Assembly: GCA_021776685.1 (NCBI GenBank)
Contig: JAJFFJ010000043.1
Coordinates: 62,001-126,000, forward strand
Direction of reading: 5' to 3'
Source of the DNA: Alphaproteobacteria bacterium
GTDB taxonomy: Bacteria; Pseudomonadota; Alphaproteobacteria; Bin65
DNA: 64,000 nt
The notes below the pieces were generated by a model. It did not search any database. It was not told where the DNA came from and saw nothing but the letters and a program-made list of their open reading frames with translations. Positions within the stretch are counted from its first letter, which is position 1; the number at the start of each line of letters is the position of its first letter. Position numbers and translations under genes: made by a program. Shown in pieces: positions 1 through 64,000 of this stretch.

Positions 1-1228
1 AGATCACAGCAATGGTTGCCGCCAAGCTGCCCAGCAAGGCGCGGCCACAGGGCGTAGTTATCCTGCGCATCGCCGCCAACAATCCAAGAACCAATACTGC
101 CAACCATATAGTCAGACCGATGAGTCCGGTCTCGATGGCGATTTCCAGCACGCCGTTATGGGGATGCAAAGGCATGCGTTTCGCGGAGTGGGTGATGGTG
201 CGGCGGGGGGCGCCGCCGACCCGGATTTTAAGAGGCACTGCCTCTGCCCCGCCGGGGAGATGCCGGGAGCTGCCCAGTCCCAGCCAAACAACGGCCGATC
301 AAGGAATCGCCCCTGCGAAAAATTCCAAACGATCATACGGTGCTGCAGCGAACCCGAAAGGTTGGTTGAAATATTCCACTCTGCAACGAGCCTAGCGGTA
401 TTTCTGGACGGGAGCAGGGGCAATATAATTGTGGCGGCAACGACGGCGATGAGAGCAAGGGGCAGAAGTCGGGGAAACCAGAAGACAAAAATGAAGGCGA
501 TGCCTCCCGCAGCAATAGCGATGGTGTTGGTTGCGCTTTCGAGAAAAAGGCTGAGCCCAAAAATCAGCGCTACAAACAGTCCCGTGCGCCATTTGCACCC
601 AAGTTTCAGCAGGTGCGCTGCGGCTGCCCAGGTCATGAGTGCCAGCATACTCATTGGGAACCCCAGCCAAGCCATGGACACCGGTGGACGCTGATCGAGC
701 ATTGGCCATTGCCATTTGGGGAGGCCCAGGTCGGTGGTCCGCTCAAAGGCGATGAGGGAAGCAAGCAGAAGGGTTGAGATTAGTGCCGCCCGACCGACTG
801 CGATATCGCCGCCATCTCGCGCGGAGCTAGTTGAACTGAACGCGAGCGCAAGCGACACAAAGATCAGCGTCGATACTGCAAAAACAAACAGGCTTCGTTC
901 CGGCTGGATCGACCAAAAACCAGGTCATTCCCTGCCACAGCACAACACCCGCGAGTAGAGCAGCAAGCGGCGCGGAAAATTGCGGCCGCCAGTCCCTGCG
1001 CACCAGGCTGTTGGCGATGAGCGCCAGCGGCAGTAGGCATACCCAAACCGCAATGAAACGCCAGGAATAAACAGCCATCGGCGCCATGCCGACAAGCCAG
1101 ATGCAGAAAAATTTTCCTGATATGTATTGCGCGCAGAAGGTGGCGGACGGAGGCCATGTAAGTCACACAACGCTCTCCCAGGAAATGCGATTGCTGAGAG
1201 GTTCGGCCATTTGTTCGCCTATGGTCAT
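1..1228 (-). pseudogene. O-antigen ligase family protein, disrupted and cut by window edge
   Basis: Remains of a polytopic O-antigen ligase (Wzy_C family), which would join O-antigen or a similar glycan to lipid A-core at the periplasmic face. A start ATG at 1228 lies 4 bp after the stop of the upstream gene, but an in-frame TGA follows at 1163-1165. Hydrophobic coding continues in that frame (with WLVGMAPMAVYSWRF), must shift at the A5 run 915-919 (one base too many) to reach IQPERSLFVF, and shifts again at the C3 run 279-281 (one base short). With that base restored it reads FGWGLGSSR and then HPHNGVLEIAIETGL, the family's conserved periplasmic-loop signature, and stays open to base 1. The two indels are in homopolymers, so sequencing error is possible. 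The in-frame stop argues for real decay. Family call good, status uncertain. Confidence 0.7.
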
Positions 1229-1232
1229 GGCG

Positions 1233-2450
1233 TCAGGCGCCTTTTTCCTGCTCCCGCAGGCATTCTCCAACAAAGTCCAGAAGGCTGCCGCCGGAGTACA
1301 TATAGGCGGGAATACCGGCCGCGTTGCCGGCCGCGATGTCTGTCGGGCGGTCTCCAATGAGAAAGCTGCCCGCTCGGCGGACCGGCCATTCGTCCATTGC
1401 CCTCAACAGCATGCCAGGGTGTGGCTTCCGGCACTCACAATGCTGCCGGTAGGCGCCTTTTCCCTCTTCGGGATGGTGCGGGCAGTAATAAAAGGCATCC
1501 ACATGAGCGGCATCGGTGGTGAGGATTTCGTTCATCCAGCCATGCAGGCTGACCACGGCCTGCTCATCGTAATACCCACGCGCAATACCCGCCTGATTTG
1601 TAACAACGAAAACCAGGTAACCCGCGTCATTCAGCAGTGCAATCGCCTCTCCTGCCTGTTCGTTCCAATCGATTTGTTCGGGCAGGTGCGGATAGCCTGT
1701 ATCGCGATTGATTACCCCGTCCCGGTCCAGAAACGCCGCAGGCCGATGTCGCCAATCCCCAAGCAACCCCTCGGCCCGCGTCAGATCTTCTGGCGTGCCA
1801 ATATCGATGAACCTGCCGGAAAGCTCCATTGCTTCGATCTTCCGCCTGGCGACCAGATCGGGGAATATTTCATTCTCCAGCGAAACGGGTGGGTCCGATA
1901 CCAGATCCACAACCTCACGCCGCAACCAGTAAATGCCGCCATTAATCAGTCCTGATTGTCTCCCGATTTTTTCGGCGAATTGCACAACCCTGCCATCAGC
2001 GCCGAGGGAAACGCGCCCATAGCGTGAGGTGTCGGCTACTTCTCGAAGGGCGATCCGGCCGACACTCCCTGCCGACATCGGCTTTTCCATGAGGCGAAGC
2101 AGGTTGACGTCGAACCAGCTGTCGCCATTGAACATGAGGAAAGTGTCTGCCAGCAGGTCCTGAGCATGGATCAGGGCACCACCGGTGCCAGCTGCTTCGG
2201 GTTCCGTCACAAATGTCAGCTTTAGGTCGTCAAAATCGCTATTGCCCAAGATTTCGCGAAAGGGTGCATCGGATGGTCCGGCAAGCACGATGATCTCTTT
2301 GATCCCATGGCGCCGCAACTCTTCAAGCAGGAAGGCGATGAAGGGTCGGCCGGCTACCGTGAGCAATGGCTTGGGAGTGCCGCGCGCCAGATCACCCAAC
2401 CTGGTCCCGCGGCCTCCTGCAAGAATCACGGCCTGCCGCGTCGCTGTCAC
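1233..2450 (-). CDS. Fused heptose-1-phosphate nucleotidyltransferase / HAD-IIIA phosphatase (HddC-GmhB type)
   Basis: A two-domain enzyme of about 405 residues. The N-terminal half is a sugar-phosphate nucleotidyltransferase: VILAGGRGTRLG near residue 10, TPKPLL just after, and FNGDSWFDVN as the metal-binding acidic motif. The C-terminal half is a histidinol-phosphatase-like HAD phosphatase: FLDRDGVINRD nucleophile motif, VTNQAGIARG, a CPHHPE...CECRKPHPG zinc loop and IGDRPTDIAAG. HddC and GmhB act in GDP-D-glycero-D-manno-heptose synthesis, so the fusion would put consecutive steps in one cytosolic protein. Homology favours the GTG at 2450. An AGGAGG lies 16 bases upstream of it, too far to be ideal, and an ATG at 2510 is the alternative. 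Domain identity is clear; exact sugar specificity is inferred. Confidence 0.85.
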   Translation of the reverse strand: MTATRQAVILAGGRGTRLGDLARGTPKPLLTVAGRPFIAFLLEELRRHGIKEIIVLAGPSDAPFREILGNSDFDDLKLTFVTEPEAAGTGGALIHAQDLLADTFLMFNGDSWFDVNLLRLMEKPMSAGSVGRIALREVADTSRYGRVSLGADGRVVQFAEKIGRQSGLINGGIYWLRREVVDLVSDPPVSLENEIFPDLVARRKIEAMELSGRFIDIGTPEDLTRAEGLLGDWRHRPAAFLDRDGVINRDTGYPHLPEQIDWNEQAGEAIALLNDAGYLVFVVTNQAGIARGYYDEQAVVSLHGWMNEILTTDAAHVDAFYYCPHHPEEGKGAYRQHCECRKPHPGMLLRAMDEWPVRRAGSFLIGDRPTDIAAGNAAGIPAYMYSGGSLLDFVGECLREQEKGA

Positions 2451-2569
2451 AAGATGATCGATTGTGCCTCCTGAACCAGGTTCGGGTTTTGGAATGAGGC
2501 GGCGGCCCATGGGGCCCCGGTGAGGGCTAGGTCTTGTTGGTTATTGATACCAACGTCGCTATCCATTTC

Positions 2570-4090
2570 TCAACACGGCGTTTGGTTCTTCAGGTCGTAT
2601 CCTCGAAATTTCCAAGCCCACATGGCTTGCAGCCTGACACGCAGGATTGTGCCACGAGCGCTCTTGACCGGGACCGGGCGCGAGTGCCGACAGAAGAATT
2701 TTCGGGCGAATACGGTGGTCTCGGGGCTAACGATCATCAGGTATGGCCGGTTTGGGAAATCAGCGATATTTGTCGATATGTCGAAGCTGTCGCGCCGTTC
2801 TGTGAACGGATTCCATTTGACGATGGTCGGCTTCTGGTCGCGTAGATAGTAGGAAAGCTCTGAAAATACTTTTCGTTCACCAACGACAATAACCGGGTTT
2901 TTGTTGGCGCGAGCGGATGCCGCAACTTCTTCTGCGAGATTAGACCAGCCACGCATGCGCGCATGGGGATCGGCGATCCAACCCGAAGTCGTCGGCGCCA
3001 GAAGATGCTCGTAGTGGTAGAGGCCGGCCGCAAACACCAGGTTGAGCACGACGGCCAGGACCGTCCAGGCTGGACGGGCAAACGTGGCCAGGCACCAGGC
3101 GGCCAGCACGATTGCACTCACTAGGGCAGGTGCGGCCCATCCGCCGTAGGCTTTTGCCAAAAACGCCTGAATGATGATGAGCACAAGAGGCGGCAACGCA
3201 AAGCAGAGCAACAGAAGTGTGTTCGGGTCATTGGCAAATCGCCGGAGCCTGAGCAGCACGAAGCAGAAGGCAATGCCTGCAACTGGCCCCGCCAGACCAA
3301 ACTGAGTGCCGATAAATGTCACCGCGCGCGCCACAGACTTGCCGAGATCAACAACGATGTTGTGCCAGTCAGACACATAGGCCGTGTGTCCGATGGTGAT
3401 GAAGTCGTTTTGCAGGTTCCAGAGGAGATTTGGCAGGAAGAGCCCAGCCGCGACCAGACAGCCAGCCAGGAACCCTAGGCTCAGCACCATTTTTCTGGCG
3501 CCGCGGCATGCCACGAGGTAGATGCCGAGCGAAAGGACGAAGTATCCCATCGCGTACTTGGCAAGCAGTCCGGCGCCGATGCTGCAACCTACCAAAAGCC
3601 ACCAGGCCTGCGTGCCGCCCTGATGCATCCGAACCAAGCCATAGAGCGCCATTGCCCAGAACAGTAAGAGCGGCGCGTCCGTCGTGATCAGTATCGAGGA
3701 AAAGCTGACGCCCGGAGCGCTGAAATAGAGGAGGGCCGATACAAGCGCAATCTTTCTGTCCCAAAGGCGCCCCGCAATTGCTCCCACCACCAGCGCCGTG
3801 CACAAGTGGAAGAAAGGAGCAGCCAGCCGAACACAAGCCTCAACTGAGCCACATGCCGAAGTCGATGCAGAGATAATCCAGACAATTAAAGGAGGTTTCG
3901 AAAAATACCCAAATTCAAATGAACTAGACCAAACCCAATACTGCGCCTCATCGAAAACAAGTTCAAAATTAGATGAAAATAGAAAAATCACTCTCCAGAT
4001 AATTATAAATACAATTATAATAACGCCAAATATTTGAAAATTGAATTTATTATTTTCATTTTTCATCGAATTATTTGATCTACTTATCAT
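2570..4090 (-). CDS. ArnT/PMT-like glycosyltransferase family 39 membrane protein
   Basis: A 506-residue integral membrane protein with about a dozen hydrophobic segments and the first-loop acidic motif FDEAQYW (D47-E48) typical of GT39/GT83 enzymes that use polyprenyl-phosphate sugars. The loop continues with YFSKPPLIVW, as in the PMT_2 domain. It probably glycosylates lipid A, core or O-antigen at the outer face of the inner membrane; donor and acceptor cannot be read from sequence. It is first in a leftward set with the heptose enzyme and the broken ligase. The first 70 or so codons are strikingly AT-rich (for example SNNSMKNENNKFNFQIF) while the rest matches the GC-rich surroundings. No good ribosome site precedes the ATG at 4090; an ATG at 4066 is an alternative start. 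Confidence 0.85.
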   Translation of the reverse strand: MISRSNNSMKNENNKFNFQIFGVIIIVFIIIWRVIFLFSSNFELVFDEAQYWVWSSSFEFGYFSKPPLIVWIISASTSACGSVEACVRLAAPFFHLCTALVVGAIAGRLWDRKIALVSALLYFSAPGVSFSSILITTDAPLLLFWAMALYGLVRMHQGGTQAWWLLVGCSIGAGLLAKYAMGYFVLSLGIYLVACRGARKMVLSLGFLAGCLVAAGLFLPNLLWNLQNDFITIGHTAYVSDWHNIVVDLGKSVARAVTFIGTQFGLAGPVAGIAFCFVLLRLRRFANDPNTLLLLCFALPPLVLIIIQAFLAKAYGGWAAPALVSAIVLAAWCLATFARPAWTVLAVVLNLVFAAGLYHYEHLLAPTTSGWIADPHARMRGWSNLAEEVAASARANKNPVIVVGERKVFSELSYYLRDQKPTIVKWNPFTERRDSFDISTNIADFPNRPYLMIVSPETTVFARKFFCRHSRPVPVKSARGTILRVRLQAMWAWKFRGYDLKNQTPC

Positions 4091-4290
4091 CTATAATGAT
4101 TTATTTCTGAAAAATAATTTCCAAAAATAGAAATTAGATTTTCTATTGTGCTTTTTGGAATATACAGCGGTGATTTTATGATTGTTCTTCATAATTCATA
4201 TTGTATCTGCGATACTACCGTGAAGATATGGGAATATAGATTCCAAAAGACGGTTGTATTAGGAACCTAATAGAGTGCTTGCTGCCTTTA
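3880..4290. other. AT-rich island spanning the GT39 5' end and upstream region
   Basis: About 410 bases at roughly 30 percent GC inside a chromosome segment near 60 percent. It covers the first codons of the GT39 gene and about 200 bases upstream, with sharp edges on both sides. It holds many A/T runs suited to promoters or to binding by an AT-preferring silencer such as MucR or an H-NS-like protein (inference). No second gene is visible in it. Confidence 0.7.
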
Positions 4291-4678
4291 TTTGACCCAC
4301 GAGAACGCCACCCGACCTGGCCGCCGACGGCGCATTCTACAGAATATGGCGACCGATCGCAGGGATATGACGAATGAGATAGTCATTGCCGCGGCGTTAC
4401 TAACTGCCTCCGTGTCTGGCAGCGCTCCTCAAGCCATTGTAACAGTAACTTGGATTGGCGACAGAGCCACACTCACAGCAAACCGCCGTCGCGCCACTCC
4501 TTCTGACGATTTCGCGCGGATGCGTTCGGCATCTTGCGGCGGGGTCGGTCTGCCGATTGACTAGGATCACGATCAAGCTTTCAACGACCGCTGCGGTAAA
4601 TGGATCAGCGCCTTGGAACGAATGGCAGAGATCGTTCCGATCCTGGGCTGCGGTTTATCGAAGTGGCCGGCCTCCGGA
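4291..4678. other. Non-coding stretch between GT39 promoter region and BCCT gene end
   Basis: Normal-GC sequence with no convincing gene. Short open frames here lack family resemblance and ribosome sites. An inverted repeat with 7-base arms (4615-4621 GGAACGA, 4632-4638 TCGTTCC) lies 41 bases past the BCCT stop and may form a hairpin, but no T-run follows on either strand, so I do not call a terminator. Confidence 0.5.
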
Positions 4679-6256
4679 TTACCCGTATTCGCGTTTTTCC
4701 TTGCGCAGGCCCAGGAAGATCGCGACGCACATCAATACTAGGACAACCGCAAACGGGAGCCCGGTCGATATCGCTGCTGCTTGCAGCGAGACGAGCCCGC
4801 CGCCAAGCAGCAAAGCAATCGCCACCAGCCCCTCGAACGTGCACCAGAACACCCTCTGGGAAACGGGCGCGTCGATCTTGCCGCCAGCGGTAATGCTGTC
4901 GATGACCAGCGAGCCGGAATCGGATGACGTCACAAAGAACACGATGACCAGCACAATGCCGATGAACGAGGAAATCTGCGTGAGCGGCAGTTGCTCAAGC
5001 ATCTTGAAGAGCGACAGCTCAGGGGTCCACGCCTTGATCGTCTCCGTGACACCCGTATACCCGTCATTGACGAACTGGTCGATTGCGGTACCACCAAATG
5101 ATGTCATCCAGATCACCCCGACGAGGGTCGGGATAATCAGCACACATACGATGAATTCGCGCACTGTACGGCCCCTGGAAACGCGGGCGATGAACATACC
5201 AACGAACGGCGACCAGGAAATCCACCACGCCCAGTAGAACGTGGTCCAGCCGTGCATGAACTTCTCGTCGGACCGACCGATCCAGTTGCTCAGCTCCGGA
5301 AGCGCCTTCAGATAGTTCAGCGTATTGGTGAAAAATCCCGCGATAATATCAAGGGTTGGCCCGGCAATAATCACGAATAACAGGAGGATCAACGCCAGGA
5401 CCATGTTGATTTCGCTGAGGCGCTTGACACCCTTGTCGAGCCCGCGCAGGACAGAGACTAGGGCAACCGCCGTAATCGCGCAGATCAAGAAGACCTTCAT
5501 GCCGTCCGAGTCTGAAAGACCGAACAGGTATTTCAGCCCGCCCGCCGCCTGATTGGCGCCGATCCCGAGAGACGTCGCGAGACCGAACAGGGTCGCAAAC
5601 ACTGCCAGGATATCGATGATATGCCCCGGCCAGCCCCAAACGGCCTTGCCGAAGATCGGGTAAAAGGCAGATCGGATGGTCAGCGGCAGCCCTCGATTGT
5701 AGGCGAAGAACGCCAGCGACAACCCGACCACGGCGTAGATCGCCCAGGGATGAAGCCCCCAGTGAAACACCGTTGCCGCCATACCCATCGACTGGGCGGC
5801 CACCGTATCCTTGGCGTCGATGCCCAGCGGCGGGTTCTGAAGATGAAAAACCGGTTCCAGCACGCCGAAGAACATCAGACCGATGCCCATGCCGGCCGCG
5901 AACAGCATTGCGAACCAGCCGGCGTAGGAATATTCAGGCTTGGCGTCCTTGCCGCCCAGCCTGATTTTTCCGTAGGGCGAGATCACCAGGAAAAGGCAGA
6001 ACAGCACGAAAATATTGGCCGCAATCATGAAGACCCAGTCAAAGGTCGACGTTAGCCACTTTCGCGCCTCATCGAATCCCTCAGCGGACTCCTTCTGAAA
6101 TGCGAGGACGAACAGTACAAAGGCAACAATGACGAGTCCGGAAATGAAGAACACCGGATTGTGCAGGTCGAGCCCGAAGGGGCGAACATTATCCTGGCCA
6201 ATCTTGTATCTGTCGGAGGCAGCGGGTTCGCTTGCGCCAGTGCTTTCATCACTCAT
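4679..6256 (-). CDS. BCCT family betaine/choline/carnitine transporter
   Basis: A 525-residue secondary transporter of the BCCT family, importing quaternary ammonium compounds (glycine betaine, choline, carnitine or similar) by ion or proton coupling. Visible hallmarks are AGMGIGLMFFGVLEP in the first conserved helix, the Trp-rich TFYWAWWISWSPFVGMFIARVSRGRT signature region near the middle (Trp residues form the cation-pi substrate box in the family), and SSDSGSLVID late in the protein. The start MSDESTG at 6256 was chosen because family similarity begins soon after, and GAGGGG sits upstream. The frame is open further upstream without resemblance to the family. It is divergent from a DMGDH-type gene, which suggests it feeds methylated amines to the demethylation module. 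Substrate specificity is not determined. Confidence 0.92.
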   Translation of the reverse strand: MSDESTGASEPAASDRYKIGQDNVRPFGLDLHNPVFFISGLVIVAFVLFVLAFQKESAEGFDEARKWLTSTFDWVFMIAANIFVLFCLFLVISPYGKIRLGGKDAKPEYSYAGWFAMLFAAGMGIGLMFFGVLEPVFHLQNPPLGIDAKDTVAAQSMGMAATVFHWGLHPWAIYAVVGLSLAFFAYNRGLPLTIRSAFYPIFGKAVWGWPGHIIDILAVFATLFGLATSLGIGANQAAGGLKYLFGLSDSDGMKVFLICAITAVALVSVLRGLDKGVKRLSEINMVLALILLLFVIIAGPTLDIIAGFFTNTLNYLKALPELSNWIGRSDEKFMHGWTTFYWAWWISWSPFVGMFIARVSRGRTVREFIVCVLIIPTLVGVIWMTSFGGTAIDQFVNDGYTGVTETIKAWTPELSLFKMLEQLPLTQISSFIGIVLVIVFFVTSSDSGSLVIDSITAGGKIDAPVSQRVFWCTFEGLVAIALLLGGGLVSLQAAAISTGLPFAVVLVLMCVAIFLGLRKEKREYG

Positions 6257-6645
6257 AGGAAAGACTCCCCTCACAAGGCCATTTTTGGCGGACTTCAGCC
6301 TCACCTGCGCCTGTTCACATGACGCTCCCGACGAATCAAATCGATTGCCAGAACTCAGCCGTCCGCTTGAATAGTCTCCTGCACAAGAAACCATACCCTC
6401 GCGCGGCACGGCTCCGCCATGTCGCCAAGCGGCAAAGACTGTCCCTGATTCGACGTGTAGGAATTCCCGATGGCTTCGCGAAAGTGACGCCGTTTCGGAA
6501 ACCCCTATGTCGCATTTCGGCCCGCCTGTGTCGCTGACAAGCACCCCTCCGCCCATGGTCGGGTGTAGCAAGCCAACTCGAAATGACTGAAACTGGCTGG
6601 CCGCCGGTCGTTTCCGGCGTCGCATGTTGAAGGGAGGGTAGACCC
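6257..6645. promoter_or_regulatory. Divergent intergenic region between BCCT and DMGDH-type genes
   Basis: 389 bases with no supported gene. It must contain the promoters of both divergent genes. I see a self-complementary TTCGCGAA and a short TGTC-GCT-GACA palindrome, neither strong enough to name as an operator. The GbdR-like regulator encoded at 9208 is the obvious candidate to bind here. Confidence 0.5.
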
Positions 6646-9087
6646 ATGCAGACTTCAGCACGGGTTGTCGTCATTGGTGGCGGTGTTGTGGGCGTCAGTA
6701 CGCTCTATCACCTGGCGAAGAAGGGCTGGACCGATGTGGTCCTGCTCGAACGCACAGAGCTGACTGCCGGCTCAACCTGGCACGCCGCAGGTCTCCTGCC
6801 GCTCTTCAACATGAGCTACAGCGTTGGCCAGATTCACAAATACTCGGTCGCCCTCTATCAGACTCTCGAGGCCGAGACCGAACAACCGGTCGGCTTCGTA
6901 CAGTGCGGCAACCTCCGGCTCGCGACCAACCGCGACCGCATGGACGAGTACCGCCATTATGCCGGCACGGCACGGACGATTGGCGTCAATGCGGAATTTC
7001 TGAGCCCGTCCGAGATCGCGGAGCTCTGGCCGCTGTGCAATACGGATGGGCTGGTCGGCGCGATCTTCCATCCCGAAGATGGCTATATCCAGCCGGCCGA
7101 CCTGACCATGGCGTTGGCCAAAGGCGCGCGCCAGATGGGTGCTACGATCCACCAGCAGGCCGAAGTCACGGGAATCGAGCAGACACAAAGCGGCGAATGG
7201 TTGGTCAGAACGAACAAGGGCGACATTCGATGCGATCACGTGGTGTCGGCGACAGGTAACTATGCGCGCCAGACCGGTCGCATGGTGGGGATCGATATTC
7301 CGACGATCCCGGTGGAGCATCAGTTCATTGTGACCGAATCCCATCAGGCGCTGGTTGAACGCCGTGAACAGGGCTTGCCGGAACTACCGGTTTTGCGCGA
7401 ATCAGACGCCTCCTACTATCTGCGGGAAGAGCGGCAGGGTCTGTTGCTTGGTCCCTACGAGGTCGGTGCGCCTGCCTGTTTTGCGGATGGTGTTCCAGAA
7501 ACCTTCGAAAAGGATTTGTTCCCGGGAGATCTCGAACGCCTGCTACCGCATGTGGAGGCGTGCATCAATCGCGTGCCGATCTTCGAGGAAGTCGGCATCA
7601 AGGACATCGTCAACGGACCGATCGCCTACACTCCCGATGGCAGCCCGCTGGTCGGACCGGCATGGGGTGGGCTGCGCAATTTCTGGATCAACGAAGGCCA
7701 TTCGTTCGGCATCACAGCGGCGGGCGGCGCCGGCTGGCAGCTTGCTGAATGGATCGTCGAGGGTCAGCCATCGATCGACATGCTTGGCGTCGACCCACGG
7801 CGCTTCGGCGACTACGCCTCCAAGTCATTCCTCAAGAACAAGAATGAAGAGGCCTATTCCAACGTTTTCACGATTCATTATCCCGACGAAGAGCGCGCCG
7901 CCGCGCGACCGCTCAGACGCACGCCCTGTTATGACCGGATGAAGGACCGGGGGGCGGTTTTCGGCCAGTTGTTCGGTTGGGAGCGACCTAACTGGTTTGC
8001 CCCCGAAGGAGTCGCAGCCGAGGACAAGTGGTCGTTCAGACGCGCAAACTATTTTCAGCCGGTCGGTGACGAATGCCTGAACGTCCATGAGAATGCGGGC
8101 CTGCAAGACATGTCCGCCTTTGCCAAGACTTATGTGTCCGGGCCGGGGGCGAACGACTGGCTCGACAGGCTTGTGGCCAACAATCTGCCGAAGAAGGTCG
8201 GACGCATCGGCCTGTGCCACGCGCTCTATCCTCAAGGTGGGGTGCGATCGGAATTTACTGTCATGCGCGACGGGCCGAACGAGTTTTACCTGGTCTCCGC
8301 GGGCGCTTGGCAACGGTTCGATTGGGCCTACTTGGAACGCATGCTGCCTGCGGATGGGAGCGTCCGACTGGACCACCTGACAACACAGATGGGTGTGTTG
8401 GTCCTCGCCGGCCCCAAGGCGCGGGACATTCTCGCGGAAGTGACAGACACAGATCTGTCAAACGCCGCGTTCCCCTGGCTCTCAGGTCAAATGGCGGATA
8501 TCGGCCTGGCGCCGAGCCGGCTCATGCGGGTCAACTTCGTGGGCGAATTGGGGTGGGAGATCCATCACCCCATCGAGATGCAGAACCACATATTTGATGT
8601 GCTGATGGATGCCGGTGCGCCGCTGGGGCTGAAGCCATTTGGCATCCGGGCGATGAACGCGATGCGGCTTGAGAAATCATACCGGCTGATCGGCACCGAA
8701 TTGTCCCTCGAATACGCGGCGCTCGAATCCGGGTTGCATCGGTTCGTTCAATTGAACAAAGGTGACTTTGTTGGCCGGGACGCGCTGACCCAATGGCAGG
8801 GACGCGGATTTGACAATCAGTATGTCACGCTTGAGGTCGGCGATATCGACGATGCCGATGCCCTGGGCAACGAGCCTCTTCTCAATCAGGCCGGAGAGAT
8901 CGTCGGCCGGGCAACTGCAGGCGGGTTTGGCTGGCGCCTTGGTAAGAGCCTTGCGCTTGGTTATGTCCAGCCCGATCTTGCGGAAATCGGCACCGAGCTC
9001 GAGATCGACATTCTTGGCAAGATACATCCGTGCCAAATCGTGGAGGAATCTCCGTTCGACCCGACCAACGAGCGACTGCGGGCGTAG
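6646..9087 (+). CDS. FAD-dependent dimethylglycine/sarcosine dehydrogenase-type enzyme with GcvT domain
   Basis: An 813-residue oxidoreductase. The N-terminal DAO domain has the dinucleotide motif VVVIGGGVVG (residues 7-16) and STWHAAG, whose His46 corresponds to the residue that carries covalent FAD in dimethylglycine and sarcosine dehydrogenases. A linker (FAO_M) domain lies around 375-430 and a GcvT-like aminomethyltransferase domain fills about 435-810, which in the family passes the released formaldehyde unit to tetrahydrofolate. Predicted reaction: oxidative N-demethylation of dimethylglycine or sarcosine. A GGGAGGG ribosome site precedes the ATG. It lies opposite the BCCT transporter and upstream of the corrinoid methyltransferase genes, fitting the later steps of betaine breakdown. 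Choice between the two substrates is inference. Confidence 0.9.
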   Translation: MQTSARVVVIGGGVVGVSTLYHLAKKGWTDVVLLERTELTAGSTWHAAGLLPLFNMSYSVGQIHKYSVALYQTLEAETEQPVGFVQCGNLRLATNRDRMDEYRHYAGTARTIGVNAEFLSPSEIAELWPLCNTDGLVGAIFHPEDGYIQPADLTMALAKGARQMGATIHQQAEVTGIEQTQSGEWLVRTNKGDIRCDHVVSATGNYARQTGRMVGIDIPTIPVEHQFIVTESHQALVERREQGLPELPVLRESDASYYLREERQGLLLGPYEVGAPACFADGVPETFEKDLFPGDLERLLPHVEACINRVPIFEEVGIKDIVNGPIAYTPDGSPLVGPAWGGLRNFWINEGHSFGITAAGGAGWQLAEWIVEGQPSIDMLGVDPRRFGDYASKSFLKNKNEEAYSNVFTIHYPDEERAAARPLRRTPCYDRMKDRGAVFGQLFGWERPNWFAPEGVAAEDKWSFRRANYFQPVGDECLNVHENAGLQDMSAFAKTYVSGPGANDWLDRLVANNLPKKVGRIGLCHALYPQGGVRSEFTVMRDGPNEFYLVSAGAWQRFDWAYLERMLPADGSVRLDHLTTQMGVLVLAGPKARDILAEVTDTDLSNAAFPWLSGQMADIGLAPSRLMRVNFVGELGWEIHHPIEMQNHIFDVLMDAGAPLGLKPFGIRAMNAMRLEKSYRLIGTELSLEYAALESGLHRFVQLNKGDFVGRDALTQWQGRGFDNQYVTLEVGDIDDADALGNEPLLNQAGEIVGRATAGGFGWRLGKSLALGYVQPDLAEIGTELEIDILGKIHPCQIVEESPFDPTNERLRA

Positions 9088-9207
9088 TCGGGAAGTTCAA
9101 AAAAGCTTTTGCCATATTCGGAAGGTCATGTCGTAATTTGAACAAGAGGTGTAGCAAGGCACCCAATTCGTTCGATTTCACGACTGGGAGGCGCCTGCAC
9201 GGCGTTG

Positions 9208-10206
9208 ATGCCCATGCCGACCTCCGATCCTGGATGCCGGTTCGGGTTCGTGATGATCCCGAACTTCTCGCTCGGCGCCTTTGCCGCGGCGATCGAGCCT
9301 CTTCGGCTTGCCAACCATGTGAGCGGCGAGACGCTGTACGAGTGGCAAACGATCTCGCTGGATGGCGGGCCGGTGACCTCATCAAGCGGTGTCTCTATCA
9401 ACGCCGACCTTTCGATCGACGATGTAGAGCGCATGCCAACCGTATTCGTTTGCGGCGGCATCGAGACCCATCGATTCGAGGATAAACGCTTGGCCAACTG
9501 GCTTCGACAGGTCGAACGACGCGGCACCAACCTCGGCTCACTTTGTACAGGCAGTCACATCCTTGCGCGCCTTGGTCTGCTCGACGGCTATCGCTGTACG
9601 ATCCATTGGGAGTATCTGCCTGGCTTCGTGGAAGATTTCCCGAATATCGATATCAGCGAAGACATCTTCGTGGTCGATCGCCACAGATTCACCTGCGCTG
9701 GCGGAATGGCGGCGTCGGACATGATGCTGAGCTTCATTGATCGCCAGCATGGATACGATCTCGCGGCCGCGATCTCCGAAGAAATGGTCTACGAGCGGAT
9801 CCGACGTGAGGATGATCACCAGCGAATGGCGCTTCGCTTACGCCTGGCGGTCAGCCAGCCCAAACTGCTCTCGAGCGTCAACAAGATGTCGGACAATATC
9901 GAAGCACCTCTTAGCCAGGCCGAATTGGCACGTGAGATAGGCCTGTCGACCAGACAGCTCGAACGCTTGTTCCAAAAATACCTGAGCTGTACGCCGAGCC
10001 GCTACTACATGGAAATGCGTTTGAGCCGCGCCCGCTCATTGCTGCAGCAAACCTGTATGTCGGTGATGAATGTGGCGCTTGCGACTGGCTTCGTTTCAGC
10101 GTCGCATTTCAGCAAATCCTATCGACTGCATTTCGGCTATGCACCGCGCGAGGAAAAGCGTTCCACGGGACTGCCTGCGCGTGAGATCGAGGCCATCGCT
10201 GTCTGA
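9208..10206 (+). CDS. GlxA/GbdR-like AraC-family transcriptional regulator
   Basis: A regulator of about 332 residues with an N-terminal DJ-1/PfpI (class I amidotransferase-like) domain and a C-terminal AraC double helix-turn-helix. The nucleophile-elbow sequence LGSLCTGSHILA is present (Cys113), and the DNA-binding half shows LSQAELAREIGLSTRQLERLFQKYL and a second helix with ATGFVSASHFSKSYR. In Pseudomonas the relative GbdR activates betaine and dimethylglycine catabolism; here the gene sits between the DMGDH-type gene and the corrinoid genes, so control of the whole module is likely (inference). Starts at 9205 (TTG), 9208 and 9214 are all possible. The GGGAGG at 9186-9191 is rather far upstream. 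Confidence 0.9.
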   Translation: MPMPTSDPGCRFGFVMIPNFSLGAFAAAIEPLRLANHVSGETLYEWQTISLDGGPVTSSSGVSINADLSIDDVERMPTVFVCGGIETHRFEDKRLANWLRQVERRGTNLGSLCTGSHILARLGLLDGYRCTIHWEYLPGFVEDFPNIDISEDIFVVDRHRFTCAGGMAASDMMLSFIDRQHGYDLAAAISEEMVYERIRREDDHQRMALRLRLAVSQPKLLSSVNKMSDNIEAPLSQAELAREIGLSTRQLERLFQKYLSCTPSRYYMEMRLSRARSLLQQTCMSVMNVALATGFVSASHFSKSYRLHFGYAPREEKRSTGLPAREIEAIAV

Positions 10207-10504
10207 CCAGCCGCGCGCCTAAGCTGCCCGCGCCGGAACGCCAGTGCCGTCAGCCGAGCAGATCGAAATTGACCTAAAATTCCCCGGCATCTTACCGTGT
10301 TGAGCCCACGGCAGCTGGCGGCCACTGGATTGTCGCGCGCCAGCAACCCTTGGTCGCGTTGGGGATAGTCCATTTCCTCCCCGCGCATTCAAAAGACAAC
10401 TGGGTTCGCAGTCTATTTTTGAGCCCTGGACGTTAGGCCTGCCTTGATGGCGCTACCTCATATTTGAGTGCATGCGCGGGCATTACCGGAGAAGGACAAG
10501 GCCC
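10207..10504 (+). promoter_or_regulatory. Leader/promoter region of the corrinoid methyltransferase operon
   Basis: 298 bases without a gene, upstream of the corrinoid-protein operon. It contains GCCACTG (10321-10327) and GAGCCCTGG ... CCTGCC (10421-10443), which faintly recall pieces of a cobalamin riboswitch, but the rest of that consensus is absent, so no riboswitch is called. A promoter for the operon is expected here; I cannot pick its elements by eye. Confidence 0.4.
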
Positions 10505-11215
10505 ATGTCAGACGATGAAATCGATCTCAAAGCACTAAGCGACGACGATCTGGTCGGGCAGATGCACGACGATCTCTATGACGGTCTCAAGGATGAGATC
10601 GCGGAAGCCGTTATGATTCTCCTCGATCGCGGTTGGGAACCCTACAAGGTCCTGACGGTGGCATTGGTCGAGGGCATGCGTATTGTCGGCATCGACTTTC
10701 GCGACGGTATTCTGTTTGTGCCCGAGGTGCTGCAATCGGCGAACGCGATGAAGGGCGGCATGACCATACTGCGCCCGCTGCTGGCAGAGACGGGTGCACC
10801 CCGGGTCGGCAAGATGGTGATCGGCACGGTAAAGGGTGACATCCACGACATCGGAAAGAACCTTGTCACGATGATGATGGAAGGCGCCGGTTTCGAGGTC
10901 ATCGACATCGGCATCAACAACCCGGTCGAAAACTATCTCGCAGCAATCGAGGAGCACCAACCTGATATTCTCGGCATGTCGGCGCTCCTGACGACGACGA
11001 TGCCCTACATGAAGGTCGTGGTTGAGGCGATGAAGGAAAAAGGTATCCGCGACGACTATGTGGTGATGGTTGGCGGTGCGCCACTCAATGAGGAATTTGC
11101 CATGGCCGTCGGCGCCGATGCCTATTGCGCAGACGCCGCAGTCACCGTCGACATGGCCCAGGAGATAATGAAGCGTCGGCACAACCAGCGCGGCGCCGAC
11201 CCGCGGCCCGCATGA
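10505..11215 (+). CDS. Corrinoid (B12-binding) methyltransferase protein, MtgC/MttC type
   Basis: A 236-residue cobamide-carrying protein that shuttles a methyl group between an MttB-type methyltransferase and a tetrahydrofolate methyltransferase. The N-terminal helical cap (about residues 10-95) contains LFVPEVLQSANAMKGG, and the Rossmann B12 domain carries the DxHxxG motif as GDIHDIGKN (Asp112, His114, Gly117), His being the lower axial cobalt ligand. AAGGACAAGG upstream supports the ATG at 10505 rather than an in-frame upstream start. Its TGA overlaps the ATG of the DUF1638 gene (ATGA), so the two are translationally coupled. Family assignment is firm; the methyl donor is inferred from context. 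Confidence 0.93.
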   Translation: MSDDEIDLKALSDDDLVGQMHDDLYDGLKDEIAEAVMILLDRGWEPYKVLTVALVEGMRIVGIDFRDGILFVPEVLQSANAMKGGMTILRPLLAETGAPRVGKMVIGTVKGDIHDIGKNLVTMMMEGAGFEVIDIGINNPVENYLAAIEEHQPDILGMSALLTTTMPYMKVVVEAMKEKGIRDDYVVMVGGAPLNEEFAMAVGADAYCADAAVTVDMAQEIMKRRHNQRGADPRPA

Positions 11216-11913
11216 GCGGCGGTGAAGGGGCCGTGATGGCGCCGACAACGCAAATCGATCTTTCAATCGACGATGACGCCGAATTCAAGGCAGAACTCAA
11301 GAGTGACGGGGCGGCACGCGCGCTGGTCATCGCCTGCGGCGCGCTGGCGCGCGAGATTGTCGATTTTCGCGCGATGAACGATTTCATCCACCTGGATATA
11401 ACCTGCCTGCCCGCGAAGCTTCATAACCGGCCGCAACTGATACCCCAGGCGGTCGGCGACAAGATCCGTGCCAACAAAGGCAAGTACCACTCGATCTACG
11501 TTGCCTATGGCGACTGCGGCACCGGCGGCACGCTCGACAAGGTTCTTGAGGAGGAAGGTGTCGACCGGATCGGCGGCCCTCATTGCTACGCCTTCTATAC
11601 CGGGCAGTCGGCGTTCGAGGCGATCACTGACGACGACCCGACCTCGTTCTTCCTGACCGACTATATGGTCCGCCACTTCGACCGATTGATCATCGAGGGA
11701 CTGGGCCTGGACAGGTTCCCGGAACTGCGTGACGACTATTTCGGCAACTACACCAACGTCATCTATATCGCACAAACCCGGGACGCGGATCTCGAAGCCA
11801 AGGCAGAGGCCGCCGCCGAACGCCTGGGTCTCGGATATATTTACCGGCATGTTGGGTTTGGTGAGTTGGAGGCATTCCTCGAAACGGCGGCAGCCAGCAG
11901 CGATAAAGGGTAG
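11212..11913 (+). CDS. DUF1638 domain-containing protein of the corrinoid methyltransferase operon
   Basis: A protein of about 233 residues matching the DUF1638 pattern: RALVIACGALAREI near the N-terminus, CLPAKLHNRPQLIP, then YVAYGDCGTGGTLDKVL and GPHCYAFYTG. The conserved Cys and His residues suggest a metal- or cofactor-binding role, but no function is established to my knowledge. The family often accompanies MttB/MtgB-type methyltransferase genes. The start overlaps the previous stop as ATGA; an ATG at 11236 is the alternative. Lying between the corrinoid protein and the pterin methyltransferase in a tight operon, it may help load or protect the corrinoid, or bind a product (inference). 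Confidence 0.85.
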   Translation: MSGGEGAVMAPTTQIDLSIDDDAEFKAELKSDGAARALVIACGALAREIVDFRAMNDFIHLDITCLPAKLHNRPQLIPQAVGDKIRANKGKYHSIYVAYGDCGTGGTLDKVLEEEGVDRIGGPHCYAFYTGQSAFEAITDDDPTSFFLTDYMVRHFDRLIIEGLGLDRFPELRDDYFGNYTNVIYIAQTRDADLEAKAEAAAERLGLGYIYRHVGFGELEAFLETAAASSDKG

Positions 11914-11918
11914 ATGCC

Positions 11919-12839
11919 ATGACCCGCACCGTGATCAGTTCGGCATCCAAAGAAGTCACGATTGGCTTCGACCAACCTTTCTGCATCATTGGCGAGAGGA
12001 TCAATCCAACGGGTCGTAAGCTTCTGATGGCCGAGATGGCTGCCGGCGATTTTTCGCGCGTTGAGGCCGACGCGCTGGCGCAAGTCGCTGCCGGCGCGCA
12101 CATGCTCGACGTCAATGCCGGTGTCCCGTTGGCCGACGAGCCCAAGATTCTGGCCGATTGCGTCAAGCTCGTGCAGTCGATTGTTGACGTTCCGCTGTCG
12201 ATCGACAGCTCGATCGTTGAAGCGCTTGAGGCCGGGCTCGCAGTGTATCAGGGCAAGGCGCTGCTCAATTCTGTAACCGGTGAGGAAGAGCGGCTCGAGG
12301 CAGTTCTACCTCTAGTCAAGAAGCATGGTTGTGCGGTCGTCGCGATCTCCAACGATGAAACCGGCATCTCCGAGGATCCTGATGTGCGCTTCGAGGTCGC
12401 AAGGAAGATTGTCGAACGGGCGATGGACCACGGCATCCCGAAGGAAGACGTGGTGGTCGATCCATTGGTGATGCCAATCGGTGCGATCAACAGCGCTGGT
12501 GTTCAGGCCTTCGCGATCATGCGGCGGTTGAAGGAAGAACTTGGAGTCAATTCGACTTGCGGCGCCTCGAATATCGGCTTCGGCCTGCCCAACAGGCCCA
12601 GTGTCAACGCTGCCTTTCTGTGTATGGCAGCGCGCTCTGGTCTGACGTCGGCGATCATGAATCCATTGCACGAAACCGAAGTGGCCGCGGTCATGGCGGC
12701 AGATATGATGAACGGCACCGACGCCAATTGTGCCCGCTGGCTTGCTCGGTTTCGTGACCCGGAAGCCAGGGGCAGTTCAGGCCGGCAAGGCCGACGCCAG
12801 GGACGCCGGCGGCGAGAGGATGCCGCTGGCGGCGTCTGA
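11919..12839 (+). CDS. Methyltetrahydrofolate:corrinoid methyltransferase (pterin-binding, MtgA/MtvA type)
   Basis: A 306-residue pterin-binding TIM-barrel enzyme. FCIIGERINPTGRKL at the N-terminus, HMLDVNAGVP, PLSIDSSIVEALEAGL, and the late SNIGFGLPNRPSVNAAFL are the standard sites of methyltetrahydrofolate:corrinoid methyltransferases (MetH pterin domain, AcsE, MtgA). It would take the methyl group from the methylated corrinoid protein to tetrahydrofolate. It starts 5 bases after the DUF1638 stop. The last 25 or so residues are an Arg/Gly-rich tail (RRQGRRRRED) not typical of the family. The next gene starts 4 bases after this stop, or overlaps the tail if its alternative start is used. Confidence 0.92.
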   Translation: MTRTVISSASKEVTIGFDQPFCIIGERINPTGRKLLMAEMAAGDFSRVEADALAQVAAGAHMLDVNAGVPLADEPKILADCVKLVQSIVDVPLSIDSSIVEALEAGLAVYQGKALLNSVTGEEERLEAVLPLVKKHGCAVVAISNDETGISEDPDVRFEVARKIVERAMDHGIPKEDVVVDPLVMPIGAINSAGVQAFAIMRRLKEELGVNSTCGASNIGFGLPNRPSVNAAFLCMAARSGLTSAIMNPLHETEVAAVMAADMMNGTDANCARWLARFRDPEARGSSGRQGRRQGRRRREDAAGGV

Positions 12840-12843
12840 CCCA

Positions 12844-14880
12844 ATGTCCGCGGACGCCCTTGTCGTCTTCTTGCCATCAGGCAAGCGCGGTCGCTTTGCC
12901 ATCGGTACACCAGTTCTCGAGGCCGCCCGATCAATTGGTGTCGATCTGGATTCGGTTTGCGGCGGTCGCGGCCTGTGCGGCCGTTGCCAGATCGAGGTCG
13001 GGACCGGAACGTTCCCCAAATTTGGGATCGAAAGCGCAGCCAGACATCTGAGCGCTGCAGGTGAGACCGAAGCGCGGTATTCGGAGCGGCGCGATCTCCA
13101 GTCCGGAAGACGGTTGGGATGCGCGGCTCGGATCGAAGGCGATCTGGTGGTCGACGTGCCACCTGAAAGTCAGGTTCACAAGCAGGTCATCCGCAAGCGC
13201 GCCGAAGTGCGGGATTTCAAGATCGATCCGGCAATCCGCCTCCATTATGTCGAGGTTGCGGAGCCTGAGCTGGACAATCCACGCGGTGATTTTGAACGCC
13301 TCGTTGATGCCCTGCGTGACCAGTGGGGATTGTCAAATCTGGAGTGCGATCTGCGTACGCTGCAAAAGCTCCAGCGGGCGCTCCGCGACGGTGCCTGGTC
13401 GATAACAGTCGCGGTTCACCGAGGTCTCCGCATTACGGCCGTCTGGCCCGGCTTCCACGACAAGGCATACGGCCTTGCGGTTGACATAGGTTCGACAACG
13501 GTGGCCTGCCATCTTGCCAACCTTTCGAGCGGTGAGGTTGTCGCGTCGGCTGGCCTCATGAATCCGCAAATTCGCTTCGGCGAAGACCTGATGAGTCGGG
13601 TGTCCTACGTGATGATGAATCCCGGCGGCGAAATCGAACTGACCGATGCGGTGCGGCGCGCGATCAACCAGCTGATCGGTGAGGTCGCGGGTGAAGCCGG
13701 CATCGATAAACACGATATTCTGAATGCGACATTCGTCGGCAATCCGATCATGCATCACCTGTTGCTTGGCATCGATCCGACCGAACTGGGCGGTGCGCCT
13801 TTCGCGCTCGCCACGTCAAGCGGCCTGACTCTCTGGGCCACCGAGATCGACCTCGACATCAACCCAGATGGGCGGGTCTATGTGCTGCCTTGCATCGCCG
13901 GCCACGTGGGTGCGGACACAGCGGGCGTGATTTTGTCGGAATCGCCTCATATCGCTGACGAAATTGTTCTGATCGTTGATGTGGGCACCAACGCCGAGAT
14001 CGTCCTTGGTAACAAGGATCTGCTGCTGGCGGCGTCATCGCCTACCGGTCCTGCATTCGAAGGCGCACAGATCGCTGCCGGACAGCGGGCGGCGCCGGGC
14101 GCGATCGAACGGGTCCGTATCGACCGGGATACATTGGAGCCCAAGGTCAAGGTGATCGGCAGTGACCTGTGGTCAGACGACCCGGGGTTCGCTGACGCAA
14201 CCGCAACAACCGGTGTGACCGGCATCTGCGGCTCCGGAATCGTCGAAGCACTTGCGGAGATGTATCTGGCTGGCATCCTGTTGCCGGACGGGACGATTGC
14301 CGGGGGGGTGAAGCCTGACTCCGGCCGTATCGCGGCAGAAGGCCGAACCTTCAGCTATCTCCTGCACAAGGGGGAACCGGAAATTCGCATCTATCAGACC
14401 GACATCCGCGCCATCCAACTTGCAAAGGCGGCGCTGATGGCGGGCGCACGGCTGCTCATGGACCGTTTGGAAGTCGAAACGGTCGAGCGGATCGTCCTGA
14501 CTGGCGCCTTCGGCAGCCATATCGATCCAGTCTATGCAATGACGCTGGGAATGATTCCGGACTGCCCCCTCGATAAGGTGACGGCTGCCGGTAACGCCGC
14601 AGGAACAGGCGCGCTGATTGCCCTCCTGGATAGCAAGGCACGTGACGAGATCGAGGACGTGGTGCGCCGGATCAAGAAAGTGGAAACCGCAGTAGAGCCT
14701 GAATTCCAACGCCATTTCGTCGACGCGATGGCGATTCCCCACGGCACGGCGGAATTTCCCTACCTGTCGCAAGCCATAACCTTGCCCGAGCGGGCGCAAG
14801 GTGAAGGGGCGCCTTCCGGCCGGCGACGGAATCGACGCCGGCCAGACCGGACCAAGTCACCTGGGACCAACTCCTCCTAG
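12844..14880 (+). CDS. RamA-like corrinoid reductive activase (2Fe-2S ferredoxin plus ASKHA domain)
   Basis: A protein of about 678 residues that would use ATP and an iron-sulfur cluster to re-reduce corrinoid protein that has slipped to inactive Co(II). The N-terminal ferredoxin domain shows VCGGRGLCGRC plus a later LGCAAR (Cys39, 45, 48 and 93), a 2Fe-2S pattern. The ASKHA/DUF4445 portion starts at YGLAVDIGSTTVACHL and includes VGNPIMHHLLLG, IVDVGTNAEIVLGN and TGAFGSHIDP. The tail is Arg-rich. A start at 12820 preceded directly by GAGAGG is possible and would overlap the previous gene. It is the final gene of the rightward operon and ends 13 bases from the convergent MttB-type gene. Confidence 0.9.
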   Translation: MSADALVVFLPSGKRGRFAIGTPVLEAARSIGVDLDSVCGGRGLCGRCQIEVGTGTFPKFGIESAARHLSAAGETEARYSERRDLQSGRRLGCAARIEGDLVVDVPPESQVHKQVIRKRAEVRDFKIDPAIRLHYVEVAEPELDNPRGDFERLVDALRDQWGLSNLECDLRTLQKLQRALRDGAWSITVAVHRGLRITAVWPGFHDKAYGLAVDIGSTTVACHLANLSSGEVVASAGLMNPQIRFGEDLMSRVSYVMMNPGGEIELTDAVRRAINQLIGEVAGEAGIDKHDILNATFVGNPIMHHLLLGIDPTELGGAPFALATSSGLTLWATEIDLDINPDGRVYVLPCIAGHVGADTAGVILSESPHIADEIVLIVDVGTNAEIVLGNKDLLLAASSPTGPAFEGAQIAAGQRAAPGAIERVRIDRDTLEPKVKVIGSDLWSDDPGFADATATTGVTGICGSGIVEALAEMYLAGILLPDGTIAGGVKPDSGRIAAEGRTFSYLLHKGEPEIRIYQTDIRAIQLAKAALMAGARLLMDRLEVETVERIVLTGAFGSHIDPVYAMTLGMIPDCPLDKVTAAGNAAGTGALIALLDSKARDEIEDVVRRIKKVETAVEPEFQRHFVDAMAIPHGTAEFPYLSQAITLPERAQGEGAPSGRRRNRRRPDRTKSPGTNSS

Positions 14881-14893
14881 GCGCAAGCTGGCC

Positions 14894-16471
14894 CTAGGTC
14901 ATCGAATCGGGCATCGACGCTTTTTTCTTGGCGATGAATTCCTTAAGTGCCTCATCAGTGCCGGGGTCAATTGGCGGCGCTTCATAGTCCGCGAGCATTG
15001 ACTTGTAGAGGTCATTTGCCCGGGACGTAGCATCCTTCTCGCCGTCGGCCTGCCATTGTTCAAAGCTGGAATTGTCGGCGATCGTGGACCGGTAAAACGC
15101 TGTTTCGAAGTTGGCCTGGGTATGGGTGCAACCGAGAAAGTGACTACCTGGTCCGACCTCGCGAATGGCGTCCATGGCCTGGCCGTCGCCGGACAGATCG
15201 TAGCCTTTGGCAAGGACCTGCATCATTCCCAGTTGATCTCCGTCCATGACGAACTTCTCATATCCAGCAGCCAGCCCGCCTTCGAGCCAGCCGGCTGAGT
15301 GAAGGACAAAGTTGGTTCCGGCGAGCACCGTCGGCAACAAGGTTTGTGCGCTTTCATAGGCAGCCTGTGCGTCCGGCAGCTTCGACCCGGTCAACGAACC
15401 GCCGCCCCGATAGGGCACGCCAAGGCGTCGGGCAAGCGCCGCCAGCCCATAGAGCGCCAGTGCTGGCTCAGGCGTACCGAAGGTCGGTGCACCGGTTTGC
15501 ATCGAAATCGAGCTTGCAAAGCTGCCAAAAATGACTGGCGCACCGGGCCGGCAAAGCTGGGCGAACGCCATGCCAGCCATCGCCTCAGCCAAAGTCTGCG
15601 CCATCACGCCTGCAACCGTAACCGGCGCCATCGCGCCTGACAGGATGAACGGGCTGATCACCGTGGCCTGGTTCGCGCGGGCATATACCTTGAGCGCGCC
15701 CAACATGGTGGCGTCAAAGGTCATTGGTGAGTTTGCGTTGATCAGGCTGACCAACACCGTGCTGGCATCAACGACATCGGCGCCAAACAGGATGCGCGCC
15801 ATCTCTACGGTATCTTCCGCCCGCTCCGGGTGCGTGACCGACCCCATGAAGGGTTTGTCGGAATAGCGCATGTGCGCATAGACCATATCGAGGTGACGCT
15901 TGTTGACGGGCACATCGACAGGCTCGCACACGGTGCCGCCCGAATGGTGCATCGCCGGTGTCAGGTAGGCCAGCTTGACGAAATTCTGGAAATCCTCGAG
16001 TTCCGCGTAGCGGCGGCCTTTTTCCATGTCGTATACGAAAGGCGGGCCATAGACCGGTGCAAACACGGTGTTATCGCCGCCGATTTCGACCGACCGCTCT
16101 GGATTGCGCGCGATCTGTGTGAAAGTCGCTGGCGCCGTCGAGATGAGCGCCCGGGCGAGCCCACCGGGGAAGCGTACGCGCTCGCCATCGACGTCGGCTC
16201 CTGCGTCCTTGAAAAGCGCGAGTGCTTCGGCGTCTTCGCGGAACTCGATCCCGATTTCCTCGAGAATGATCTCGGCGTTTTCCTCGATTAGCGCGAGGCC
16301 TTCCTCACTCAGCAAATTTACCTTCGGAATCTGCCGCGTGATGTATTTCAGGTGTTCGACCGGGCCGCCGCTCCGGGCCGCCCGGCGGGCCGCGCGGCCA
16401 CCGCCACGCCGGCCACTGCGTTGGCTTTCTTGCCCACCTGCCGCGTCGTCTCGATCCGAGGGTGCAGTCAT
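14894..16471 (-). CDS. MttB family (non-pyrrolysine) trimethylamine/glycine betaine methyltransferase
   Basis: A 525-residue member of the MttB superfamily. The frame is uninterrupted by UAG, so it is not a pyrrolysine enzyme. Non-Pyl relatives such as MtgB demethylate glycine betaine, and others act on carnitine, proline betaine or gamma-butyrobetaine. Recognisable features are the Arg/Gly-rich N-terminus (RRGGGRAARRAAR), ILEEIGIEF, VYGPPFVYD, GSVTHPE and the C-terminal SHFLGCTHTQANFETAFY. CGGAGA upstream supports ATG 16471 over an in-frame upstream ATG. It would methylate the corrinoid protein at 10505. It is encoded on the opposite strand, tail to tail with the activase, so its expression is set separately. 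Confidence 0.92.
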   Translation of the reverse strand: MTAPSDRDDAAGGQESQRSGRRGGGRAARRAARSGGPVEHLKYITRQIPKVNLLSEEGLALIEENAEIILEEIGIEFREDAEALALFKDAGADVDGERVRFPGGLARALISTAPATFTQIARNPERSVEIGGDNTVFAPVYGPPFVYDMEKGRRYAELEDFQNFVKLAYLTPAMHHSGGTVCEPVDVPVNKRHLDMVYAHMRYSDKPFMGSVTHPERAEDTVEMARILFGADVVDASTVLVSLINANSPMTFDATMLGALKVYARANQATVISPFILSGAMAPVTVAGVMAQTLAEAMAGMAFAQLCRPGAPVIFGSFASSISMQTGAPTFGTPEPALALYGLAALARRLGVPYRGGGSLTGSKLPDAQAAYESAQTLLPTVLAGTNFVLHSAGWLEGGLAAGYEKFVMDGDQLGMMQVLAKGYDLSGDGQAMDAIREVGPGSHFLGCTHTQANFETAFYRSTIADNSSFEQWQADGEKDATSRANDLYKSMLADYEAPPIDPGTDEALKEFIAKKKASMPDSMT

Positions 16472-16818
16472 GCACTGGTCTCCGCGTTTGATATCGCTGT
16501 CTATCAGCTTGCTGTCGACCATGATCCAGGCAACGGTCGCTGGACTATCGGAATTACGACCCAAAGAATCCTGACCGCGTCAGATCGAAACCATCGCACA
16601 AGGATTTACGCGCGGCGAGCCGAACCCCTAGCCTTCGCACCACGAACCGCGGCGGGCTAGAGCTTTGTCACGACACCTACGACAGGTGACACCGTTGCCC
16701 AGCGATTCTGGTTGGCACAACGCAACGTTCGCATAGTGGGCAGGCGCGCCGAGGTAGGTTCCGAATCACCGGGCTGGACTTACTATGCGAGACCAAACCC
16801 AAGCTGAAGGATTCCTCT
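16472..16818. promoter_or_regulatory. Divergent promoter region between MttB-type and MetE-like genes
   Basis: 347 bases without a gene. It holds a nested inverted repeat at 16666-16691: outer arms TGTCAC and GTGACA and inner arms CACCT and AGGTG around a 5-base centre. This is a plausible operator for both divergent genes. AAGGA precedes the rightward gene. No other element can be supported. Confidence 0.5.
16666..16691. repeat. Nested inverted repeat, candidate operator
   Basis: Outer arms TGTCAC (16666-16671) and GTGACA (16686-16691), with inner arms CACCT and AGGTG. The two-fold symmetry and the position between two divergent methyl-transfer genes suggest a dimeric regulator site. Which regulator binds is unknown; the GbdR-like protein and the IclR at 17934 are both nearby. 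Confidence 0.4.
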
Positions 16819-17937
16819 ATGTCTCTGCCCCATGTGGACCATGTCGGGAGTTTGATACGACCACCGGAGCTGGTCGAGGCTTGGCACGGCCATGAGGCCG
16901 GTGAAGTGGCATCAGAGGCCCTTAGAGAAATTCAGGATGCGGCGATCCGTGATGTGGTCGCGCTCCAGGAAGACATCGGTCTGCAGGTTGTTACCGATGG
17001 TGAGTTTCGCAGAGGTGGATGGTCACGCGGTTTCCTCGAGGCGGTTGGTGCGTTCACGTTCAAGCCATCAAAGATGACGTTTCACAATGACGATGGTGTG
17101 TCGACCCCTGCGCCAGCGCCGGTGGCGAATAGGAAGATCGAGTGGCGAGGCCCGATTGTTGCCAACGACTACGGATTCATCAAAGAGGTCACCGGCGTGA
17201 CGCCGAAAGTCACCATGCCAACACCATCGCATATGCATTTCGGGCATTTTCGCGATGCAGCCGATCCGGCCGTCTATGACGATATCGAAGCCTATTGGGC
17301 GGATATGACTGAAGTCTATCGCACGGAGATCGCGCGGCTTGGAGAGGCGGGCTGTAATCTCCTGCAGCTTGACGAAGTGCCACTCACATTGTGCTGCGAT
17401 GAGACCAACCGGCAGGTCGCCCGGGAAAACGGTGAGGATCCGGACAAGCTGGTCGACCGTTATATCGATGCGGTCAACGCTGCCGTCGCCGGGCGTCCGC
17501 CCGGGATGCGCGTTCTGATGCACATGTGCCGTGGCAACATGCAGGGCCTGTGGCTGGGCGACGGCGGTTATGCGCCCATCGCGGAGCGGCTGTTCGGCGA
17601 GACAGATGTAGACGGTTTCTTGCTGGAATATGATTCGCCGCGCGCCGGCGACTTCGAGCCCCTCAAGTATCTCGGCGCCGGCAAGATCGCCTACCTCGGA
17701 CTGGTCAGCACCAAGAACCCGGCCGTCGAGTCGGCGGATGATTTGAAGCGCCGCATCGACGAGGCCGCTCAGCATGTTGATATCGGCCAGCTCGGAATAT
17801 GCCCCCAGTGCGGCTTCGGCTCATCTGCGATGTCCAAATTCAACGTGCTTGAAAACCCGATGACGCCGGACCTGCAGCGTCAGAAGCTGGCACGTTTGGT
17901 TGATGTGGCGGCGGATGTCTGGGGTGGAGCAGCCTAG
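16819..17937 (+). CDS. MetE-like (cobalamin-independent methionine synthase II family) protein
   Basis: A 372-residue protein related to the C-terminal catalytic domain of MetE alone, as in the short archaeal/YxjG group. Visible elements are VDHVGSLIRPPEL at the start, QVVTDGEFRR, LLQLDEVPL, the zinc-site region MHMCRGN and the late ICPQCGFGS with paired cysteines. Such proteins move methyl groups to a thiol such as homocysteine, but the absence of the N-terminal MetE domain leaves the folate donor open. Opposite the MttB-type gene it may receive or dispose of methyl groups from the betaine module (inference). AAGGA lies before the ATG. Its TAG overlaps the stop of the convergent IclR gene in a shared CTAG. 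Confidence 0.85.
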   Translation: MSLPHVDHVGSLIRPPELVEAWHGHEAGEVASEALREIQDAAIRDVVALQEDIGLQVVTDGEFRRGGWSRGFLEAVGAFTFKPSKMTFHNDDGVSTPAPAPVANRKIEWRGPIVANDYGFIKEVTGVTPKVTMPTPSHMHFGHFRDAADPAVYDDIEAYWADMTEVYRTEIARLGEAGCNLLQLDEVPLTLCCDETNRQVARENGEDPDKLVDRYIDAVNAAVAGRPPGMRVLMHMCRGNMQGLWLGDGGYAPIAERLFGETDVDGFLLEYDSPRAGDFEPLKYLGAGKIAYLGLVSTKNPAVESADDLKRRIDEAAQHVDIGQLGICPQCGFGSSAMSKFNVLENPMTPDLQRQKLARLVDVAADVWGGAA

Positions 17938-18731
17938 TCGCCGCCTACTTCCGGCGGCACAAATCCTCCAGCTTTCATGCGAATCTCGATTTCCTCGGCA
18001 GCCTGGCGCATGGCTGGAAGATACCGATCGGCAACCTCGCTCTCCGTCAGTGCGGAGAGGATGTAATGGATGTTGATGCAGGCGACCACTCGGTCCGCCC
18101 ATCGCACTGGCACCGCGATGCTGCCGGTTTTCTCCGACATGCCGCCTTCTCTGAAGCCGTAGCCCTTCTTCTCCACTTTGGCTAGCAGAGCATCCACTGC
18201 GGCCCGATCACGCGCCTGCTCGGCATCAGGTTGGGCGGAATTGGCAATGGTGCGCAGAATCAGGTCGCGTTCTGCTGCCGGGCACCAGGCCAGATACGCA
18301 CGTCCCAGCGATGACAGGAGCATGGGGGGTCGAAATCCGGCTTTCTCCCGGTTGATCGACAGGGGGCTTGTGCCATGGGTCGTGTCGCGCACGATCATCG
18401 CGTCCCGGTCGAAAGTAGCGATGTCGGTCGGCCACACGATCTCCTGCCCCAGTTCTTCCAGCACAGGCGAGGCGACGTTGGTCAGCCAGGCCTCGTCGGT
18501 AAAGCCGTCGCTGAGCGCGCGCACCTGGATCGTCAGCCGATAGGTTTCGCGGCGCCCTCCGCGCGCCACGTAGCCCGAGCGTACCAGCGTTTCCAGCAGC
18601 CGATAGATCGTGGCGCGCGGCAACCCGGTGTCGCGGCTCAATTCCAGTGCCGTTGCATGGTTGCGTTCGTTGAGTGCGCGCAGCACCGACAAGCCCCGCA
18701 CCAAACCCTGTACGATCTGCCCCTGCGCCAT
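17934..18731 (-). CDS. IclR family transcriptional regulator
   Basis: A 265-residue repressor/activator with an N-terminal winged helix-turn-helix (LRALNERNHATALELSRD then GLPRATIYRLLETLVRSGYV, residues about 15-55) and a C-terminal GAF-like effector domain with LLSSLGRAYLAWCP and GSIAVPVRWADRVVACINIHY, typical of the MhpR/PcaR branch that controls aromatic or organic-acid catabolism. It is the last gene of a leftward run after VOC, TRAP and GST genes, so local control of that operon and of the divergent ligase gene at 23317 is likely (inference). The start at 18731 was chosen from family length. It ends in a 4-base overlap with the convergent MetE-like gene. Confidence 0.9.
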   Translation of the reverse strand: MAQGQIVQGLVRGLSVLRALNERNHATALELSRDTGLPRATIYRLLETLVRSGYVARGGRRETYRLTIQVRALSDGFTDEAWLTNVASPVLEELGQEIVWPTDIATFDRDAMIVRDTTHGTSPLSINREKAGFRPPMLLSSLGRAYLAWCPAAERDLILRTIANSAQPDAEQARDRAAVDALLAKVEKKGYGFREGGMSEKTGSIAVPVRWADRVVACINIHYILSALTESEVADRYLPAMRQAAEEIEIRMKAGGFVPPEVGGD

Positions 18732-18790
18732 AGGCTCACGCCTCGAAAAAGAATTTTCTGAGACTAGGCGTTTGCTCCGGTGAGGCCAAG

Positions 18791-19582
18791 TCAGCTGGCC
18801 AGGATCTGCGCGACTCGGGCACATGATGGGGGGCCGGTGCGGGACATGAGGCTGAGATAGCTGTCGTCGAGGAAATCCGCGATGCCGGTGAAATTCGCGC
18901 GCTGTCGCACCCGGTCGAGCCAGGCGATGAGGGCAGGGCGTCTCTCAAACAGCGGCGTGAGCGCGAGTTGGTCAATCCGTACCGCATACGGGGTGAGTGC
19001 CGTATCAGCCAAGGTATACTGGTCCCCCATGATCCAGTCCTGACCATCCTGCAGCCGGCTCTCAATTTCAGAAAACACCTTGTCGTGGAGAAGCACCGCA
19101 CCCTCGACAATGGGTGCGTCCACGCCATGTTTCAGCGTCTGACGCTTGCGTTCTCGGCGGGCTGGATCCGGCGTTTCCGCAATATTGCGCGCCACAGCCT
19201 CGTCACCCAGCGCAAGAAGCTGCTCGCGAAAGGCAACCGCGAATGAAATTGCGCCGCAGGCCGCGTGCAGGCCCACGTCCGGCATCATGGCCCATCGGCG
19301 CATGTCAGCCCGGTCCCTCAGGTCCTCTGGACGCAGGCGAGGTTCAGGAAACTGTTCGTCGAGATATTCGCAAATCAGCGTCGATTCGATGATCGGCTGG
19401 CCGTCTACCAGAAGTGTTGGAACAACACCGGCTGGATTCAGAGCCAAATATTCTGGAGTAAGCTGCTCGCCAGCGCGGATGTTCAGGTGGTGCAGCTCGG
19501 TTTCGAGCCTTTTCTCTGCCACAACAAGCCGCACTTTCTGGGCACAGACCGACATGTTGTTGTGAAACAATTCCAGTTTCAT
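18791..19582 (-). CDS. Glutathione S-transferase family protein
   Basis: A 263-residue GST-fold enzyme. The thioredoxin-like N-terminal domain begins KLELFHNNMSVCAQKVRL, with Ser/Cys in the active-site turn, and includes GVVPTLLVDGQPIIEST, the cis-Pro and glutathione gamma-Glu site. The C-terminal helical domain contains DWIMGDQYTLADTALTPY, the conserved N-capping box. Likely cytosolic conjugation, dehalogenation or isomerisation using glutathione; substrate unknown. It follows the TRAP permease by 28 bases in the same direction, so it is probably co-transcribed with it and linked to the imported compound. Confidence 0.9.
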   Translation of the reverse strand: MKLELFHNNMSVCAQKVRLVVAEKRLETELHHLNIRAGEQLTPEYLALNPAGVVPTLLVDGQPIIESTLICEYLDEQFPEPRLRPEDLRDRADMRRWAMMPDVGLHAACGAISFAVAFREQLLALGDEAVARNIAETPDPARRERKRQTLKHGVDAPIVEGAVLLHDKVFSEIESRLQDGQDWIMGDQYTLADTALTPYAVRIDQLALTPLFERRPALIAWLDRVRQRANFTGIADFLDDSYLSLMSRTGPPSCARVAQILAS

Positions 19583-19610
19583 GTGCGATTTCCGGTGGCT
19601 GTAAGTGTTG

Positions 19611-20900
19611 TCAAAGCAGTGCCAAGGTGAGGACCGGGAATAAGGTCAGCACCAGCAGCCGGGCAAGATCGGAAATAACAAAAGGCATAACCCCTGCAAA
19701 AATGCGAGTCAGGCCAATCTGGGGCGCCAGCGAGTAGAGCATGAAGACATTCATGCCGATGGGCGGCGTAATCATTCCCAACTCGACAACGACAACATTG
19801 ATGATTCCCCACCAGATTGGATCATAACCGAGCTGTTCGACAATCGGCAGGACGAAGGGCAGGGTGATCAGCATGGCGGAGACGGTATCGAAGACAGCAC
19901 CCAGAATGATGTACATCAGCAACAGAACGAAGATGATCGCCAATGGCGGCACATCGAGCGACGCCACCCAGCCCGTCAGCGCCGGCGGCACTTCGGCAAC
20001 TGTGATGAAATAGGTGAATACCGACGCGCCGAAGATGATCACGTAGATCATTGCCGTTGCGGACGCGCTCTCAACCAGTGCACTCCAAAAGGATCGCCAG
20101 GTCAGCCGGCGCCGGGCGACAGCGAAGGCCAGCGCCAGGACCGCGCCCAGCGCGGCGGCCTCGTCCACGGTGACGACGCCGCCGTAGATACCGCCAATCA
20201 CGGCGATCAGCATTATCAGCACCGCCCAGGCGCCGCGGGTTGCGGCCCAACGCTCCCGCCAGCCCATTCGTTCGCCGGGCGGGCCCGCTTCCGGCCGCAG
20301 GCGCAGGTAGATCCAGATTGCTGTGAAATGGAACAGAATGGCCAAAATCGCTGGAATGATCGCAGCGACGAACATGTCGAGGATATTTTTGAAGGTGATC
20401 ACCGAGTAGATGATCATGATCACCGATGGCGGTACCAAAGCGCCCAGTGTGCCGCCCGCAGCAATAGTGCCTGCTGCAAAATGCGGCGCATAACCGCGCT
20501 TGAGCATCTCCGGCAGGGCGACGCGTCCGAACGTTGCTGCTGTTGCCGTGGAGGATCCGCAGACCGCACCGAACACACCACATCCGCCCATTGTGGCCAT
20601 TGCCAGTCCACCGCGTCTGTGGCCAACAAATGCATAGGCGAAGCGGTAGATTTCCGACGACAGCCCCCCGGCTGTGGCGAAACTCCCCATCAGCAGGAAC
20701 AACGGAATGACGGCGAGCCCTGGGTTTTCAATGTTGCCGCTGACGGCATTGACCATCGACGACAGAGCCGGGCCGAATCCCTCAAGGATCGCGTAGCCGA
20801 TCACGCCGACGGCCATCATGGCGATGCCAATCGGCACATGCAGTGCGATCAGCACAAACATGGCCGCGAGGCCCAATGCAGTTATCAGAAAGGGGTCCAT
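19611..20900 (-). CDS. TRAP transporter large permease (DctM family)
   Basis: A 429-residue inner-membrane protein with about twelve hydrophobic segments, the large subunit of a tripartite ATP-independent periplasmic transporter. Typical pieces are AVIPLFLLMGSFATAGGLS, GCGVFGAVCGSSTATAATFGRVALPEM, AAGGTLGALVPPSVIMIIYSV and LGMITPPIGMNVF. It drives uptake of the solute delivered by the binding protein with the ion gradient. It is immediately downstream of the small permease (6 bases) and the binding protein at 21489, so the three form a complete DctPQM set. Confidence 0.95.
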   Translation of the reverse strand: MDPFLITALGLAAMFVLIALHVPIGIAMMAVGVIGYAILEGFGPALSSMVNAVSGNIENPGLAVIPLFLLMGSFATAGGLSSEIYRFAYAFVGHRRGGLAMATMGGCGVFGAVCGSSTATAATFGRVALPEMLKRGYAPHFAAGTIAAGGTLGALVPPSVIMIIYSVITFKNILDMFVAAIIPAILAILFHFTAIWIYLRLRPEAGPPGERMGWRERWAATRGAWAVLIMLIAVIGGIYGGVVTVDEAAALGAVLALAFAVARRRLTWRSFWSALVESASATAMIYVIIFGASVFTYFITVAEVPPALTGWVASLDVPPLAIIFVLLLMYIILGAVFDTVSAMLITLPFVLPIVEQLGYDPIWWGIINVVVVELGMITPPIGMNVFMLYSLAPQIGLTRIFAGVMPFVISDLARLLVLTLFPVLTLALL

Positions 20901-20906
20901 GAGGCC

Positions 20907-21473
20907 TTAGCCGCCCGGACTGATCTCAGATGTCTGATCGTCAGGCGCCTGGGTATGTGGAATGGGCAGCCGGCCGCGAACCAGTCCTACAACCAAGCCG
21001 GCCACAACCAGTATTTGAACCAGGACGCTCAGGTAAAACAGCGTGGTGACACCCTGCCACCAGGGCCAGATCAGCATGCCGATGTTTTCCGTGGTCTCGC
21101 GGTCGATCCTCAGTTCCAGCGTGTAAATCTGCAGCAGCCAGGCCAGCACGCCAAATGCCGTCAGCACAAACAATGCGCCGAACAACTCAAGCACAATATA
21201 GACCCGCCCCCCAAAGGCGCCGCCCACATACCGGATCGCAACATTCTGGCGAAGCGCCAGGACCGCCGGCAGGCAGCCGCCCACGGCCACGGCGACCACC
21301 AGCTTCACCCAGTCTCTCACCCCCTCGATCGGTTGGGAGAAGATCCAGCGCATGAACGCGTTGGCGAGGATAATGGCAGAAAGGACCAGCAGCGCGATGA
21401 GGCCGATGACGGCGACGAGCCGGGCAAACCGGATCGTCGCCGCATCAAGGGCGTCGAGCGACCAAACTGACAC
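20907..21473 (-). CDS. TRAP transporter small permease (DctQ family)
   Basis: A 188-residue membrane protein with four hydrophobic segments and the DctQ pattern: NAFMRWIFSQPIEGVRDWVKLVVAVAV and a conserved basic/hydrophobic loop. It stabilises the large permease in the TRAP complex. The predicted start is a GTG at 21473, 15 bases from the stop of the binding-protein gene. The C-terminal tail is hydrophilic. Confidence 0.9.
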   Translation of the reverse strand: MSVWSLDALDAATIRFARLVAVIGLIALLVLSAIILANAFMRWIFSQPIEGVRDWVKLVVAVAVGGCLPAVLALRQNVAIRYVGGAFGGRVYIVLELFGALFVLTAFGVLAWLLQIYTLELRIDRETTENIGMLIWPWWQGVTTLFYLSVLVQILVVAGLVVGLVRGRLPIPHTQAPDDQTSEISPGG

Positions 21474-21488
21474 GACAGGTCCGCGGTC

Positions 21489-22490
21489 TTATTTGCCCGC
21501 GCGGATTGCGGCCAATTCGGATTTCAACGCAGCCAGGAGCTTCGCACCATTAGGGTGTTTCTTCGCCCATGCGGCGGCGATCGGCGCCAGCGCCGCGTCC
21601 CATTTTTTCTGATCGGACGGGGAGGGGTCGACGACGGTGCGCTTGCTGTCCTTCTTCCAAATCCCTTTCAGTTCGGCGTTGCGTTTGTCGGACATATCGC
21701 CGAACGCAGCGGATAACGCTTCGCCCCGGTATTTTTCAATCGCCGCCTTTGCCGCTGCCGGCAGGCTGTTGAATTTCTTCTTGTTCATGACGATCGCCAG
21801 ATTGATCGTGCCTAAGCGCGCGAAGAAATGATGCTTCGCCACCTTCGCAACACCGAAATCATGCAGCGCAATCGGATGAGCCGTTGTGCCGTCAATGACG
21901 CCGCGGCTGATCGATTCGACGATCTTGGTGAACGGCATTGCCTCTGGCGCCGCACCGATGGCCTTGATCGAGGACACCATTGCCGGGCCAACTGCGCGGA
22001 TTTTCTTGCCTTTCAGGTCGGCCATTGAGCTGATTTTCTTGCCCATGTGGATCGTGTAAGGCGACGTGGTGAACAGCGCGATCACATAATATTTGCTGTA
22101 GCCACGCAGCATGCCTTTTTGCAGCAACCGCCAGGCCGCGATCGAACCTTCCCTCGAATTGCGGATGATGTTGGGCAACTCGAAAACCGAATTGTCCGGG
22201 AAGCGACCCGGCGTGTAGGCAGGAATGATCCAGCCGATGTCGGCAACGCCATCCTGCACCATCTTGAGCTGACGGCCCGGGTGCCGGCCGAGTGCGCCGT
22301 TGGGATAGAGCTTGATGGTGAGCGTGCCCTTGGACGCCGCCATGACGCGTTGGGCAAATGGCTTCATGACGACCTGGAACGTACGCTCACGTTCCGGTGT
22401 AAAGACTGCAAACTTGATGGTGGATTTCTGCGCGGCCGCGGGCACGGCCATCACAGCCATCAGCGGAAGCGCAAGGATCAGTCGACGCAT
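21489..22490 (-). CDS. TRAP transporter substrate-binding protein (DctP family)
   Basis: A 333-residue periplasmic protein with a clear Sec signal peptide (MRRLILALPLMAVMAVPAAAQ, cleavage near residue 20). The mature domain includes LPNIIRNSREGSIAAWRLLQKGML, LKGKKIRAVGPAMVSSIKAIGAAPEAMPFTKI-type text and SRGVIDGTTAHP, the region where DctP proteins hold the conserved Arg and substrate carboxylate. It likely binds an organic anion. GGGAGGAA precedes the ATG. First TRAP gene of the leftward operon, following the VOC gene. Confidence 0.95.
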   Translation of the reverse strand: MRRLILALPLMAVMAVPAAAQKSTIKFAVFTPERERTFQVVMKPFAQRVMAASKGTLTIKLYPNGALGRHPGRQLKMVQDGVADIGWIIPAYTPGRFPDNSVFELPNIIRNSREGSIAAWRLLQKGMLRGYSKYYVIALFTTSPYTIHMGKKISSMADLKGKKIRAVGPAMVSSIKAIGAAPEAMPFTKIVESISRGVIDGTTAHPIALHDFGVAKVAKHHFFARLGTINLAIVMNKKKFNSLPAAAKAAIEKYRGEALSAAFGDMSDKRNAELKGIWKKDSKRTVVDPSPSDQKKWDAALAPIAAAWAKKHPNGAKLLAALKSELAAIRAGK

Positions 22491-22539
22491 AGTTTCCTCC
22501 CTATGGGCCTTTCGGCCTCCAAGTTACCGGCCCCGGCGT

Positions 22540-23103
22540 TTACTCGCCCAGGGCCGCTTCAATTCGTTTGGCCAAGCCGCTACGCCAGGATTCTGCCGGC
22601 TGAAATCCCGGCATATCGCGAATTGCGGCTTCGGTTTCGCGAAGAATTTCATCGTCCCGCTTAGACAGATCCAGCATCTCAAGGCAGGGTTGCGCCACGT
22701 ACCACGGGGAATCGACGAAGACTTCGATGCGGTTCCCCTCCGGATCCCGGAAATAGATTGACCAGGCATTGCCGTGTGAGACGGGGCTGAGGTCCGATGC
22801 GTCGGGCTCGCTCTCGACCAACCCGGCCAGACCGCGGAGTTCGTCCAATGTATCCACACGCATCGAAATCTGGTTGAGCATCAACTCGTCAGCCGACACC
22901 GTCCGGCCTTCCACCAACACGATCTGGTGGTGCTCCGCCGGGTCGCGGGATAGAAAGCAGATCGGGTGGCCGCGGACTTCGCCCTGGTCGGTTTCGACGA
23001 AGCCCAGCACGCGTTTGTAGAAGTCACGCATCTTCGCGAGATCCCGCACATAAAAGCCGACGTGACTGAATGCGAGCGACCTGGGTGGCACCGCTTTGGC
23101 CAT
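22540..23103 (-). CDS. VOC family (glyoxalase/extradiol dioxygenase-like) protein
   Basis: A 187-residue protein of two beta-alpha-beta-beta-beta modules. The first strand is SLAFSHVGFYV (His14) with VLGFVETDQG after it, then HHQIVLVEG, and the second module ends SIYFRDPEGNRIEVFVD, giving the His/His/Glu metal ligands of vicinal oxygen chelate enzymes. It resembles ring-cleavage dioxygenases such as catechol 2,3-dioxygenase but is shorter than a two-domain extradiol enzyme, so isomerase or hydrolase activity is equally possible. It leads a leftward run of TRAP, GST and IclR genes and is divergent from the acyl-CoA ligase. Confidence 0.85.
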   Translation of the reverse strand: MAKAVPPRSLAFSHVGFYVRDLAKMRDFYKRVLGFVETDQGEVRGHPICFLSRDPAEHHQIVLVEGRTVSADELMLNQISMRVDTLDELRGLAGLVESEPDASDLSPVSHGNAWSIYFRDPEGNRIEVFVDSPWYVAQPCLEMLDLSKRDDEILRETEAAIRDMPGFQPAESWRSGLAKRIEAALGE

Positions 23104-23184
23104 GTATCCGTCCGATTTTCTGCTGCAAGCCGCAATGCACCTAGTGTCGAGGCGCCCGGGTGAGGGTCAACTCTGCGCGATCAC

Positions 23185-23203
23185 ATGTCCACTGTGTGGA
23201 CAT
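23185..23203. promoter_or_regulatory. Perfect 19-bp palindromic operator candidate
   Basis: ATGTCCAC (23185-23192), a TGT spacer and GTGGACAT (23196-23203) form a perfect inverted repeat in the 213-base region between the divergent VOC and acyl-CoA ligase genes. The size and symmetry fit a dimeric regulator. The IclR at 17934 and the TetR at 27325 are candidate binders. Confidence 0.6.
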
Positions 23204-23316
23204 TTGCGGGCCCTTTGTTGAGCACCCGCGTGGCGCAAAGGCAGATGGCCCAATGCATGGAGATGGCCTATTTCGTGGCCTCAAGACAGCGCACCACCGG
23301 CCGCAGGCTGAGCAGC

Positions 23317-24831
23317 ATGTACCCAATTGATTTTTTTTACCGTGGCGCCGGGCTTGATCCCGAGAGGATCGCCGTCGAAGACGGTTCGCGGGGTTTGAGC
23401 TATGGGGATCTGGCGGCACAGGTAGGGGCCATTGCCTCTGGCTTGCAGGACCGTTGGCCACAGCCCGGCGCCCGCATCGGCGTTTGTGCCTACAACACCA
23501 TCGAACACATGCTGGCGGTGCTGGCGATTTATGCCGCCGGCCATACCTGGGTCGCGCTTAACCCGCGTAATGGCAAGGCCGATCTCGGGGATATCCTGGA
23601 GCGTACCGGCCTGGCCACGGTGGTTGCCGATGAGGATTGCCTCGACCTGCTGGGCGCGCCAGAAGCGCCGGTGATCTTGGGACGCCACGACACCGGCGCC
23701 GGCGGCGAAGAGACCTTGGCCGGGCTCGCCGAGGCGTTTGCGGGTGCGCGGCCGGCGCCACACACCCAGCCGCTCGATGCCCCACAAACCATCAAGTTCA
23801 CCGGCGGTTCGACCGGCCGCCCAAAGGGGGTGCTGCAGCCCTATCGTTGCGTCAATACTTCGGTCACCAGTTATCTCCATACCTTTGGATTCAACGGCGA
23901 TGACGTGAACATGTGCGCCGCGCCGCTGACCCATGGTTCCTCCCATTATCTGCTACCGATTTTGGCAGTCGGCGGCCGGCATGTGCTGGTCCGGGAACCC
24001 AGGCCTGCGGCCCTGATCGACGCTTTTTGCGAGATGGGATGCACGACCGCATTCATGCCGCCCACGATGATCTACAACCTGATGGCCGACCCCGGTCTCG
24101 ACGGGGCTGACGTCCGCCACGTACGGCATCTCCATTATGGCGCGGCGCCTATGCCGCCCGACCAGATTCGGGCGGCCCGGAAACGATTTCCCGGCGCGCT
24201 GGAGGTTGTCTACGGGCAGACCGAGGCGCCCATGATGATATCGGCGATGACCGCGTCTGAGTTCGAGGATGAGCGCAATCTGCAGTCGGTCGGACGGGAA
24301 ACGGTGATGATCAAAGTCGCGATCATGTCCGATGACGGCGCGTTGTTGCCACCGGGCGAGATGGGCGAAATTGTCTGCCGCGGCGACCTGTTGATGTCCG
24401 GCTACCTGGACATGCCGGAGGAAACCGGGAAGACGGTGGTCGAAGGTTGGCTGCATACTGGCGATGCGGGCATCCTGGATGAACGCGGCTATCTTTTCAT
24501 CAAGGACCGCTTGAATGACATGATCATTAGCGGCGGCTTCAACGTCTACCCGACGGAGGTGGAAGCCGCGATTGTCCAACACCCGGCGGTGCGGGAGGTG
24601 ACCGTGTTCGGCGTGCCTGACGAAAAATGGGGCGAACGTGTTGAAGCGGCGGTGACGGTTTCAGACGCTGAGCAGGTTGACCCGGACGCGCTCCGCGATT
24701 TCGTCAAGGAGCGGCTGGGCTCGGTGAGAGCTCCCAAGCGATTCCACCTGGTGGACGAACTTCCCAAGAGTCCGGTCGGCAAGATCTTGCGACGTGAGGC
24801 GCGGCGCATCTTCGCCGATAAGGAAGAGTAG
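23317..24831 (+). CDS. AMP-forming acyl/aryl-CoA ligase
   Basis: A 504-residue ANL-superfamily enzyme that adenylates a carboxylic acid and transfers it to CoA. Core motifs are TIKFTGGSTGRPKGVLQ (P-loop), YGQTEAPM, GWLHTGDAGILDERGYLFIKDRLNDMIISGGFNVYP and the C-terminal lysine region SPVGKILRR. The substrate could be a fatty, aryl or cyclic acid; sequence alone does not decide. The start MYPIDFF at 23317 matches where family similarity begins. An in-frame ATG at 23185 lies inside the palindrome and is unlikely. It heads a rightward run with the PhyH-like and HsaA-like genes, and CoA activation probably opens this catabolic route. Confidence 0.92.
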   Translation: MYPIDFFYRGAGLDPERIAVEDGSRGLSYGDLAAQVGAIASGLQDRWPQPGARIGVCAYNTIEHMLAVLAIYAAGHTWVALNPRNGKADLGDILERTGLATVVADEDCLDLLGAPEAPVILGRHDTGAGGEETLAGLAEAFAGARPAPHTQPLDAPQTIKFTGGSTGRPKGVLQPYRCVNTSVTSYLHTFGFNGDDVNMCAAPLTHGSSHYLLPILAVGGRHVLVREPRPAALIDAFCEMGCTTAFMPPTMIYNLMADPGLDGADVRHVRHLHYGAAPMPPDQIRAARKRFPGALEVVYGQTEAPMMISAMTASEFEDERNLQSVGRETVMIKVAIMSDDGALLPPGEMGEIVCRGDLLMSGYLDMPEETGKTVVEGWLHTGDAGILDERGYLFIKDRLNDMIISGGFNVYPTEVEAAIVQHPAVREVTVFGVPDEKWGERVEAAVTVSDAEQVDPDALRDFVKERLGSVRAPKRFHLVDELPKSPVGKILRREARRIFADKEE

Positions 24832-24981
24832 GATACGGGCTCGCTTGTCCGCTGAGCGAACAAGTTGCCCGACGGCTTTGACGGTTCCGGTGTTGCGCCG
24901 GATCATCAGCCGGTTAAATGAATTGGACGAACCACTTGCGCGAAAGTCGAAGATGACAGGGCAAGGCAGGAAGGATTGAAG

Positions 24982-25830
24982 ATGAACCGGCACCCGGCAA
25001 GAAGCATCACAGACGACGAAATCAAGGCTTACGAAGAGGATGGTGTCGTCTGTCTGCGTGGCATGTTCGACAGCGAGTGGAGTGAACGCATGTACGCAGC
25101 GTCAGTCGCATTCATGGAAAGCGGCGAAGGACGGGTCCGGGAGGTATTTGATGAGGATTCAGATGGAAGCACCAACGGGCGTTTTTACGGCAACGTCTTC
25201 ATGTGCGGGAGCGACGAGAACTTCCGCGCATTTCGTGACGAGTCGCCAGCGCCGGAGATCGCGGCTACGCTGATGGGGGTGGACAAAATTCGCTTTTGGT
25301 ACGATCAACTTTTCATCAAAGAGCCGAAAACAAAAGCTATCACCTTCTGGCACAATGATCTGCCATTCTGGCCTTTCCAGGGCGAGCACCTGATCTCGAT
25401 CTGGGCTGCCTTTACGCCGGCGACGAAGGAAACAAGCGGCGTGGAATATATTGCGGGCTCACACAAATGGAACAAATTCTACCAGGCGCGCACGCCTGAC
25501 GATGACCCTGCATTCATCGATCCCAGCCTAGAGCCCTGCCCCAATTTCTCTGAACAGTATGATAATCCCGACCTCCGGTTTCTGAGTTGGGATATGGAGC
25601 CGGGCGACTGTCTTTGCCACCATCCAATGGTCGTCCATGGGGCCGGCGGCAACAAGTCTGCAACCCAGCGCCGGGTGGGTCTGTCCGTGCGGTATCTGGG
25701 TGAGGACGTGCGCTGGGACCCGCGGCCGCATACTGTCCAGCTTCCCGTAGAACCTGTATGTGCCCCAGGTGAATATCCAGCGGACGATACCCTGTTTCCT
25801 GTTATCTGGCAGCGCGAGCAAGCCGCCTAA
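24982..25830 (+). CDS. Phytanoyl-CoA dioxygenase (PhyH) family Fe(II)/2-oxoglutarate enzyme
   Basis: A 282-residue non-haem iron oxygenase. The facial triad is visible as FWHNDLPFW (His-x-Asp near residue 115) and the distal HHPMVVHGAGGNKS, with a following Arg-rich RRVGLSVRYLG that would bind 2-oxoglutarate. KETSGVEYIAGSHKW is the usual mid-protein strand. PhyH relatives hydroxylate acyl-CoAs and many small molecules. AAGGA precedes the ATG. It lies between an acyl-CoA ligase and an HsaA-like flavoenzyme, so hydroxylation of the CoA-activated compound is a reasonable inference. Confidence 0.9.
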   Translation: MNRHPARSITDDEIKAYEEDGVVCLRGMFDSEWSERMYAASVAFMESGEGRVREVFDEDSDGSTNGRFYGNVFMCGSDENFRAFRDESPAPEIAATLMGVDKIRFWYDQLFIKEPKTKAITFWHNDLPFWPFQGEHLISIWAAFTPATKETSGVEYIAGSHKWNKFYQARTPDDDPAFIDPSLEPCPNFSEQYDNPDLRFLSWDMEPGDCLCHHPMVVHGAGGNKSATQRRVGLSVRYLGEDVRWDPRPHTVQLPVEPVCAPGEYPADDTLFPVIWQREQAA

Positions 25831-25845
25831 ACGAGCCTTTTTGTG

Positions 25846-27081
25846 ATGAATGAAATGTCGACAGCGGGCGCGGAGCGCGCCCAGGCGCTGGATCTGGTAG
25901 ATCGAGCCAGGCACTTGTCGCCGGAGATCGCGGAACGCGCTGCGGAGGCCGAAACACTGCGCCGCGTTCCAGACCAGACCGTGCGCGAAATGGAAGCGGC
26001 TGGCCTCTGCCGGGCGTGGATCCCGGGGGCCTTCGGCGGCTATGAGCAAGACCTGCATACGGGTCTAGACATCATGTACGAGGTTGCGCGCGGATGTGCG
26101 TCCTCGTCCTGGTGTCTGGGAGTTTGGCAGCAACACAGCTGGATTGTGGCCCTGTTTCCCGAGGCGGCGCAGCAATCAACATTGGCAGCGGACGAGAATT
26201 TTCATATCGCGGCTGTGTTGGCGCCCCGCGGTGAAGCACGACGGGTGCCTGGCGGATTCAAGGTATCCGGTTTTTGGCCATTCGCCTCCGGCTGCGAGCA
26301 TGGAAGCTGGATCATGCTTGGCGCCCTGGTCACCGATGAGGCGGGCACGCCTGAGCCTCTGGACCGGGACATATTTGGCGTTCCCGCGGCGAATGCCCGG
26401 CTGTGTCTCATGCCGGCGGACAGCATCTCCATAAAGGGAGATTGGAATGCCGCCGGCCTGGCGGGGACCGGCAGCCATTCGGTCGTAGCTAATGACGTAT
26501 TCGTCGCCGAAGATCATACCCTGCTTATTGCGGATGCGGTCGAGGGGCGGGCGCCCGGAAAGGCCGTGCACGGTGGCACGCTCTTTGAGGCGACGTATTA
26601 TTCATTCCTCCATACCGCACTTTGCGGACCGGCTCCTGGGATTGCTCAAGGCGCCATCGATCATTTGATAGGGGCTATCGAAGGCAAAGTCCTGATGCCT
26701 CAGAACCTGCTTCAGACGGCGATGGCGCGAACCCACCGGCAGATCGGGGAGGCCGAGGCGAAGGTACACACGGCTCGTCTTCTCCTGAGAGAGTCCGCGG
26801 ACCGGATAATGGAGGCGGCGGCGGCCCGGCGTCAGCTGGATCAGAACGAACGGGCGATATGCCGGCGCAACGGCACGTTATCGACCCACCTTTGTTACGA
26901 AGCGACCGAGCTTGCGTTTTTTGCGGGGGGCGGTTCCCAACTGGCATTGTCCAGCCCGGTCCAGCGGGCAATGCGGGATATGCACGCCATCAAGGCCCAC
27001 TATTTCATGGACCTCGAAACCGCCTACGAGTTGTGCGGCCTCACCCGCCTTGGCCAGCCACCGTTCACCTACGTATTCTAG
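25846..27081 (+). CDS. Acyl-CoA dehydrogenase-fold flavoenzyme, HsaA/HpaB-like group D oxygenase
   Basis: About 411 residues with the acyl-CoA dehydrogenase fold. IPGAFGGYEQDLHTGLDIMYEVARGCASSSWC-type text at the N-terminus, SGFWPFASGCEHGSW and NAAGLAGTGSHSVVANDVFV in the middle resemble the oxygenase components of two-component monooxygenases (HsaA, 4-hydroxyphenylacetate and nitrilotriacetate-type, dibenzothiophene DszC) more than true dehydrogenases; I see no obvious catalytic Glu of the latter. It would need reduced flavin from a separate reductase, which is not obvious nearby. It starts 15 bases after the PhyH-like gene; ATG 25846 and 25855 are both possible. Confidence 0.85.
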   Translation: MNEMSTAGAERAQALDLVDRARHLSPEIAERAAEAETLRRVPDQTVREMEAAGLCRAWIPGAFGGYEQDLHTGLDIMYEVARGCASSSWCLGVWQQHSWIVALFPEAAQQSTLAADENFHIAAVLAPRGEARRVPGGFKVSGFWPFASGCEHGSWIMLGALVTDEAGTPEPLDRDIFGVPAANARLCLMPADSISIKGDWNAAGLAGTGSHSVVANDVFVAEDHTLLIADAVEGRAPGKAVHGGTLFEATYYSFLHTALCGPAPGIAQGAIDHLIGAIEGKVLMPQNLLQTAMARTHRQIGEAEAKVHTARLLLRESADRIMEAAAARRQLDQNERAICRRNGTLSTHLCYEATELAFFAGGGSQLALSSPVQRAMRDMHAIKAHYFMDLETAYELCGLTRLGQPPFTYVF

Positions 27082-27324
27082 GGAATGTTCGCGCCAAGGG
27101 CGTCCACCATACTGACCCTGCGCAAAACCAAATCCTCTTCCGCTTCCCGCAACCTGTTTGATCCGAAGCCTACTCTGTAGGTTGGGAATGGATTATATGA
27201 GTGCCTTGCGTGGTGATCGCCGGCGCAGACAGGTGAGCTAGGCGGAACTGAGATGCATCGCTGATTGTCCAGTAAAAACTACCAAACCCGTCAAGCTATA
27301 ACAGGCGAGTAAACGGAGCTGATT
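27082..27324. promoter_or_regulatory. Intergenic region before the TetR gene, with a short palindrome
   Basis: 243 bases without a gene. It contains CCTAC-TCT-GTAGG (27169-27181), a perfect 5-base-arm palindrome that could be an operator for the TetR protein encoded next. The promoter itself is not clear. Confidence 0.35.
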
Positions 27325-27945
27325 GTGGTGCAGGTCAAGAAACAGGCGATCGAAGACGCCATCATCGCGGCTGCATTCGAGCTCTTCAGCGAATCGGGAT
27401 TTCGCAAGACCAAACTCTCCGATATTGCGGCGGTGGCCGGCGTCGGAGTGGGTAACATCTACTCTTATTTCCCGTCAAAGACCCATCTGCTGTATCAGGT
27501 GTTTCGGCCGTGGTTCCTTGCCCGTCTTGCTGAGACCGAAAGCCTGGCGCTGCGCGAGCCTGCTCCGCTGTTGCGTATCCAGAGCATTCTCATGAGCCTG
27601 TGGCATGGCATACCCGAGACCAACCCGGGTCTTGCCAATAGCCTGATGGAAGCCCTCGCGACCGAAGCGCCTGGGACCGGCAAAATGGATCCGCTGCTCC
27701 GCGATGCCGAGGCTCGGATATCCGCCATGCTGGCGGACGCCCTTCCGGCGGACCGGCAAACGCTGGTCGCCGATGATGTGCTGAGCAATCTGTGCCTGAT
27801 GGCCTATGACGGCTTCGCCATTAACCGGCGGATTGGTGATTTGAAAGATATTGAAGCAACGGCTGCCCTCGTTGCCCGCCTGCTCTTGGGCGAATCGCCC
27901 GAAGGGGCGCGGACAAGCCCGATAGATCCGGGGAAAAGCAGGTAG
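27325..27945 (+). CDS. TetR/AcrR family transcriptional regulator
   Basis: A 206-residue repressor. The N-terminal helix-turn-helix is clear: AIIAAAFELFSESGF, then TKLSDIAAVAGVGVGNIYSYFPSKTHLLYQV (residues about 8-55). The C-terminal ligand domain is divergent, as usual. It begins with GTG (27325, or 27328); GGAG eight bases upstream supports this. It sits between the ligase/PhyH/HsaA-like set and the PyrK-PyrD-HyuAB set and may control either or both. The ligand is unknown. Confidence 0.9.
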   Translation: MVQVKKQAIEDAIIAAAFELFSESGFRKTKLSDIAAVAGVGVGNIYSYFPSKTHLLYQVFRPWFLARLAETESLALREPAPLLRIQSILMSLWHGIPETNPGLANSLMEALATEAPGTGKMDPLLRDAEARISAMLADALPADRQTLVADDVLSNLCLMAYDGFAINRRIGDLKDIEATAALVARLLLGESPEGARTSPIDPGKSR

Positions 27946-28052
27946 CGGTCTGAAGAAAATGCTGTTCCCTTTGTTGTGGAGTCTAGACATTCAGCTCAAA
28001 ACCGAATTATATTCGATATACAGATAACCCAAGGCATCCAGGGCCTGAGAAT

Positions 28053-28892
28053 ATGAGTGAACCTGCCCCCAAGGCTGCCGCTGACCTTGAGCGTTTTCCC
28101 GTTGGCGAGATGATCGGGACGGTCGTCGAGAACACGGCGGTCAACGACGGCTACAATCATCTCGTGCTGGATGCGCCGCGCGGGGCCGCAACCGCAAAGG
28201 CGGGGCAGTTTTTTCACCTGCTTTGTCCGCCGACAGGCGAACATACGCCATTCCTGCGCCGCCCGATGAGCATCTACCGCATCGACCGGGGGCAAGGCCG
28301 GCTTGAGTTTCTCTACAAGATCGTTGGTGGCGGAACCAAGGCGTTGGCGACGCTGAAAGCGGGCGATGGGCTCAATATCTTTGGCCCTCTGGGGGTGGGG
28401 TTCACCCTGGAAGATGGCTGGAAGCATGTGCTGATGGTCGCCCGCGGAGTCGGTCTCGCCACACTCGCGCCCCTTGCCGAACTAGCGGCCGAGCGGGATG
28501 TGCGGGTAACAGCGATCCTCAGCGCACGGTCGCCCGAATTCATGATGTCAGAAGAGTATTTGCGCTCCGTCGGTGCAAAGGTCATCACGGTGAACGATGC
28601 AGATGGCACCAGCAACGTCGACGATGTCGAGCGGACAGTTCGCGGGATCGTCGAAGCCGAGGGCGTGGATCTCCTCGCGACCTGTGGATCGAACCGGCTG
28701 CTTCTGATGCTGCAATGTCTGGCCCGCGAATACGGGATTGCCGGCCAGGTCGCGCTTGAGCAGCTGATGGGTTGCGGCATCGGCATGTGCTTTGTCTGCG
28801 TGCTGCCTTTCCGCACGCCGGACGGACTGGCCTACAGGCGCGTCTGCAAAGACGGCCCGGTTTTCCCCATCGAGGAGGCGCTCTCTTGGTAG
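28053..28892 (+). CDS. PyrK-like dihydroorotate dehydrogenase electron-transfer subunit
   Basis: A 279-residue FAD/2Fe-2S reductase subunit. Visible are LRRPMSIYRI (FAD), FGPLGVGFTL, and the C-terminal cluster site GCGIGMCFVCVLPF ... RRVCKDGPVF, whose four cysteines match the PyrK 2Fe-2S site. In class 1B dihydroorotate dehydrogenase it links PyrD to NAD. Its last codons overlap the likely start of the PyrD-like gene. Because the neighbours are hydantoinase-type genes, this pair may reduce or oxidise a pyrimidine- or hydantoin-like ring rather than serve biosynthesis (inference). Confidence 0.88.
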   Translation: MSEPAPKAAADLERFPVGEMIGTVVENTAVNDGYNHLVLDAPRGAATAKAGQFFHLLCPPTGEHTPFLRRPMSIYRIDRGQGRLEFLYKIVGGGTKALATLKAGDGLNIFGPLGVGFTLEDGWKHVLMVARGVGLATLAPLAELAAERDVRVTAILSARSPEFMMSEEYLRSVGAKVITVNDADGTSNVDDVERTVRGIVEAEGVDLLATCGSNRLLLMLQCLAREYGIAGQVALEQLMGCGIGMCFVCVLPFRTPDGLAYRRVCKDGPVFPIEEALSW

Positions 28893-29827
28893 ACATGTCG
28901 GTGCAGATTGGGCGGGTCAGTCTCGCCAACCCGGTCATGCCGGGATCCGGGACGTTCGGCGAAGGCCTTGACGATGTGATGGACCTCAACCGCCTGGGTG
29001 CGATTGTGGCCAAGACCATCACCCCTGAGCCACGCGAGGGTAGCCCTCTGCCCCGCGTCGTCGAATACAAAGACGCATTTTTGGGGGCGATCGGTATCCC
29101 GAACAAGGGCCCGGAGCATTTTGTGCGTGAGATTGCTTCCTTCTACAGGCAATTCTCGCCGCCATTCGTGGCCAGTATTTCTGCCCCGACAGTTGAGGCT
29201 TTCGGCAAGATCGCCGCCGATGTCAGCAAGCCCGGCATCGACATCCTCGAAATCAATATTTCCTGCCCCAATCTAGAAAAGGACGGTAAGGCCTTCGCGA
29301 TGGATCCGGACGCGACCGAGAAGGCGATCCGGCGCATTACCGAATGTACAGATTTGCCGGTCTGGGCGAAGCTTTCACCAAACGCCGGGGACGCCCCGAC
29401 CGTTGCACAGGCCGCCGAGGCCGGCGGCGCGGAAGCGCTTACGGTCGCCAACGCCATGGTCGGCATGGCGATCGACGCTGAGGCCATGCGGCCCAGGCTT
29501 GGCAACATCACCGGCGGCATGACGGGGCCGGCGACGAAGCCCGTGATCCTCTTCATGGCCTATCAGGTGGCGCGCTCGGTCTCGATCCCGGTCATTGGCT
29601 GCGGCGGCATCTCCACGGCAGAGGACGCGATCGAGTATATGCTTGCTGGCGCCAGCGCGATTCAGGCCGGCACGGTCAATTTCATCCATCCTGCCGCCAT
29701 GCTCGACATTATCGACGGCATGGAAGCCTATTGTCGCCGCAAGGGGATTGAACGAGTCAGCGACCTGACCGGCGCTCTCGATGATGACGAGGGCATGAAA
29801 CTCGAACAACTCGCCAAGTCTGCATAA
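28886..29827 (+). CDS. Class 1B dihydroorotate dehydrogenase-like (PyrD) catalytic subunit
   Basis: A 313-residue FMN TIM-barrel enzyme: NPVMPGSGTFG, LGAIVAKTITPEPREG, ILEINISCPNLEKDG (the Cys of SCPN is the catalytic base in class 1 enzymes), VWAKLSPNAGD, ANAMVGMAIDAE and GCGGISTAEDAIEYMLAGASAIQAGT. GGAGG seven bases upstream favours the TTG at 28886, which overlaps the PyrK-like stop; the ATG at 28895 is the alternative. It is followed by HyuA after 4 bases. A catabolic ring-oxidoreductase role is suggested by context, but a biosynthetic dihydroorotate dehydrogenase is not excluded. Confidence 0.88.
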   Translation: MVDMSVQIGRVSLANPVMPGSGTFGEGLDDVMDLNRLGAIVAKTITPEPREGSPLPRVVEYKDAFLGAIGIPNKGPEHFVREIASFYRQFSPPFVASISAPTVEAFGKIAADVSKPGIDILEINISCPNLEKDGKAFAMDPDATEKAIRRITECTDLPVWAKLSPNAGDAPTVAQAAEAGGAEALTVANAMVGMAIDAEAMRPRLGNITGGMTGPATKPVILFMAYQVARSVSIPVIGCGGISTAEDAIEYMLAGASAIQAGTVNFIHPAAMLDIIDGMEAYCRRKGIERVSDLTGALDDDEGMKLEQLAKSA

Positions 29828-29831
29828 CCCG

Positions 29832-31919
29832 ATGACCGATCGATACTTAAGAGCCGCCGTCGACGTTGGCGGCACCTTCACCGATATTGCGTTGAGCGAC
29901 GTCCGAACCGGGCGATTGATTTCAGCCAAGGTTCTGACCACGCCGGGCAATCGCGCGGACGGAGTTCTGGGCGGCATCGATGTCGCGCTGGATGTTTCCG
30001 GAGCCAAACCCGAAGAAGTCGCCGAAATCGTGCATGGCTCGACAACCGGCACAAATGCCCTGATCGAGCGCACGGGGGCAAAGGTCGGTCTCCTGACCAC
30101 CGAAGGGTTCCGCGACGTGCTTGAAATCGGACGGTGCATGCGTCCGATGGAAGGCCTTTACGACGTTACCATTGACCGACCGTTGCCTCTGGTGCCCCGC
30201 TATCTGAGGCTTGAGGCGCGCGAACGCCTGGACGCTCAGGGTCAGGTTGTTCAGCCGCTTGATGAAGCGAGCGTTGCCGCTGCGGCCGAACTTTTCGCCC
30301 TTGAAGGGGTCGAAGCCGTAGCCATCTGCTTCCTCTTCGCATTCCGCAACGCGGTTCACGAAGAGCGCGCGGCGGAGATCATCACGGCAGCGCTCCCGAA
30401 CGTGCCGATCACGCTCTCCCACCAGATAAGCCCGGAATACCGTGAATACGAACGTAGCTCGACCGCGGTCATGAATGCCTATCTTACGCCGATCATGAAT
30501 ACCTATCTCGACGATCTTGAGCCGCGATTGCAGGCGAGACTGGGACCGTCGCGGCTTTCAATCATCCAGGCCAATGGTGGTTCGACCTCGGTTGAGATCG
30601 CCCGCGCAAAGGCGCTGACCACTGTTAATTCCGGACCGGCAGGTGGTGTAGTGGCGGCCGCCTTTTACGGCCGTCGTCATGGCCGGAAGCGCATCGTCTC
30701 GGTCGATATGGGTGGCACCTCCTTTGACATCGGGCTCGTCGAGGACGGCGCGTCGACAGTCACGACAGATGGCGCGTTCCAGGACCTGCCTGTCAAAATT
30801 CCGATCATCGATCTGCACATTATCGGCGCCGGCGGCGGCTCGATTGCCTGGCAGGATCCCGGCGGCGCACTTAATGTTGGTCCGCGTTCGGCTGGTTCCG
30901 ATCCAGGCCCGGCATGCTACGGGCGTGGCGGCAACGCACCTACGGTGACCGACGCGAACCTGGTGCTTGGCCGGCTCAATCCCGAGTATTTCAACGGCGG
31001 ACGCATCAAGCTCGATGCGGATGCGGCCAGGGCTGCAGTCGGCGAACTGGCGAAGGAACTGGACATGGGCCTCGAGGATGCCGCGCTTGGCATTCTCAGG
31101 GTAGTCAACGCCAACATGGTCAAAGGTATCGCCACGGTCACGATCCAGCGCGGCATTGATGTGCGTGATTTCTCGCTGCTCTCATTCGGCGGAGCAGGTG
31201 GACTGCACGCAGTCGATCTGGCGGTTGAGCTTGGCATGGTCGAAGCGGTGATCCCACCTCTGCCGGGCATATTTTCCGCGGTTGGACTGCTGGTGACTGA
31301 AACGCGGCAGGACTACGTGACGGCGCTCGGCAATGTCGATTCGTCTTCAACGGATCTGGACGGACTGGAAACGCATTTCGCGCGCATGGAAGCGGAAGGT
31401 GCTGCCGATATGGCAGCCCAGGGCTTTGGTCAGGATGATATTGAGCTGCGTCGGGCAGCTGACCTCAAAATCGCCGGCCAGACCTACGAACTCTCTTTGC
31501 CGCTACCTGACCAGGGCACGCTAACCCAGGCTGGGCTTTCGGCGTTGATCGAGGCTTTCAGCGCGCTCTATCGGGAACGTTATGCATTCTTCTTCGAGGG
31601 TGAGCCGATCGAGCTGGTCAATCTGCGCGTCACGGCCTTTGGCCGAAATGCGACAGTCGACCTGCCTGAGGATGAGTCTCCCGGCGGTGACCCGGCGGGT
31701 GCGATCAAGGACCGGCGCCCGGTCTATTTTGAAGGCGCAGGCTGGGTCGAATGCGCGATCTATGATCGCGACCGGCTTGCCGGCGGCATGATCGTCACCG
31801 GCCCTGCGATCATTGAAGAAGAGACTTCGGCAACCCTGGTATCGCCAAAGCGGTCGGCGGAAGTGACGGCCGATCACGGCCTGATCATTGCGCTTGGCCA
31901 GGAGGGGAGCAGCACATGA
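29832..31919 (+). CDS. hyuA: Hydantoinase/oxoprolinase family subunit A (HyuA)
   Basis: A 695-residue ASKHA-fold ATPase subunit: RAAVDVGGTFTDIALSD (phosphate 1), EIVHGSTTGTNALIER, VSVDMGGTSFDIGLV and IIGAGGGSIAWQDPGG, with LSFGGAGGLHAVDLA late. With HyuB it hydrolyses (or, in relatives, carboxylates) substrates such as hydantoins, 5-oxoproline, N-methylhydantoin or acetone, at ATP cost. Its stop overlaps the HyuB start by 4 bases (ATGA). Substrate is not decidable here; the PyrDK-like pair upstream hints at a cyclic amide or ureide. Confidence 0.92.
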   Translation: MTDRYLRAAVDVGGTFTDIALSDVRTGRLISAKVLTTPGNRADGVLGGIDVALDVSGAKPEEVAEIVHGSTTGTNALIERTGAKVGLLTTEGFRDVLEIGRCMRPMEGLYDVTIDRPLPLVPRYLRLEARERLDAQGQVVQPLDEASVAAAAELFALEGVEAVAICFLFAFRNAVHEERAAEIITAALPNVPITLSHQISPEYREYERSSTAVMNAYLTPIMNTYLDDLEPRLQARLGPSRLSIIQANGGSTSVEIARAKALTTVNSGPAGGVVAAAFYGRRHGRKRIVSVDMGGTSFDIGLVEDGASTVTTDGAFQDLPVKIPIIDLHIIGAGGGSIAWQDPGGALNVGPRSAGSDPGPACYGRGGNAPTVTDANLVLGRLNPEYFNGGRIKLDADAARAAVGELAKELDMGLEDAALGILRVVNANMVKGIATVTIQRGIDVRDFSLLSFGGAGGLHAVDLAVELGMVEAVIPPLPGIFSAVGLLVTETRQDYVTALGNVDSSSTDLDGLETHFARMEAEGAADMAAQGFGQDDIELRRAADLKIAGQTYELSLPLPDQGTLTQAGLSALIEAFSALYRERYAFFFEGEPIELVNLRVTAFGRNATVDLPEDESPGGDPAGAIKDRRPVYFEGAGWVECAIYDRDRLAGGMIVTGPAIIEEETSATLVSPKRSAEVTADHGLIIALGQEGSST

Positions 31920-33595
31920 CCGACATGATCACAATGCAGGTGATCCGCTATGCGCTGGAACAGATCGCCGACGAGATGGGCTACACCCTCGTTCGCACCG
32001 GTCGCTCCACAATCATAACTGAGATCAAGGATATTTCGTGTGTCATCACCGACGCGAAGGGCCAGACCGTCGCCCAAGCGCACCACACGCCGAGCCTGCT
32101 TGCCGGATTCGAGATTACGATGCGCGAGCTCGTCTCGAAATTCAGTGCCGACAACCTGTCGCCCGGCGACGTGATCATCACCAACGACCCCTATAAGGGC
32201 GGCCAACACATCATGGACCTCTACGCCATCGCGCCGGCGTTCCATGACGGTGAGCTGATCGGGTTCGTTGGCAATATTGCGCATCATTCCGACCTCGGCG
32301 GCGTTGCGGCCGGGGGCGTCGCGGGCGGCATTCGCGAGATTTATCTGGAAGGCCTCCGCCTGCCGATGGTCAAGCTCTACAAGGCAGGCGTCGAGGATGA
32401 GGAGATCACTGGCATCATCGCCAACCAGATCCGGGTGCCAGACAAAACGCTGGGCGACATCCGCGCCCAGGTTGCCTCGCTGATGGTCGGTACAGACCGT
32501 CTGGATCGGCTCTATACCCGGCATGGGGCGAATCTCGTTCAACAGGCTTGCGATGACCTGCTCGACTATTCAGAGCGCCGCATGCGTAAGGGCCTTGAGG
32601 CGCTGCCCGATGGAACTTATGAGGCGGAAGATTTTATCGACGACGATGGCATTGTTGACGAACTGATCCGGGTTGCGATCAAGGTCACTATTGCTGGCGA
32701 CCGGGTGATCGTCGATTTATCCGACAGTGATCCGCAGGCGCAGGGCAACACCAACTCGACCATCGCCAACACCCATGCGGCGATCTACTACACGCTGATT
32801 GCCGTGGTTGATCCACACATGCCGCCAAACTCCGGCTGCTACCGGCCGATTGAGGTGATCGCCAAGCCAGGCACCATCGTCAATCCACTGCCGCCCGGCG
32901 CGGTTGCTGCCAGGACGAACTGTTCGGCAAAGATTGTCGAGGCGATGTTGTTTGCACTGGCGCCGCTTGCGCCGGACCGGGTGACTGCGGGCTCCCACGG
33001 GCAGATTACGACCTGCGGATTTGGCGGTCGGGATCCGGAAACGGGCGAGCCCTTCATCTATACCGACATCCAGGGTGGCGGAAATGGCGGCCGCGCGCAC
33101 AGCGATGGCGCCGATGGCCAGGACGGACATTTGGCGCGCTTCATGAACACCCCCGTCGAGGCCGTTGAGCAGCGGTTCCCAGTTCGGATTGAGCGCTATG
33201 CCCTTATCCCCGACAGCGGCGGCGCCGGGAAATATCGCGGCAGCCTGGCACTTCAGCGCGATATTCGTCTGCTCGCCGACGGGGTCAGCTTTGCCCGCTA
33301 CAGCGACCGCCACAAGGTCGCCCCGAAGGGCCTGTTTGGCGGTCTTGAAGGGGCGCCGGGCGCGATTATCCGAAATCCGGACTCGAACCACGAGGAACGA
33401 ATGGCCTCAAAGGGGCTCGATACGCTCGCGCAAGACGATCTGATCAGCATTCGCCTGCCGGGAGCTGGCGGCTTCGGCAGCCCGGGCGAGCGTATGCCCG
33501 AAGCCATTGCCGCTGATTTGCGGGATGGCAAGGTCTCGCAAGAAGTCGTCGACCGGGACTATGGCGGCGGGGGAACGCCGGCGGCAGACGAATAG
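31916..33595 (+). CDS. hyuB: Hydantoinase/oxoprolinase family subunit B (HyuB)
   Basis: A 559-residue partner of HyuA. Typical sequence runs are MGYTLVRTGRSTIITEIKDISC, GDVIITNDPYKGGQHIMDL, GNIAHHSDLGGVAAGG, NSGCYRPIEVIAKPGTIVNP and the C-terminal YALIPDSGGAGKYRGSLAL and LPGAGGFGSPGER. The His/Asp residues around GNIAHHSD form the metal site in acetone carboxylase-type relatives. End of the PyrK-PyrD-HyuA-HyuB operon, convergent with the TRAP permease at 33730. Confidence 0.92.
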   Translation: MTDMITMQVIRYALEQIADEMGYTLVRTGRSTIITEIKDISCVITDAKGQTVAQAHHTPSLLAGFEITMRELVSKFSADNLSPGDVIITNDPYKGGQHIMDLYAIAPAFHDGELIGFVGNIAHHSDLGGVAAGGVAGGIREIYLEGLRLPMVKLYKAGVEDEEITGIIANQIRVPDKTLGDIRAQVASLMVGTDRLDRLYTRHGANLVQQACDDLLDYSERRMRKGLEALPDGTYEAEDFIDDDGIVDELIRVAIKVTIAGDRVIVDLSDSDPQAQGNTNSTIANTHAAIYYTLIAVVDPHMPPNSGCYRPIEVIAKPGTIVNPLPPGAVAARTNCSAKIVEAMLFALAPLAPDRVTAGSHGQITTCGFGGRDPETGEPFIYTDIQGGGNGGRAHSDGADGQDGHLARFMNTPVEAVEQRFPVRIERYALIPDSGGAGKYRGSLALQRDIRLLADGVSFARYSDRHKVAPKGLFGGLEGAPGAIIRNPDSNHEERMASKGLDTLAQDDLISIRLPGAGGFGSPGERMPEAIAADLRDGKVSQEVVDRDYGGGGTPAADE

Positions 33596-33729
33596 CCGAT
33601 CCGGACAACTCCGCACGGTTGGCCGGCAACCATCCACCCAGAAGATATCGCTTTGGCCTTGTCACCTTGGTCAGGATCGACGGCAATACAGCGCCCGCAT
33701 CATGCCGCGCATCGGCACAGTTCAATGGC

Positions 33730-35700
33730 CTAACCCATCGTCCCCGGCAGCCATATGACCAGGATTGGTAAAAACAGGAACAGGAGCAATCGCAGGATGT
33801 CCGCCACGAGGAATGGCATGATCCCTCTGAAAACGGTGGTCAGGGGCGTGCCATCCGAGATGCTCTTGATGACAAAGACATTGAGGCCAAGGGGCGGGGT
33901 GATCATGCCGATCTCGATGACCATCACCGTCATGATGCCCCACCAAAGAAGATCGTAGTGGTAGCTGTTTATGAGCGGCAGGACGACCGGCACGGTGATC
34001 AGCAGCATGGTGATCGGGTCCATGAACGCGCCGAGAAAAATATAGAGTACCAGGATGGCGAGGATCACCAATATCGGAGACAGGTCGAGGCTTTGGGTCC
34101 AGGTGACGATATCGTTGGGCATTTGGGTGATGCCGATAAAGAAGGCGAACGCCATCGCGCCAATCACGATCATGTAGAGCATGCCGGTGCTGGAGGCGGT
34201 TTCTTCCAGTACCCGCCACAGGCCGCCTGCGCTTAGCCCTTTTCGCGCCCAGGCGAAAATGAAGGCAACCCCGGCGCCGACTGCTGCGGCCTCTGTCGCG
34301 TCGAAGATGCCGCCATATATGCCGCCCACGACAATGCCAAACAGGATCAGAACCGACCAGGCACCCAGCAGGGCGGACAGAATCTCCGACCCTGATGCCG
34401 CCTCGCCGGCCGGCGCCGAATTGGGCGACAGGCGTACCGTCAGGAAGATTACGGCCATATAGAAGAACGTCGCGACGATTGCTGGAATGACCGCCGCGAT
34501 GAACATCTTGTTGATCGATGTGTCCGCCAGAACCGCATAGATGACCATGATGGCGGAAGGCGGGATCAGCATGCCAAGGGTGCCGCCCGCGGCGATGCAG
34601 CCTGTGGCCAGGCGGTCCTCGTAGCCCCGTCGGCGCATCTCAGGCAGGGACACCCGGCCCATGGTTGCCGCCGTCGCGACCGATGACCCTGTCACCGCGC
34701 CAAATCCTGCACAGGCGCCGATAGTGGCCAGCGCCAGGCCGCCGCGGAACCGGCCCAGGATTGCATTTGCCAGGCGATAGATGTCCGCCGAAACACCTGC
34801 GGCACTGGCGAACCCGCCCATCAAGATAAACAGAGGTACGGCGGCCAAATCGAGCTTGACCAGCAGGTCGCCGGCGTCGGTGGCCAGTTTGAACAGCCCG
34901 GCTGAATAGCCGCCGGTGACGCCGGCGACGCTTGCAAGACCGACCAGGCCCATAGCGGCGGCAAGGGGCACCTGCAGCATGATCAGGCACAGCATGGCGA
35001 CAAAGGTGCCGGCAACCAGCCAGTCCCTATTGCCTCCAGGCTCGGCCGACAGCACGATGGCGACTGCGCCCCCGGCGAGCAGTAACAAGATTGCGGTCAC
35101 CACATTCCAGACGCGTTTTCCGCCGCTGTCCGCGTTGGTGCGCCCCGCCACCAGAGGTGCCAACACCCGCAGCCGGCTGAGCGTGACCGCAGCCTGAACC
35201 ACCACGCCAAACCCACAAATCGCAGTGACCACCCACCAGAAGGGAGCGACCGGCAACAAGAGGGTGGTGGTCTCACCGTTTCGGGACGCGACGCCCTCCG
35301 CGTAAATTGCAAACCGCCATGTCAGAATTATCAGGAATGCCAGAAGGAGGGCAGAGCCGAGCGTCGCCAGAAACTGGCTCGTCGTCAGCGGCAATTTCTC
35401 ACCCAGGAAGTCTACGGTCAGGCTGCTGCGGGTTGCTAATACCGCCGGAAAACAGGATGCAATAATTACCGCCATCATCAATTCCGCCAGCTCGTAAAAG
35501 CCCGGAATCGGCGTGTTAATCAACGCCCGTAGCGATACATCGACAATCGTCAGGAGTGAGATGGCCAGCATGCCGGCAACGGCTGCCAGGGCGATGGCCC
35601 GGCTGATAATCTTCAGGATATGCTCAAGCTGGGGAAGCCACGAGCCCGGCGGCCGCGCCTCACCCCGGACGGCGGCTTTCATCGTCCCGGCATTTTGCAT
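33730..35700 (-). CDS. Fused TRAP transporter small-large permease (DctQ-DctM)
   Basis: A 656-residue membrane protein in which a four-helix DctQ domain (about residues 25-180, with NTPIPGFYELAELMMAVIIASCFPAVLA) is joined to a twelve-helix DctM domain (about 225-655, with GACAGFGAVTGSSVATAATMGRVSLPEM, AAGGTLGMLIPPSAIMVIYAVL and GMITPPLGLNVFVIK). One polypeptide therefore supplies the whole TRAP membrane part. It probably works with the binding protein encoded at 38673, four genes away on the same strand; the leaderless TAXI-like protein at 36397 is a second candidate partner but lacks a signal peptide. ATG 35700 or 35682. Confidence 0.93.
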   Translation of the reverse strand: MQNAGTMKAAVRGEARPPGSWLPQLEHILKIISRAIALAAVAGMLAISLLTIVDVSLRALINTPIPGFYELAELMMAVIIASCFPAVLATRSSLTVDFLGEKLPLTTSQFLATLGSALLLAFLIILTWRFAIYAEGVASRNGETTTLLLPVAPFWWVVTAICGFGVVVQAAVTLSRLRVLAPLVAGRTNADSGGKRVWNVVTAILLLLAGGAVAIVLSAEPGGNRDWLVAGTFVAMLCLIMLQVPLAAAMGLVGLASVAGVTGGYSAGLFKLATDAGDLLVKLDLAAVPLFILMGGFASAAGVSADIYRLANAILGRFRGGLALATIGACAGFGAVTGSSVATAATMGRVSLPEMRRRGYEDRLATGCIAAGGTLGMLIPPSAIMVIYAVLADTSINKMFIAAVIPAIVATFFYMAVIFLTVRLSPNSAPAGEAASGSEILSALLGAWSVLILFGIVVGGIYGGIFDATEAAAVGAGVAFIFAWARKGLSAGGLWRVLEETASSTGMLYMIVIGAMAFAFFIGITQMPNDIVTWTQSLDLSPILVILAILVLYIFLGAFMDPITMLLITVPVVLPLINSYHYDLLWWGIMTVMVIEIGMITPPLGLNVFVIKSISDGTPLTTVFRGIMPFLVADILRLLLFLFLPILVIWLPGTMG

Positions 35701-35793
35701 TGCTGACTTGTCCCCGGCTCACATTGCGCAGCCACTATGCCGCGTATACCATTTCATCCGCAAACACGGAAAACCCTACCAGGGACCAGATCG

Positions 35794-36351
35794 ATGAACG
35801 TGATGAGCAAGAAGTCTGAGGTACAGGGCCGGAGCGCGCCCGCTGTGCGCGGCTATCACCACTATGCCTACAAATGCAAGGATCCCGCGGCGACCCGTGC
35901 CTTCTACGAGGATCTTCTCGGACTGCCGCTTACCCATGTGGTCGAAGAGCACGATGTCAAAACCACCACAGGCGATGTGGTCTCCTTCGCCCATTTCTTT
36001 TTCGAGTTGAGCGACGGTTCGATGATCGCATTTTTCGATCTGGGCGACGGTCGCGCATCGCAGGCCGATCCTGATACTCCTGCCTTCGTAAACCACCTGG
36101 CGCTGAGCGTGGATGGAGAAGACGAACTGCAGGACATGAAGCAGCGCTTAGAGGGTGCTGGTCACGATGTCGTCGGTCCTATGGATCACGATGACTTCGT
36201 TCGCTCGATTTATTTTTGGGATCCGAATGGTATTCGAATGGAGTTTGCATATTCCATTGAAACGCCAGATCAGAAGGCCCGGGCCGCGGCTGAAGCGCAC
36301 CAGATGTTCGAGCGCTGGCGGACCAAGACGTCGCCGGCCGTACAAAAATAA
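35794..36351 (+). CDS. VOC family protein (glyoxalase/dioxygenase superfamily)
   Basis: A 185-residue vicinal oxygen chelate protein: VRGYHHYAYKCKDPAATRAFYEDLLG at the N-terminus (His22 or His23), a middle FELSDGSMIAFFDL, FVNHLALSV opening the second module and YFWDPNGIRMEFAYS at the end, giving the usual His/Glu metal ligands. It differs clearly from the VOC protein at 22540. AGGGA upstream supports the ATG at 35794. It starts the rightward run with the TAXI-like protein and cupins. Confidence 0.87.
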   Translation: MNVMSKKSEVQGRSAPAVRGYHHYAYKCKDPAATRAFYEDLLGLPLTHVVEEHDVKTTTGDVVSFAHFFFELSDGSMIAFFDLGDGRASQADPDTPAFVNHLALSVDGEDELQDMKQRLEGAGHDVVGPMDHDDFVRSIYFWDPNGIRMEFAYSIETPDQKARAAAEAHQMFERWRTKTSPAVQK

Positions 36352-36396
36352 TCAAAGGGCCGTCGGCGCACCGTTGCATCGGTATTGGGGGGGGAA

Positions 36397-37377
36397 ATGA
36401 AAGCGATCGAACCGCCGCGGATTGACCGGCAGATCGAGGTCCATCTGATGGGCGACTGGGGTTGGGCCAACCTTCACCGCGTGTGCGGCTGGCTTGGCTC
36501 CCAGCTGATTGAGCAGAGCGGCAAAGGCTCGAAATACGCGATCTGGAACACGCCCTATTGCGCCGCTGAATCGGTGCACTCGCTGGCTGCGGGAGAGGTC
36601 GACATGTCCATGTCGACGCCCGCCCATATGGTGAAGAACGCTGTCGACGGTAAAGGGCTCTACGAAAAGACGCCTTATCCCGATCTCATGTCCCTTGGCA
36701 CCATGCCCCAGACGGACAGTCTGCTGTTGGCCGTGGACGCCTCGCTCGGGATTCGGACCTTTGACGATATTCGGGAGAAGAAACCGGCGCTGCATATCTC
36801 GACTTCGCCCAACGATGGCGTGAACAATATCGGCATTGTCGTCGAGAAGCTTCTGGAAGCGGCAGAAATACCCAAAGAGAAGATTCTCGAGTGGGGTGGA
36901 TCTTTCGTCCTCGCCGGTCCGCCGGACCAATGTATCCAGGCTGTGCGCGACGGGCGCGCAAATACATTGTTCTACGAAGCAATCATGACGCCCTACTGGC
37001 GCAACCTCGCGAAGGACAAGCCGCTTAATTTTCTGCGGTTTGACCCCGAGGTTCTGACCCATCTCAATGATACCTATGACTGGCAAACCAATATCGTCCC
37101 GGCGGGCTATCACGTGGGTCAGGATCAAGACATCGAGGCCATCGACTGGTCGGACTGGCTAATGATCGTGCGCCCGGAATTCGACGAAGAGATCGCCTAC
37201 GTGTTGGCATGGGCCGGGTGCACCACCATGGAAATCATCGAGCGGCAATACCGGCATCTGGATCCGTCGATCAGCCCGCTGACCTATCCGCTCGATCCAG
37301 AGAAAATCTTCCAATCGCCGCTGCCGCTGCACCCGGGCGCGGCGCGCTACTACCGCGATGCGGGCCTGATTGACTGA
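36397..37377 (+). CDS. TAXI-type solute-binding-like protein without signal peptide
   Basis: A 326-residue protein resembling the TAXI branch of TRAP solute-binding proteins or an NMT1-like periplasmic fold: SVHSLAAGEVDMSMSTPAHMV, KPALHISTSPNDGVNNIGIVVEKLL, PPDQCIQAVRDGRANTLFYEAIM. The predicted N-terminus MKAIEPPRIDRQIEV has no hydrophobic leader, and the strong GGGGGGGGAA ribosome site just before ATG 36397 makes a missed upstream leader unlikely. If real it is cytosolic, so a sensor, chaperone or enzyme role for a transport-type fold is more likely than transport. The cupin pair follows within 10 bases. Confidence 0.75.
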   Translation: MKAIEPPRIDRQIEVHLMGDWGWANLHRVCGWLGSQLIEQSGKGSKYAIWNTPYCAAESVHSLAAGEVDMSMSTPAHMVKNAVDGKGLYEKTPYPDLMSLGTMPQTDSLLLAVDASLGIRTFDDIREKKPALHISTSPNDGVNNIGIVVEKLLEAAEIPKEKILEWGGSFVLAGPPDQCIQAVRDGRANTLFYEAIMTPYWRNLAKDKPLNFLRFDPEVLTHLNDTYDWQTNIVPAGYHVGQDQDIEAIDWSDWLMIVRPEFDEEIAYVLAWAGCTTMEIIERQYRHLDPSISPLTYPLDPEKIFQSPLPLHPGAARYYRDAGLID

Positions 37378-37387
37378 GGATATGCCC

Positions 37388-38077
37388 ATGGCCGATGTGC
37401 TGACGATCCCACCGCCTGCCGAAGACGCAGAGCCGCTGAAAGCGAATATCTACGAATTCTCGCGCAGCCTCACCTGCACCCTGGCGCCGATGTTTCCGCA
37501 TTTGCATGCAGGTGCAATTGTGCCGACGGTAGCCCTTTTCTGGGGACGCAAGGACGGCGACTACGGCTATTTCGAGCACTTCAACACGGTCGATGAGGTG
37601 GTCATCATCTTCGGCGCAGACGGCGCTGCCGGACGTGCACGCACCGGATTGGTACGGGTGAACGCCCACACCCACGGCGTCGGTAACTTTCTTCCCGACC
37701 CGGACGACCCGGAAGTATTTTCCCTCATCTGCATTACGCAGCGCCAATCCGAAGAGGCGCAGCAGGAAGAGGCCGTCTGGTTCAAGTGTGAGAAATGCCA
37801 GCACGACTATGGACGGCTGGAATTTACCTGGGATCCGGTTTGCCCGGACGACGTGGCGCCGACCCATGGCAATTATGCGGCGCTGGAGACGGTGGTGAAA
37901 TCCGCGCAGGCAGCATCCAAGTATAATGCCGATGACGCCAGCCATACCTGCACTGAATGTGGTCACGTCAACGCGCCTTTCCCCCTCGACCGTTGGGGAT
38001 GGGACCGTTACGCAGCGCAGACGGTGGCTGTTCAACGCGCTGAGGCTGCCCTCAAGGCCGTTGCTGCGGGAGACTGA
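37388..38077 (+). CDS. Cupin-like protein with C-terminal double CxxC ribbon
   Basis: A 229-residue protein I do not recognise by name. The N-terminal half looks like a cupin barrel (EFSRSLTCTLAPMFPHLHAG, then GYFEHFNTVDEVVIIFG with His and Asp/Glu spaced as in metal-binding cupins). The C-terminal half has FKCEKCQHDYG and HTCTECGHVNAP, two CxxC pairs forming a zinc ribbon or rubredoxin-like knuckle. The arrangement resembles bacterial 3-hydroxyanthranilate 3,4-dioxygenase and the gene immediately downstream. GAGGA eight bases before ATG 37388 decides the start. A ring-cleaving oxygenase or its accessory is possible; function not assigned. Confidence 0.7.
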   Translation: MADVLTIPPPAEDAEPLKANIYEFSRSLTCTLAPMFPHLHAGAIVPTVALFWGRKDGDYGYFEHFNTVDEVVIIFGADGAAGRARTGLVRVNAHTHGVGNFLPDPDDPEVFSLICITQRQSEEAQQEEAVWFKCEKCQHDYGRLEFTWDPVCPDDVAPTHGNYAALETVVKSAQAASKYNADDASHTCTECGHVNAPFPLDRWGWDRYAAQTVAVQRAEAALKAVAAGD

Positions 38078-38080
38078 GTG

Positions 38081-38632
38081 ATGGCCGGCAAGCAGATGTT
38101 TCATACTTTCAAGGAAGCGGCTACCGCTGGCGCCCATGATGAACTGCCCATGCTGCCTGCGGGTGTAGACCCGCAACTACACCTGGGTAAGCATGACCGT
38201 CCGCAACCGTTTCACCTGATTTGCGAGAAAGACTGCGTGCTTGTGATGATGTCTGGCGTTGCCAAGGTGCACTTCGCCCAGGGGCCGGTGCGCTATCACA
38301 AGGCGGTGGCAGGGGATTTCATCTACGTTCCCGCGCGTATGCCTCACCGGGTGCTGCCTGATGAAGAATGCGTGCAATATCGGTACAAGGCGGAGCATGC
38401 CGGGTTGGAAGCTGTTGCCTGGTTTTGCCAGTCCTGCGGCGTGGAACTTCACCGCCACACGTGGGATACGGCGACGACGCCCCCACAGCAGGGGTACGCA
38501 GAGGCCTGCGAGGCCTTCGACGGTTCCGATGATCTGCGCCGCTGTGATTGTGGTGCGGCACATCCGGCGACCGGATTTGATACAGCGCGCTGGCGCAAGA
38601 TCGCCGCTGACATGAAAAACGGCGACGCCTGA
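38081..38632 (+). CDS. 3-hydroxyanthranilate 3,4-dioxygenase-like cupin with cysteine ribbon
   Basis: A 183-residue cupin related to 3-hydroxyanthranilate dioxygenase: FHLICEKDCVLVMMSGVAKVHF, YHKAVAGDFIYVPARMPHRVLP (second cupin motif with the distal His), then FCQSCGVELHRHTW and RRCDCGAAHP, a C-terminal cysteine-metal site like that of the bacterial dioxygenase. The expected first-motif His and Glu do not line up well, so activity may differ or be lost. It follows the previous cupin by 3 bases (ATG 38081 after GTG 38078) and may form a heteromer with it. The two cupins look like diverged duplicates. Confidence 0.75.
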   Translation: MAGKQMFHTFKEAATAGAHDELPMLPAGVDPQLHLGKHDRPQPFHLICEKDCVLVMMSGVAKVHFAQGPVRYHKAVAGDFIYVPARMPHRVLPDEECVQYRYKAEHAGLEAVAWFCQSCGVELHRHTWDTATTPPQQGYAEACEAFDGSDDLRRCDCGAAHPATGFDTARWRKIAADMKNGDA

Positions 38633-38672
38633 GAGGCGCCGCCGCTGTTCCGGAACCCAGGAGAGGGATCCG

Positions 38673-39677
38673 CTATTTCTTCATTGAACGAACCTTGGCC
38701 AGTTCTACTTTCATTGCGGCCAGGATCTTGCCGCCGTCAGGGGTCGACTTCACCCATGACGCCTCGATCGGCTTGAAGCGGGTTTGCAACGCAGAAATCT
38801 CGGCCTTCGAGAAACTCATGATCTTGTGACCCTTGAGCGCGGCCACCTTTCCGCGGTTGTAGGCAACGTCCTTGTCGCAAATCTCGCCAAGCGCCCTGGA
38901 TAGTTTGGCGAATGAATGTTTCGTAAAGGCAGCCTTTGCCTTGGCCGGGAGCCGTTTCCAGGTGGCATTGTTCATCGCGATCATTCCGGCGATGGCGCCC
39001 ATGGGCACTTCCACGTGGTGGTTGGTAACTTCCTGATGCTTGAAGGCGGTGAATCCGAGCCAGGGGCTCAGGCTGCCCTGGATCACACCTTTGCTGAGCG
39101 ACTGATAGACCCGGGTGATCGGCAATTGCACGCCACCGGCCTTCAGGCTACCGATAATCTGGGCATTGACCCTGCCGGCAATACGGAACTTTTTGCCCGC
39201 CATGTCTGCCACCCGCATAATCGGTGTCCTGCTGTGAATGATGGACGGCGGCAACGCGGCAATACCAAGTGGCTTGACCTGGTCATACTCGCTGGAGATC
39301 AAGCCGTCCGAATACAGCTTCCAAAGCGCGACTGAGCCCTCCGTGGAATTCCGTACCAGGAAGGGCAGGGCGACCACGCCGGTTCTCTTGAATTTGCCGC
39401 GTACCAGCGGCTGCAGAATCCAGCCAATATCGGCCACGCCTGTACGCACCACGTCATAGACCGTCCGCGCGTTGGCGATGGAGTTCCAGAAGAACTGAAT
39501 CTTGACGGTACCGCCTGACGCGGCCTCTACTTGCTTAGCCCAGCGCTGGGCGACGATGTTGACGTTGATCTGCGGCGGCGCCCAACCTGCGAATTTGAGC
39601 ACGATGGGCTTGGTTTGTGCCGAAGCCGCGCCTGACACCAACGCGCCCGCGACGGCAAGAATGGCAATTTTCCTCAT
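38673..39677 (-). CDS. TRAP transporter substrate-binding protein (DctP family)
   Basis: A 334-residue periplasmic protein with a signal peptide (MRKIAILAVAGALVSGAASAQ, cleavage near residue 21). The mature part has WILQPLVRGKFKRTG, MAGKKFRIAGRVNAQIIGSL and SLSKGVIQGSLSPW, the substrate-proximal segments of DctP proteins. GGAGGAA just before ATG 39677 fixes the start. It is the most likely receptor for the fused permease at 33730, though the VOC, TAXI-like and cupin genes lie between them on the other strand. Confidence 0.93.
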   Translation of the reverse strand: MRKIAILAVAGALVSGAASAQTKPIVLKFAGWAPPQINVNIVAQRWAKQVEAASGGTVKIQFFWNSIANARTVYDVVRTGVADIGWILQPLVRGKFKRTGVVALPFLVRNSTEGSVALWKLYSDGLISSEYDQVKPLGIAALPPSIIHSRTPIMRVADMAGKKFRIAGRVNAQIIGSLKAGGVQLPITRVYQSLSKGVIQGSLSPWLGFTAFKHQEVTNHHVEVPMGAIAGMIAMNNATWKRLPAKAKAAFTKHSFAKLSRALGEICDKDVAYNRGKVAALKGHKIMSFSKAEISALQTRFKPIEASWVKSTPDGGKILAAMKVELAKVRSMKK

Positions 39678-39825
39678 GTCTTCCTCCCTCGGGCGCAACA
39701 CGTAGCAGCAACGACGCGAGACCCACTGTTAGCCGCTCGCAAAATGGCGGCGGGCTATTCTAGTCAGCCCTGATACTACGAAACAACGACCGTTGGCCGG
39801 TGGAGCCATGCAATGGTGGCAGGGC

Positions 39826-40116
39826 TCAATCGGCGCCATTGATTGCGACGATGTCGATGTCCGCGGCATCCAGCCTCAATTCTCGGGCTGCCTGATACTC
39901 TGGTGAGTCCCAGAAGGCGCGCAATTGAGCCATGTCCGGGAACTCGATGATCACCATGCGGCGCCCATCGTCGGTACCATCCAGGATTTGGATGTCGTCT
40001 GATCGTGCCAGATACTTCGCACCGAAGCGCGCGGCCACAGGTATTGAAGCTTCCCGGTATCTGGCAAAATTCTCTTCGTCGGTTACGGTGATTCTGGAAA
40101 TCATATAGGCAGCCAT
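39826..40116 (-). CDS. DUF1330 family small protein
   Basis: A 96-residue dimeric alpha/beta-barrel protein: AAYMISRITVTDEENFARYREASIP, KYLARSDDIQILDG, VIIEFPDMAQLRAFWDSPEYQAARELR. The family is common near catabolic genes and of uncertain biochemistry. GGAGG before ATG 40116 sets the start; a longer in-frame reading upstream is not supported. It is 148 bases upstream of the DctP gene on the same strand and divergent from the LLM gene. Confidence 0.88.
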   Translation of the reverse strand: MAAYMISRITVTDEENFARYREASIPVAARFGAKYLARSDDIQILDGTDDGRRMVIIEFPDMAQLRAFWDSPEYQAARELRLDAADIDIVAINGAD

Positions 40117-40229
40117 AACTGCTCCTCCCTGAGTGCCAAGCCGCCATGACCGGCGAACATGCCTTCGGCGCTCGACAGGCATTTGGCCCGATGGCAAGCT
40201 TCTACGAACACGGCGTCCAATCAAGGACA

Positions 40230-41252
40230 ATGCATTTGCGTATCGGTGTATTCGACCATCTTGACCGCGGCCCAGGGGCTGCTGCGGTTTTCTATGAGAA
40301 CCGCCTGCGCCTGATCGAACGCTACGACGCAGCAGGCATCTACGCCTATCATCTCGCTGAGCACCATGGCACGCCGCTAGGTATGTCGCCGTCCCCCAGC
40401 GTATTCCTGTCTGCCGTCGCCCAACGGACCAACCGGCTGCGGTTCGGGCCGATGGTCTATTGCCTGCCGATGTACAATCCACTGCGTCTGCTCGAAGAAA
40501 TCTGCATGCTTGATCAGATGAGCGGTGGCAGGTTTGAACTTGGCGTCGGCCGTGGCATCTCTCCGGTGGAAGCCGGCTTTTTTGGCCTCGACCCCGCTGA
40601 AACCCAAGGCATGTACCAGGAAGCGCTGGATTTCATCCTTAAAGGATTGTCCGGTGGCGATTTCACGTTTGAAGGCAAGCACTATAACGCGTCAGACGTG
40701 CCAATGATTCTGGGCCCAGCCCAAACGCCCCATCCGCCGCTCTGGTATGGCACTGCCAATCCAGAGGCCGCAAAATGGGCGGCAGCGAATCACATTCATA
40801 TCATCAGCAATCAGGCCCCCGCCCGGGTCCGTGAAATTACGGATGCCTATCGGGTGGCATGGCAGGCGGCTGGCCAGGCCGAGACCGAATTGCCAATGAT
40901 GGGTTTCAGCTGTCACATGGTGGTGGCCGAAACCGAAGCAGAGGCGCTTGAAACCGCGCGCCGTGGCTATCGTCAGTGGCGGGCCAGCTTCATGTATCTG
41001 TGGGACCGTGCCGGCCGTGCGCCAATTACGGTTTCCTATCCAGAAGAATTTGATGGTTTGGCAGGGTTGGGCCTGGGTATCGCGGGCACGCCGGAGCAGG
41101 TTCGGGTAAAGATCGCTGATTTGGTGGCCGAAACCGGGATCAACTATCTTGTCTGCCGAATGGCGTTCGGCGATTTGTCATTTGATGAATCGGCACGGAC
41201 GGTGGATTTGCTGACGAAAAAGGTCATGCCAGATCTGCGTGAGGCGGCATGA
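40230..41252 (+). CDS. LLM class (luciferase-like) flavin-dependent oxidoreductase
   Basis: A 340-residue TIM-barrel flavoenzyme of the bacterial luciferase family: MHLRIGVFDHLDRG, YAYHLAEHHGTP, RFGPMVYCLPMYNPLRLLEEICMLDQMSGGRFELGVGRG and HPPLWYGT. It would use FMNH2 (or F420) to oxidise a substrate such as a sulfonate, aminopolycarboxylate or N-heterocycle. The start at 40230 is chosen from homology (AAGGA is only two bases away, so 40191 is possible). The alpha/beta hydrolase and a second LLM enzyme follow in one tight operon. Confidence 0.9.
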   Translation: MHLRIGVFDHLDRGPGAAAVFYENRLRLIERYDAAGIYAYHLAEHHGTPLGMSPSPSVFLSAVAQRTNRLRFGPMVYCLPMYNPLRLLEEICMLDQMSGGRFELGVGRGISPVEAGFFGLDPAETQGMYQEALDFILKGLSGGDFTFEGKHYNASDVPMILGPAQTPHPPLWYGTANPEAAKWAAANHIHIISNQAPARVREITDAYRVAWQAAGQAETELPMMGFSCHMVVAETEAEALETARRGYRQWRASFMYLWDRAGRAPITVSYPEEFDGLAGLGLGIAGTPEQVRVKIADLVAETGINYLVCRMAFGDLSFDESARTVDLLTKKVMPDLREAA

Positions 41253-41280
41253 ACAGCCATGTCTTTGGGGATTGCACGAG

Positions 41281-42066
41281 ATGGAAATGACGACCAAGAC
41301 CGTCGCCACGAGCGCCGGTGAAATTCAATATCATGCCGCCGGCGAGGGACCGCCTTTGCTCTATTTGCATCCGGCAGCAGGCTTCCGTCTGTCGGGGCCG
41401 ATCGAGCGTTTGGCGACGGCATTTCGCGTGATCGCCCCTGTTGTTCCCGGTTTTGACGGGACGCCGATGCTGGACGGGCTCAGTTCTGTTCCTGGGATTG
41501 CTGATCTTTATTCGGAAGTGATCGAGAGTCTTGCCGACGGTAAGTGCGACGTGGTCGGCCAGTCTCTCGGTGCATGGATCGGCGCCTGGCTGGCGATCAA
41601 ATATCCGGAAAAGGTTGAGCCCCTGGTGTTGGCCTCACCCGCGGGATTCCGGCATCCCGATTCGCCGCCCCTCAGTTTCGAGCCGGAGATTATGCTCAAG
41701 CAGCTTTTCGCCTATCCGGAGAAGCGCCCGCCAGAAACCAAGACGGCCGAGCAGCTGGCAGGGAACCGCGAAGCCATCAAACATTATGGGATCGGCGCCG
41801 CCTGGGACGAAGATCTCAATAGGCGCATCGGAGAAATCGGGTGCCTCACATTGGTCGTTCATGGCACCAAGGATGTGAGGGTGCCGCTGGAGGCGGTACA
41901 GAAACTGCGCCGTGATATCCCCCATTCCCATCTGGTGTTTGTCTACGACGCAGCCCACAGCGTCGAGGTGGATCAGCCGGAGCGGGTTGCCGCCCTCTAT
42001 ATGGATTTCCTGCAGCGCGGCGAAGCCTTCATCGTAAATTCTGACTCCAAATCAGAGGCGGCCTGA
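41281..42066 (+). CDS. Alpha/beta hydrolase
   Basis: A 261-residue hydrolase-fold protein with YLHPAAGF (oxyanion region), the nucleophile elbow VVGQSLGAW (Ser95), VVHGTKDVRVP (acid) and YDAAHSVEV (base His). It resembles ring-cleavage-product (meta-cleavage) hydrolases. Its stop overlaps the next start by one base (TGATG), so it is coupled to the downstream LLM enzyme; together they could oxygenate and then hydrolyse a product. Actual substrate unknown. Confidence 0.9.
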   Translation: MEMTTKTVATSAGEIQYHAAGEGPPLLYLHPAAGFRLSGPIERLATAFRVIAPVVPGFDGTPMLDGLSSVPGIADLYSEVIESLADGKCDVVGQSLGAWIGAWLAIKYPEKVEPLVLASPAGFRHPDSPPLSFEPEIMLKQLFAYPEKRPPETKTAEQLAGNREAIKHYGIGAAWDEDLNRRIGEIGCLTLVVHGTKDVRVPLEAVQKLRRDIPHSHLVFVYDAAHSVEVDQPERVAALYMDFLQRGEAFIVNSDSKSEAA

Positions 42067-43229
42067 TGCGGTTCTCCCAAATTCATCACATGCCCTACAC
42101 GGGCATCGACGAAGCCGGGCTTGGCTGGCCGATCTCTAATCGGCGCTTCGATCCGAAGACCGCGGTCGATCTGTTCAAAACCTACATCGACGTCAAAGCC
42201 TACGCAGAAGAGTGCGGCTTTGATGAAATCGGCAGCAATGAGCATCACATGAGCCCCTTCGGCATGATGCCGAACCCGAACATTATCGGGGCAGCGCTGA
42301 TCGAACGCACGCAGACCGCCAACATTTTCCAGTGTGGCAATCTGCTGCCGCTGACTAATCCGCTGCGTATCGCCGAGGAATACGCCATGCTCGATGTTAT
42401 GAGCGGCGGCCGTCTGATGGCTGGGCTGATGCGCGGGATCCCCCACGAATATGTCGCCTACAATATCCCGCCGGACGATTCTTGGAGTCTTATGCGCGAA
42501 GCGGTGGACCTGATCCTCAAGGCGTGGACCGAGCCTGAGCCCTTCGGCTGGGAAGGTGAGCACTTTCGGTTTCGTGCGGTCTCGATCTGGCCCAAACCAG
42601 TCCAAGCACCCCATCCACCCCTGGTCATGTCCGGTGGCAGCGAAACCTCGGCAAGGTTCGCCGCGGAGTACCGCGCCATTATGGGCATCCTGCGAGTGAC
42701 AGACCTCAGCCAGGCGAAAGACCTGATCGACATCTACACGGCACAGGCGCGCGCGGACGGCTGGGAGCCGGGGCCGGACCGCTTCATGGTGGGGGTGCCC
42801 ACCGCCGTGGCGGAAACCTTTGAGGAAGCCAAGCAGGTGCTGCATGACGGTACCCAGTATTTCTTCAACGTCCTTCAGGGTGGCATCAACCGGGCGCTGC
42901 AACTGGTGATCCAGACCACGAAATTTAACCCAGAGGCACGCAACATCCGCCCGCTCGACAAGGACGAGCAGATGAAGTCGACGCCGGTAGAGGAACGGAT
43001 TGAAAGGGGTCAGGTTCTGTGTGGCACGCCAGACATGATCGTCGATCAGATCAAAAAAATGCATGCCGTACTGAACCACGGCCACATGAACCTGATCGTC
43101 AAGATCGGCAACATGCCCGACGACTTCATCACGCGCGGCATGGCGCTCCTCGGCAGTGATGTATTCCCGCATGTCAAAGGATTGGGTGAGCAGGCCGACG
43201 ATGGCAGGGCGCAAACGGCGGCCGAGTAG
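42066..43229 (+). CDS. LLM class (luciferase-like) flavin-dependent oxidoreductase
   Basis: A 387-residue second luciferase-family flavoenzyme, longer than and distinct from the one at 40230: FSQIHHMPYTG, FDEIGSNEHHMSPFGMMPNPN, GNLLPLTNPLRIAEEYAMLDVMSGGRLMAGLMRG and HPPLVMSGGSE. The paired presence with the first LLM gene suggests sequential oxidations or a heterodimer like LuxAB. ATG at 42066 overlaps the hydrolase TGA. No flavin reductase is encoded nearby, so a general cellular reductase is presumably used. Confidence 0.9.
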   Translation: MRFSQIHHMPYTGIDEAGLGWPISNRRFDPKTAVDLFKTYIDVKAYAEECGFDEIGSNEHHMSPFGMMPNPNIIGAALIERTQTANIFQCGNLLPLTNPLRIAEEYAMLDVMSGGRLMAGLMRGIPHEYVAYNIPPDDSWSLMREAVDLILKAWTEPEPFGWEGEHFRFRAVSIWPKPVQAPHPPLVMSGGSETSARFAAEYRAIMGILRVTDLSQAKDLIDIYTAQARADGWEPGPDRFMVGVPTAVAETFEEAKQVLHDGTQYFFNVLQGGINRALQLVIQTTKFNPEARNIRPLDKDEQMKSTPVEERIERGQVLCGTPDMIVDQIKKMHAVLNHGHMNLIVKIGNMPDDFITRGMALLGSDVFPHVKGLGEQADDGRAQTAAE

Positions 43230-43362
43230 CACACTGCGCCTGAATAACCTGACGCTGGACAATGATGTCTGGCGTCTCATCCATTTCTCCGAACAAATCC
43301 CCGCAGGGCCTTGACCTTCCCCCGGGGGATAGCCCCACATTGCGGGCGGAGGTTCGAAATCA

Positions 43363-45669
43363 GTGATTGATCAGCAAATAGAAGATCCCGGTGATTCAAA
43401 GCTGGCGGGCGGGCAGGGTGCCCCGGTTTCGGCGGTGTCCGGCCAATCCTACATTTGCCCCATGTGTCCCGGAGTAGCGTCTGAAAAACCAGACGCGTGC
43501 CCGAAATGCGGGATGGCTCTGGAGTCTGAGATGCCGTTTCAGGCCCCTCAAATTCGCTACATTTGCCCGATGCATCCGGAGATAGAGGAGGATGTGCCGG
43601 GTGATTGTCCGATCTGCGGAATGGCGCTTGAGCCTGATGCGGTGCCACCAGACCCCGAACCCAACCTGGAACTGATCAGAATGACCAGACGGTTCTGGGT
43701 CGGAGCCACCCTCGCGATTCCGCTCTTGATGGTGTCCATGGGAGAAATGGTGCCGGGGCTGGGTGATTTGGTTCGCGGCGACTGGAATCCCTGGGTGCAG
43801 CTGGGCCTATCAACGCCCATCGTGCTCTGGTGCGGCTGGCCGTTCTTTGTGCGCGCCTGGCGGTCGTTCTTCGGCTTCAATCTCAACATGTTCACGCTGA
43901 TCGCGATCGGTACCGGTGCTGCTTTCCTGTTCAGCCTGGGCGCTACCCTATTTCCATCTGGGTTCCCGGCGGGCTTCAAAACAGCCTCCGGGCAGGTGCA
44001 TCTCTATTTCGAATCTGCAGCGGTAATCATTGTGCTGGTGCTTCTGGGCCAGGTGCTTGAATTGCGGGCGAGGGAACGAACCGGTGATGCTCTTCGCGCC
44101 CTGCTGGATCTTTCGCCAAAGACGGCGCGGAGGCTCAAATCAGAAGATCAGGACGAAGAAATTCCGTTGGCGCAGGTTCATACAGGCGATCGTCTGCGGG
44201 TTCGGCCGGGCGAGAGCATTCCGGTCGATGGCAGAATCGAAAGCGGCAGCAGCAGCGTCGACGAATCAATGGTCACCGGCGAATCGCTGCCGGTGACTAA
44301 AGGCAAGGGTGACGTCGTCATCGGCGGAACGCTGAATCAGACCGGCGGATTTGTGATGATCGCCGAGAAGGTTGGTTCTGCAACGATGCTGGCGAACATC
44401 GTATCGATGGTGGCGCAGGCTCAGCGAAGCCGCGCGCCAATACAGGGACTGGCAGATCGGGTCGCGGGCTTGTTCGTTCCTGCTGTTGTCATTGCCGCCG
44501 TGTTGGCGTTTGTCGCCTGGGCACTGTGGGGGCCGCCGCCAGCGTTGCTGTTTGGGCTGATTGCGGCCGTCTCCGTCCTGATCATCGCCTGCCCCTGCGC
44601 ATTGGGGTTGGCAACACCCATGTCGATCATGGTCGGCACGGGCCGCGGTGCCCAAGCCGGCGTTCTGTTGCGCAATGCCGAGGCCCTCGAGCGGCTAGAG
44701 AAGGTCGACACCCTGGTGCTGGATAAGACGGGCACGTTGACTGAAGGAAAGCCATCGGTGACGGAAATCATTCCAGCGGGAGATGTGCTTGAGGCGGACC
44801 TGCTGGGGATTGCAGCAGGTCTTGAACGGGGCAGCGAACATCCCCTGGCGGCGGCAATATTGAAGTCCGCGGTTGCGAGGAACATTTCGCCAACCATGAT
44901 TGACGATTTTAGCTCCATCACTGGGAAAGGCCTGGTCGGACAGCTTAAAGGCCAGGAAGTGCTATTTGGTAATCAACGCCTGATGGATGAAGCCAATGTG
45001 ATTTTTGAAGACGTGGCGTCGGATGCAGATCGGTTGCGGGATGACGGATCGACCGTCATGTACCTGGCGATCGGCGGACATTTGGCCGGAATGATCGCGG
45101 TCTCAGACCCCGTGAAGGCGTCGACACCAAAGGCGTTGGACATGCTCCGCCGACAAGGGCTCAATGTCATTATGTTGACCGGTGACAATGAACGAACCGC
45201 GATGGCGGTCGGCACTCGTCTCGGCATTCAAAATGTAATTGCAGGTGTGCTGCCGGAAGAAAAACTCAATACGATCAAGGAGCTTCAAGACAGCGGCGCG
45301 GTTGTTGCCATGGCAGGGGACGGCGTCAACGACGCACCGGCGCTTGCGCAGGCAGACGTTGGCATTGCGATGGGGACCGGCACCGATGTGGCGATGGAAA
45401 GCGCCGACGTCACGTTGGTAAAAGGCGATCTCAAAGGCATTGTGCGGGCGATGATGCTCAGCAAGATGACCATGCGAAACATCCGCCAGAACTTGTTTTT
45501 CGCCTTTATTTATAACGGTCTTGGCGTGCCCGTCGCCGCCGGAATTCTGTTCCCGGTCTTCGGTATCCTGTTGAGCCCAATTCTGGCTGCGGCGGCGATG
45601 AGCCTGAGCAGTGTTTCGGTAATAGGAAACGCCCTACGCCTCAGGAAAGCGTCGCTGATCACAGAATAA
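43363..45669 (+). CDS. Copper-translocating P1B-type ATPase with two N-terminal metal-binding motifs
   Basis: A 768-residue heavy-metal ATPase, probably exporting Cu(I) across the inner membrane. Two repeated short metal-binding segments stand at residues 30-55 (CPMCPG ... CPKCGMAL) and 67-90 (CPMHPE ... [10 protein letters not shown]). Then follow six to eight helices, the CPC motif ACPCALG near 410, the phosphorylation site DKTGT (Asp near 453), TGES in the actuator and [10 protein letters not shown]. Start is GTG at 43363 with GCGGAGG upstream. It is convergent with the nar operon. Copper delivery to denitrification enzymes is possible, but detoxification is the safer call. Confidence 0.93.
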
Positions 45670-45711
45670 ATAGATGCGCGGTTGCTGGCCAGCGCCCAGA
45701 AGTTACGACTG

Positions 45712-45742
45712 GTTCCGGCTGAAATACAGGACAAACCGGAAC
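45712..45742. repeat. Inverted repeat between convergent genes, possible transcript end
   Basis: GTTCCGG (45712-45718) and CCGGAAC (45736-45742) are perfect 7-base arms around a 17-base loop, midway between the ends of the copper ATPase and ppiC genes. There is no T-run, so it may only stabilise transcript ends. Confidence 0.3.
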
Positions 45743-45789
45743 TACATCACCCGAACATAGGCGCAGATATTCGGCCCGTAAGGGGACGT

Positions 45790-46644
45790 CTAGCGCACCA
45801 GCGGTGATGTTGCCCCGTCCAGCTCGGCGCCGCAAATTTCGGCCTGCCCGGCGAGGATTCGCACATATTGAGCGACGGCCCGGCGCCAGCTTGCCTCCTG
45901 CAGATAAGTGCCGATTTTCTCTTGCACCATCTCAAACGGCAGTTGGCGGCCCTCGATCCGTCGGTCGAGGCGCAACACATGCGCGCCATAGCGTGATTTG
46001 ACCGGCACCGGGCAGATTTGGCCTTCTTCCAGATTGTCAAGGAAGGTCTCCACTTCCGGCACTGTATCGCCGCGGGAGACCTGGCCGAGATTGCCATCGT
46101 TCTTGCCGGACGGGCAGTCCGAATTTTCCCGAGCCAGTTCACCGAAGGCGCGGGGCCTCTCGCCCAACAGAATGATGGCCTGCTCCGCCTTCTGCACGGC
46201 GGAGCCATAGGCGTCTTTGTCGGCCGGCGCCGCGGCAAACAGGATGTGCGCGGCTTCGTACAGGACCGGGCTGGCGAAGCGCTTTTTGTTGTTGTCGTAA
46301 TAGCGCTGGCAGACCTCGACATCAGCTTCCGGGGAGTCGACCTCCTGCTCCAGAACCTGACGTATGAGCGCATCTTCGTCAGTCTCGCGGCGGTCTTCGT
46401 CGTCTGTTTCCGGCTCGGGCTTGAGGTTCAGTTCGCCGGCTCTCTGCAGGAGCAACTCGCGGATCACAAGGGCGCGGGCGGCTTCGTCGAACGCCAGACC
46501 AGGCGCCGGCGCGGGATGGTTCTGCGCTTCCACTGCCACCGCCTCGCCCGGGATCGCGACTCCGTTGACGGTGATCGGCGCTGACGGTGCCTGCTGTGGC
46601 GGTTCGCGCAGATCTTCGGGATTGGCCATCGGGATGCGTTCCAT
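45790..46644 (-). CDS. PpiC-type peptidyl-prolyl cis-trans isomerase of the nar operon
   Basis: A 284-residue parvulin/SurA-like protein without a signal peptide, so cytosolic like NifM. A SurA_N-like helical part (ARALVIRELLLQRAGELNL) precedes the rotamase domain at about 130-235 (EAAHILFAAAP, FGELARENSDCPSG, GNLGQVSRGDTVPEVETFL, SRYGAHVLRLDRR). The ATG at 46644 comes 4 bases after the narI stop, so it is the last gene of the nitrate reductase operon. A role in folding NarG or NarH, complementing the NarJ chaperone, is inferred from this position. Confidence 0.85.
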   Translation of the reverse strand: MERIPMANPEDLREPPQQAPSAPITVNGVAIPGEAVAVEAQNHPAPAPGLAFDEAARALVIRELLLQRAGELNLKPEPETDDEDRRETDEDALIRQVLEQEVDSPEADVEVCQRYYDNNKKRFASPVLYEAAHILFAAAPADKDAYGSAVQKAEQAIILLGERPRAFGELARENSDCPSGKNDGNLGQVSRGDTVPEVETFLDNLEEGQICPVPVKSRYGAHVLRLDRRIEGRQLPFEMVQEKIGTYLQEASWRRAVAQYVRILAGQAEICGAELDGATSPLVR

Positions 46645-46648
46645 GGCC

Positions 46649-47365
46649 CTAACTCGCTCTTGCCGATCCGCGTGCCCGGCGGTCGCGGGCACGTACAACC
46701 TGATAGCCCGAACGCCAGAAGTAGCGCAGCGGTGCGCTGAGCATGTGCACAAGGCGGGTGAAGGGGAAGACCAGGAAGATCGTCAGACCCAGGAACAGGT
46801 GCAGCTTGTAGACCCAATGAACGTCCTGGATATATGACGCCGCCGCTAGGTCGAAGGTATAGAGGCCCTGTGCCCAAGCCATGAACTTGACCATCTCCGA
46901 TCCGTCGAGGTGGGAGAAGGATGCAAACACGGTACCCAACCCGATGATCAGTTGCAGGTTGAGGAGCGCCAGGATGGCGATGTCGCTGAAGGACGACGTC
47001 TTGCGGACACGGGAGTCCGTGAGCCGCCGGTGCAGGAGAATCAGTCCGCCGAGGAGGGAAATCACCCCAGCCGCACCGCCCACGGCCATGGAGGCCATCT
47101 GCTTGAAACCGTGACCGATGCCCAGGGCGTCAAATATCGCTATCGGCGTGAGCAGTCCGACCAAATGTCCAAGGAAGACGACCAGGATGCCCACATGGAA
47201 CAGCACCGAGCCCCAGATCAACTGACGCCGGCGTAGCAACTGGCTCGATTGGGAACGCCAGGTATATTGCTCGCGGTCATAGCGGATGATGCAGCCGAGA
47301 ATCAGCACCGTGATGGCGACATACGGGTAAATTCCAAACAGGACGGTGTTTACGGTGGCGTTCAT
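46649..47365 (-). CDS. narI: Respiratory nitrate reductase gamma subunit NarI
   Basis: A 238-residue cytochrome b membrane subunit with five hydrophobic segments. The four haem-ligand histidines are in expected places: His57 and His67 (FHVGILVVFLGH) and His188 and His206 (LHLFLGLTIFLVFPFTRLVH), matching E. coli NarI. It oxidises quinol and sends electrons to NarH. Its ATG overlaps the narJ stop (ATGA). Confidence 0.96.
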   Translation of the reverse strand: MNATVNTVLFGIYPYVAITVLILGCIIRYDREQYTWRSQSSQLLRRRQLIWGSVLFHVGILVVFLGHLVGLLTPIAIFDALGIGHGFKQMASMAVGGAAGVISLLGGLILLHRRLTDSRVRKTSSFSDIAILALLNLQLIIGLGTVFASFSHLDGSEMVKFMAWAQGLYTFDLAAASYIQDVHWVYKLHLFLGLTIFLVFPFTRLVHMLSAPLRYFWRSGYQVVRARDRRARGSARAS

Positions 47366-48105
47366 GACGCGGTCTCCTTCCGCGGGAGATTTTTCCTGTC
47401 AGGGGTTGGCCTCTGCGGGGGGTCGATACGGGTGAGCGTATCTCGCGCCACTGGGCAGCCGCCACCGGGCGCCATGGCGCCAGGTGAGTTGTTGCCGAAG
47501 GTGACGGGCGCGTCTTCCCAGATGCGGTCCAGCGCTTCGAGGTCGTCCGGGTCGTCATCCGGCGCACTCAAAACTTCCTCAATATCGGCCGCCTCAGCCT
47601 CACCGTTGGCGACAATCTCCATCGCCCTGAATACTGCCAGATAGGTACTGCGTCGCTTGCGCAACCGCTCCTTGATGGCGCTGACGATGTGCAGGATTTC
47701 GCCCAGATGTGTGCGCGCATCCACCAGCGGCAGGGTCGAGAGGAACTCGAGAAACAGCGGCAGATAATCCGGCAATTCCCTGGCGTCAATTGAAAGGCCG
47801 TGCTCGTCATACAACTGCTGCAGATCCACCATTGCCGGGCCACGTTCTCGGCCCTCACCATGCACATGCTCGAACAGGTGCAGCGATAGGGATCGCGTGC
47901 GGTCGAATAGCAGCACATACCGTTCCTGCTGGTCGTAGAGATCGCGCCCCTCAATGTCGGAGATAAAGGTAAGAAGCTTGCTCAACTGCGGCTCGGCGAT
48001 GAGCTTCTCTGCCCGGATCAGTTTTGTGATCTCGGGCAGGGCCGTCCGCAGGTCCTCGCTGGGGTATGTGAGCAAAAGCGACAGCGCTTTCAGAGTGGCG
48101 GTCAA
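47362..48105 (-). CDS. narJ: Nitrate reductase assembly chaperone NarJ
   Basis: A 247-residue NarJ/DmsD-family chaperone that binds the NarG apoprotein and helps insert the molybdenum cofactor and FeS cluster. It begins LSLLLTYPSEDLRTALPEI and includes LSLHLFEHVHGEGRERGPAMVDL and LPLFLEFLSTLP, hallmarks of the family. The start codon is TTG at 48105, preceded by GGAG with 7-base spacing and overlapping the narH stop. Confidence 0.95.
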   Translation of the reverse strand: MTATLKALSLLLTYPSEDLRTALPEITKLIRAEKLIAEPQLSKLLTFISDIEGRDLYDQQERYVLLFDRTRSLSLHLFEHVHGEGRERGPAMVDLQQLYDEHGLSIDARELPDYLPLFLEFLSTLPLVDARTHLGEILHIVSAIKERLRKRRSTYLAVFRAMEIVANGEAEAADIEEVLSAPDDDPDDLEALDRIWEDAPVTFGNNSPGAMAPGGGCPVARDTLTRIDPPQRPTPDRKNLPRKETAS

Positions 48106-49625
48106 TGGTCAGCTCCTTTAGTGACGCGGCTCGCCTTACGCTTGCCGAATAGTCCCACATCGCTCATGCCGTCCGAACAGCCGTTGCCGAAGCTGAAGCC
48201 GCAAGAGCCGCGCAGGTCATAGGCGTCTTCTTCAACCTCGCGATGGGATGTCGGGATCACGAAGCGGTCTTCGTAGTTGGCGATCGCCATGGTCTGGTAC
48301 ATGTCCAGAATCTGCTGACCGGTGAGGCCGACCTTGGCTGCGATGCTTTCGTCGATGACGCCATCGATGGTCTTGGCCCGCATGAAGGCGCGCATGGCGA
48401 GCATCCGTTCTAGGCCCTGCACCACGGGCTCTTCCTCGCCGGCCGTCAGCAGGTTGGCGAGGTAGCGCATGGGGATACGCAGTGAGCGTACGTCCGGCAT
48501 CTCGCCGTCGATGCCGATCTGCCCTGCCTCGGCAGCTGACTGGATCGGTGAGAGCGGCGGCACATACCAGACCATTGGCAGAGTCCGATATTCCGGGTGC
48601 AGTGGGAAGGCGACCTGCCATTCCATGGCCATCTTCCAGACTGGAGATTGACGGGCAGCCTCGAGCCAGGCTTCCGGGACGCCATCCTTGCGCGCCTGGG
48701 CAATAACCTCCGGGTCGTTGGGGTCGAGGAAGATATCGCACTGGGCCTTGTAGAGATCGGTCTCTTCCTTGGCCGATGCCGCTTCTTCGATACGGTCCGC
48801 GTCATAGAGCATGACGCCCAGATAACGAATGCGGCCAACGCAGGTTTCCGAACACACCGTCGGCTGGCCGGATTCGATGCGCGGATAGCAGAAGGTGCAC
48901 TTCTCGGATTTGCCGCTATCCCAGTTGTAATAGATCTTTTTGTACGGGCAGCCAGAGACGCACATGCGCCAGCCGCGGCACTTCTCCTGATCGATCAGAA
49001 CGATGCCATCTTCCTCACGCTTGTAGATCGCGCCTGATGGGCAGGCGGCGACGCAGGTGGGATTCAGGCAGTGCTCGCACAGCCGCGGCAGATACATCAT
49101 GAAGGAGTTTTCGAAGGCGCCGTAAATCTCCTTCTCGACGCCCTCGAAGTTGTAGTCCTTGGAGCGTTTTGCGAACTCGCCGCCCAGGATTTCCTCCCAG
49201 TTCGGGCCCCATTCGATCTTTTCCATACGCTCGCCGGTGATCAGGGAACGCGGCCGGGCAGTGGGCGTGGCCTCCATCTCCGGGGCGGATTGCAGATGGT
49301 CATAGTCGAAGGTAAAGGGCTCGTAATAGTCGTCAATTTCCGGCAGGTCTGGATTGGCGAATATCTTGGCGATGATCCGCCACTTGGCGCCCATCTTTGG
49401 CTGGATCTTGCCGCTTTTTTTGCGGGTCCAGCCGCCATTCCAACGCTTCTGGTTTTCCCAATCCTTGGGATAACCAATGCCGGGCTTGGTTTCGACGTTG
49501 TTGAACCACGCGTATTCCATGCCTTCGCGGTTGGTCCAGACGTTCTTGCAGGTGACAGAGCAAGTGTGACAGCCGATGCATTTGTCGAGGTTCAGCACCT
49601 TGCCGATTTGTGCGCGTACCTTCAT
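48102..49625 (-). CDS. narH: Respiratory nitrate reductase beta subunit NarH
   Basis: A 507-residue electron-transfer subunit with one 3Fe-4S and three 4Fe-4S clusters. The N-terminal CIGCHTCSVTC (Cys16-26), CEHCLNPTCVAACPSG, and CRGWRMCVSGCPYKK are visible; the Trp in CRGWRMC takes the place of a cysteine, as in other NarH proteins, and marks the 3Fe-4S site. A later CTFCYPRIESGQPTVCSETC supplies the last ligands. Overlaps narG (ATGA) and narJ. Confidence 0.97.
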   Translation of the reverse strand: MKVRAQIGKVLNLDKCIGCHTCSVTCKNVWTNREGMEYAWFNNVETKPGIGYPKDWENQKRWNGGWTRKKSGKIQPKMGAKWRIIAKIFANPDLPEIDDYYEPFTFDYDHLQSAPEMEATPTARPRSLITGERMEKIEWGPNWEEILGGEFAKRSKDYNFEGVEKEIYGAFENSFMMYLPRLCEHCLNPTCVAACPSGAIYKREEDGIVLIDQEKCRGWRMCVSGCPYKKIYYNWDSGKSEKCTFCYPRIESGQPTVCSETCVGRIRYLGVMLYDADRIEEAASAKEETDLYKAQCDIFLDPNDPEVIAQARKDGVPEAWLEAARQSPVWKMAMEWQVAFPLHPEYRTLPMVWYVPPLSPIQSAAEAGQIGIDGEMPDVRSLRIPMRYLANLLTAGEEEPVVQGLERMLAMRAFMRAKTIDGVIDESIAAKVGLTGQQILDMYQTMAIANYEDRFVIPTSHREVEEDAYDLRGSCGFSFGNGCSDGMSDVGLFGKRKASRVTKGADH

Positions 49626-52600
49626 TGGGCTGGCTCCGGTTGGTCGGTGGAAGGTCGGTCGAGCCAGTCGACCTTGTCCATCTTGCGAACAATGACGAAT
49701 TCGTCCCGGTTGGACCCAACCGTACCGTGATAATTGAAGCCGTAGGATTGCTGGGCGTACCCACCGATCATATGGGTTGGCTTGACTACGGCCCGGGTGA
49801 CAGAGTTGTGAATGCCGCCCCGCCGTTTGGTCGTCTCCGCGCCCGGTGTGTTAACGGTCTTCTCCTGGGCGTGGTACATGTAGATGGTGCCTTCCTTGAT
49901 GCGTTGGGACACCACCGCCCGCGCCGCAAGCGCGCCATTCACGTTGTAGGCTTCCACCCAGTCGTTATCGACGATGTCCGCTTTTTGAGCGTCCACCTCG
50001 CTGATCCAAACCACGGGGCCGCCGCGATTGAGCGTCAGCATCAACAGGTTGTCTGAGTAGGTGGAGTGGATACCCCACTTCTGGTGCGGGGTGATGAAGT
50101 TCAGCACGATCTGTTTCTGGCCGTTGGGTTTCTGGTCGATGATCGGCTTGACCGTCTTGGTGTCGATCGGCGGTCGGTAGACGCAGAAGCCTTCGCCGAA
50201 GGCGCGCATCCACAGATGATCCTGATAGAGCTGCTGTCTACCGGTAAGTGTTCGCCAGGGGATCAGTTCGTGTACGTTGGTATAGCCGGCGTTGTAGCAG
50301 ACCTTCTCTGATTCAATCCCTGACCAAATGGGCGAGGAGATAATCTTGCGCGGTTGGGCAACCACGTCTCGAAAACGAATCTTCTCGTCTTCCTTCGGGG
50401 CCGCCAGGTGGGCGTGTTCGCGGCCGGTGAATTTGCTGAGTGCGTTCCAGGCCTTGACGGCCACTTCACCGTTGGTTTCGGGCGCCAACATCAAAATGAC
50501 TTCGGTGGCGTCGATGTCGGTTTCAATTTTGGCCATACCCTTGGTCGGGCCTTCTTCCGTAACAGCGCCGTTCAGCTCCCTGAGATGCTCCACCTCCACT
50601 TCGGTATTCCAGGCGATGCCTTTGCCGCCATTGCCGGCCTTGTCCATCATTGGCCCCAGGGCGGTGAAGCGTTTGTATACATTGGGATAGTCACGTTCGA
50701 TGACGGCGATCTGTGGCATGGTCTTGCCAGGGATCGGGTCGATCTCGTCCTTCTTCCAGTCTTTCACGTCCAGCGCCTGGGCGATTTCTGCGGGCGTGTC
50801 GTGCAGGATCGGCACCAAGACGACATCCTTTTCGACGCCCAGTACTTCCGGCGCGACCTCCGAGAATTTTTCCGCGAGGCCCTTGAAGATGTTCCAGTCG
50901 CTGCGGCATTCCCACACCGGGTCCACGGCCGCTGTCAGCGGGTGGATGAAGGGATGCATGTCCGACGTGTTGAGGTCGTTCTTCTCGTACCAAGTGGCGG
51001 TTGGCAGAACGATGTCGGAGTAGACACATGTGGTCGACATGCGGAAATCGATGGTGACGAGGAGGTCCAGCTTCCCTTCCGGCGCTTCTTCATGCCACGC
51101 AACTTCGTCGGGTTTCTGTCCGCCGGTGGCGCCGAGATCCTTGCCCATCACGCCATGGCTGGTGCCAAGCAGATGCTTGAGGAAATACTCATGTCCCTTA
51201 CCGGACGAACCCAGCAGGTTGGAGCGCCAGACGAACATGTTGCGCGGCCAGTTGGCCGGGTCGTCCGGATCCTCGCAGGACATCTGCAGATCGCCGCTCT
51301 TCAGGCCATCGACCACATAGTCTTTGGGGTCTTTGCCTGCCGCCTCGGCCGCATCTGCAAGCTCCAGCGGGTTCGATTTGAGCTGTGGCGCCGAGGGCAA
51401 CCAGCCCATGCGTTCTGCGCGAACGTTGTAGTCGATCAGTGCGCCGTCCCACGGACCTTCCGGCGCGGTTGGTGAAATGATCTCGTCGATGCCCAGGGTC
51501 TCATATCGCCACTGGTCCGTATGGCTGTAGAAAAAGGAGGTGGAGTTCATGTGCCGAGGCGGCCGAGCCCAATCGAGGGCGAAGGCAAGGGGTTGCCAGC
51601 CGGTCTGCGGGCGCAGCTTTTCCTGGCCCACATAGTGAGACCAGCCGCCGCCGGACTGACCAACACAGCCGCACATGACCAGAAGATTGATGATCCCCCG
51701 GTAGTTCATGTCCATGTGGTACCAGTGGTTCAGGCCGGCGCCGAGAATGACCATGGACTTGCCGTTGGTCTTCTCGGCATTGCGGGCGAACTCCCGTGCG
51801 ACGGTGATGATTGAATCTTTCGGGACGCCGGTGATGCGCTCGGCCCAGGCCGGCGTGTAGGGCGTGTCGTCATCAAAGGACGCCGCGACGTTGCTACCGC
51901 CCAGGCCACGGTCGAGGCCGTAGTTGGCGACGAACAGATCGAAGACCGTGGCGACCAGAGTTTCGCCCTCGGCCAGAGCCAGTTTCTTCACCGGTACCTT
52001 GCGCACCAGTACGTCTTCATGTTCGGTGCCCTGGAAGTGGTCGTGCTCCCGGTTGCCGAAATAGGGGAAACCCACATCGGCCACATCGTCCCTGTCTGAT
52101 TCGTCCACCAGTGTCAGGCGCAGGTCGGTTTCCTTGCCCGCTGCGTCACGCTCCTCCAGGTTCCACTTACCATCTTCGCCCCAGCGGAAGCCGACGGAAC
52201 CGCCGGGCACCACCACGCTGTCGCTTTTGCGGTCGAGCGCGACGGTTTTCCATTCCGGATTGTTATCTTGACTCAGGTCGCCGTCGAAATCGGAGGCCCT
52301 GAGCAGGCGTTCCGGCACATAGTGGCCATCCTTTTTGACGAGCCGCACCAGCATGGGCATATCAGTGTACTGCCGGGCGTAGTCCTCGAAATATTTTACC
52401 TGCCGGTCTACATGGAACTCGCGCAGAATGACGTGGCCCATGGCCATTGAAAGCGCCGAATCCGTGCCCTGTTTCGGATGCAGCCAGACGTCAGAGAATT
52501 TGGCGGCTTCCGAATAGTCAGGACTTACAACCACCGACTTGGCGCCCTTGTAGCGGGCTTCGGTATAGAAGTGAGCGTCCGGCGTCCGCGTTTGAGGCAC

Positions 52601-53368
52601 GTTCGAGCCCCAGAGAATCAGGAACCCGGAATTGTACCAGTCCGCACTTTCCGGCACGTCCGTCTGCTCGCCCCAGGTTTGCGGAGATGCCGGCGGCAGG
52701 TCGCAATACCAGTCGTAGAAGGACATGCAGACGCCGCCCAAAAGCGATAGGTAACGCGAGCCGGCAGCATAGGAGACCATCGACATGGCCGGAATTGGCG
52801 AGAAGCCGATGATCCGGTCTGGTCCATGCGCTTTTGCGGTATAGGCGTTGGCGCTGGCGATCAGCTCGTTGATCTCTTCCCAGTCCGCGCGGACGAAGCC
52901 ACCCATGCCGCGCTTTTTGGTATAGGCGTCCCGTTTCTTCGGGTTTTCGACGATTGACGCCCAAGCGGCCACTGGCGCCAGCGTTTTGCGCGCATCCCGC
53001 CACAGCTTGATCAACCGCGAGCGGACCAAGGGGTATTTCACCCGGTTGCCGGAGTAGAGATACCAGCTGTAGCTGGCGCCTCGGCTACAGCCGCGCGGTT
53101 CATGGTTTGGCAGATCCGGCCGCGTACGCGGATAGTCTGTCTGCTGGGTCTCCCAGGTGACGATGCCGCCTTTGACATAGATCTTCCAGGAGCACGAACC
53201 GGTGCAGTTGGTGCCGTGGGTCGAACGCACGATTTTGTCGTGCTGCCAACGCTGGCGGTAGCCTTCTTCCCATTTGCGGTCTTCGCGCGTGGTCACGCCG
53301 TGCCCGTCTGAAAACGTGCCGACATTCTTTTTTGAGAAGAAGTTCAGGCGATCAAGCAGGTGACTCAT
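49622..53368 (-). CDS. narG: Respiratory nitrate reductase alpha subunit NarG
   Basis: A 1248-residue molybdopterin-guanine-dinucleotide enzyme that reduces nitrate to nitrite on the cytoplasmic side of the membrane. The FS0 cluster ligands are in the same pattern as E. coli: His51, Cys55, Cys59 (HGTNCTGSC) and Cys94 (RGCSRG); Asp223 in YDWYCDLPPASPQTWG is the molybdenum ligand. MSHLLDRLNFFSKK at 53368 is the family start; the in-frame ATG upstream would overlap narK2. No Tat signal, as usual for NarG. Confidence 0.97.
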   Translation of the reverse strand: MSHLLDRLNFFSKKNVGTFSDGHGVTTREDRKWEEGYRQRWQHDKIVRSTHGTNCTGSCSWKIYVKGGIVTWETQQTDYPRTRPDLPNHEPRGCSRGASYSWYLYSGNRVKYPLVRSRLIKLWRDARKTLAPVAAWASIVENPKKRDAYTKKRGMGGFVRADWEEINELIASANAYTAKAHGPDRIIGFSPIPAMSMVSYAAGSRYLSLLGGVCMSFYDWYCDLPPASPQTWGEQTDVPESADWYNSGFLILWGSNVPQTRTPDAHFYTEARYKGAKSVVVSPDYSEAAKFSDVWLHPKQGTDSALSMAMGHVILREFHVDRQVKYFEDYARQYTDMPMLVRLVKKDGHYVPERLLRASDFDGDLSQDNNPEWKTVALDRKSDSVVVPGGSVGFRWGEDGKWNLEERDAAGKETDLRLTLVDESDRDDVADVGFPYFGNREHDHFQGTEHEDVLVRKVPVKKLALAEGETLVATVFDLFVANYGLDRGLGGSNVAASFDDDTPYTPAWAERITGVPKDSIITVAREFARNAEKTNGKSMVILGAGLNHWYHMDMNYRGIINLLVMCGCVGQSGGGWSHYVGQEKLRPQTGWQPLAFALDWARPPRHMNSTSFFYSHTDQWRYETLGIDEIISPTAPEGPWDGALIDYNVRAERMGWLPSAPQLKSNPLELADAAEAAGKDPKDYVVDGLKSGDLQMSCEDPDDPANWPRNMFVWRSNLLGSSGKGHEYFLKHLLGTSHGVMGKDLGATGGQKPDEVAWHEEAPEGKLDLLVTIDFRMSTTCVYSDIVLPTATWYEKNDLNTSDMHPFIHPLTAAVDPVWECRSDWNIFKGLAEKFSEVAPEVLGVEKDVVLVPILHDTPAEIAQALDVKDWKKDEIDPIPGKTMPQIAVIERDYPNVYKRFTALGPMMDKAGNGGKGIAWNTEVEVEHLRELNGAVTEEGPTKGMAKIETDIDATEVILMLAPETNGEVAVKAWNALSKFTGREHAHLAAPKEDEKIRFRDVVAQPRKIISSPIWSGIESEKVCYNAGYTNVHELIPWRTLTGRQQLYQDHLWMRAFGEGFCVYRPPIDTKTVKPIIDQKPNGQKQIVLNFITPHQKWGIHSTYSDNLLMLTLNRGGPVVWISEVDAQKADIVDNDWVEAYNVNGALAARAVVSQRIKEGTIYMYHAQEKTVNTPGAETTKRRGGIHNSVTRAVVKPTHMIGGYAQQSYGFNYHGTVGSNRDEFVIVRKMDKVDWLDRPSTDQPEPAQ

Positions 53369-53396
53369 CTGTTTTGTCCCATTCCTGTTTGGACGA

Positions 53397-54800
53397 TTAC
53401 GCCGGTACCGGGGCGCCACGCCGTGTGTAGAAGAGCCAGGTCAGCACGACGCAGATGCCGTAGAAGCCCATGAATGCCCAAAGGGCCGCAGACGGACCGC
53501 CGGTCATGCTGATCGACGTGCCGTAGGCCTTGGGGATGAAGAACGCGCCGTAGGCAGCAATGGCTGAGGTAAAGGCGATGATCGCCGCCGATTCGCGCTC
53601 TGCATGCCGATTGAACTCGACGCCCTCCAATTGCGGCTCCAGGCGCTTGACCTCCTGCCCCATGATTGTCGGGATCATCTGGAAGGTCGATGCGTTGCCG
53701 ATGCCGGTTGCCATGAACAGCACCATGAAGCAGGCGAAGAAGCCCCAGAATGCGTTGGCCTCGGTCTTGATGCTGATGAAGAACAGCACGCCACCGACGG
53801 CAACGATCATCGCCAGGAAGCTCCAGAAGGTGACGCGCCCGCCACCATATTTGTCCGATACCCAGCCGGTTGCCGCGCGGCTGAGTGCGCCGACCAGCGG
53901 GCCGAGAAAGACATACTGCAGCGAGTCCATCATCGGGAATTGGGTCTTGGCAAGCAGAGGGAAACCTGCCGAATAACCGATGAACGAGCCGAAGGTGCCG
54001 GTATAGAGGACACACATGATCCAGTTGTGCTTCCGTTTGAAAATCACGGACTGTTCCCGGAAGGAAGCCTTTGCGGATGCAATGTCGTTCGTGCCGAACC
54101 AGGCGAAGATGGCAGTGATCACCAGGAATGGTACCCAGATGTATCCGGCATTCTGCAGCCACAGCTTTTCAGTTCCAGTCGCGGTTTTCGCGATCTGGGG
54201 CTCGCCGCCGATGGCACCAAAGACGCCCGCGACAATGACCAGCGGTACGACAAACTGCATGACGCTGACGCCCGCATTGCCCAGTCCGGCATTTAGCGCC
54301 AGGGCGTTACCCTTCTCTTTTTTCGGATAGAAATAGGCGATGTTGGCCATGGAGGAGGCGAAGTTACCGCCGCCAAGACCGCATAGCAGGGCCAAGAGCA
54401 GAAACACGTAATAGGGCGTCTCCGGGTTCTGCACCGCCAGACCAATGCCGATTGCCGGGAGGATCAGCGACAGGGTGCTGATCGTGGTCCAGAGGCGGCC
54501 ACCGAAGATCGGGATCATGAAGGAATAGAAAATCCGGAGCGTAGCTCCCGAAAGACCTGGCAGAGCGGCCAGCCAGAACAACTGGTCGACGTCATAGGCA
54601 AAGCCAATGGCCGGCAGCTTCCGGACGACCACGCTCCACACCAGCCAGACCGAGAAGGCCAGCAGCAGGCAAGGGATCGAAATCCACAGGTTGCGGTTGG
54701 CGATCTTCCTGCCCCGCTGCTGCCAGAACGCCTCGTTGTCGGGTTCCCATTCGGTGAGAACATGCCGCCGGCGACCTTGTGTTCCGCTGTCGGTGGTCAT
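53397..54800 (-). CDS. NarK/NarU-type nitrate/nitrite transporter (second)
   Basis: A 467-residue major facilitator with about twelve segments, close in pattern to E. coli NarK: LTEWEPDNEAFWQQRGRKIANRNLWISIPCLLLAF, then GGNFASSMANIAYFYPKKEKGNALALNAGLGNAGVS (the nitrate signature) and GTFGSFIGYSAGFPLLAK. It probably exchanges cytosolic nitrite for external nitrate. It lies 28 bases before narG in the same transcript and 69 after the first narK gene. Confidence 0.93.
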   Translation of the reverse strand: MTTDSGTQGRRRHVLTEWEPDNEAFWQQRGRKIANRNLWISIPCLLLAFSVWLVWSVVVRKLPAIGFAYDVDQLFWLAALPGLSGATLRIFYSFMIPIFGGRLWTTISTLSLILPAIGIGLAVQNPETPYYVFLLLALLCGLGGGNFASSMANIAYFYPKKEKGNALALNAGLGNAGVSVMQFVVPLVIVAGVFGAIGGEPQIAKTATGTEKLWLQNAGYIWVPFLVITAIFAWFGTNDIASAKASFREQSVIFKRKHNWIMCVLYTGTFGSFIGYSAGFPLLAKTQFPMMDSLQYVFLGPLVGALSRAATGWVSDKYGGGRVTFWSFLAMIVAVGGVLFFISIKTEANAFWGFFACFMVLFMATGIGNASTFQMIPTIMGQEVKRLEPQLEGVEFNRHAERESAAIIAFTSAIAAYGAFFIPKAYGTSISMTGGPSAALWAFMGFYGICVVLTWLFYTRRGAPVPA

Positions 54801-54869
54801 TGTTCGATCTCCTTTTGGGCGGGCCTTATCGGGTATTGGTGGCCCGCCGCTTTGTTGTGATGAGAGATA

Positions 54870-56219
54870 TCAGCCAGCTGGGCGCGCATCGCCGCCACCC
54901 GTTGGTGCCGGATGCGGCTGATCGGGAACGTCGCTGAGATAGATTTCTTCGCGAAGTTGCGGGTGACGTCGGCGTTCCATTCGCCGGATAGCGGCATGCA
55001 TCCAAAGTGTGCTGACGAGCACCAGGAGCGTCAGCAGCATGAAGCAGCTGGTCCAGACATTGGTCAGATCGTTGAGGATGCCGAATGCGATCGGCAGGAA
55101 GAAGCCGCCCAGACCACCAATCATGCCTACCAGACCGCCCACCGCGCCCACATGGTGGGGGTAGTAGACCGGGATGTGCTTGTAGACAGCTGCTTTGCCC
55201 AGCGACATGACGAAGCCGAGTACCACCGTGACGACGACGAACATCGTCAGACTGATGCCAAAGGTGAACTGGACCGGCTTTTTGTCGATGCCCTGAATAA
55301 TATAGGTGGTTTCTGGATAGCTGAGGATGAACAGGCAGCCGAGAGAGACGATGAACGTCAGATACATGACGAAGCGGGCGCCCCACTTGTCAGACATCCA
55401 GCCTCCCAGCGCACGGAAGACCGAACCGGGCAGGGCGTAGGCCGCCGCCAACATACCGGCAACTGCCAGATCCAGCCCGTAAGCGCCTACGTAATAACGG
55501 GGCAGCCAGCTGGCGAGCGCCACGAAAGCGCCGAAGACGAAGAAATAGTAGGTTGCGAAGCGCCAAACCTGCGGGTTCTTGAGAGGTTCCAGCTGCATCA
55601 TCGCGGAGACCGGCTTTGCGCCACTGGCCTTCCGTTCTTTGTGTGCAGGATCGTCTTCCGTGAAGATGTAGAAAACGATTGCCATGACCGCCAGGACTAC
55701 CGCGTAAATCTGCGCTGTTTGTTCCCAGCCGAAAGCGATCACGAGGAAAGGCGCGCCGAAGTTGGTCACTGCCGCACCTACGTTGCCAGCGCCGAAGACT
55801 CCCAAGGCCGTGCCTTGCGCCTTCTCGGAATACCAGCGCGAAACATAGGCGACGCCGACGATGAAGGAGCCGCCGGCGAGACCGACGCCCAGCGCTGCCA
55901 CAAGGAACATCTCGTAAGTGGTGACGATCGACAGCAGGAATGCCGCCACCGCTGTCAGCAGCATCTGAATGGTGTAGATCAGTCGCCCGCCATACTGCTC
56001 GGCCCAGACGCCCAGAAAAATCCGGCTGACCGAACCCGTCAGCACCGGAGTCGCCACCAGGATGCCGAATTCCGTCTCCGAGAGGCCCAGATTCTGCTTA
56101 ATCTTGACGCCGATGATTGAGAAAATCGTCCAGACCGCGAAGCACACTGTGAACGCCAGCGTGCTCATACCGAGCATTGTGTGCTGTTTTCGCGGCGTTA
56201 CGCCTTCTAGGTTATGCAT
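54870..56219 (-). CDS. narK: NarK-type nitrate/proton transporter (first)
   Basis: A 449-residue major facilitator of the NarK1 type, thought to import nitrate with protons to start respiration. GGSFIVGVAYVSRWYSEKAQGTALGVFGAGNVGAAVTNFGAPFL is the first nitrate signature region and GLVGMIGGLGGFFLPIAFG the second. MHNLEGVTPRKQ at 56219 is preceded by GGGGACGAGG. First gene of the nar operon, with an FNR-type box and -10 upstream at 56273-56314. Together with the next gene it makes a two-carrier NarK1/NarK2 pair, like the fused pair of Paracoccus. Confidence 0.94.
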   Translation of the reverse strand: MHNLEGVTPRKQHTMLGMSTLAFTVCFAVWTIFSIIGVKIKQNLGLSETEFGILVATPVLTGSVSRIFLGVWAEQYGGRLIYTIQMLLTAVAAFLLSIVTTYEMFLVAALGVGLAGGSFIVGVAYVSRWYSEKAQGTALGVFGAGNVGAAVTNFGAPFLVIAFGWEQTAQIYAVVLAVMAIVFYIFTEDDPAHKERKASGAKPVSAMMQLEPLKNPQVWRFATYYFFVFGAFVALASWLPRYYVGAYGLDLAVAGMLAAAYALPGSVFRALGGWMSDKWGARFVMYLTFIVSLGCLFILSYPETTYIIQGIDKKPVQFTFGISLTMFVVVTVVLGFVMSLGKAAVYKHIPVYYPHHVGAVGGLVGMIGGLGGFFLPIAFGILNDLTNVWTSCFMLLTLLVLVSTLWMHAAIRRMERRRHPQLREEIYLSDVPDQPHPAPTGGGDARPAG

Positions 56220-56272
56220 GAGCCTCGTCCCCAAATTTACGGCAGGCCACGGGATTGACCCCCGTTTTCACA

Positions 56273-56342
56273 ACTCTAGGGCGATGGCACCGCGGCAGCC
56301 TTGACATCGATCAAGCGCGACCAGACAACCGGTCGATAGGGT
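56273..56342. promoter_or_regulatory. Bidirectional FNR/Dnr-box promoter (nar operon and CMD-nnrS)
   Basis: The box TTGACATCGATCAA spans 56301-56314. Leftward, a TAGAGT -10 hexamer (56273-56278 complement) leads to the narK gene; rightward, TAGGGT (56337-56342) leads to the CMD gene. In both directions the hexamer begins 29.5 bp from the box centre, so the box sits at -41.5 if the start is 7 bases downstream, the class II activator layout. Regulator binding is inferred from the consensus. Confidence 0.85.
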
Positions 56343-56381
56343 GGCGGCGATTGATCGCTGCACATGTGCGAGGAGACAAAA

Positions 56382-56705
56382 ATGACAGAACAGCTACCGT
56401 CAGCGGCGGCCGGAATCGCGGAAGACTACCCGGAAATCTGGGCGGCCTATCAACAGCTGGGCGCGGCCTGTGCGAATGCCGGGGGCATTGACGAAAACAC
56501 TCGCAGACTGGTCAAGCTGGCGCTTGCCATCGGCGCCGGATCCGAAGGCGCCACCCATTCCCACAGCCGCCGCGCCCTTGAGGCGGGACTTTCCCCGGAG
56601 GACCTCAAGCAGGTGGCGTTGATGGCGATCCCCACACTTGGGTTCCCGCGATCGATCGCAGCGCTTACATGGATTGAGGACGTCACAGGCAAGTCCGGCG
56701 CCTGA
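56382..56705 (+). CDS. Carboxymuconolactone decarboxylase/AhpD-fold family protein
   Basis: A 107-residue helical protein: LVKLALAIGAGSEGATHSHSRRALEAGLSPEDLKQVALMAIPTLG matches the CMD core. The AhpD CxxC is absent (THSHSR in its place), so peroxidase activity by the AhpD mechanism is unlikely. GGAGA before the ATG at 56382 decides the start over an in-frame ATG 18 bases upstream. It is the first gene after the shared FNR-type box and precedes nnrS by 31 bases, which suggests a nitrosative or anaerobic role. Confidence 0.9.
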   Translation: MTEQLPSAAAGIAEDYPEIWAAYQQLGAACANAGGIDENTRRLVKLALAIGAGSEGATHSHSRRALEAGLSPEDLKQVALMAIPTLGFPRSIAALTWIEDVTGKSGA

Positions 56706-56736
56706 ACCCAGCCCCTTAAATCAGCAGATACTGCCA

Positions 56737-57906
56737 ATGAAACACCCATTCTGGTCGGAAGGGCTCCGCCCTTTCTTTCTGTTAGGCGCTGCTTTTGCCG
56801 CTCTATCCATCCCTCTGTGGGTGTTCCTTGTGAGCGGTACAATTGAATTGCCAATGCGGGGTGGCCCGCTGGTCTGGCATATTCACGAGGCGATATTCGG
56901 GTTTGTTGTGGCGGCGATTGCCGGGTTCCTTACCACCGCTGTCCCACAATGGACGGGCCGGCCGCCTCTCAGGGGACCAGCATTGATGCTCCTCGTGCTT
57001 CTGTGGCTGACTGGGCGCGCGGCGTGGCTGGTGTCCGAGGTGCTTCCGGTCTGGCTGGTAGCGGCCTTGGATGTGGCGTTTTTACCGGCATTGTGCCTGG
57101 CGCTGGCGGCAGGCATCGTCCAGCAGCGGCAATGGCGCAATCTGCCTGTTCTCGTGATGGTGCTGACGCTTGCCGCGGGGAACCTCCTGATTCATCTTTC
57201 GTTGGCGGCGGTGATGGTGGACGGCCAGACGCTCGGTTTTCACCTATCCCTGTTCGCGGTGATCCTGTTGGTGACCATCATTGGCGGCAGAATTGTACCG
57301 ACATTCACCCGCAACGCGCTGCAGAAGGCGGACCGTTCCGGAATCCTCTTCAACAATCCGACCCTTAACGTCGCCTGCAATGCAGCCGTTGCTATGGCGG
57401 GATTGCTGATCACATTTGCGCCGGGGTATGAAGTCTCTGGTGTGGCTGCCCTTGTTGCGGCGGCGCTGTCATTGGTCCGGTTGGCGGGTTGGCGGGGCTG
57501 GTCTGCCATGGCCATGCCCCTCGTATGGGTTTTGCATCTGGGCTATCTGTGGTTGCCCGTGGGGTTCGCTCTCTATGGCGCTGCAATACTTGGAATAGGC
57601 GTGCCCGCGGGTGCTGCGATCCATGCGCTTTCGGTAGGCGCCGCGGCGACGATGATTTTGGCCGTAACCACACGTGCGAGCCTTGGCCATACTGGCCGGG
57701 CACTGATCGCGCCTTGGCCTGCTGTCGTCGCCTATCTGTTGCTGACCGTCGCGGCAATCGCCCGTGTGGCGGCGGCCATTGAGCCCGATGCATTCACGCC
57801 GCTGCTGCATGCATCCGCTGCGTGCTGGTGCCTGGCATTTCTTATTTTCTTTACGGTCTACCTGCCGATCCTGAGTGGCCGACCCCAGCCGGCGTCTAGT
57901 CTGTAG
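56737..57906 (+). CDS. nnrS: NnrS family haem-copper membrane protein
   Basis: A 389-residue polytopic protein with about twelve hydrophobic segments. FWSEGLRPFFLLGAAFAAL, WHIHEAIFGFVVAAIAGFLTTAVPQWTG and GGRIVPTFTRNALQ carry the conserved histidines and charged residues of NnrS, which in other denitrifiers lowers the toxicity of nitric oxide. In this organism it sits next to a Dnr-type regulator, overlapping that convergent gene by 11 bases. Expression from the FNR-type box at 56301 fits a role during denitrification. Confidence 0.93.
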   Translation: MKHPFWSEGLRPFFLLGAAFAALSIPLWVFLVSGTIELPMRGGPLVWHIHEAIFGFVVAAIAGFLTTAVPQWTGRPPLRGPALMLLVLLWLTGRAAWLVSEVLPVWLVAALDVAFLPALCLALAAGIVQQRQWRNLPVLVMVLTLAAGNLLIHLSLAAVMVDGQTLGFHLSLFAVILLVTIIGGRIVPTFTRNALQKADRSGILFNNPTLNVACNAAVAMAGLLITFAPGYEVSGVAALVAAALSLVRLAGWRGWSAMAMPLVWVLHLGYLWLPVGFALYGAAILGIGVPAGAAIHALSVGAAATMILAVTTRASLGHTGRALIAPWPAVVAYLLLTVAAIARVAAAIEPDAFTPLLHASAACWCLAFLIFFTVYLPILSGRPQPASSL

Positions 57907-58588
57907 CCGTGAACCGCTGCAGTGCCGGGAGGTCCTGAATCCGAGCTTCGACGCCGTCCACATTCACTCCATGTTTCTTGAGCGACGCCAACGCGCGGGA
58001 AAAGGTCTCTGGCTTCATTCCCAGACGGTTGGCGATGAGCTGTTTGTCGTAGGGTAGTTGAACGACCACCATGGGGCTCCCGGCTTCAGGCAGTGGGCTG
58101 AACTTGAGCAAAAAATCAGCGACACGCTGGGCTGCGGACTGACTTTTGATCTTCTCGATTCTGCCAACAAAACCTTTCAGCCGACTAGCCATCGACGCCA
58201 GCATTCCGAGCGCCAGATCCGGGTCCTGGCGGAGACGTTGGCTGAAGGCATCGGTTGGCACTTCCAGGAGGCGGCCATCCTCAATCATCTCAGCCGTTAC
58301 CGGATAGCCATCGGTCATATGCATGGCGCCTTCGGCAAAAGACTCCCCGGGGCCAAATATTTCCATGACCACCTCCGTACCGTCCGGGCGCAGCCGAAAC
58401 AGCTTTACCCAGCCTGACAGCACAACGAAAAAGTGGGTCACCGGCTCGCCCTGCTCGAACACCATCCTGCGCTTGCCGTGCACCCGGACAAGTGCGTCGC
58501 CCAGGAGGTCCGACAAGTGGTCAAGCGGCATCCCGTTGAAGAGCGGTAGCTGCCTGAGGCGATCGATTTCATATCCACTTATCGTCAT
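57896..58588 (-). CDS. Dnr/NnrR-type CRP/FNR family transcriptional regulator
   Basis: A 230-residue regulator with an N-terminal cyclic-nucleotide-like beta-barrel (FFVVLSGWVKLFRLRPDGTEVVMEIFGPGESFAEGAMHM), a dimer helix and a C-terminal winged helix with LIANRLGMKPETFSRALASLKKHGV. The Glu...Ser-Arg residues of the recognition helix (PETFSRAL) are those that read TTGAT-N4-ATCAA boxes. The protein contains no cysteine at all, so it cannot hold the FNR FeS cluster and should be a Dnr/NnrR-type nitric-oxide sensor (haem-based in Dnr). It is the natural candidate to bind the three boxes found in this window. Confidence 0.9.
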   Translation of the reverse strand: MTISGYEIDRLRQLPLFNGMPLDHLSDLLGDALVRVHGKRRMVFEQGEPVTHFFVVLSGWVKLFRLRPDGTEVVMEIFGPGESFAEGAMHMTDGYPVTAEMIEDGRLLEVPTDAFSQRLRQDPDLALGMLASMASRLKGFVGRIEKIKSQSAAQRVADFLLKFSPLPEAGSPMVVVQLPYDKQLIANRLGMKPETFSRALASLKKHGVNVDGVEARIQDLPALQRFTATD

Positions 58589-58685
58589 ACGCTGGCCTGT
58601 GAGCCTGAATCCAGAGGCGCAAAGCTACCATAATCTGTCGAGAATGCAGCGTCAGATATGAATGAGGTGCCCTGTCCGCAGCGGG

Positions 58686-59192
58686 TCAGGATAGGTTGTC
58701 TTTGTACCAGACAAGTAGATGTCGCTGGGCAGCCAGATATCGGCGTATTTCTGCTAACGGATCTGCGGCTTCCGACAACGCATCATCACTTTCCTTGGTC
58801 AATTGCGCAGTGGCCTGTGCGGCTGCCTTGGCCAGTCGACGAAGTCTGCTGTGATCTTCGCGGAGAAGATCCAGCCCAACAGCCGAACGCGACTCGTTTG
58901 CCTCGAGCAGAGTGGCATACCGCCGTTCAGCGCGGCGCATTAGAAGTGGCAGATCTTTTTCCAGGAACCGGAGGAGGCCGCCGCTATCTGCCACCATGTC
59001 CCCGATAGCCGCAGTCTCAACCAAGGCTTCCAGTGAATTACAAGTGAGTTGAAGGCGGAGGAGGTCTTCGCCGCCAAAGGGGCCCGTGTTCGGTTTTCGG
59101 TCACCGCGATCGCCGCGCTGGGATGGCTCTAACTGAGCTGGATCGGGATCCTCGTCTGCCGCCATATCTTTTACCGCTTGGAACACCACCAC
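58686..59192 (-). CDS. Hemerythrin-like helical protein, ligands incomplete
   Basis: A 168-residue helical protein that resembles a degenerate hemerythrin HHE domain: GLLRFLEKDLPLLMRRAERRYATLLEAN, LLREDHSRLRRLAKAAAQATAQL and a final IRRYLAAQRHLLVWYKDNL. Only some of the expected His/Glu diiron ligands remain (REDHSRL, QRHLL), so iron binding is doubtful. A GTG at 59192 follows GGAGG by 8 bases and is preferred over ATG 59165. It is the leftward partner of the FNR-type box at 59249, with a TAGAAT -10 five of six to consensus, so anaerobic expression is strongly suggested. Confidence 0.6.
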   Translation of the reverse strand: MVVFQAVKDMAADEDPDPAQLEPSQRGDRGDRKPNTGPFGGEDLLRLQLTCNSLEALVETAAIGDMVADSGGLLRFLEKDLPLLMRRAERRYATLLEANESRSAVGLDLLREDHSRLRRLAKAAAQATAQLTKESDDALSEAADPLAEIRRYLAAQRHLLVWYKDNLS

Positions 59193-59220
59193 CGTAGAGT
59201 CCTCCAGATTTCAACTGTGG

Positions 59221-59290
59221 ATTCTATCTATATTGGCGGTACAATTCCTTGACTGGTGTCAAGGAAACGGGGGCTTCAAGCGATTAGGGT
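59221..59290. promoter_or_regulatory. Bidirectional FNR/Dnr-box promoter (hemerythrin-like gene and sRNA candidate)
   Basis: The box TTGACTGGTGTCAA (59249-59262) lies within a perfect 7-base-arm palindrome CCTTGAC-TGGT-GTCAAGG (59247-59264). Leftward the -10 is TAGAAT (59221-59226 complement); rightward it is TAGGGT (59285-59290). Both hexamers begin 29.5 bp from the box centre, predicting starts near 59214 (minus) and 59297 (plus). Confidence 0.85.
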
Positions 59291-59296
59291 GGTGAT

Positions 59297-59391
59297 TGTC
59301 GCTGGTCGGCGAGAGCCGCAGCGATGGACATTTGTCCCTCAGCGTAAAACTCCTCCAGGAGCAGACCCCATGGGTCGGCTCCTTTTTTTTT
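59297..59391 (+). ncRNA. Candidate FNR/Dnr-controlled small RNA
   Basis: Predicted 95-nt transcript from the rightward start set by the box at 59249, with no protein gene before its terminator. Segments in order: a strong hairpin at 59299-59324 (TCGCTG/CAGCGA outer stem, CGGC/GCCG inner stem, GAGA tetraloop), a small hairpin 59326-59337 (GGAC-ATTT-GTCC), a mostly unpaired stretch with CTCCTCC at 59350-59356 able to pair with Shine-Dalgarno sequences, and the terminator hairpin with nine T residues. The layout is that of a trans-acting bacterial sRNA. Existence of the transcript is inferred from sequence only. Confidence 0.6.
59358..59391 (+). terminator. Rho-independent terminator, plus strand
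   Basis: Arms GGAGCAGACCC (59358-59368) and GGGTCGGCTCC (59372-59382) pair over 11 positions with one mismatch around a CAT loop, followed by nine T residues (59383-59391). No plus-strand protein gene ends before it, so it terminates a non-coding transcript. Confidence 0.8.
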
Positions 59392-59405
59392 AGGAGGATG
59401 TGGCC

Positions 59406-59807
59406 TCAGGCGTCAGGTAGAACGGCAGTTGCCTCAAGCTCGATTAGCCCAGGCGAATCCAGCAGGTCAGCGACGAAGATCATACTCATGGCCGGAAAAT
59501 GCCGCCCCATATGCTTCTGCCATATGGGGCCAAGATCTCTACGGGCGGCCATGTATTTAGGCTTGTCGCAACAGAACGCCGTCATTCGGCAAATATCCTC
59601 GGGCTTGCCGCCCGCGGTAGCGAGTATCTCCAGCACATTCTGCAGCGCCTGGTCGAATTGCGGGGCGAGTTCCTCACTATGAAAAGTCTGGCTGGCATCC
59701 CAGCCCACCTGTCCCGCGATAAATAAAATCTGTCCGGGTGGTGCAAGAACGCCGTTTGCATACCCGATCGGGTCGGCCCAGCCGGGCGGGTGAATTATCT
59801 GTGGCAT
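59406..59807 (-). CDS. RidA family (YjgF/YER057c/UK114) protein
   Basis: A 133-residue chorismate-mutase-like trimer protein: GYANGVLAPPGQILFIAGQVGWDA, AGGKPEDICRMTAFCCD and AMSMIFVADLLDSPGLIELEATAVLP. Classic RidA hydrolyses reactive enamine/imine intermediates, but the usual RNPQR-type arginine near residue 105 is not evident here, so it may be one of the Rid subfamilies with other chemistry. The start MPQIIHPPGW at 59807 lies 5 bases after the rubrerythrin-like gene in a leftward operon with korAB. Confidence 0.9.
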   Translation of the reverse strand: MPQIIHPPGWADPIGYANGVLAPPGQILFIAGQVGWDASQTFHSEELAPQFDQALQNVLEILATAGGKPEDICRMTAFCCDKPKYMAARRDLGPIWQKHMGRHFPAMSMIFVADLLDSPGLIELEATAVLPDA

Positions 59808-59812
59808 GGCGG

Positions 59813-60334
59813 CTACCCTTGGTCCACTGGTTGGTCCCAATCCTCAGGCGGCGGGCCTTCGGCGGGACATTTTTCCAACTCACGTTCGAGCATTTCAACG
59901 TGCTCTTGCTCTTCTGCTGCGAAAGTTTTCGCCATTTCGCGAATCTCGTCGAACTCGGTGTCACCGGCCAGCCAGGTGAAAAATTCGCAAGCGGCCTTTT
60001 CCGCCCGCAACGACAGTTCAAGTGCCTTACGGGGCGTCATCCTGTAGTCGATCGCCGTGTGTGCGATGGTTTCCGGCGCTTCGTTGCCAACCCAGGACAT
60101 GTCCCACGGATCGAGAGGAGGCTGCGGCGTTGCCGGTCGTAGCCCTTCTACGTGGGCCGCGTGTTTGCCCTCATACTCCGCCAACAGGCGGAAGAGCGCG
60201 GCCACCTCCAGATTGTTATGCACCTCCATCTGGTCCGCGAGGTCCAGATAACGCGCTTCTGCTTCCGCCTCGATTACATAGGCGTGGTAGAGCAAACCGC
60301 CGATGGTGCTGACGGATTTATTCTTGCTAGTCAT
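59813..60334 (-). CDS. Rubrerythrin/ferritin-like diiron protein
   Basis: A 173-residue four-helix-bundle protein with EAEAEARYLDLADQMEVHNNLEVAALFRLLAEYEGKHAAH in the first half and EKAACEFFTWLAGDT ... AAEEQEHVEML in the second, giving the paired ExxH/Glu diiron ligands of rubrerythrin. The C-terminal rubredoxin CxxC domain of true rubrerythrin is lacking. It probably removes peroxide or oxygen. Its ATG overlaps the korB stop (ATGA), so it is made together with the oxygen-sensitive KorAB enzyme and may protect it (inference). Confidence 0.85.
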   Translation of the reverse strand: MTSKNKSVSTIGGLLYHAYVIEAEAEARYLDLADQMEVHNNLEVAALFRLLAEYEGKHAAHVEGLRPATPQPPLDPWDMSWVGNEAPETIAHTAIDYRMTPRKALELSLRAEKAACEFFTWLAGDTEFDEIREMAKTFAAEEQEHVEMLERELEKCPAEGPPPEDWDQPVDQG

Positions 60335-61170
60335 ATGGCGAACTCCTCTTCGAGGTCTGCCAATGATTCCGGCGTTTCTGTTCTGGCCGTGCGGTACGGC
60401 TCCCTGTCGCCGCGATAGAGGACGCCAACATTGAAGCCGTCGTCGGTCATGATCCGCCGCGCGGCCTGGGCCGCGTCGTCAGTGGGTTCCACCGGCGCCG
60501 GGTGCACCACTTCGGACCATCCGCGCTGCTCGGGCCGGAAGGTGACGCAGGGACTCAGAATTTCGACGAAGGAAAAGCCCGGATGCTGGATCGCTTCGGT
60601 TAGCACTTTGGTGGTGCCGTTGGGATCGCCGCTAAAGCAACGGGCGACGAAGTTTGCACCCGAGGCGAGTGCGATGACCAGCGGATGAAATGGCCGAAGG
60701 CCGGTGCCGCCGGGTGACAACGCGCTGTCCCAGTCCGGTTCCGTCGTGGGGGAGGGCTGACCTTTAGTCATCCCATAGACCCGGTTGTCCATGACGATGT
60801 AAGTGAGGTCGATGTTGCGCCGGCAGGCGTGCAGGAAATGATTTCCACCGATGGAGAATCCGTCGCCATCGCCGCCAGCGACCAGCACTGTCAACTCTGG
60901 GCGCGCCACCTTGACGCCGGTTGCCAGCGCCAGGCTGCGGCCATGCACACCGTGAAAGCCGTAACAGTTGGTATAGGCGGGAATACGGGACGAGCAGCCG
61001 ATGCCAGAGACCACAACGGTTTCTTCCGGTGCCAGCGCCAGCTGCGCCATCGCTTTTGTAATCGACAGAAGCACGGTGTAGTCGCCGCAGCCTGGGCACC
61101 AGACAGGGGGGATATCGGATTTGTAGTCAGACGCCTTTGGCCTGGCGACGGCGGCCCTGGTGTCGGTCAT
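60331..61170 (-). CDS. korB: 2-oxoacid:ferredoxin oxidoreductase beta subunit
   Basis: A 279-residue thiamine-diphosphate subunit: PPVWCPGCGDYTVLLSITKAM, GIGCSSRIPAYTNCYGFHGVHGRSLALATGVKVA and the TPP motif GGDGDGFSIGGNHFLHACRRNIDLTYIVMDNRVYGMTKGQPSPTT-type region. Together with KorA it oxidatively decarboxylates 2-oxoglutarate (or another 2-oxoacid) to the CoA ester and reduces ferredoxin, the electron donor for benzoyl-CoA reductase in Thauera-type bacteria. Overlaps korA by 4 bases. Confidence 0.93.
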   Translation of the reverse strand: MTDTRAAVARPKASDYKSDIPPVWCPGCGDYTVLLSITKAMAQLALAPEETVVVSGIGCSSRIPAYTNCYGFHGVHGRSLALATGVKVARPELTVLVAGGDGDGFSIGGNHFLHACRRNIDLTYIVMDNRVYGMTKGQPSPTTEPDWDSALSPGGTGLRPFHPLVIALASGANFVARCFSGDPNGTTKVLTEAIQHPGFSFVEILSPCVTFRPEQRGWSEVVHPAPVEPTDDAAQAARRIMTDDGFNVGVLYRGDREPYRTARTETPESLADLEEEFAI

Positions 61171-62951
61171 GTCTGGATCGCCTCCCTGATCTTGTTCAGC
61201 ACGTCGATGGATTGGATGGGCAGTGGCCCCGGCTGATTGAGCGGCAGCACCCGTCCGGGCAGGTCGTAATGCGCCCGCAGATAGTGGTGGAACTGGGCCC
61301 CTTCGCTCTGTTCGACGACCACTACCGCGTCGACGCCCGACAGCTCCGCCTCAAGGCGTGCAGGCTGGGCCGGCAACAGAAGGCGTAGGTTGACGGTTTT
61401 CACCGCGATGCCTTCCTGCCGGGCCATATCTGCACCCAGACGAACTGCTTCGGCGGTGGAGCCCCAGGTCAACACCGCAACGGCGCCATCGCCGTCGACC
61501 GTCGCCCAGTGATCGCCATAATCGAATTCTTCAATCTTGCGCCGCCGTTTGGCCAGCTGCGCCACATGATCTTCAACCCGACTGGAGGGTGTGCCTCGCG
61601 GCGAATGTTCCAAGCCGTCGGCGGTATATTGGCCGCCCTTGGTCCCTGGAACCGCCATGGGGGAAACACCGCCGTCGGTCACGGCATAGCGGTGATAGCC
61701 CGGCTCTGGCGCATCGGCCGTGATGCGCCGGGTAATGAACGAAACGTTGGCGGGGGGATCGACCACGGACTTCGCCTGGCCCAAAAACTGATCAGACAGC
61801 ACGATCGCGGGCGCCTGCATATCTTCCGCCAGGTGTACAGCCCATTGTGTGGTGAATAGACAATCGCCGATGGAATTGGGTGCCACAACAATGTGAGGGG
61901 CGTCGCCATGCATGCCATATACCGCGATGTTGAGGTCCGATTGTTCCGACTTTGTGGGTATGCCCGTGGAGGGGCCGCCGCGCATGACATCGACAATCAC
62001 CACTGGCACCTCAGCGGAGGTCGCCAGCCCGATCGATTCGATCATCAGCGCCAAGCCGGGGCCAGAAGTCGCCGTAATTGATGGTACACCGCCATAGGAG
62101 GCGCCAATGATCATGTTGATCGAGGCAAGCTCATCTTCCGCCTGGACCAATATGCCGCCGACCCGGTCGAGCGCAGGGGCGAGCCACTCCAGGACTTCGG
62201 TCGCGGGCGTAATGGGGTAGGCGGCGGCAAAGCGTACGCCGCCCCGCACCGCGCCCAGACCAGCCGCCTCGTTGCCGCTGATCAACCAGCGGTCGCGCCG
62301 TTGGCCTGCCGGCGCGAGTCGAAACTGCGCGGCGGCGGCATCGTCGAGCACCGACGGCAACATTTCTGCGCCGGACCGAATGCAGTCCAGGCTACTGGCG
62401 ATCGCCGCATCGCCTTTGCATTTCAATTTCGCACGCACAGCATTCTCGAGGGCGTCGTCGGGAATTCCGAGGAGGGCGCTGAGGCATCCCACGGCGACCA
62501 TATTGATCCGCCCGCCATCGATTTCAGTTGCCATCTCTTTAAGTGGCATGTCTGCGCGTCTGGCGCCGCTGTCGACGGCAAATGCCGGCGCGTCATCAGG
62601 GAGTGCGCTGTCGCCAATAACCAGACTTTCTGGCGTGAGAACGAGTTCTGCCGCAAATCTGTCCGTGTTCATCCAGTCCACTGCTATTAGGACATCGAAC
62701 TGGGCGCTGTGGAGCCCTACCGGCTCAGCGGCCAAGGTCAGCAACGCCGCCGCTTCGCCGCCGCGAATCTGGGGCCCGGTGGATCGGGTCATCAGCCCGT
62801 ACCAGCCAGCGGCCGCCGCTGCACTTAACAGCATTTCTCCAGCCGTAATGACGCCAGCGCCGCCGCTGCCACTGATTGCCAGGGAAATTTTCGAACGGGC
62901 CTGAACGCCCGTCGTCTCGGGCTCAGGGGCCTTTCTGGTCGCGGTTGTCAT
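61167..62951 (-). CDS. korA: 2-oxoacid:ferredoxin oxidoreductase alpha subunit (gamma-alpha fusion)
   Basis: A 594-residue subunit. The N-terminal gamma-type domain starts [24 protein letters not shown] (about residues 25-190) and the alpha domain begins [37 protein letters not shown], followed by [48 protein letters not shown]-like text. This is the KorA layout of two-subunit enzymes. It faces the had gene across a region with an FNR-type box, and its -10 TAATGT is at the expected position. Confidence 0.93.
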
Positions 62952-62990
62952 CTGCGGGCGCCCTCCATATGGCGTCTGTCTGTGGCGTGG

Positions 62991-63060
62991 ACATTAGGCC
63001 GGTTGGCGGGCAACGCGCTTGATGACGGTCAAGGAGCCTGCCCATGGCGTCACCTACTCT
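62991..63060. promoter_or_regulatory. Bidirectional FNR/Dnr-box promoter (korAB operon and had)
   Basis: The box TTGATGACGGTCAA spans 63019-63032. Leftward, TAATGT (62991-62996 complement) serves korA; rightward, TACTCT (63055-63060) serves had. Both lie 29.5 bp from the box centre. Predicted starts are near 62984 and 63067. Confidence 0.82.
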
Positions 63061-63083
63061 CCCGGCTGACAGGAGAGAAAACC

Positions 63084-64000
63084 ATGGCCGTGCAAACCGC
63101 AGCTGACGCCCACCGGTGGATGATGACCGAACCCGGAAAACCCCTGGTTCGGGAGCAGTTTCCGGTTCCCAGTCCGGCGGCGGGCGAAGTCGTGGTGCAG
63201 GTCGCCGGTTGTGGCGTCTGCCATACCGACCTTGGCTACTATTATGACGGCGTCCGCCCCAACCACGATTTGCCGCTGGCGCTTGGCCACGAGATCAGCG
63301 GAGTCGTTACCGCAGCGGGCAGGGACGCAGAAGACTGGGTCGGCCAGAGCGTCATCGTTCCTGCAGTGATCCCCTGCGGCAGCTGCGATTTCTGCAAGCG
63401 CGGCCGCGGCACCATCTGCCCCAACCAGAAAATGCCCGGGAACGACATCCAGGGCGGATTTGCCAGCCACGTGGTGGTTCCGGCATTTGGCCTCTGTCCC
63501 GTTGACCTTGAGCGACTGACAAATATCGGTATGAGCCTGGCGGATCTGTCGGTTGTGGCTGATGCCATGACCACGCCATATCAGGCGGCCGTGCAGGCCG
63601 GCGTCAAGGAGGGTGACTTTGCGGTCGTGATCGGCGCCGGCGGTGTGGGTGGTTACGCGGTTCAGATTGCGGCGGCGCTGGGCGCCACCGTGGCGGCTCT
63701 GGATGTGGACGACGCCAAGCTTGCGGCAGTTGCAGAATTCGGCGCCGGCTTCACGCTGAACACCCGTGGCATGGACCCGCGTGACATCAAAAAGACCGTG
63801 GGTGGCTTCGCCAAAGAGGCCGGCTGCGCACCAACCGAGTGGGTTATTTTCGAATGCTCCGGTTCGGGCGCAGGGCAGTCCACCGCCTATGGTCTGCTCA
63901 ACCGGGGGGCAACGCTGTGCGTCGTCGGTTTCACCATGGACAAGGTGGAGGTCCGCCTCTCCAACCTGATGGCCTTCCACGCCCGGGCGCTCGGAAATTG
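63084..64000 (+). CDS. had: 6-hydroxycyclohex-1-ene-1-carbonyl-CoA dehydrogenase (cut by window edge)
   Basis: The first 305 residues of a zinc medium-chain dehydrogenase, open to the end of the window. Ligands are [10 protein letters not shown] (Cys46), GHEISG (His69, Glu70), structural cysteines PCGSCDFC (98, 101, 104) and Cys112, and the NAD motif IGAGGVGGY near 188. [20 protein letters not shown] and [10 protein letters not shown] match the Had enzyme that oxidises a ring intermediate of benzoyl-CoA breakdown, rather than general alcohol dehydrogenases. AGGAGAG precedes the ATG. Its start next to korAB fits a Thauera/Magnetospirillum-type benzoyl-CoA cluster. The last ~60 residues are outside the window. 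Confidence 0.82.

Follow-up and report, generated by a model that had tools for sequence, protein, structure and literature searches.

A candidate FNR/Dnr-driven small RNA gene with an anti-Shine-Dalgarno stretch beside nitrate-respiration genes of an alphaproteobacterium

A 64,000-nucleotide stretch of DNA from Alphaproteobacteria bacterium (assembly GCA_021776685.1, contig JAJFFJ010000043.1, positions 62,001 to 126,000; the whole stretch is called the window here) contains, next to genes of nitrate respiration and the NO response, a segment with the anatomy of a small RNA gene, whose promoter and terminator elements can be read directly from the DNA. The geometry of the promoter and the rarity of the terminator together make it quite probable that an FNR/Dnr-driven, short, non-coding transcript starts at 59297, and we infer strongly that 59297-59391 is transcribed. 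Whether the segment is also a stand-alone FNR/Dnr-driven small RNA with anti-Shine-Dalgarno action in trans is, in our estimate, evenly balanced. An earlier note on this DNA had put forward an anaerobically induced RNA of that type; its FNR/Dnr-driven, terminator-ended non-coding unit is upheld by geometry and rarity, whereas the anti-Shine-Dalgarno mechanism that it proposed stays putative. The features of the region are as follows.

58686..59192, minus strand: divergent gene of 168 aa, FNR-driven as judged by the position of the box; weakly hemerythrin-like (Pfam E 0.011, sub-threshold)
59221..59226 (as complement), minus strand: leftward -10 element, TAGAAT, at a gap of 22 nt to the box at 59249
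59249..59262: FNR/Dnr-type box TTGACTGGTGTCAA, a perfect palindrome common to the two divergent promoters
59285..59290, plus strand: rightward -10 element, TAGGGT, likewise at a gap of 22 nt to that box
59297..59391, plus strand: candidate small RNA of ~95 nt, from promoter geometry, fold and terminator
59298..59325, plus strand: 5' hairpin with GAGA tetraloop (predicted fold)
59326..59337, plus strand: small, weak second hairpin GGACAUUUGUCC (predicted fold)
59338..59356, plus strand: single-stranded linker of 19 nt (predicted fold) with CUCCUCC, which can pair with Shine-Dalgarno sequences, at its end (59350-59356)
59357..59391, plus strand: intrinsic terminator with a 6+5 bp stem (59357-59383) and nine T at 59383-59391
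59351..59398, minus strand: outer inverted repeat TCCTCC/GGAGGA flanking the terminator (59351-59356 with 59393-59398), which may terminate the ridA operon in the leftward direction, with a GUUUU end
59406..59840, minus strand: convergent ridA-type gene, last gene of a POR-rubrerythrin-ridA operon with an FNR-box promoter

The symmetric FNR-type box with a protein gene to its left, from which the earlier note had set out, is present with a -10 and the 168-aa gene. The implied starts, 59297 rightward and 59214 leftward, each lie 41.5 nt from the centre of the box (both positions are inferred and unmapped). The source genome holds 27 boxes of the form TTGAYNNNNRTCAA, against one occurrence of a control pattern, and a TANNNT hexamer stands at a gap of 22 nt on 9 of the 54 box sides, compared with an average of about 0.4 at other gaps; with an intergenic background of 0.7%, the binomial P for this excess is ~3e-10. 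The full promoter pattern has 33 occurrences across 11 genomes of the family, against one of its control. The same spacing had been claimed for five protein-gene directions, and it is found in all of them (leftward from 59249, and both ways from the boxes at 56301 and 63019). A gap of 22 nt is thus a genome- and family-wide signature of FNR promoters, and it counts in favour of 59297-59391 as a small RNA gene. When 31 such promoters were inspected, the rightward one at 59249 alone led to a terminator, all others running into an open frame with no T-run.

Boxes with a gap-22 -10 on both sides make up four of the five in the source genome that have such a -10 at all: 56301-56314, 59249-59262 and 63019-63032 in the window, and one on another contig (G000:C72:6356). 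Judged by these patterns, bidirectional promoters built on a single box seem usual in this genome. The 56301 box, which precedes the nnrS region, has the hexamer TAGGGT as well; directly under that box and ahead of nnrS lies a 113-aa gene (56364-56705, plus strand), whose product we take, by eye, to be of the carboxymuconolactone decarboxylase/AhpD type.

No terminator on the 300-kb contig surpasses the rightward one (-18.1 kcal, eight T immediately behind the stem), and the 1.46 kb upstream of it contain no plus-strand gene end. Runs of eight or more T number 52 in the 4.5-Mb genome, of which about 16 are preceded by a strong hairpin. At the whole-genome rate, a given promoter would have one of these terminators no more than 100 nt away with a probability of ~2e-4, or ~2e-3 with intergenic enrichment. 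The whole 95-mer has a fold z of -3.8, its 44-nt 5' part surpasses 99.4% of genomic 44-mers in folding, and the predicted structure leaves CUCCUCC unpaired. The GAGA-capped hairpin, the CUCCUCC stretch and the nine-T terminator described previously are all in place, and the second small hairpin is there too, albeit only as a weak one. The earlier statement that no open gene crosses these 95 bases also holds: apart from short peptides, likewise judged unlikely, the unit is overlapped by ORFs of 128 aa and 45 aa, one lacking a Shine-Dalgarno sequence and the other starting upstream of the RNA start; as both also cross the terminator, they were rejected. Elsewhere, very strong T8 terminators with no obvious gene end directly upstream were seen at four loci (L184 1001, L144 1501, L160 1501 and, on the minus strand, L174 994); none gave an Rfam or tRNA match, and these loci are possible further small RNA genes.

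A scan for an FNR promoter followed by a T-run, with no sequence requirement in between, was positive in 4 of 385 genomes of the class, namely the source genome and three others. One of the three independent matches is a hemA-like gene, in which the T-run is coding. Another is a tandem SorX locus, with the second copy right under an FNR-type box, and the last is an orphan hairpin-linker-terminator unit of ~79-85 nt with a fold z of -3.4 (genome G308), for which Rfam offered no convincing match and which is a candidate FNR-driven small RNA by its layout. Since two of the three are a known small RNA and an orphan that looks like one, the scan supports the architecture as that of a small RNA gene. 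The SorX copies (L200, G032:C3 near 381,880-382,011; RF02784, E 5e-16 and 1e-14) follow an OmpR-family-like gene, and the second lies at class II distance from the box TTGACCTCGATCAA; its FNR control is putative. The G308 unit (L202, G308:C1 near 1,932,529-1,932,654) sits between an Rrf2-type-like gene and a convergent LysR-type-like gene.

Other explanations of the segment have to be weighed against a small RNA gene. Since the box and its -10 sequences are symmetrical, polymerase would start rightwards too, and the segment could be a by-product of a promoter that serves to drive the 168-aa gene, yielding a short rightward transcript that the terminator stops and that has no function in trans. 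The prevalence of two-sided boxes described above speaks for this, as does the commonness of bidirectional promoters in bacteria (PMC12825309, PMC10268837). We nevertheless regard it as rather unlikely, because the remaining bidirectional boxes of this genome lead to open frames on both sides, so strong a terminator is rare in the genome, and the 5' part is unusually well folded among genomic 44-mers. A related objection concerns the hairpin, which might chiefly terminate the POR-rubrerythrin-ridA operon leftward, the nine T of the plus strand being its A-tract, with no small RNA at all. Right after the ridA stop, the minus strand has a fold of -27.1 kcal (z -3.7) over 59338-59400, and the extension of the stem by TCCTCC/GGAGGA, an inverted repeat that the earlier note had missed, with GUUUU behind it on that strand, means that CTCCTCC and its partner GGAGGA are explicable as part of a two-way terminator. 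However, the leftward U-tract consists of four U after a G, whereas the rightward one has eight U directly after the stem, and it would be left unexplained why a -10 stands precisely at the FNR distance (background ~0.7%), so we consider this account improbable. Given so poor a leftward tail, a two-way terminator rivals the interpretation of the motif more than it does the transcript itself.

The T-run and the ridA stop are only ~14 nt apart, and this convergent arrangement also suits a cis-acting antisense RNA that would pair with any 3' UTR produced by read-through from the ridA operon, tuning the operon's 3' end or its decay, both RNAs being FNR-induced; the operon (POR standing for a pyruvate-oxidoreductase-type enzyme) does have an FNR box of its own, at 63019. 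The transcript stops short of the ridA coding region, however, and any overlap would require leftward read-through, which makes an antisense role very unlikely. Least credible, to the point of near-dismissal, is a gene for a short peptide such as MDICPSA (59324-59347) or MGRLLFF (59370-59393). An AGGAG in the left arm of the terminator does stand 8 nt upstream of the ATG at 59370, a spacing that is probably coincidental, but the MGRLLFF frame lies inside the terminator, and MDICPSA begins in a stem and has no Shine-Dalgarno sequence.

Searches for relatives of the candidate RNA were uniformly negative. Its genus comprises one genome and its order 11, so these negative results do not refute conservation. 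The 95-mer had no relative elsewhere in the source genome or, by BLAST, in 60 further genomes, and no match in a plasmid collection. No matching RNA was found at loci around related rubrerythrins (relatives at no more than 46% identity), and no second case of an FNR promoter with CTCCTCC appeared among 385 class genomes, in which the 168-aa protein likewise had no homologue. The covariance search proposed earlier, run with a single-sequence model of 59297-59391, recovered no relative in 240 class genomes, a set that includes no close relative; its matches in relatives were treated as generic terminators because the best was an rpmJ-type terminator. Rfam scans matched no family, the hits at E 0.5-10 being below threshold, in line with the earlier remark that no named small RNA fits. 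Many genomes gave BLAST matches to query positions 57-92, which were taken as chance; the loci concerned are presumably codons of the ABC-transporter Walker A motif (LVGESGSGK).

Complementarity to Shine-Dalgarno sequences had been the basis for expecting mRNA targets, and CUCCUCC is indeed complementary to them and unpaired, but pairing with the neighbouring genes was no better than CUCCUCC alone provides. Of the 263 gene starts on the contig, 5 have eight contiguous complementary bases, including those of the flanking 168-aa and rubrerythrin genes, and a strong GGAGG/AGGAG site is present in only ~18% of contig genes (gene starts throughout are those of a simple ORF caller). Against shuffled flanks around a constant CUCCUCC, the duplex energies of these two were not unusual (168-aa gene, p 0.20; rubrerythrin, p 0.15). 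Target prediction of the kind suggested earlier, applied to 262 gene starts, both ignoring and including accessibility, found the neighbours not specific beyond the core: the accessibility-corrected ranking did not favour them, with rubrerythrin at rank 22 and the 168-aa gene at rank 56, the latter computed with untranscribed upstream DNA (its opening cost is 8.9 kcal from the inferred start).

A review of small RNAs in nitrate respiration covers FnrS, NarS, PaiI, DenR, PcrZ and RoxS (PMC8139620), with none of which the candidate could be identified. FnrS represses, under anaerobic conditions, mRNAs that are unneeded without oxygen (PMC8139620), and PaiI of Pseudomonas aeruginosa is anaerobically induced and tied to nitrate respiration (PMC5703892, PMC8139620); DenR and PcrZ are other anaerobic or denitrification small RNAs alongside PaiI. 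In Escherichia coli MG1655, the FNR site of fnrS, TTGAGCGAAGTCAA, precedes the annotated start by 42.5 nt, and the gene ends in a U8 terminator. The candidate shares with it an FNR site ~42 nt ahead of the start, the form of a stand-alone short RNA and the U8 terminator, but it has no match to the fnrS family (Rfam, E up to 10), and the FnrS sequence lacks CUCCUCC. PaiI, compared by description, differs in depending on NarXL. Among Alphaproteobacteria, the Cuckoo, or CcsR and SmelA075-type, RNAs carry anti-Shine-Dalgarno CCUCCUCCC motifs in hairpin loops (PMC3927594), and a DUF1127 gene is often their neighbour, the promoter in Rhodobacter being of the RpoH type (PMC10253847). An anti-Shine-Dalgarno motif is common to both, but those RNAs have several CCUCCUCCC loops, whereas the candidate has a single CUCCUCC, in a linker and under an FNR box; no DUF1127 gene lies beside it, its neighbours encoding the 168-aa, RidA-type, rubrerythrin and Crp/Fnr proteins. 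SorX of Rhodobacter (RF02784) is similar in its CCUCCC stretch before the terminator and in having one copy, in G032, under an FNR-type box, but the candidate does not match the SorX covariance model. Overall, the candidate appears to resemble anaerobic small RNAs of the FnrS or PaiI type in layout while falling outside every sequence family tested.

The account that we favour is that 59297-59391 would be a stand-alone small RNA gene. Its activator, bound at -41.5, could be an FNR that senses oxygen (the source genome encodes one with a CX2CX5C cysteine motif, CAACAIRDLSVC, beside its own FNR box) or the Crp/Fnr-family protein encoded in the window at 57896-58588, and the rightward transcript would end 95 nt later at the strong intrinsic terminator. 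The RNA would then act in trans, probably with Hfq, which is encoded in the source genome; its CUCCUCC linker would pair with Shine-Dalgarno regions, and this pairing would lower the translation of mRNAs unwanted without oxygen. Base-pairing regulation and the identity of the targets are matters that we infer only. The most specific version, a new FNR/Dnr-activated anti-Shine-Dalgarno small RNA of an isolated alphaproteobacterial-type lineage that brakes the 168-aa gene and the rubrerythrin operon, strikes us as improbable.

To our knowledge, few FNR-dependent small RNAs are known outside the gamma- and betaproteobacteria. The candidate is short and sharply bounded, with an exact promoter and terminator, which makes it easy to test. 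If the specific version were true, the small RNA would share one box with a divergent gene, possibly for an iron protein, and the arrangement would form an incoherent loop, in which a single activator drives both mRNAs and their translational brake.
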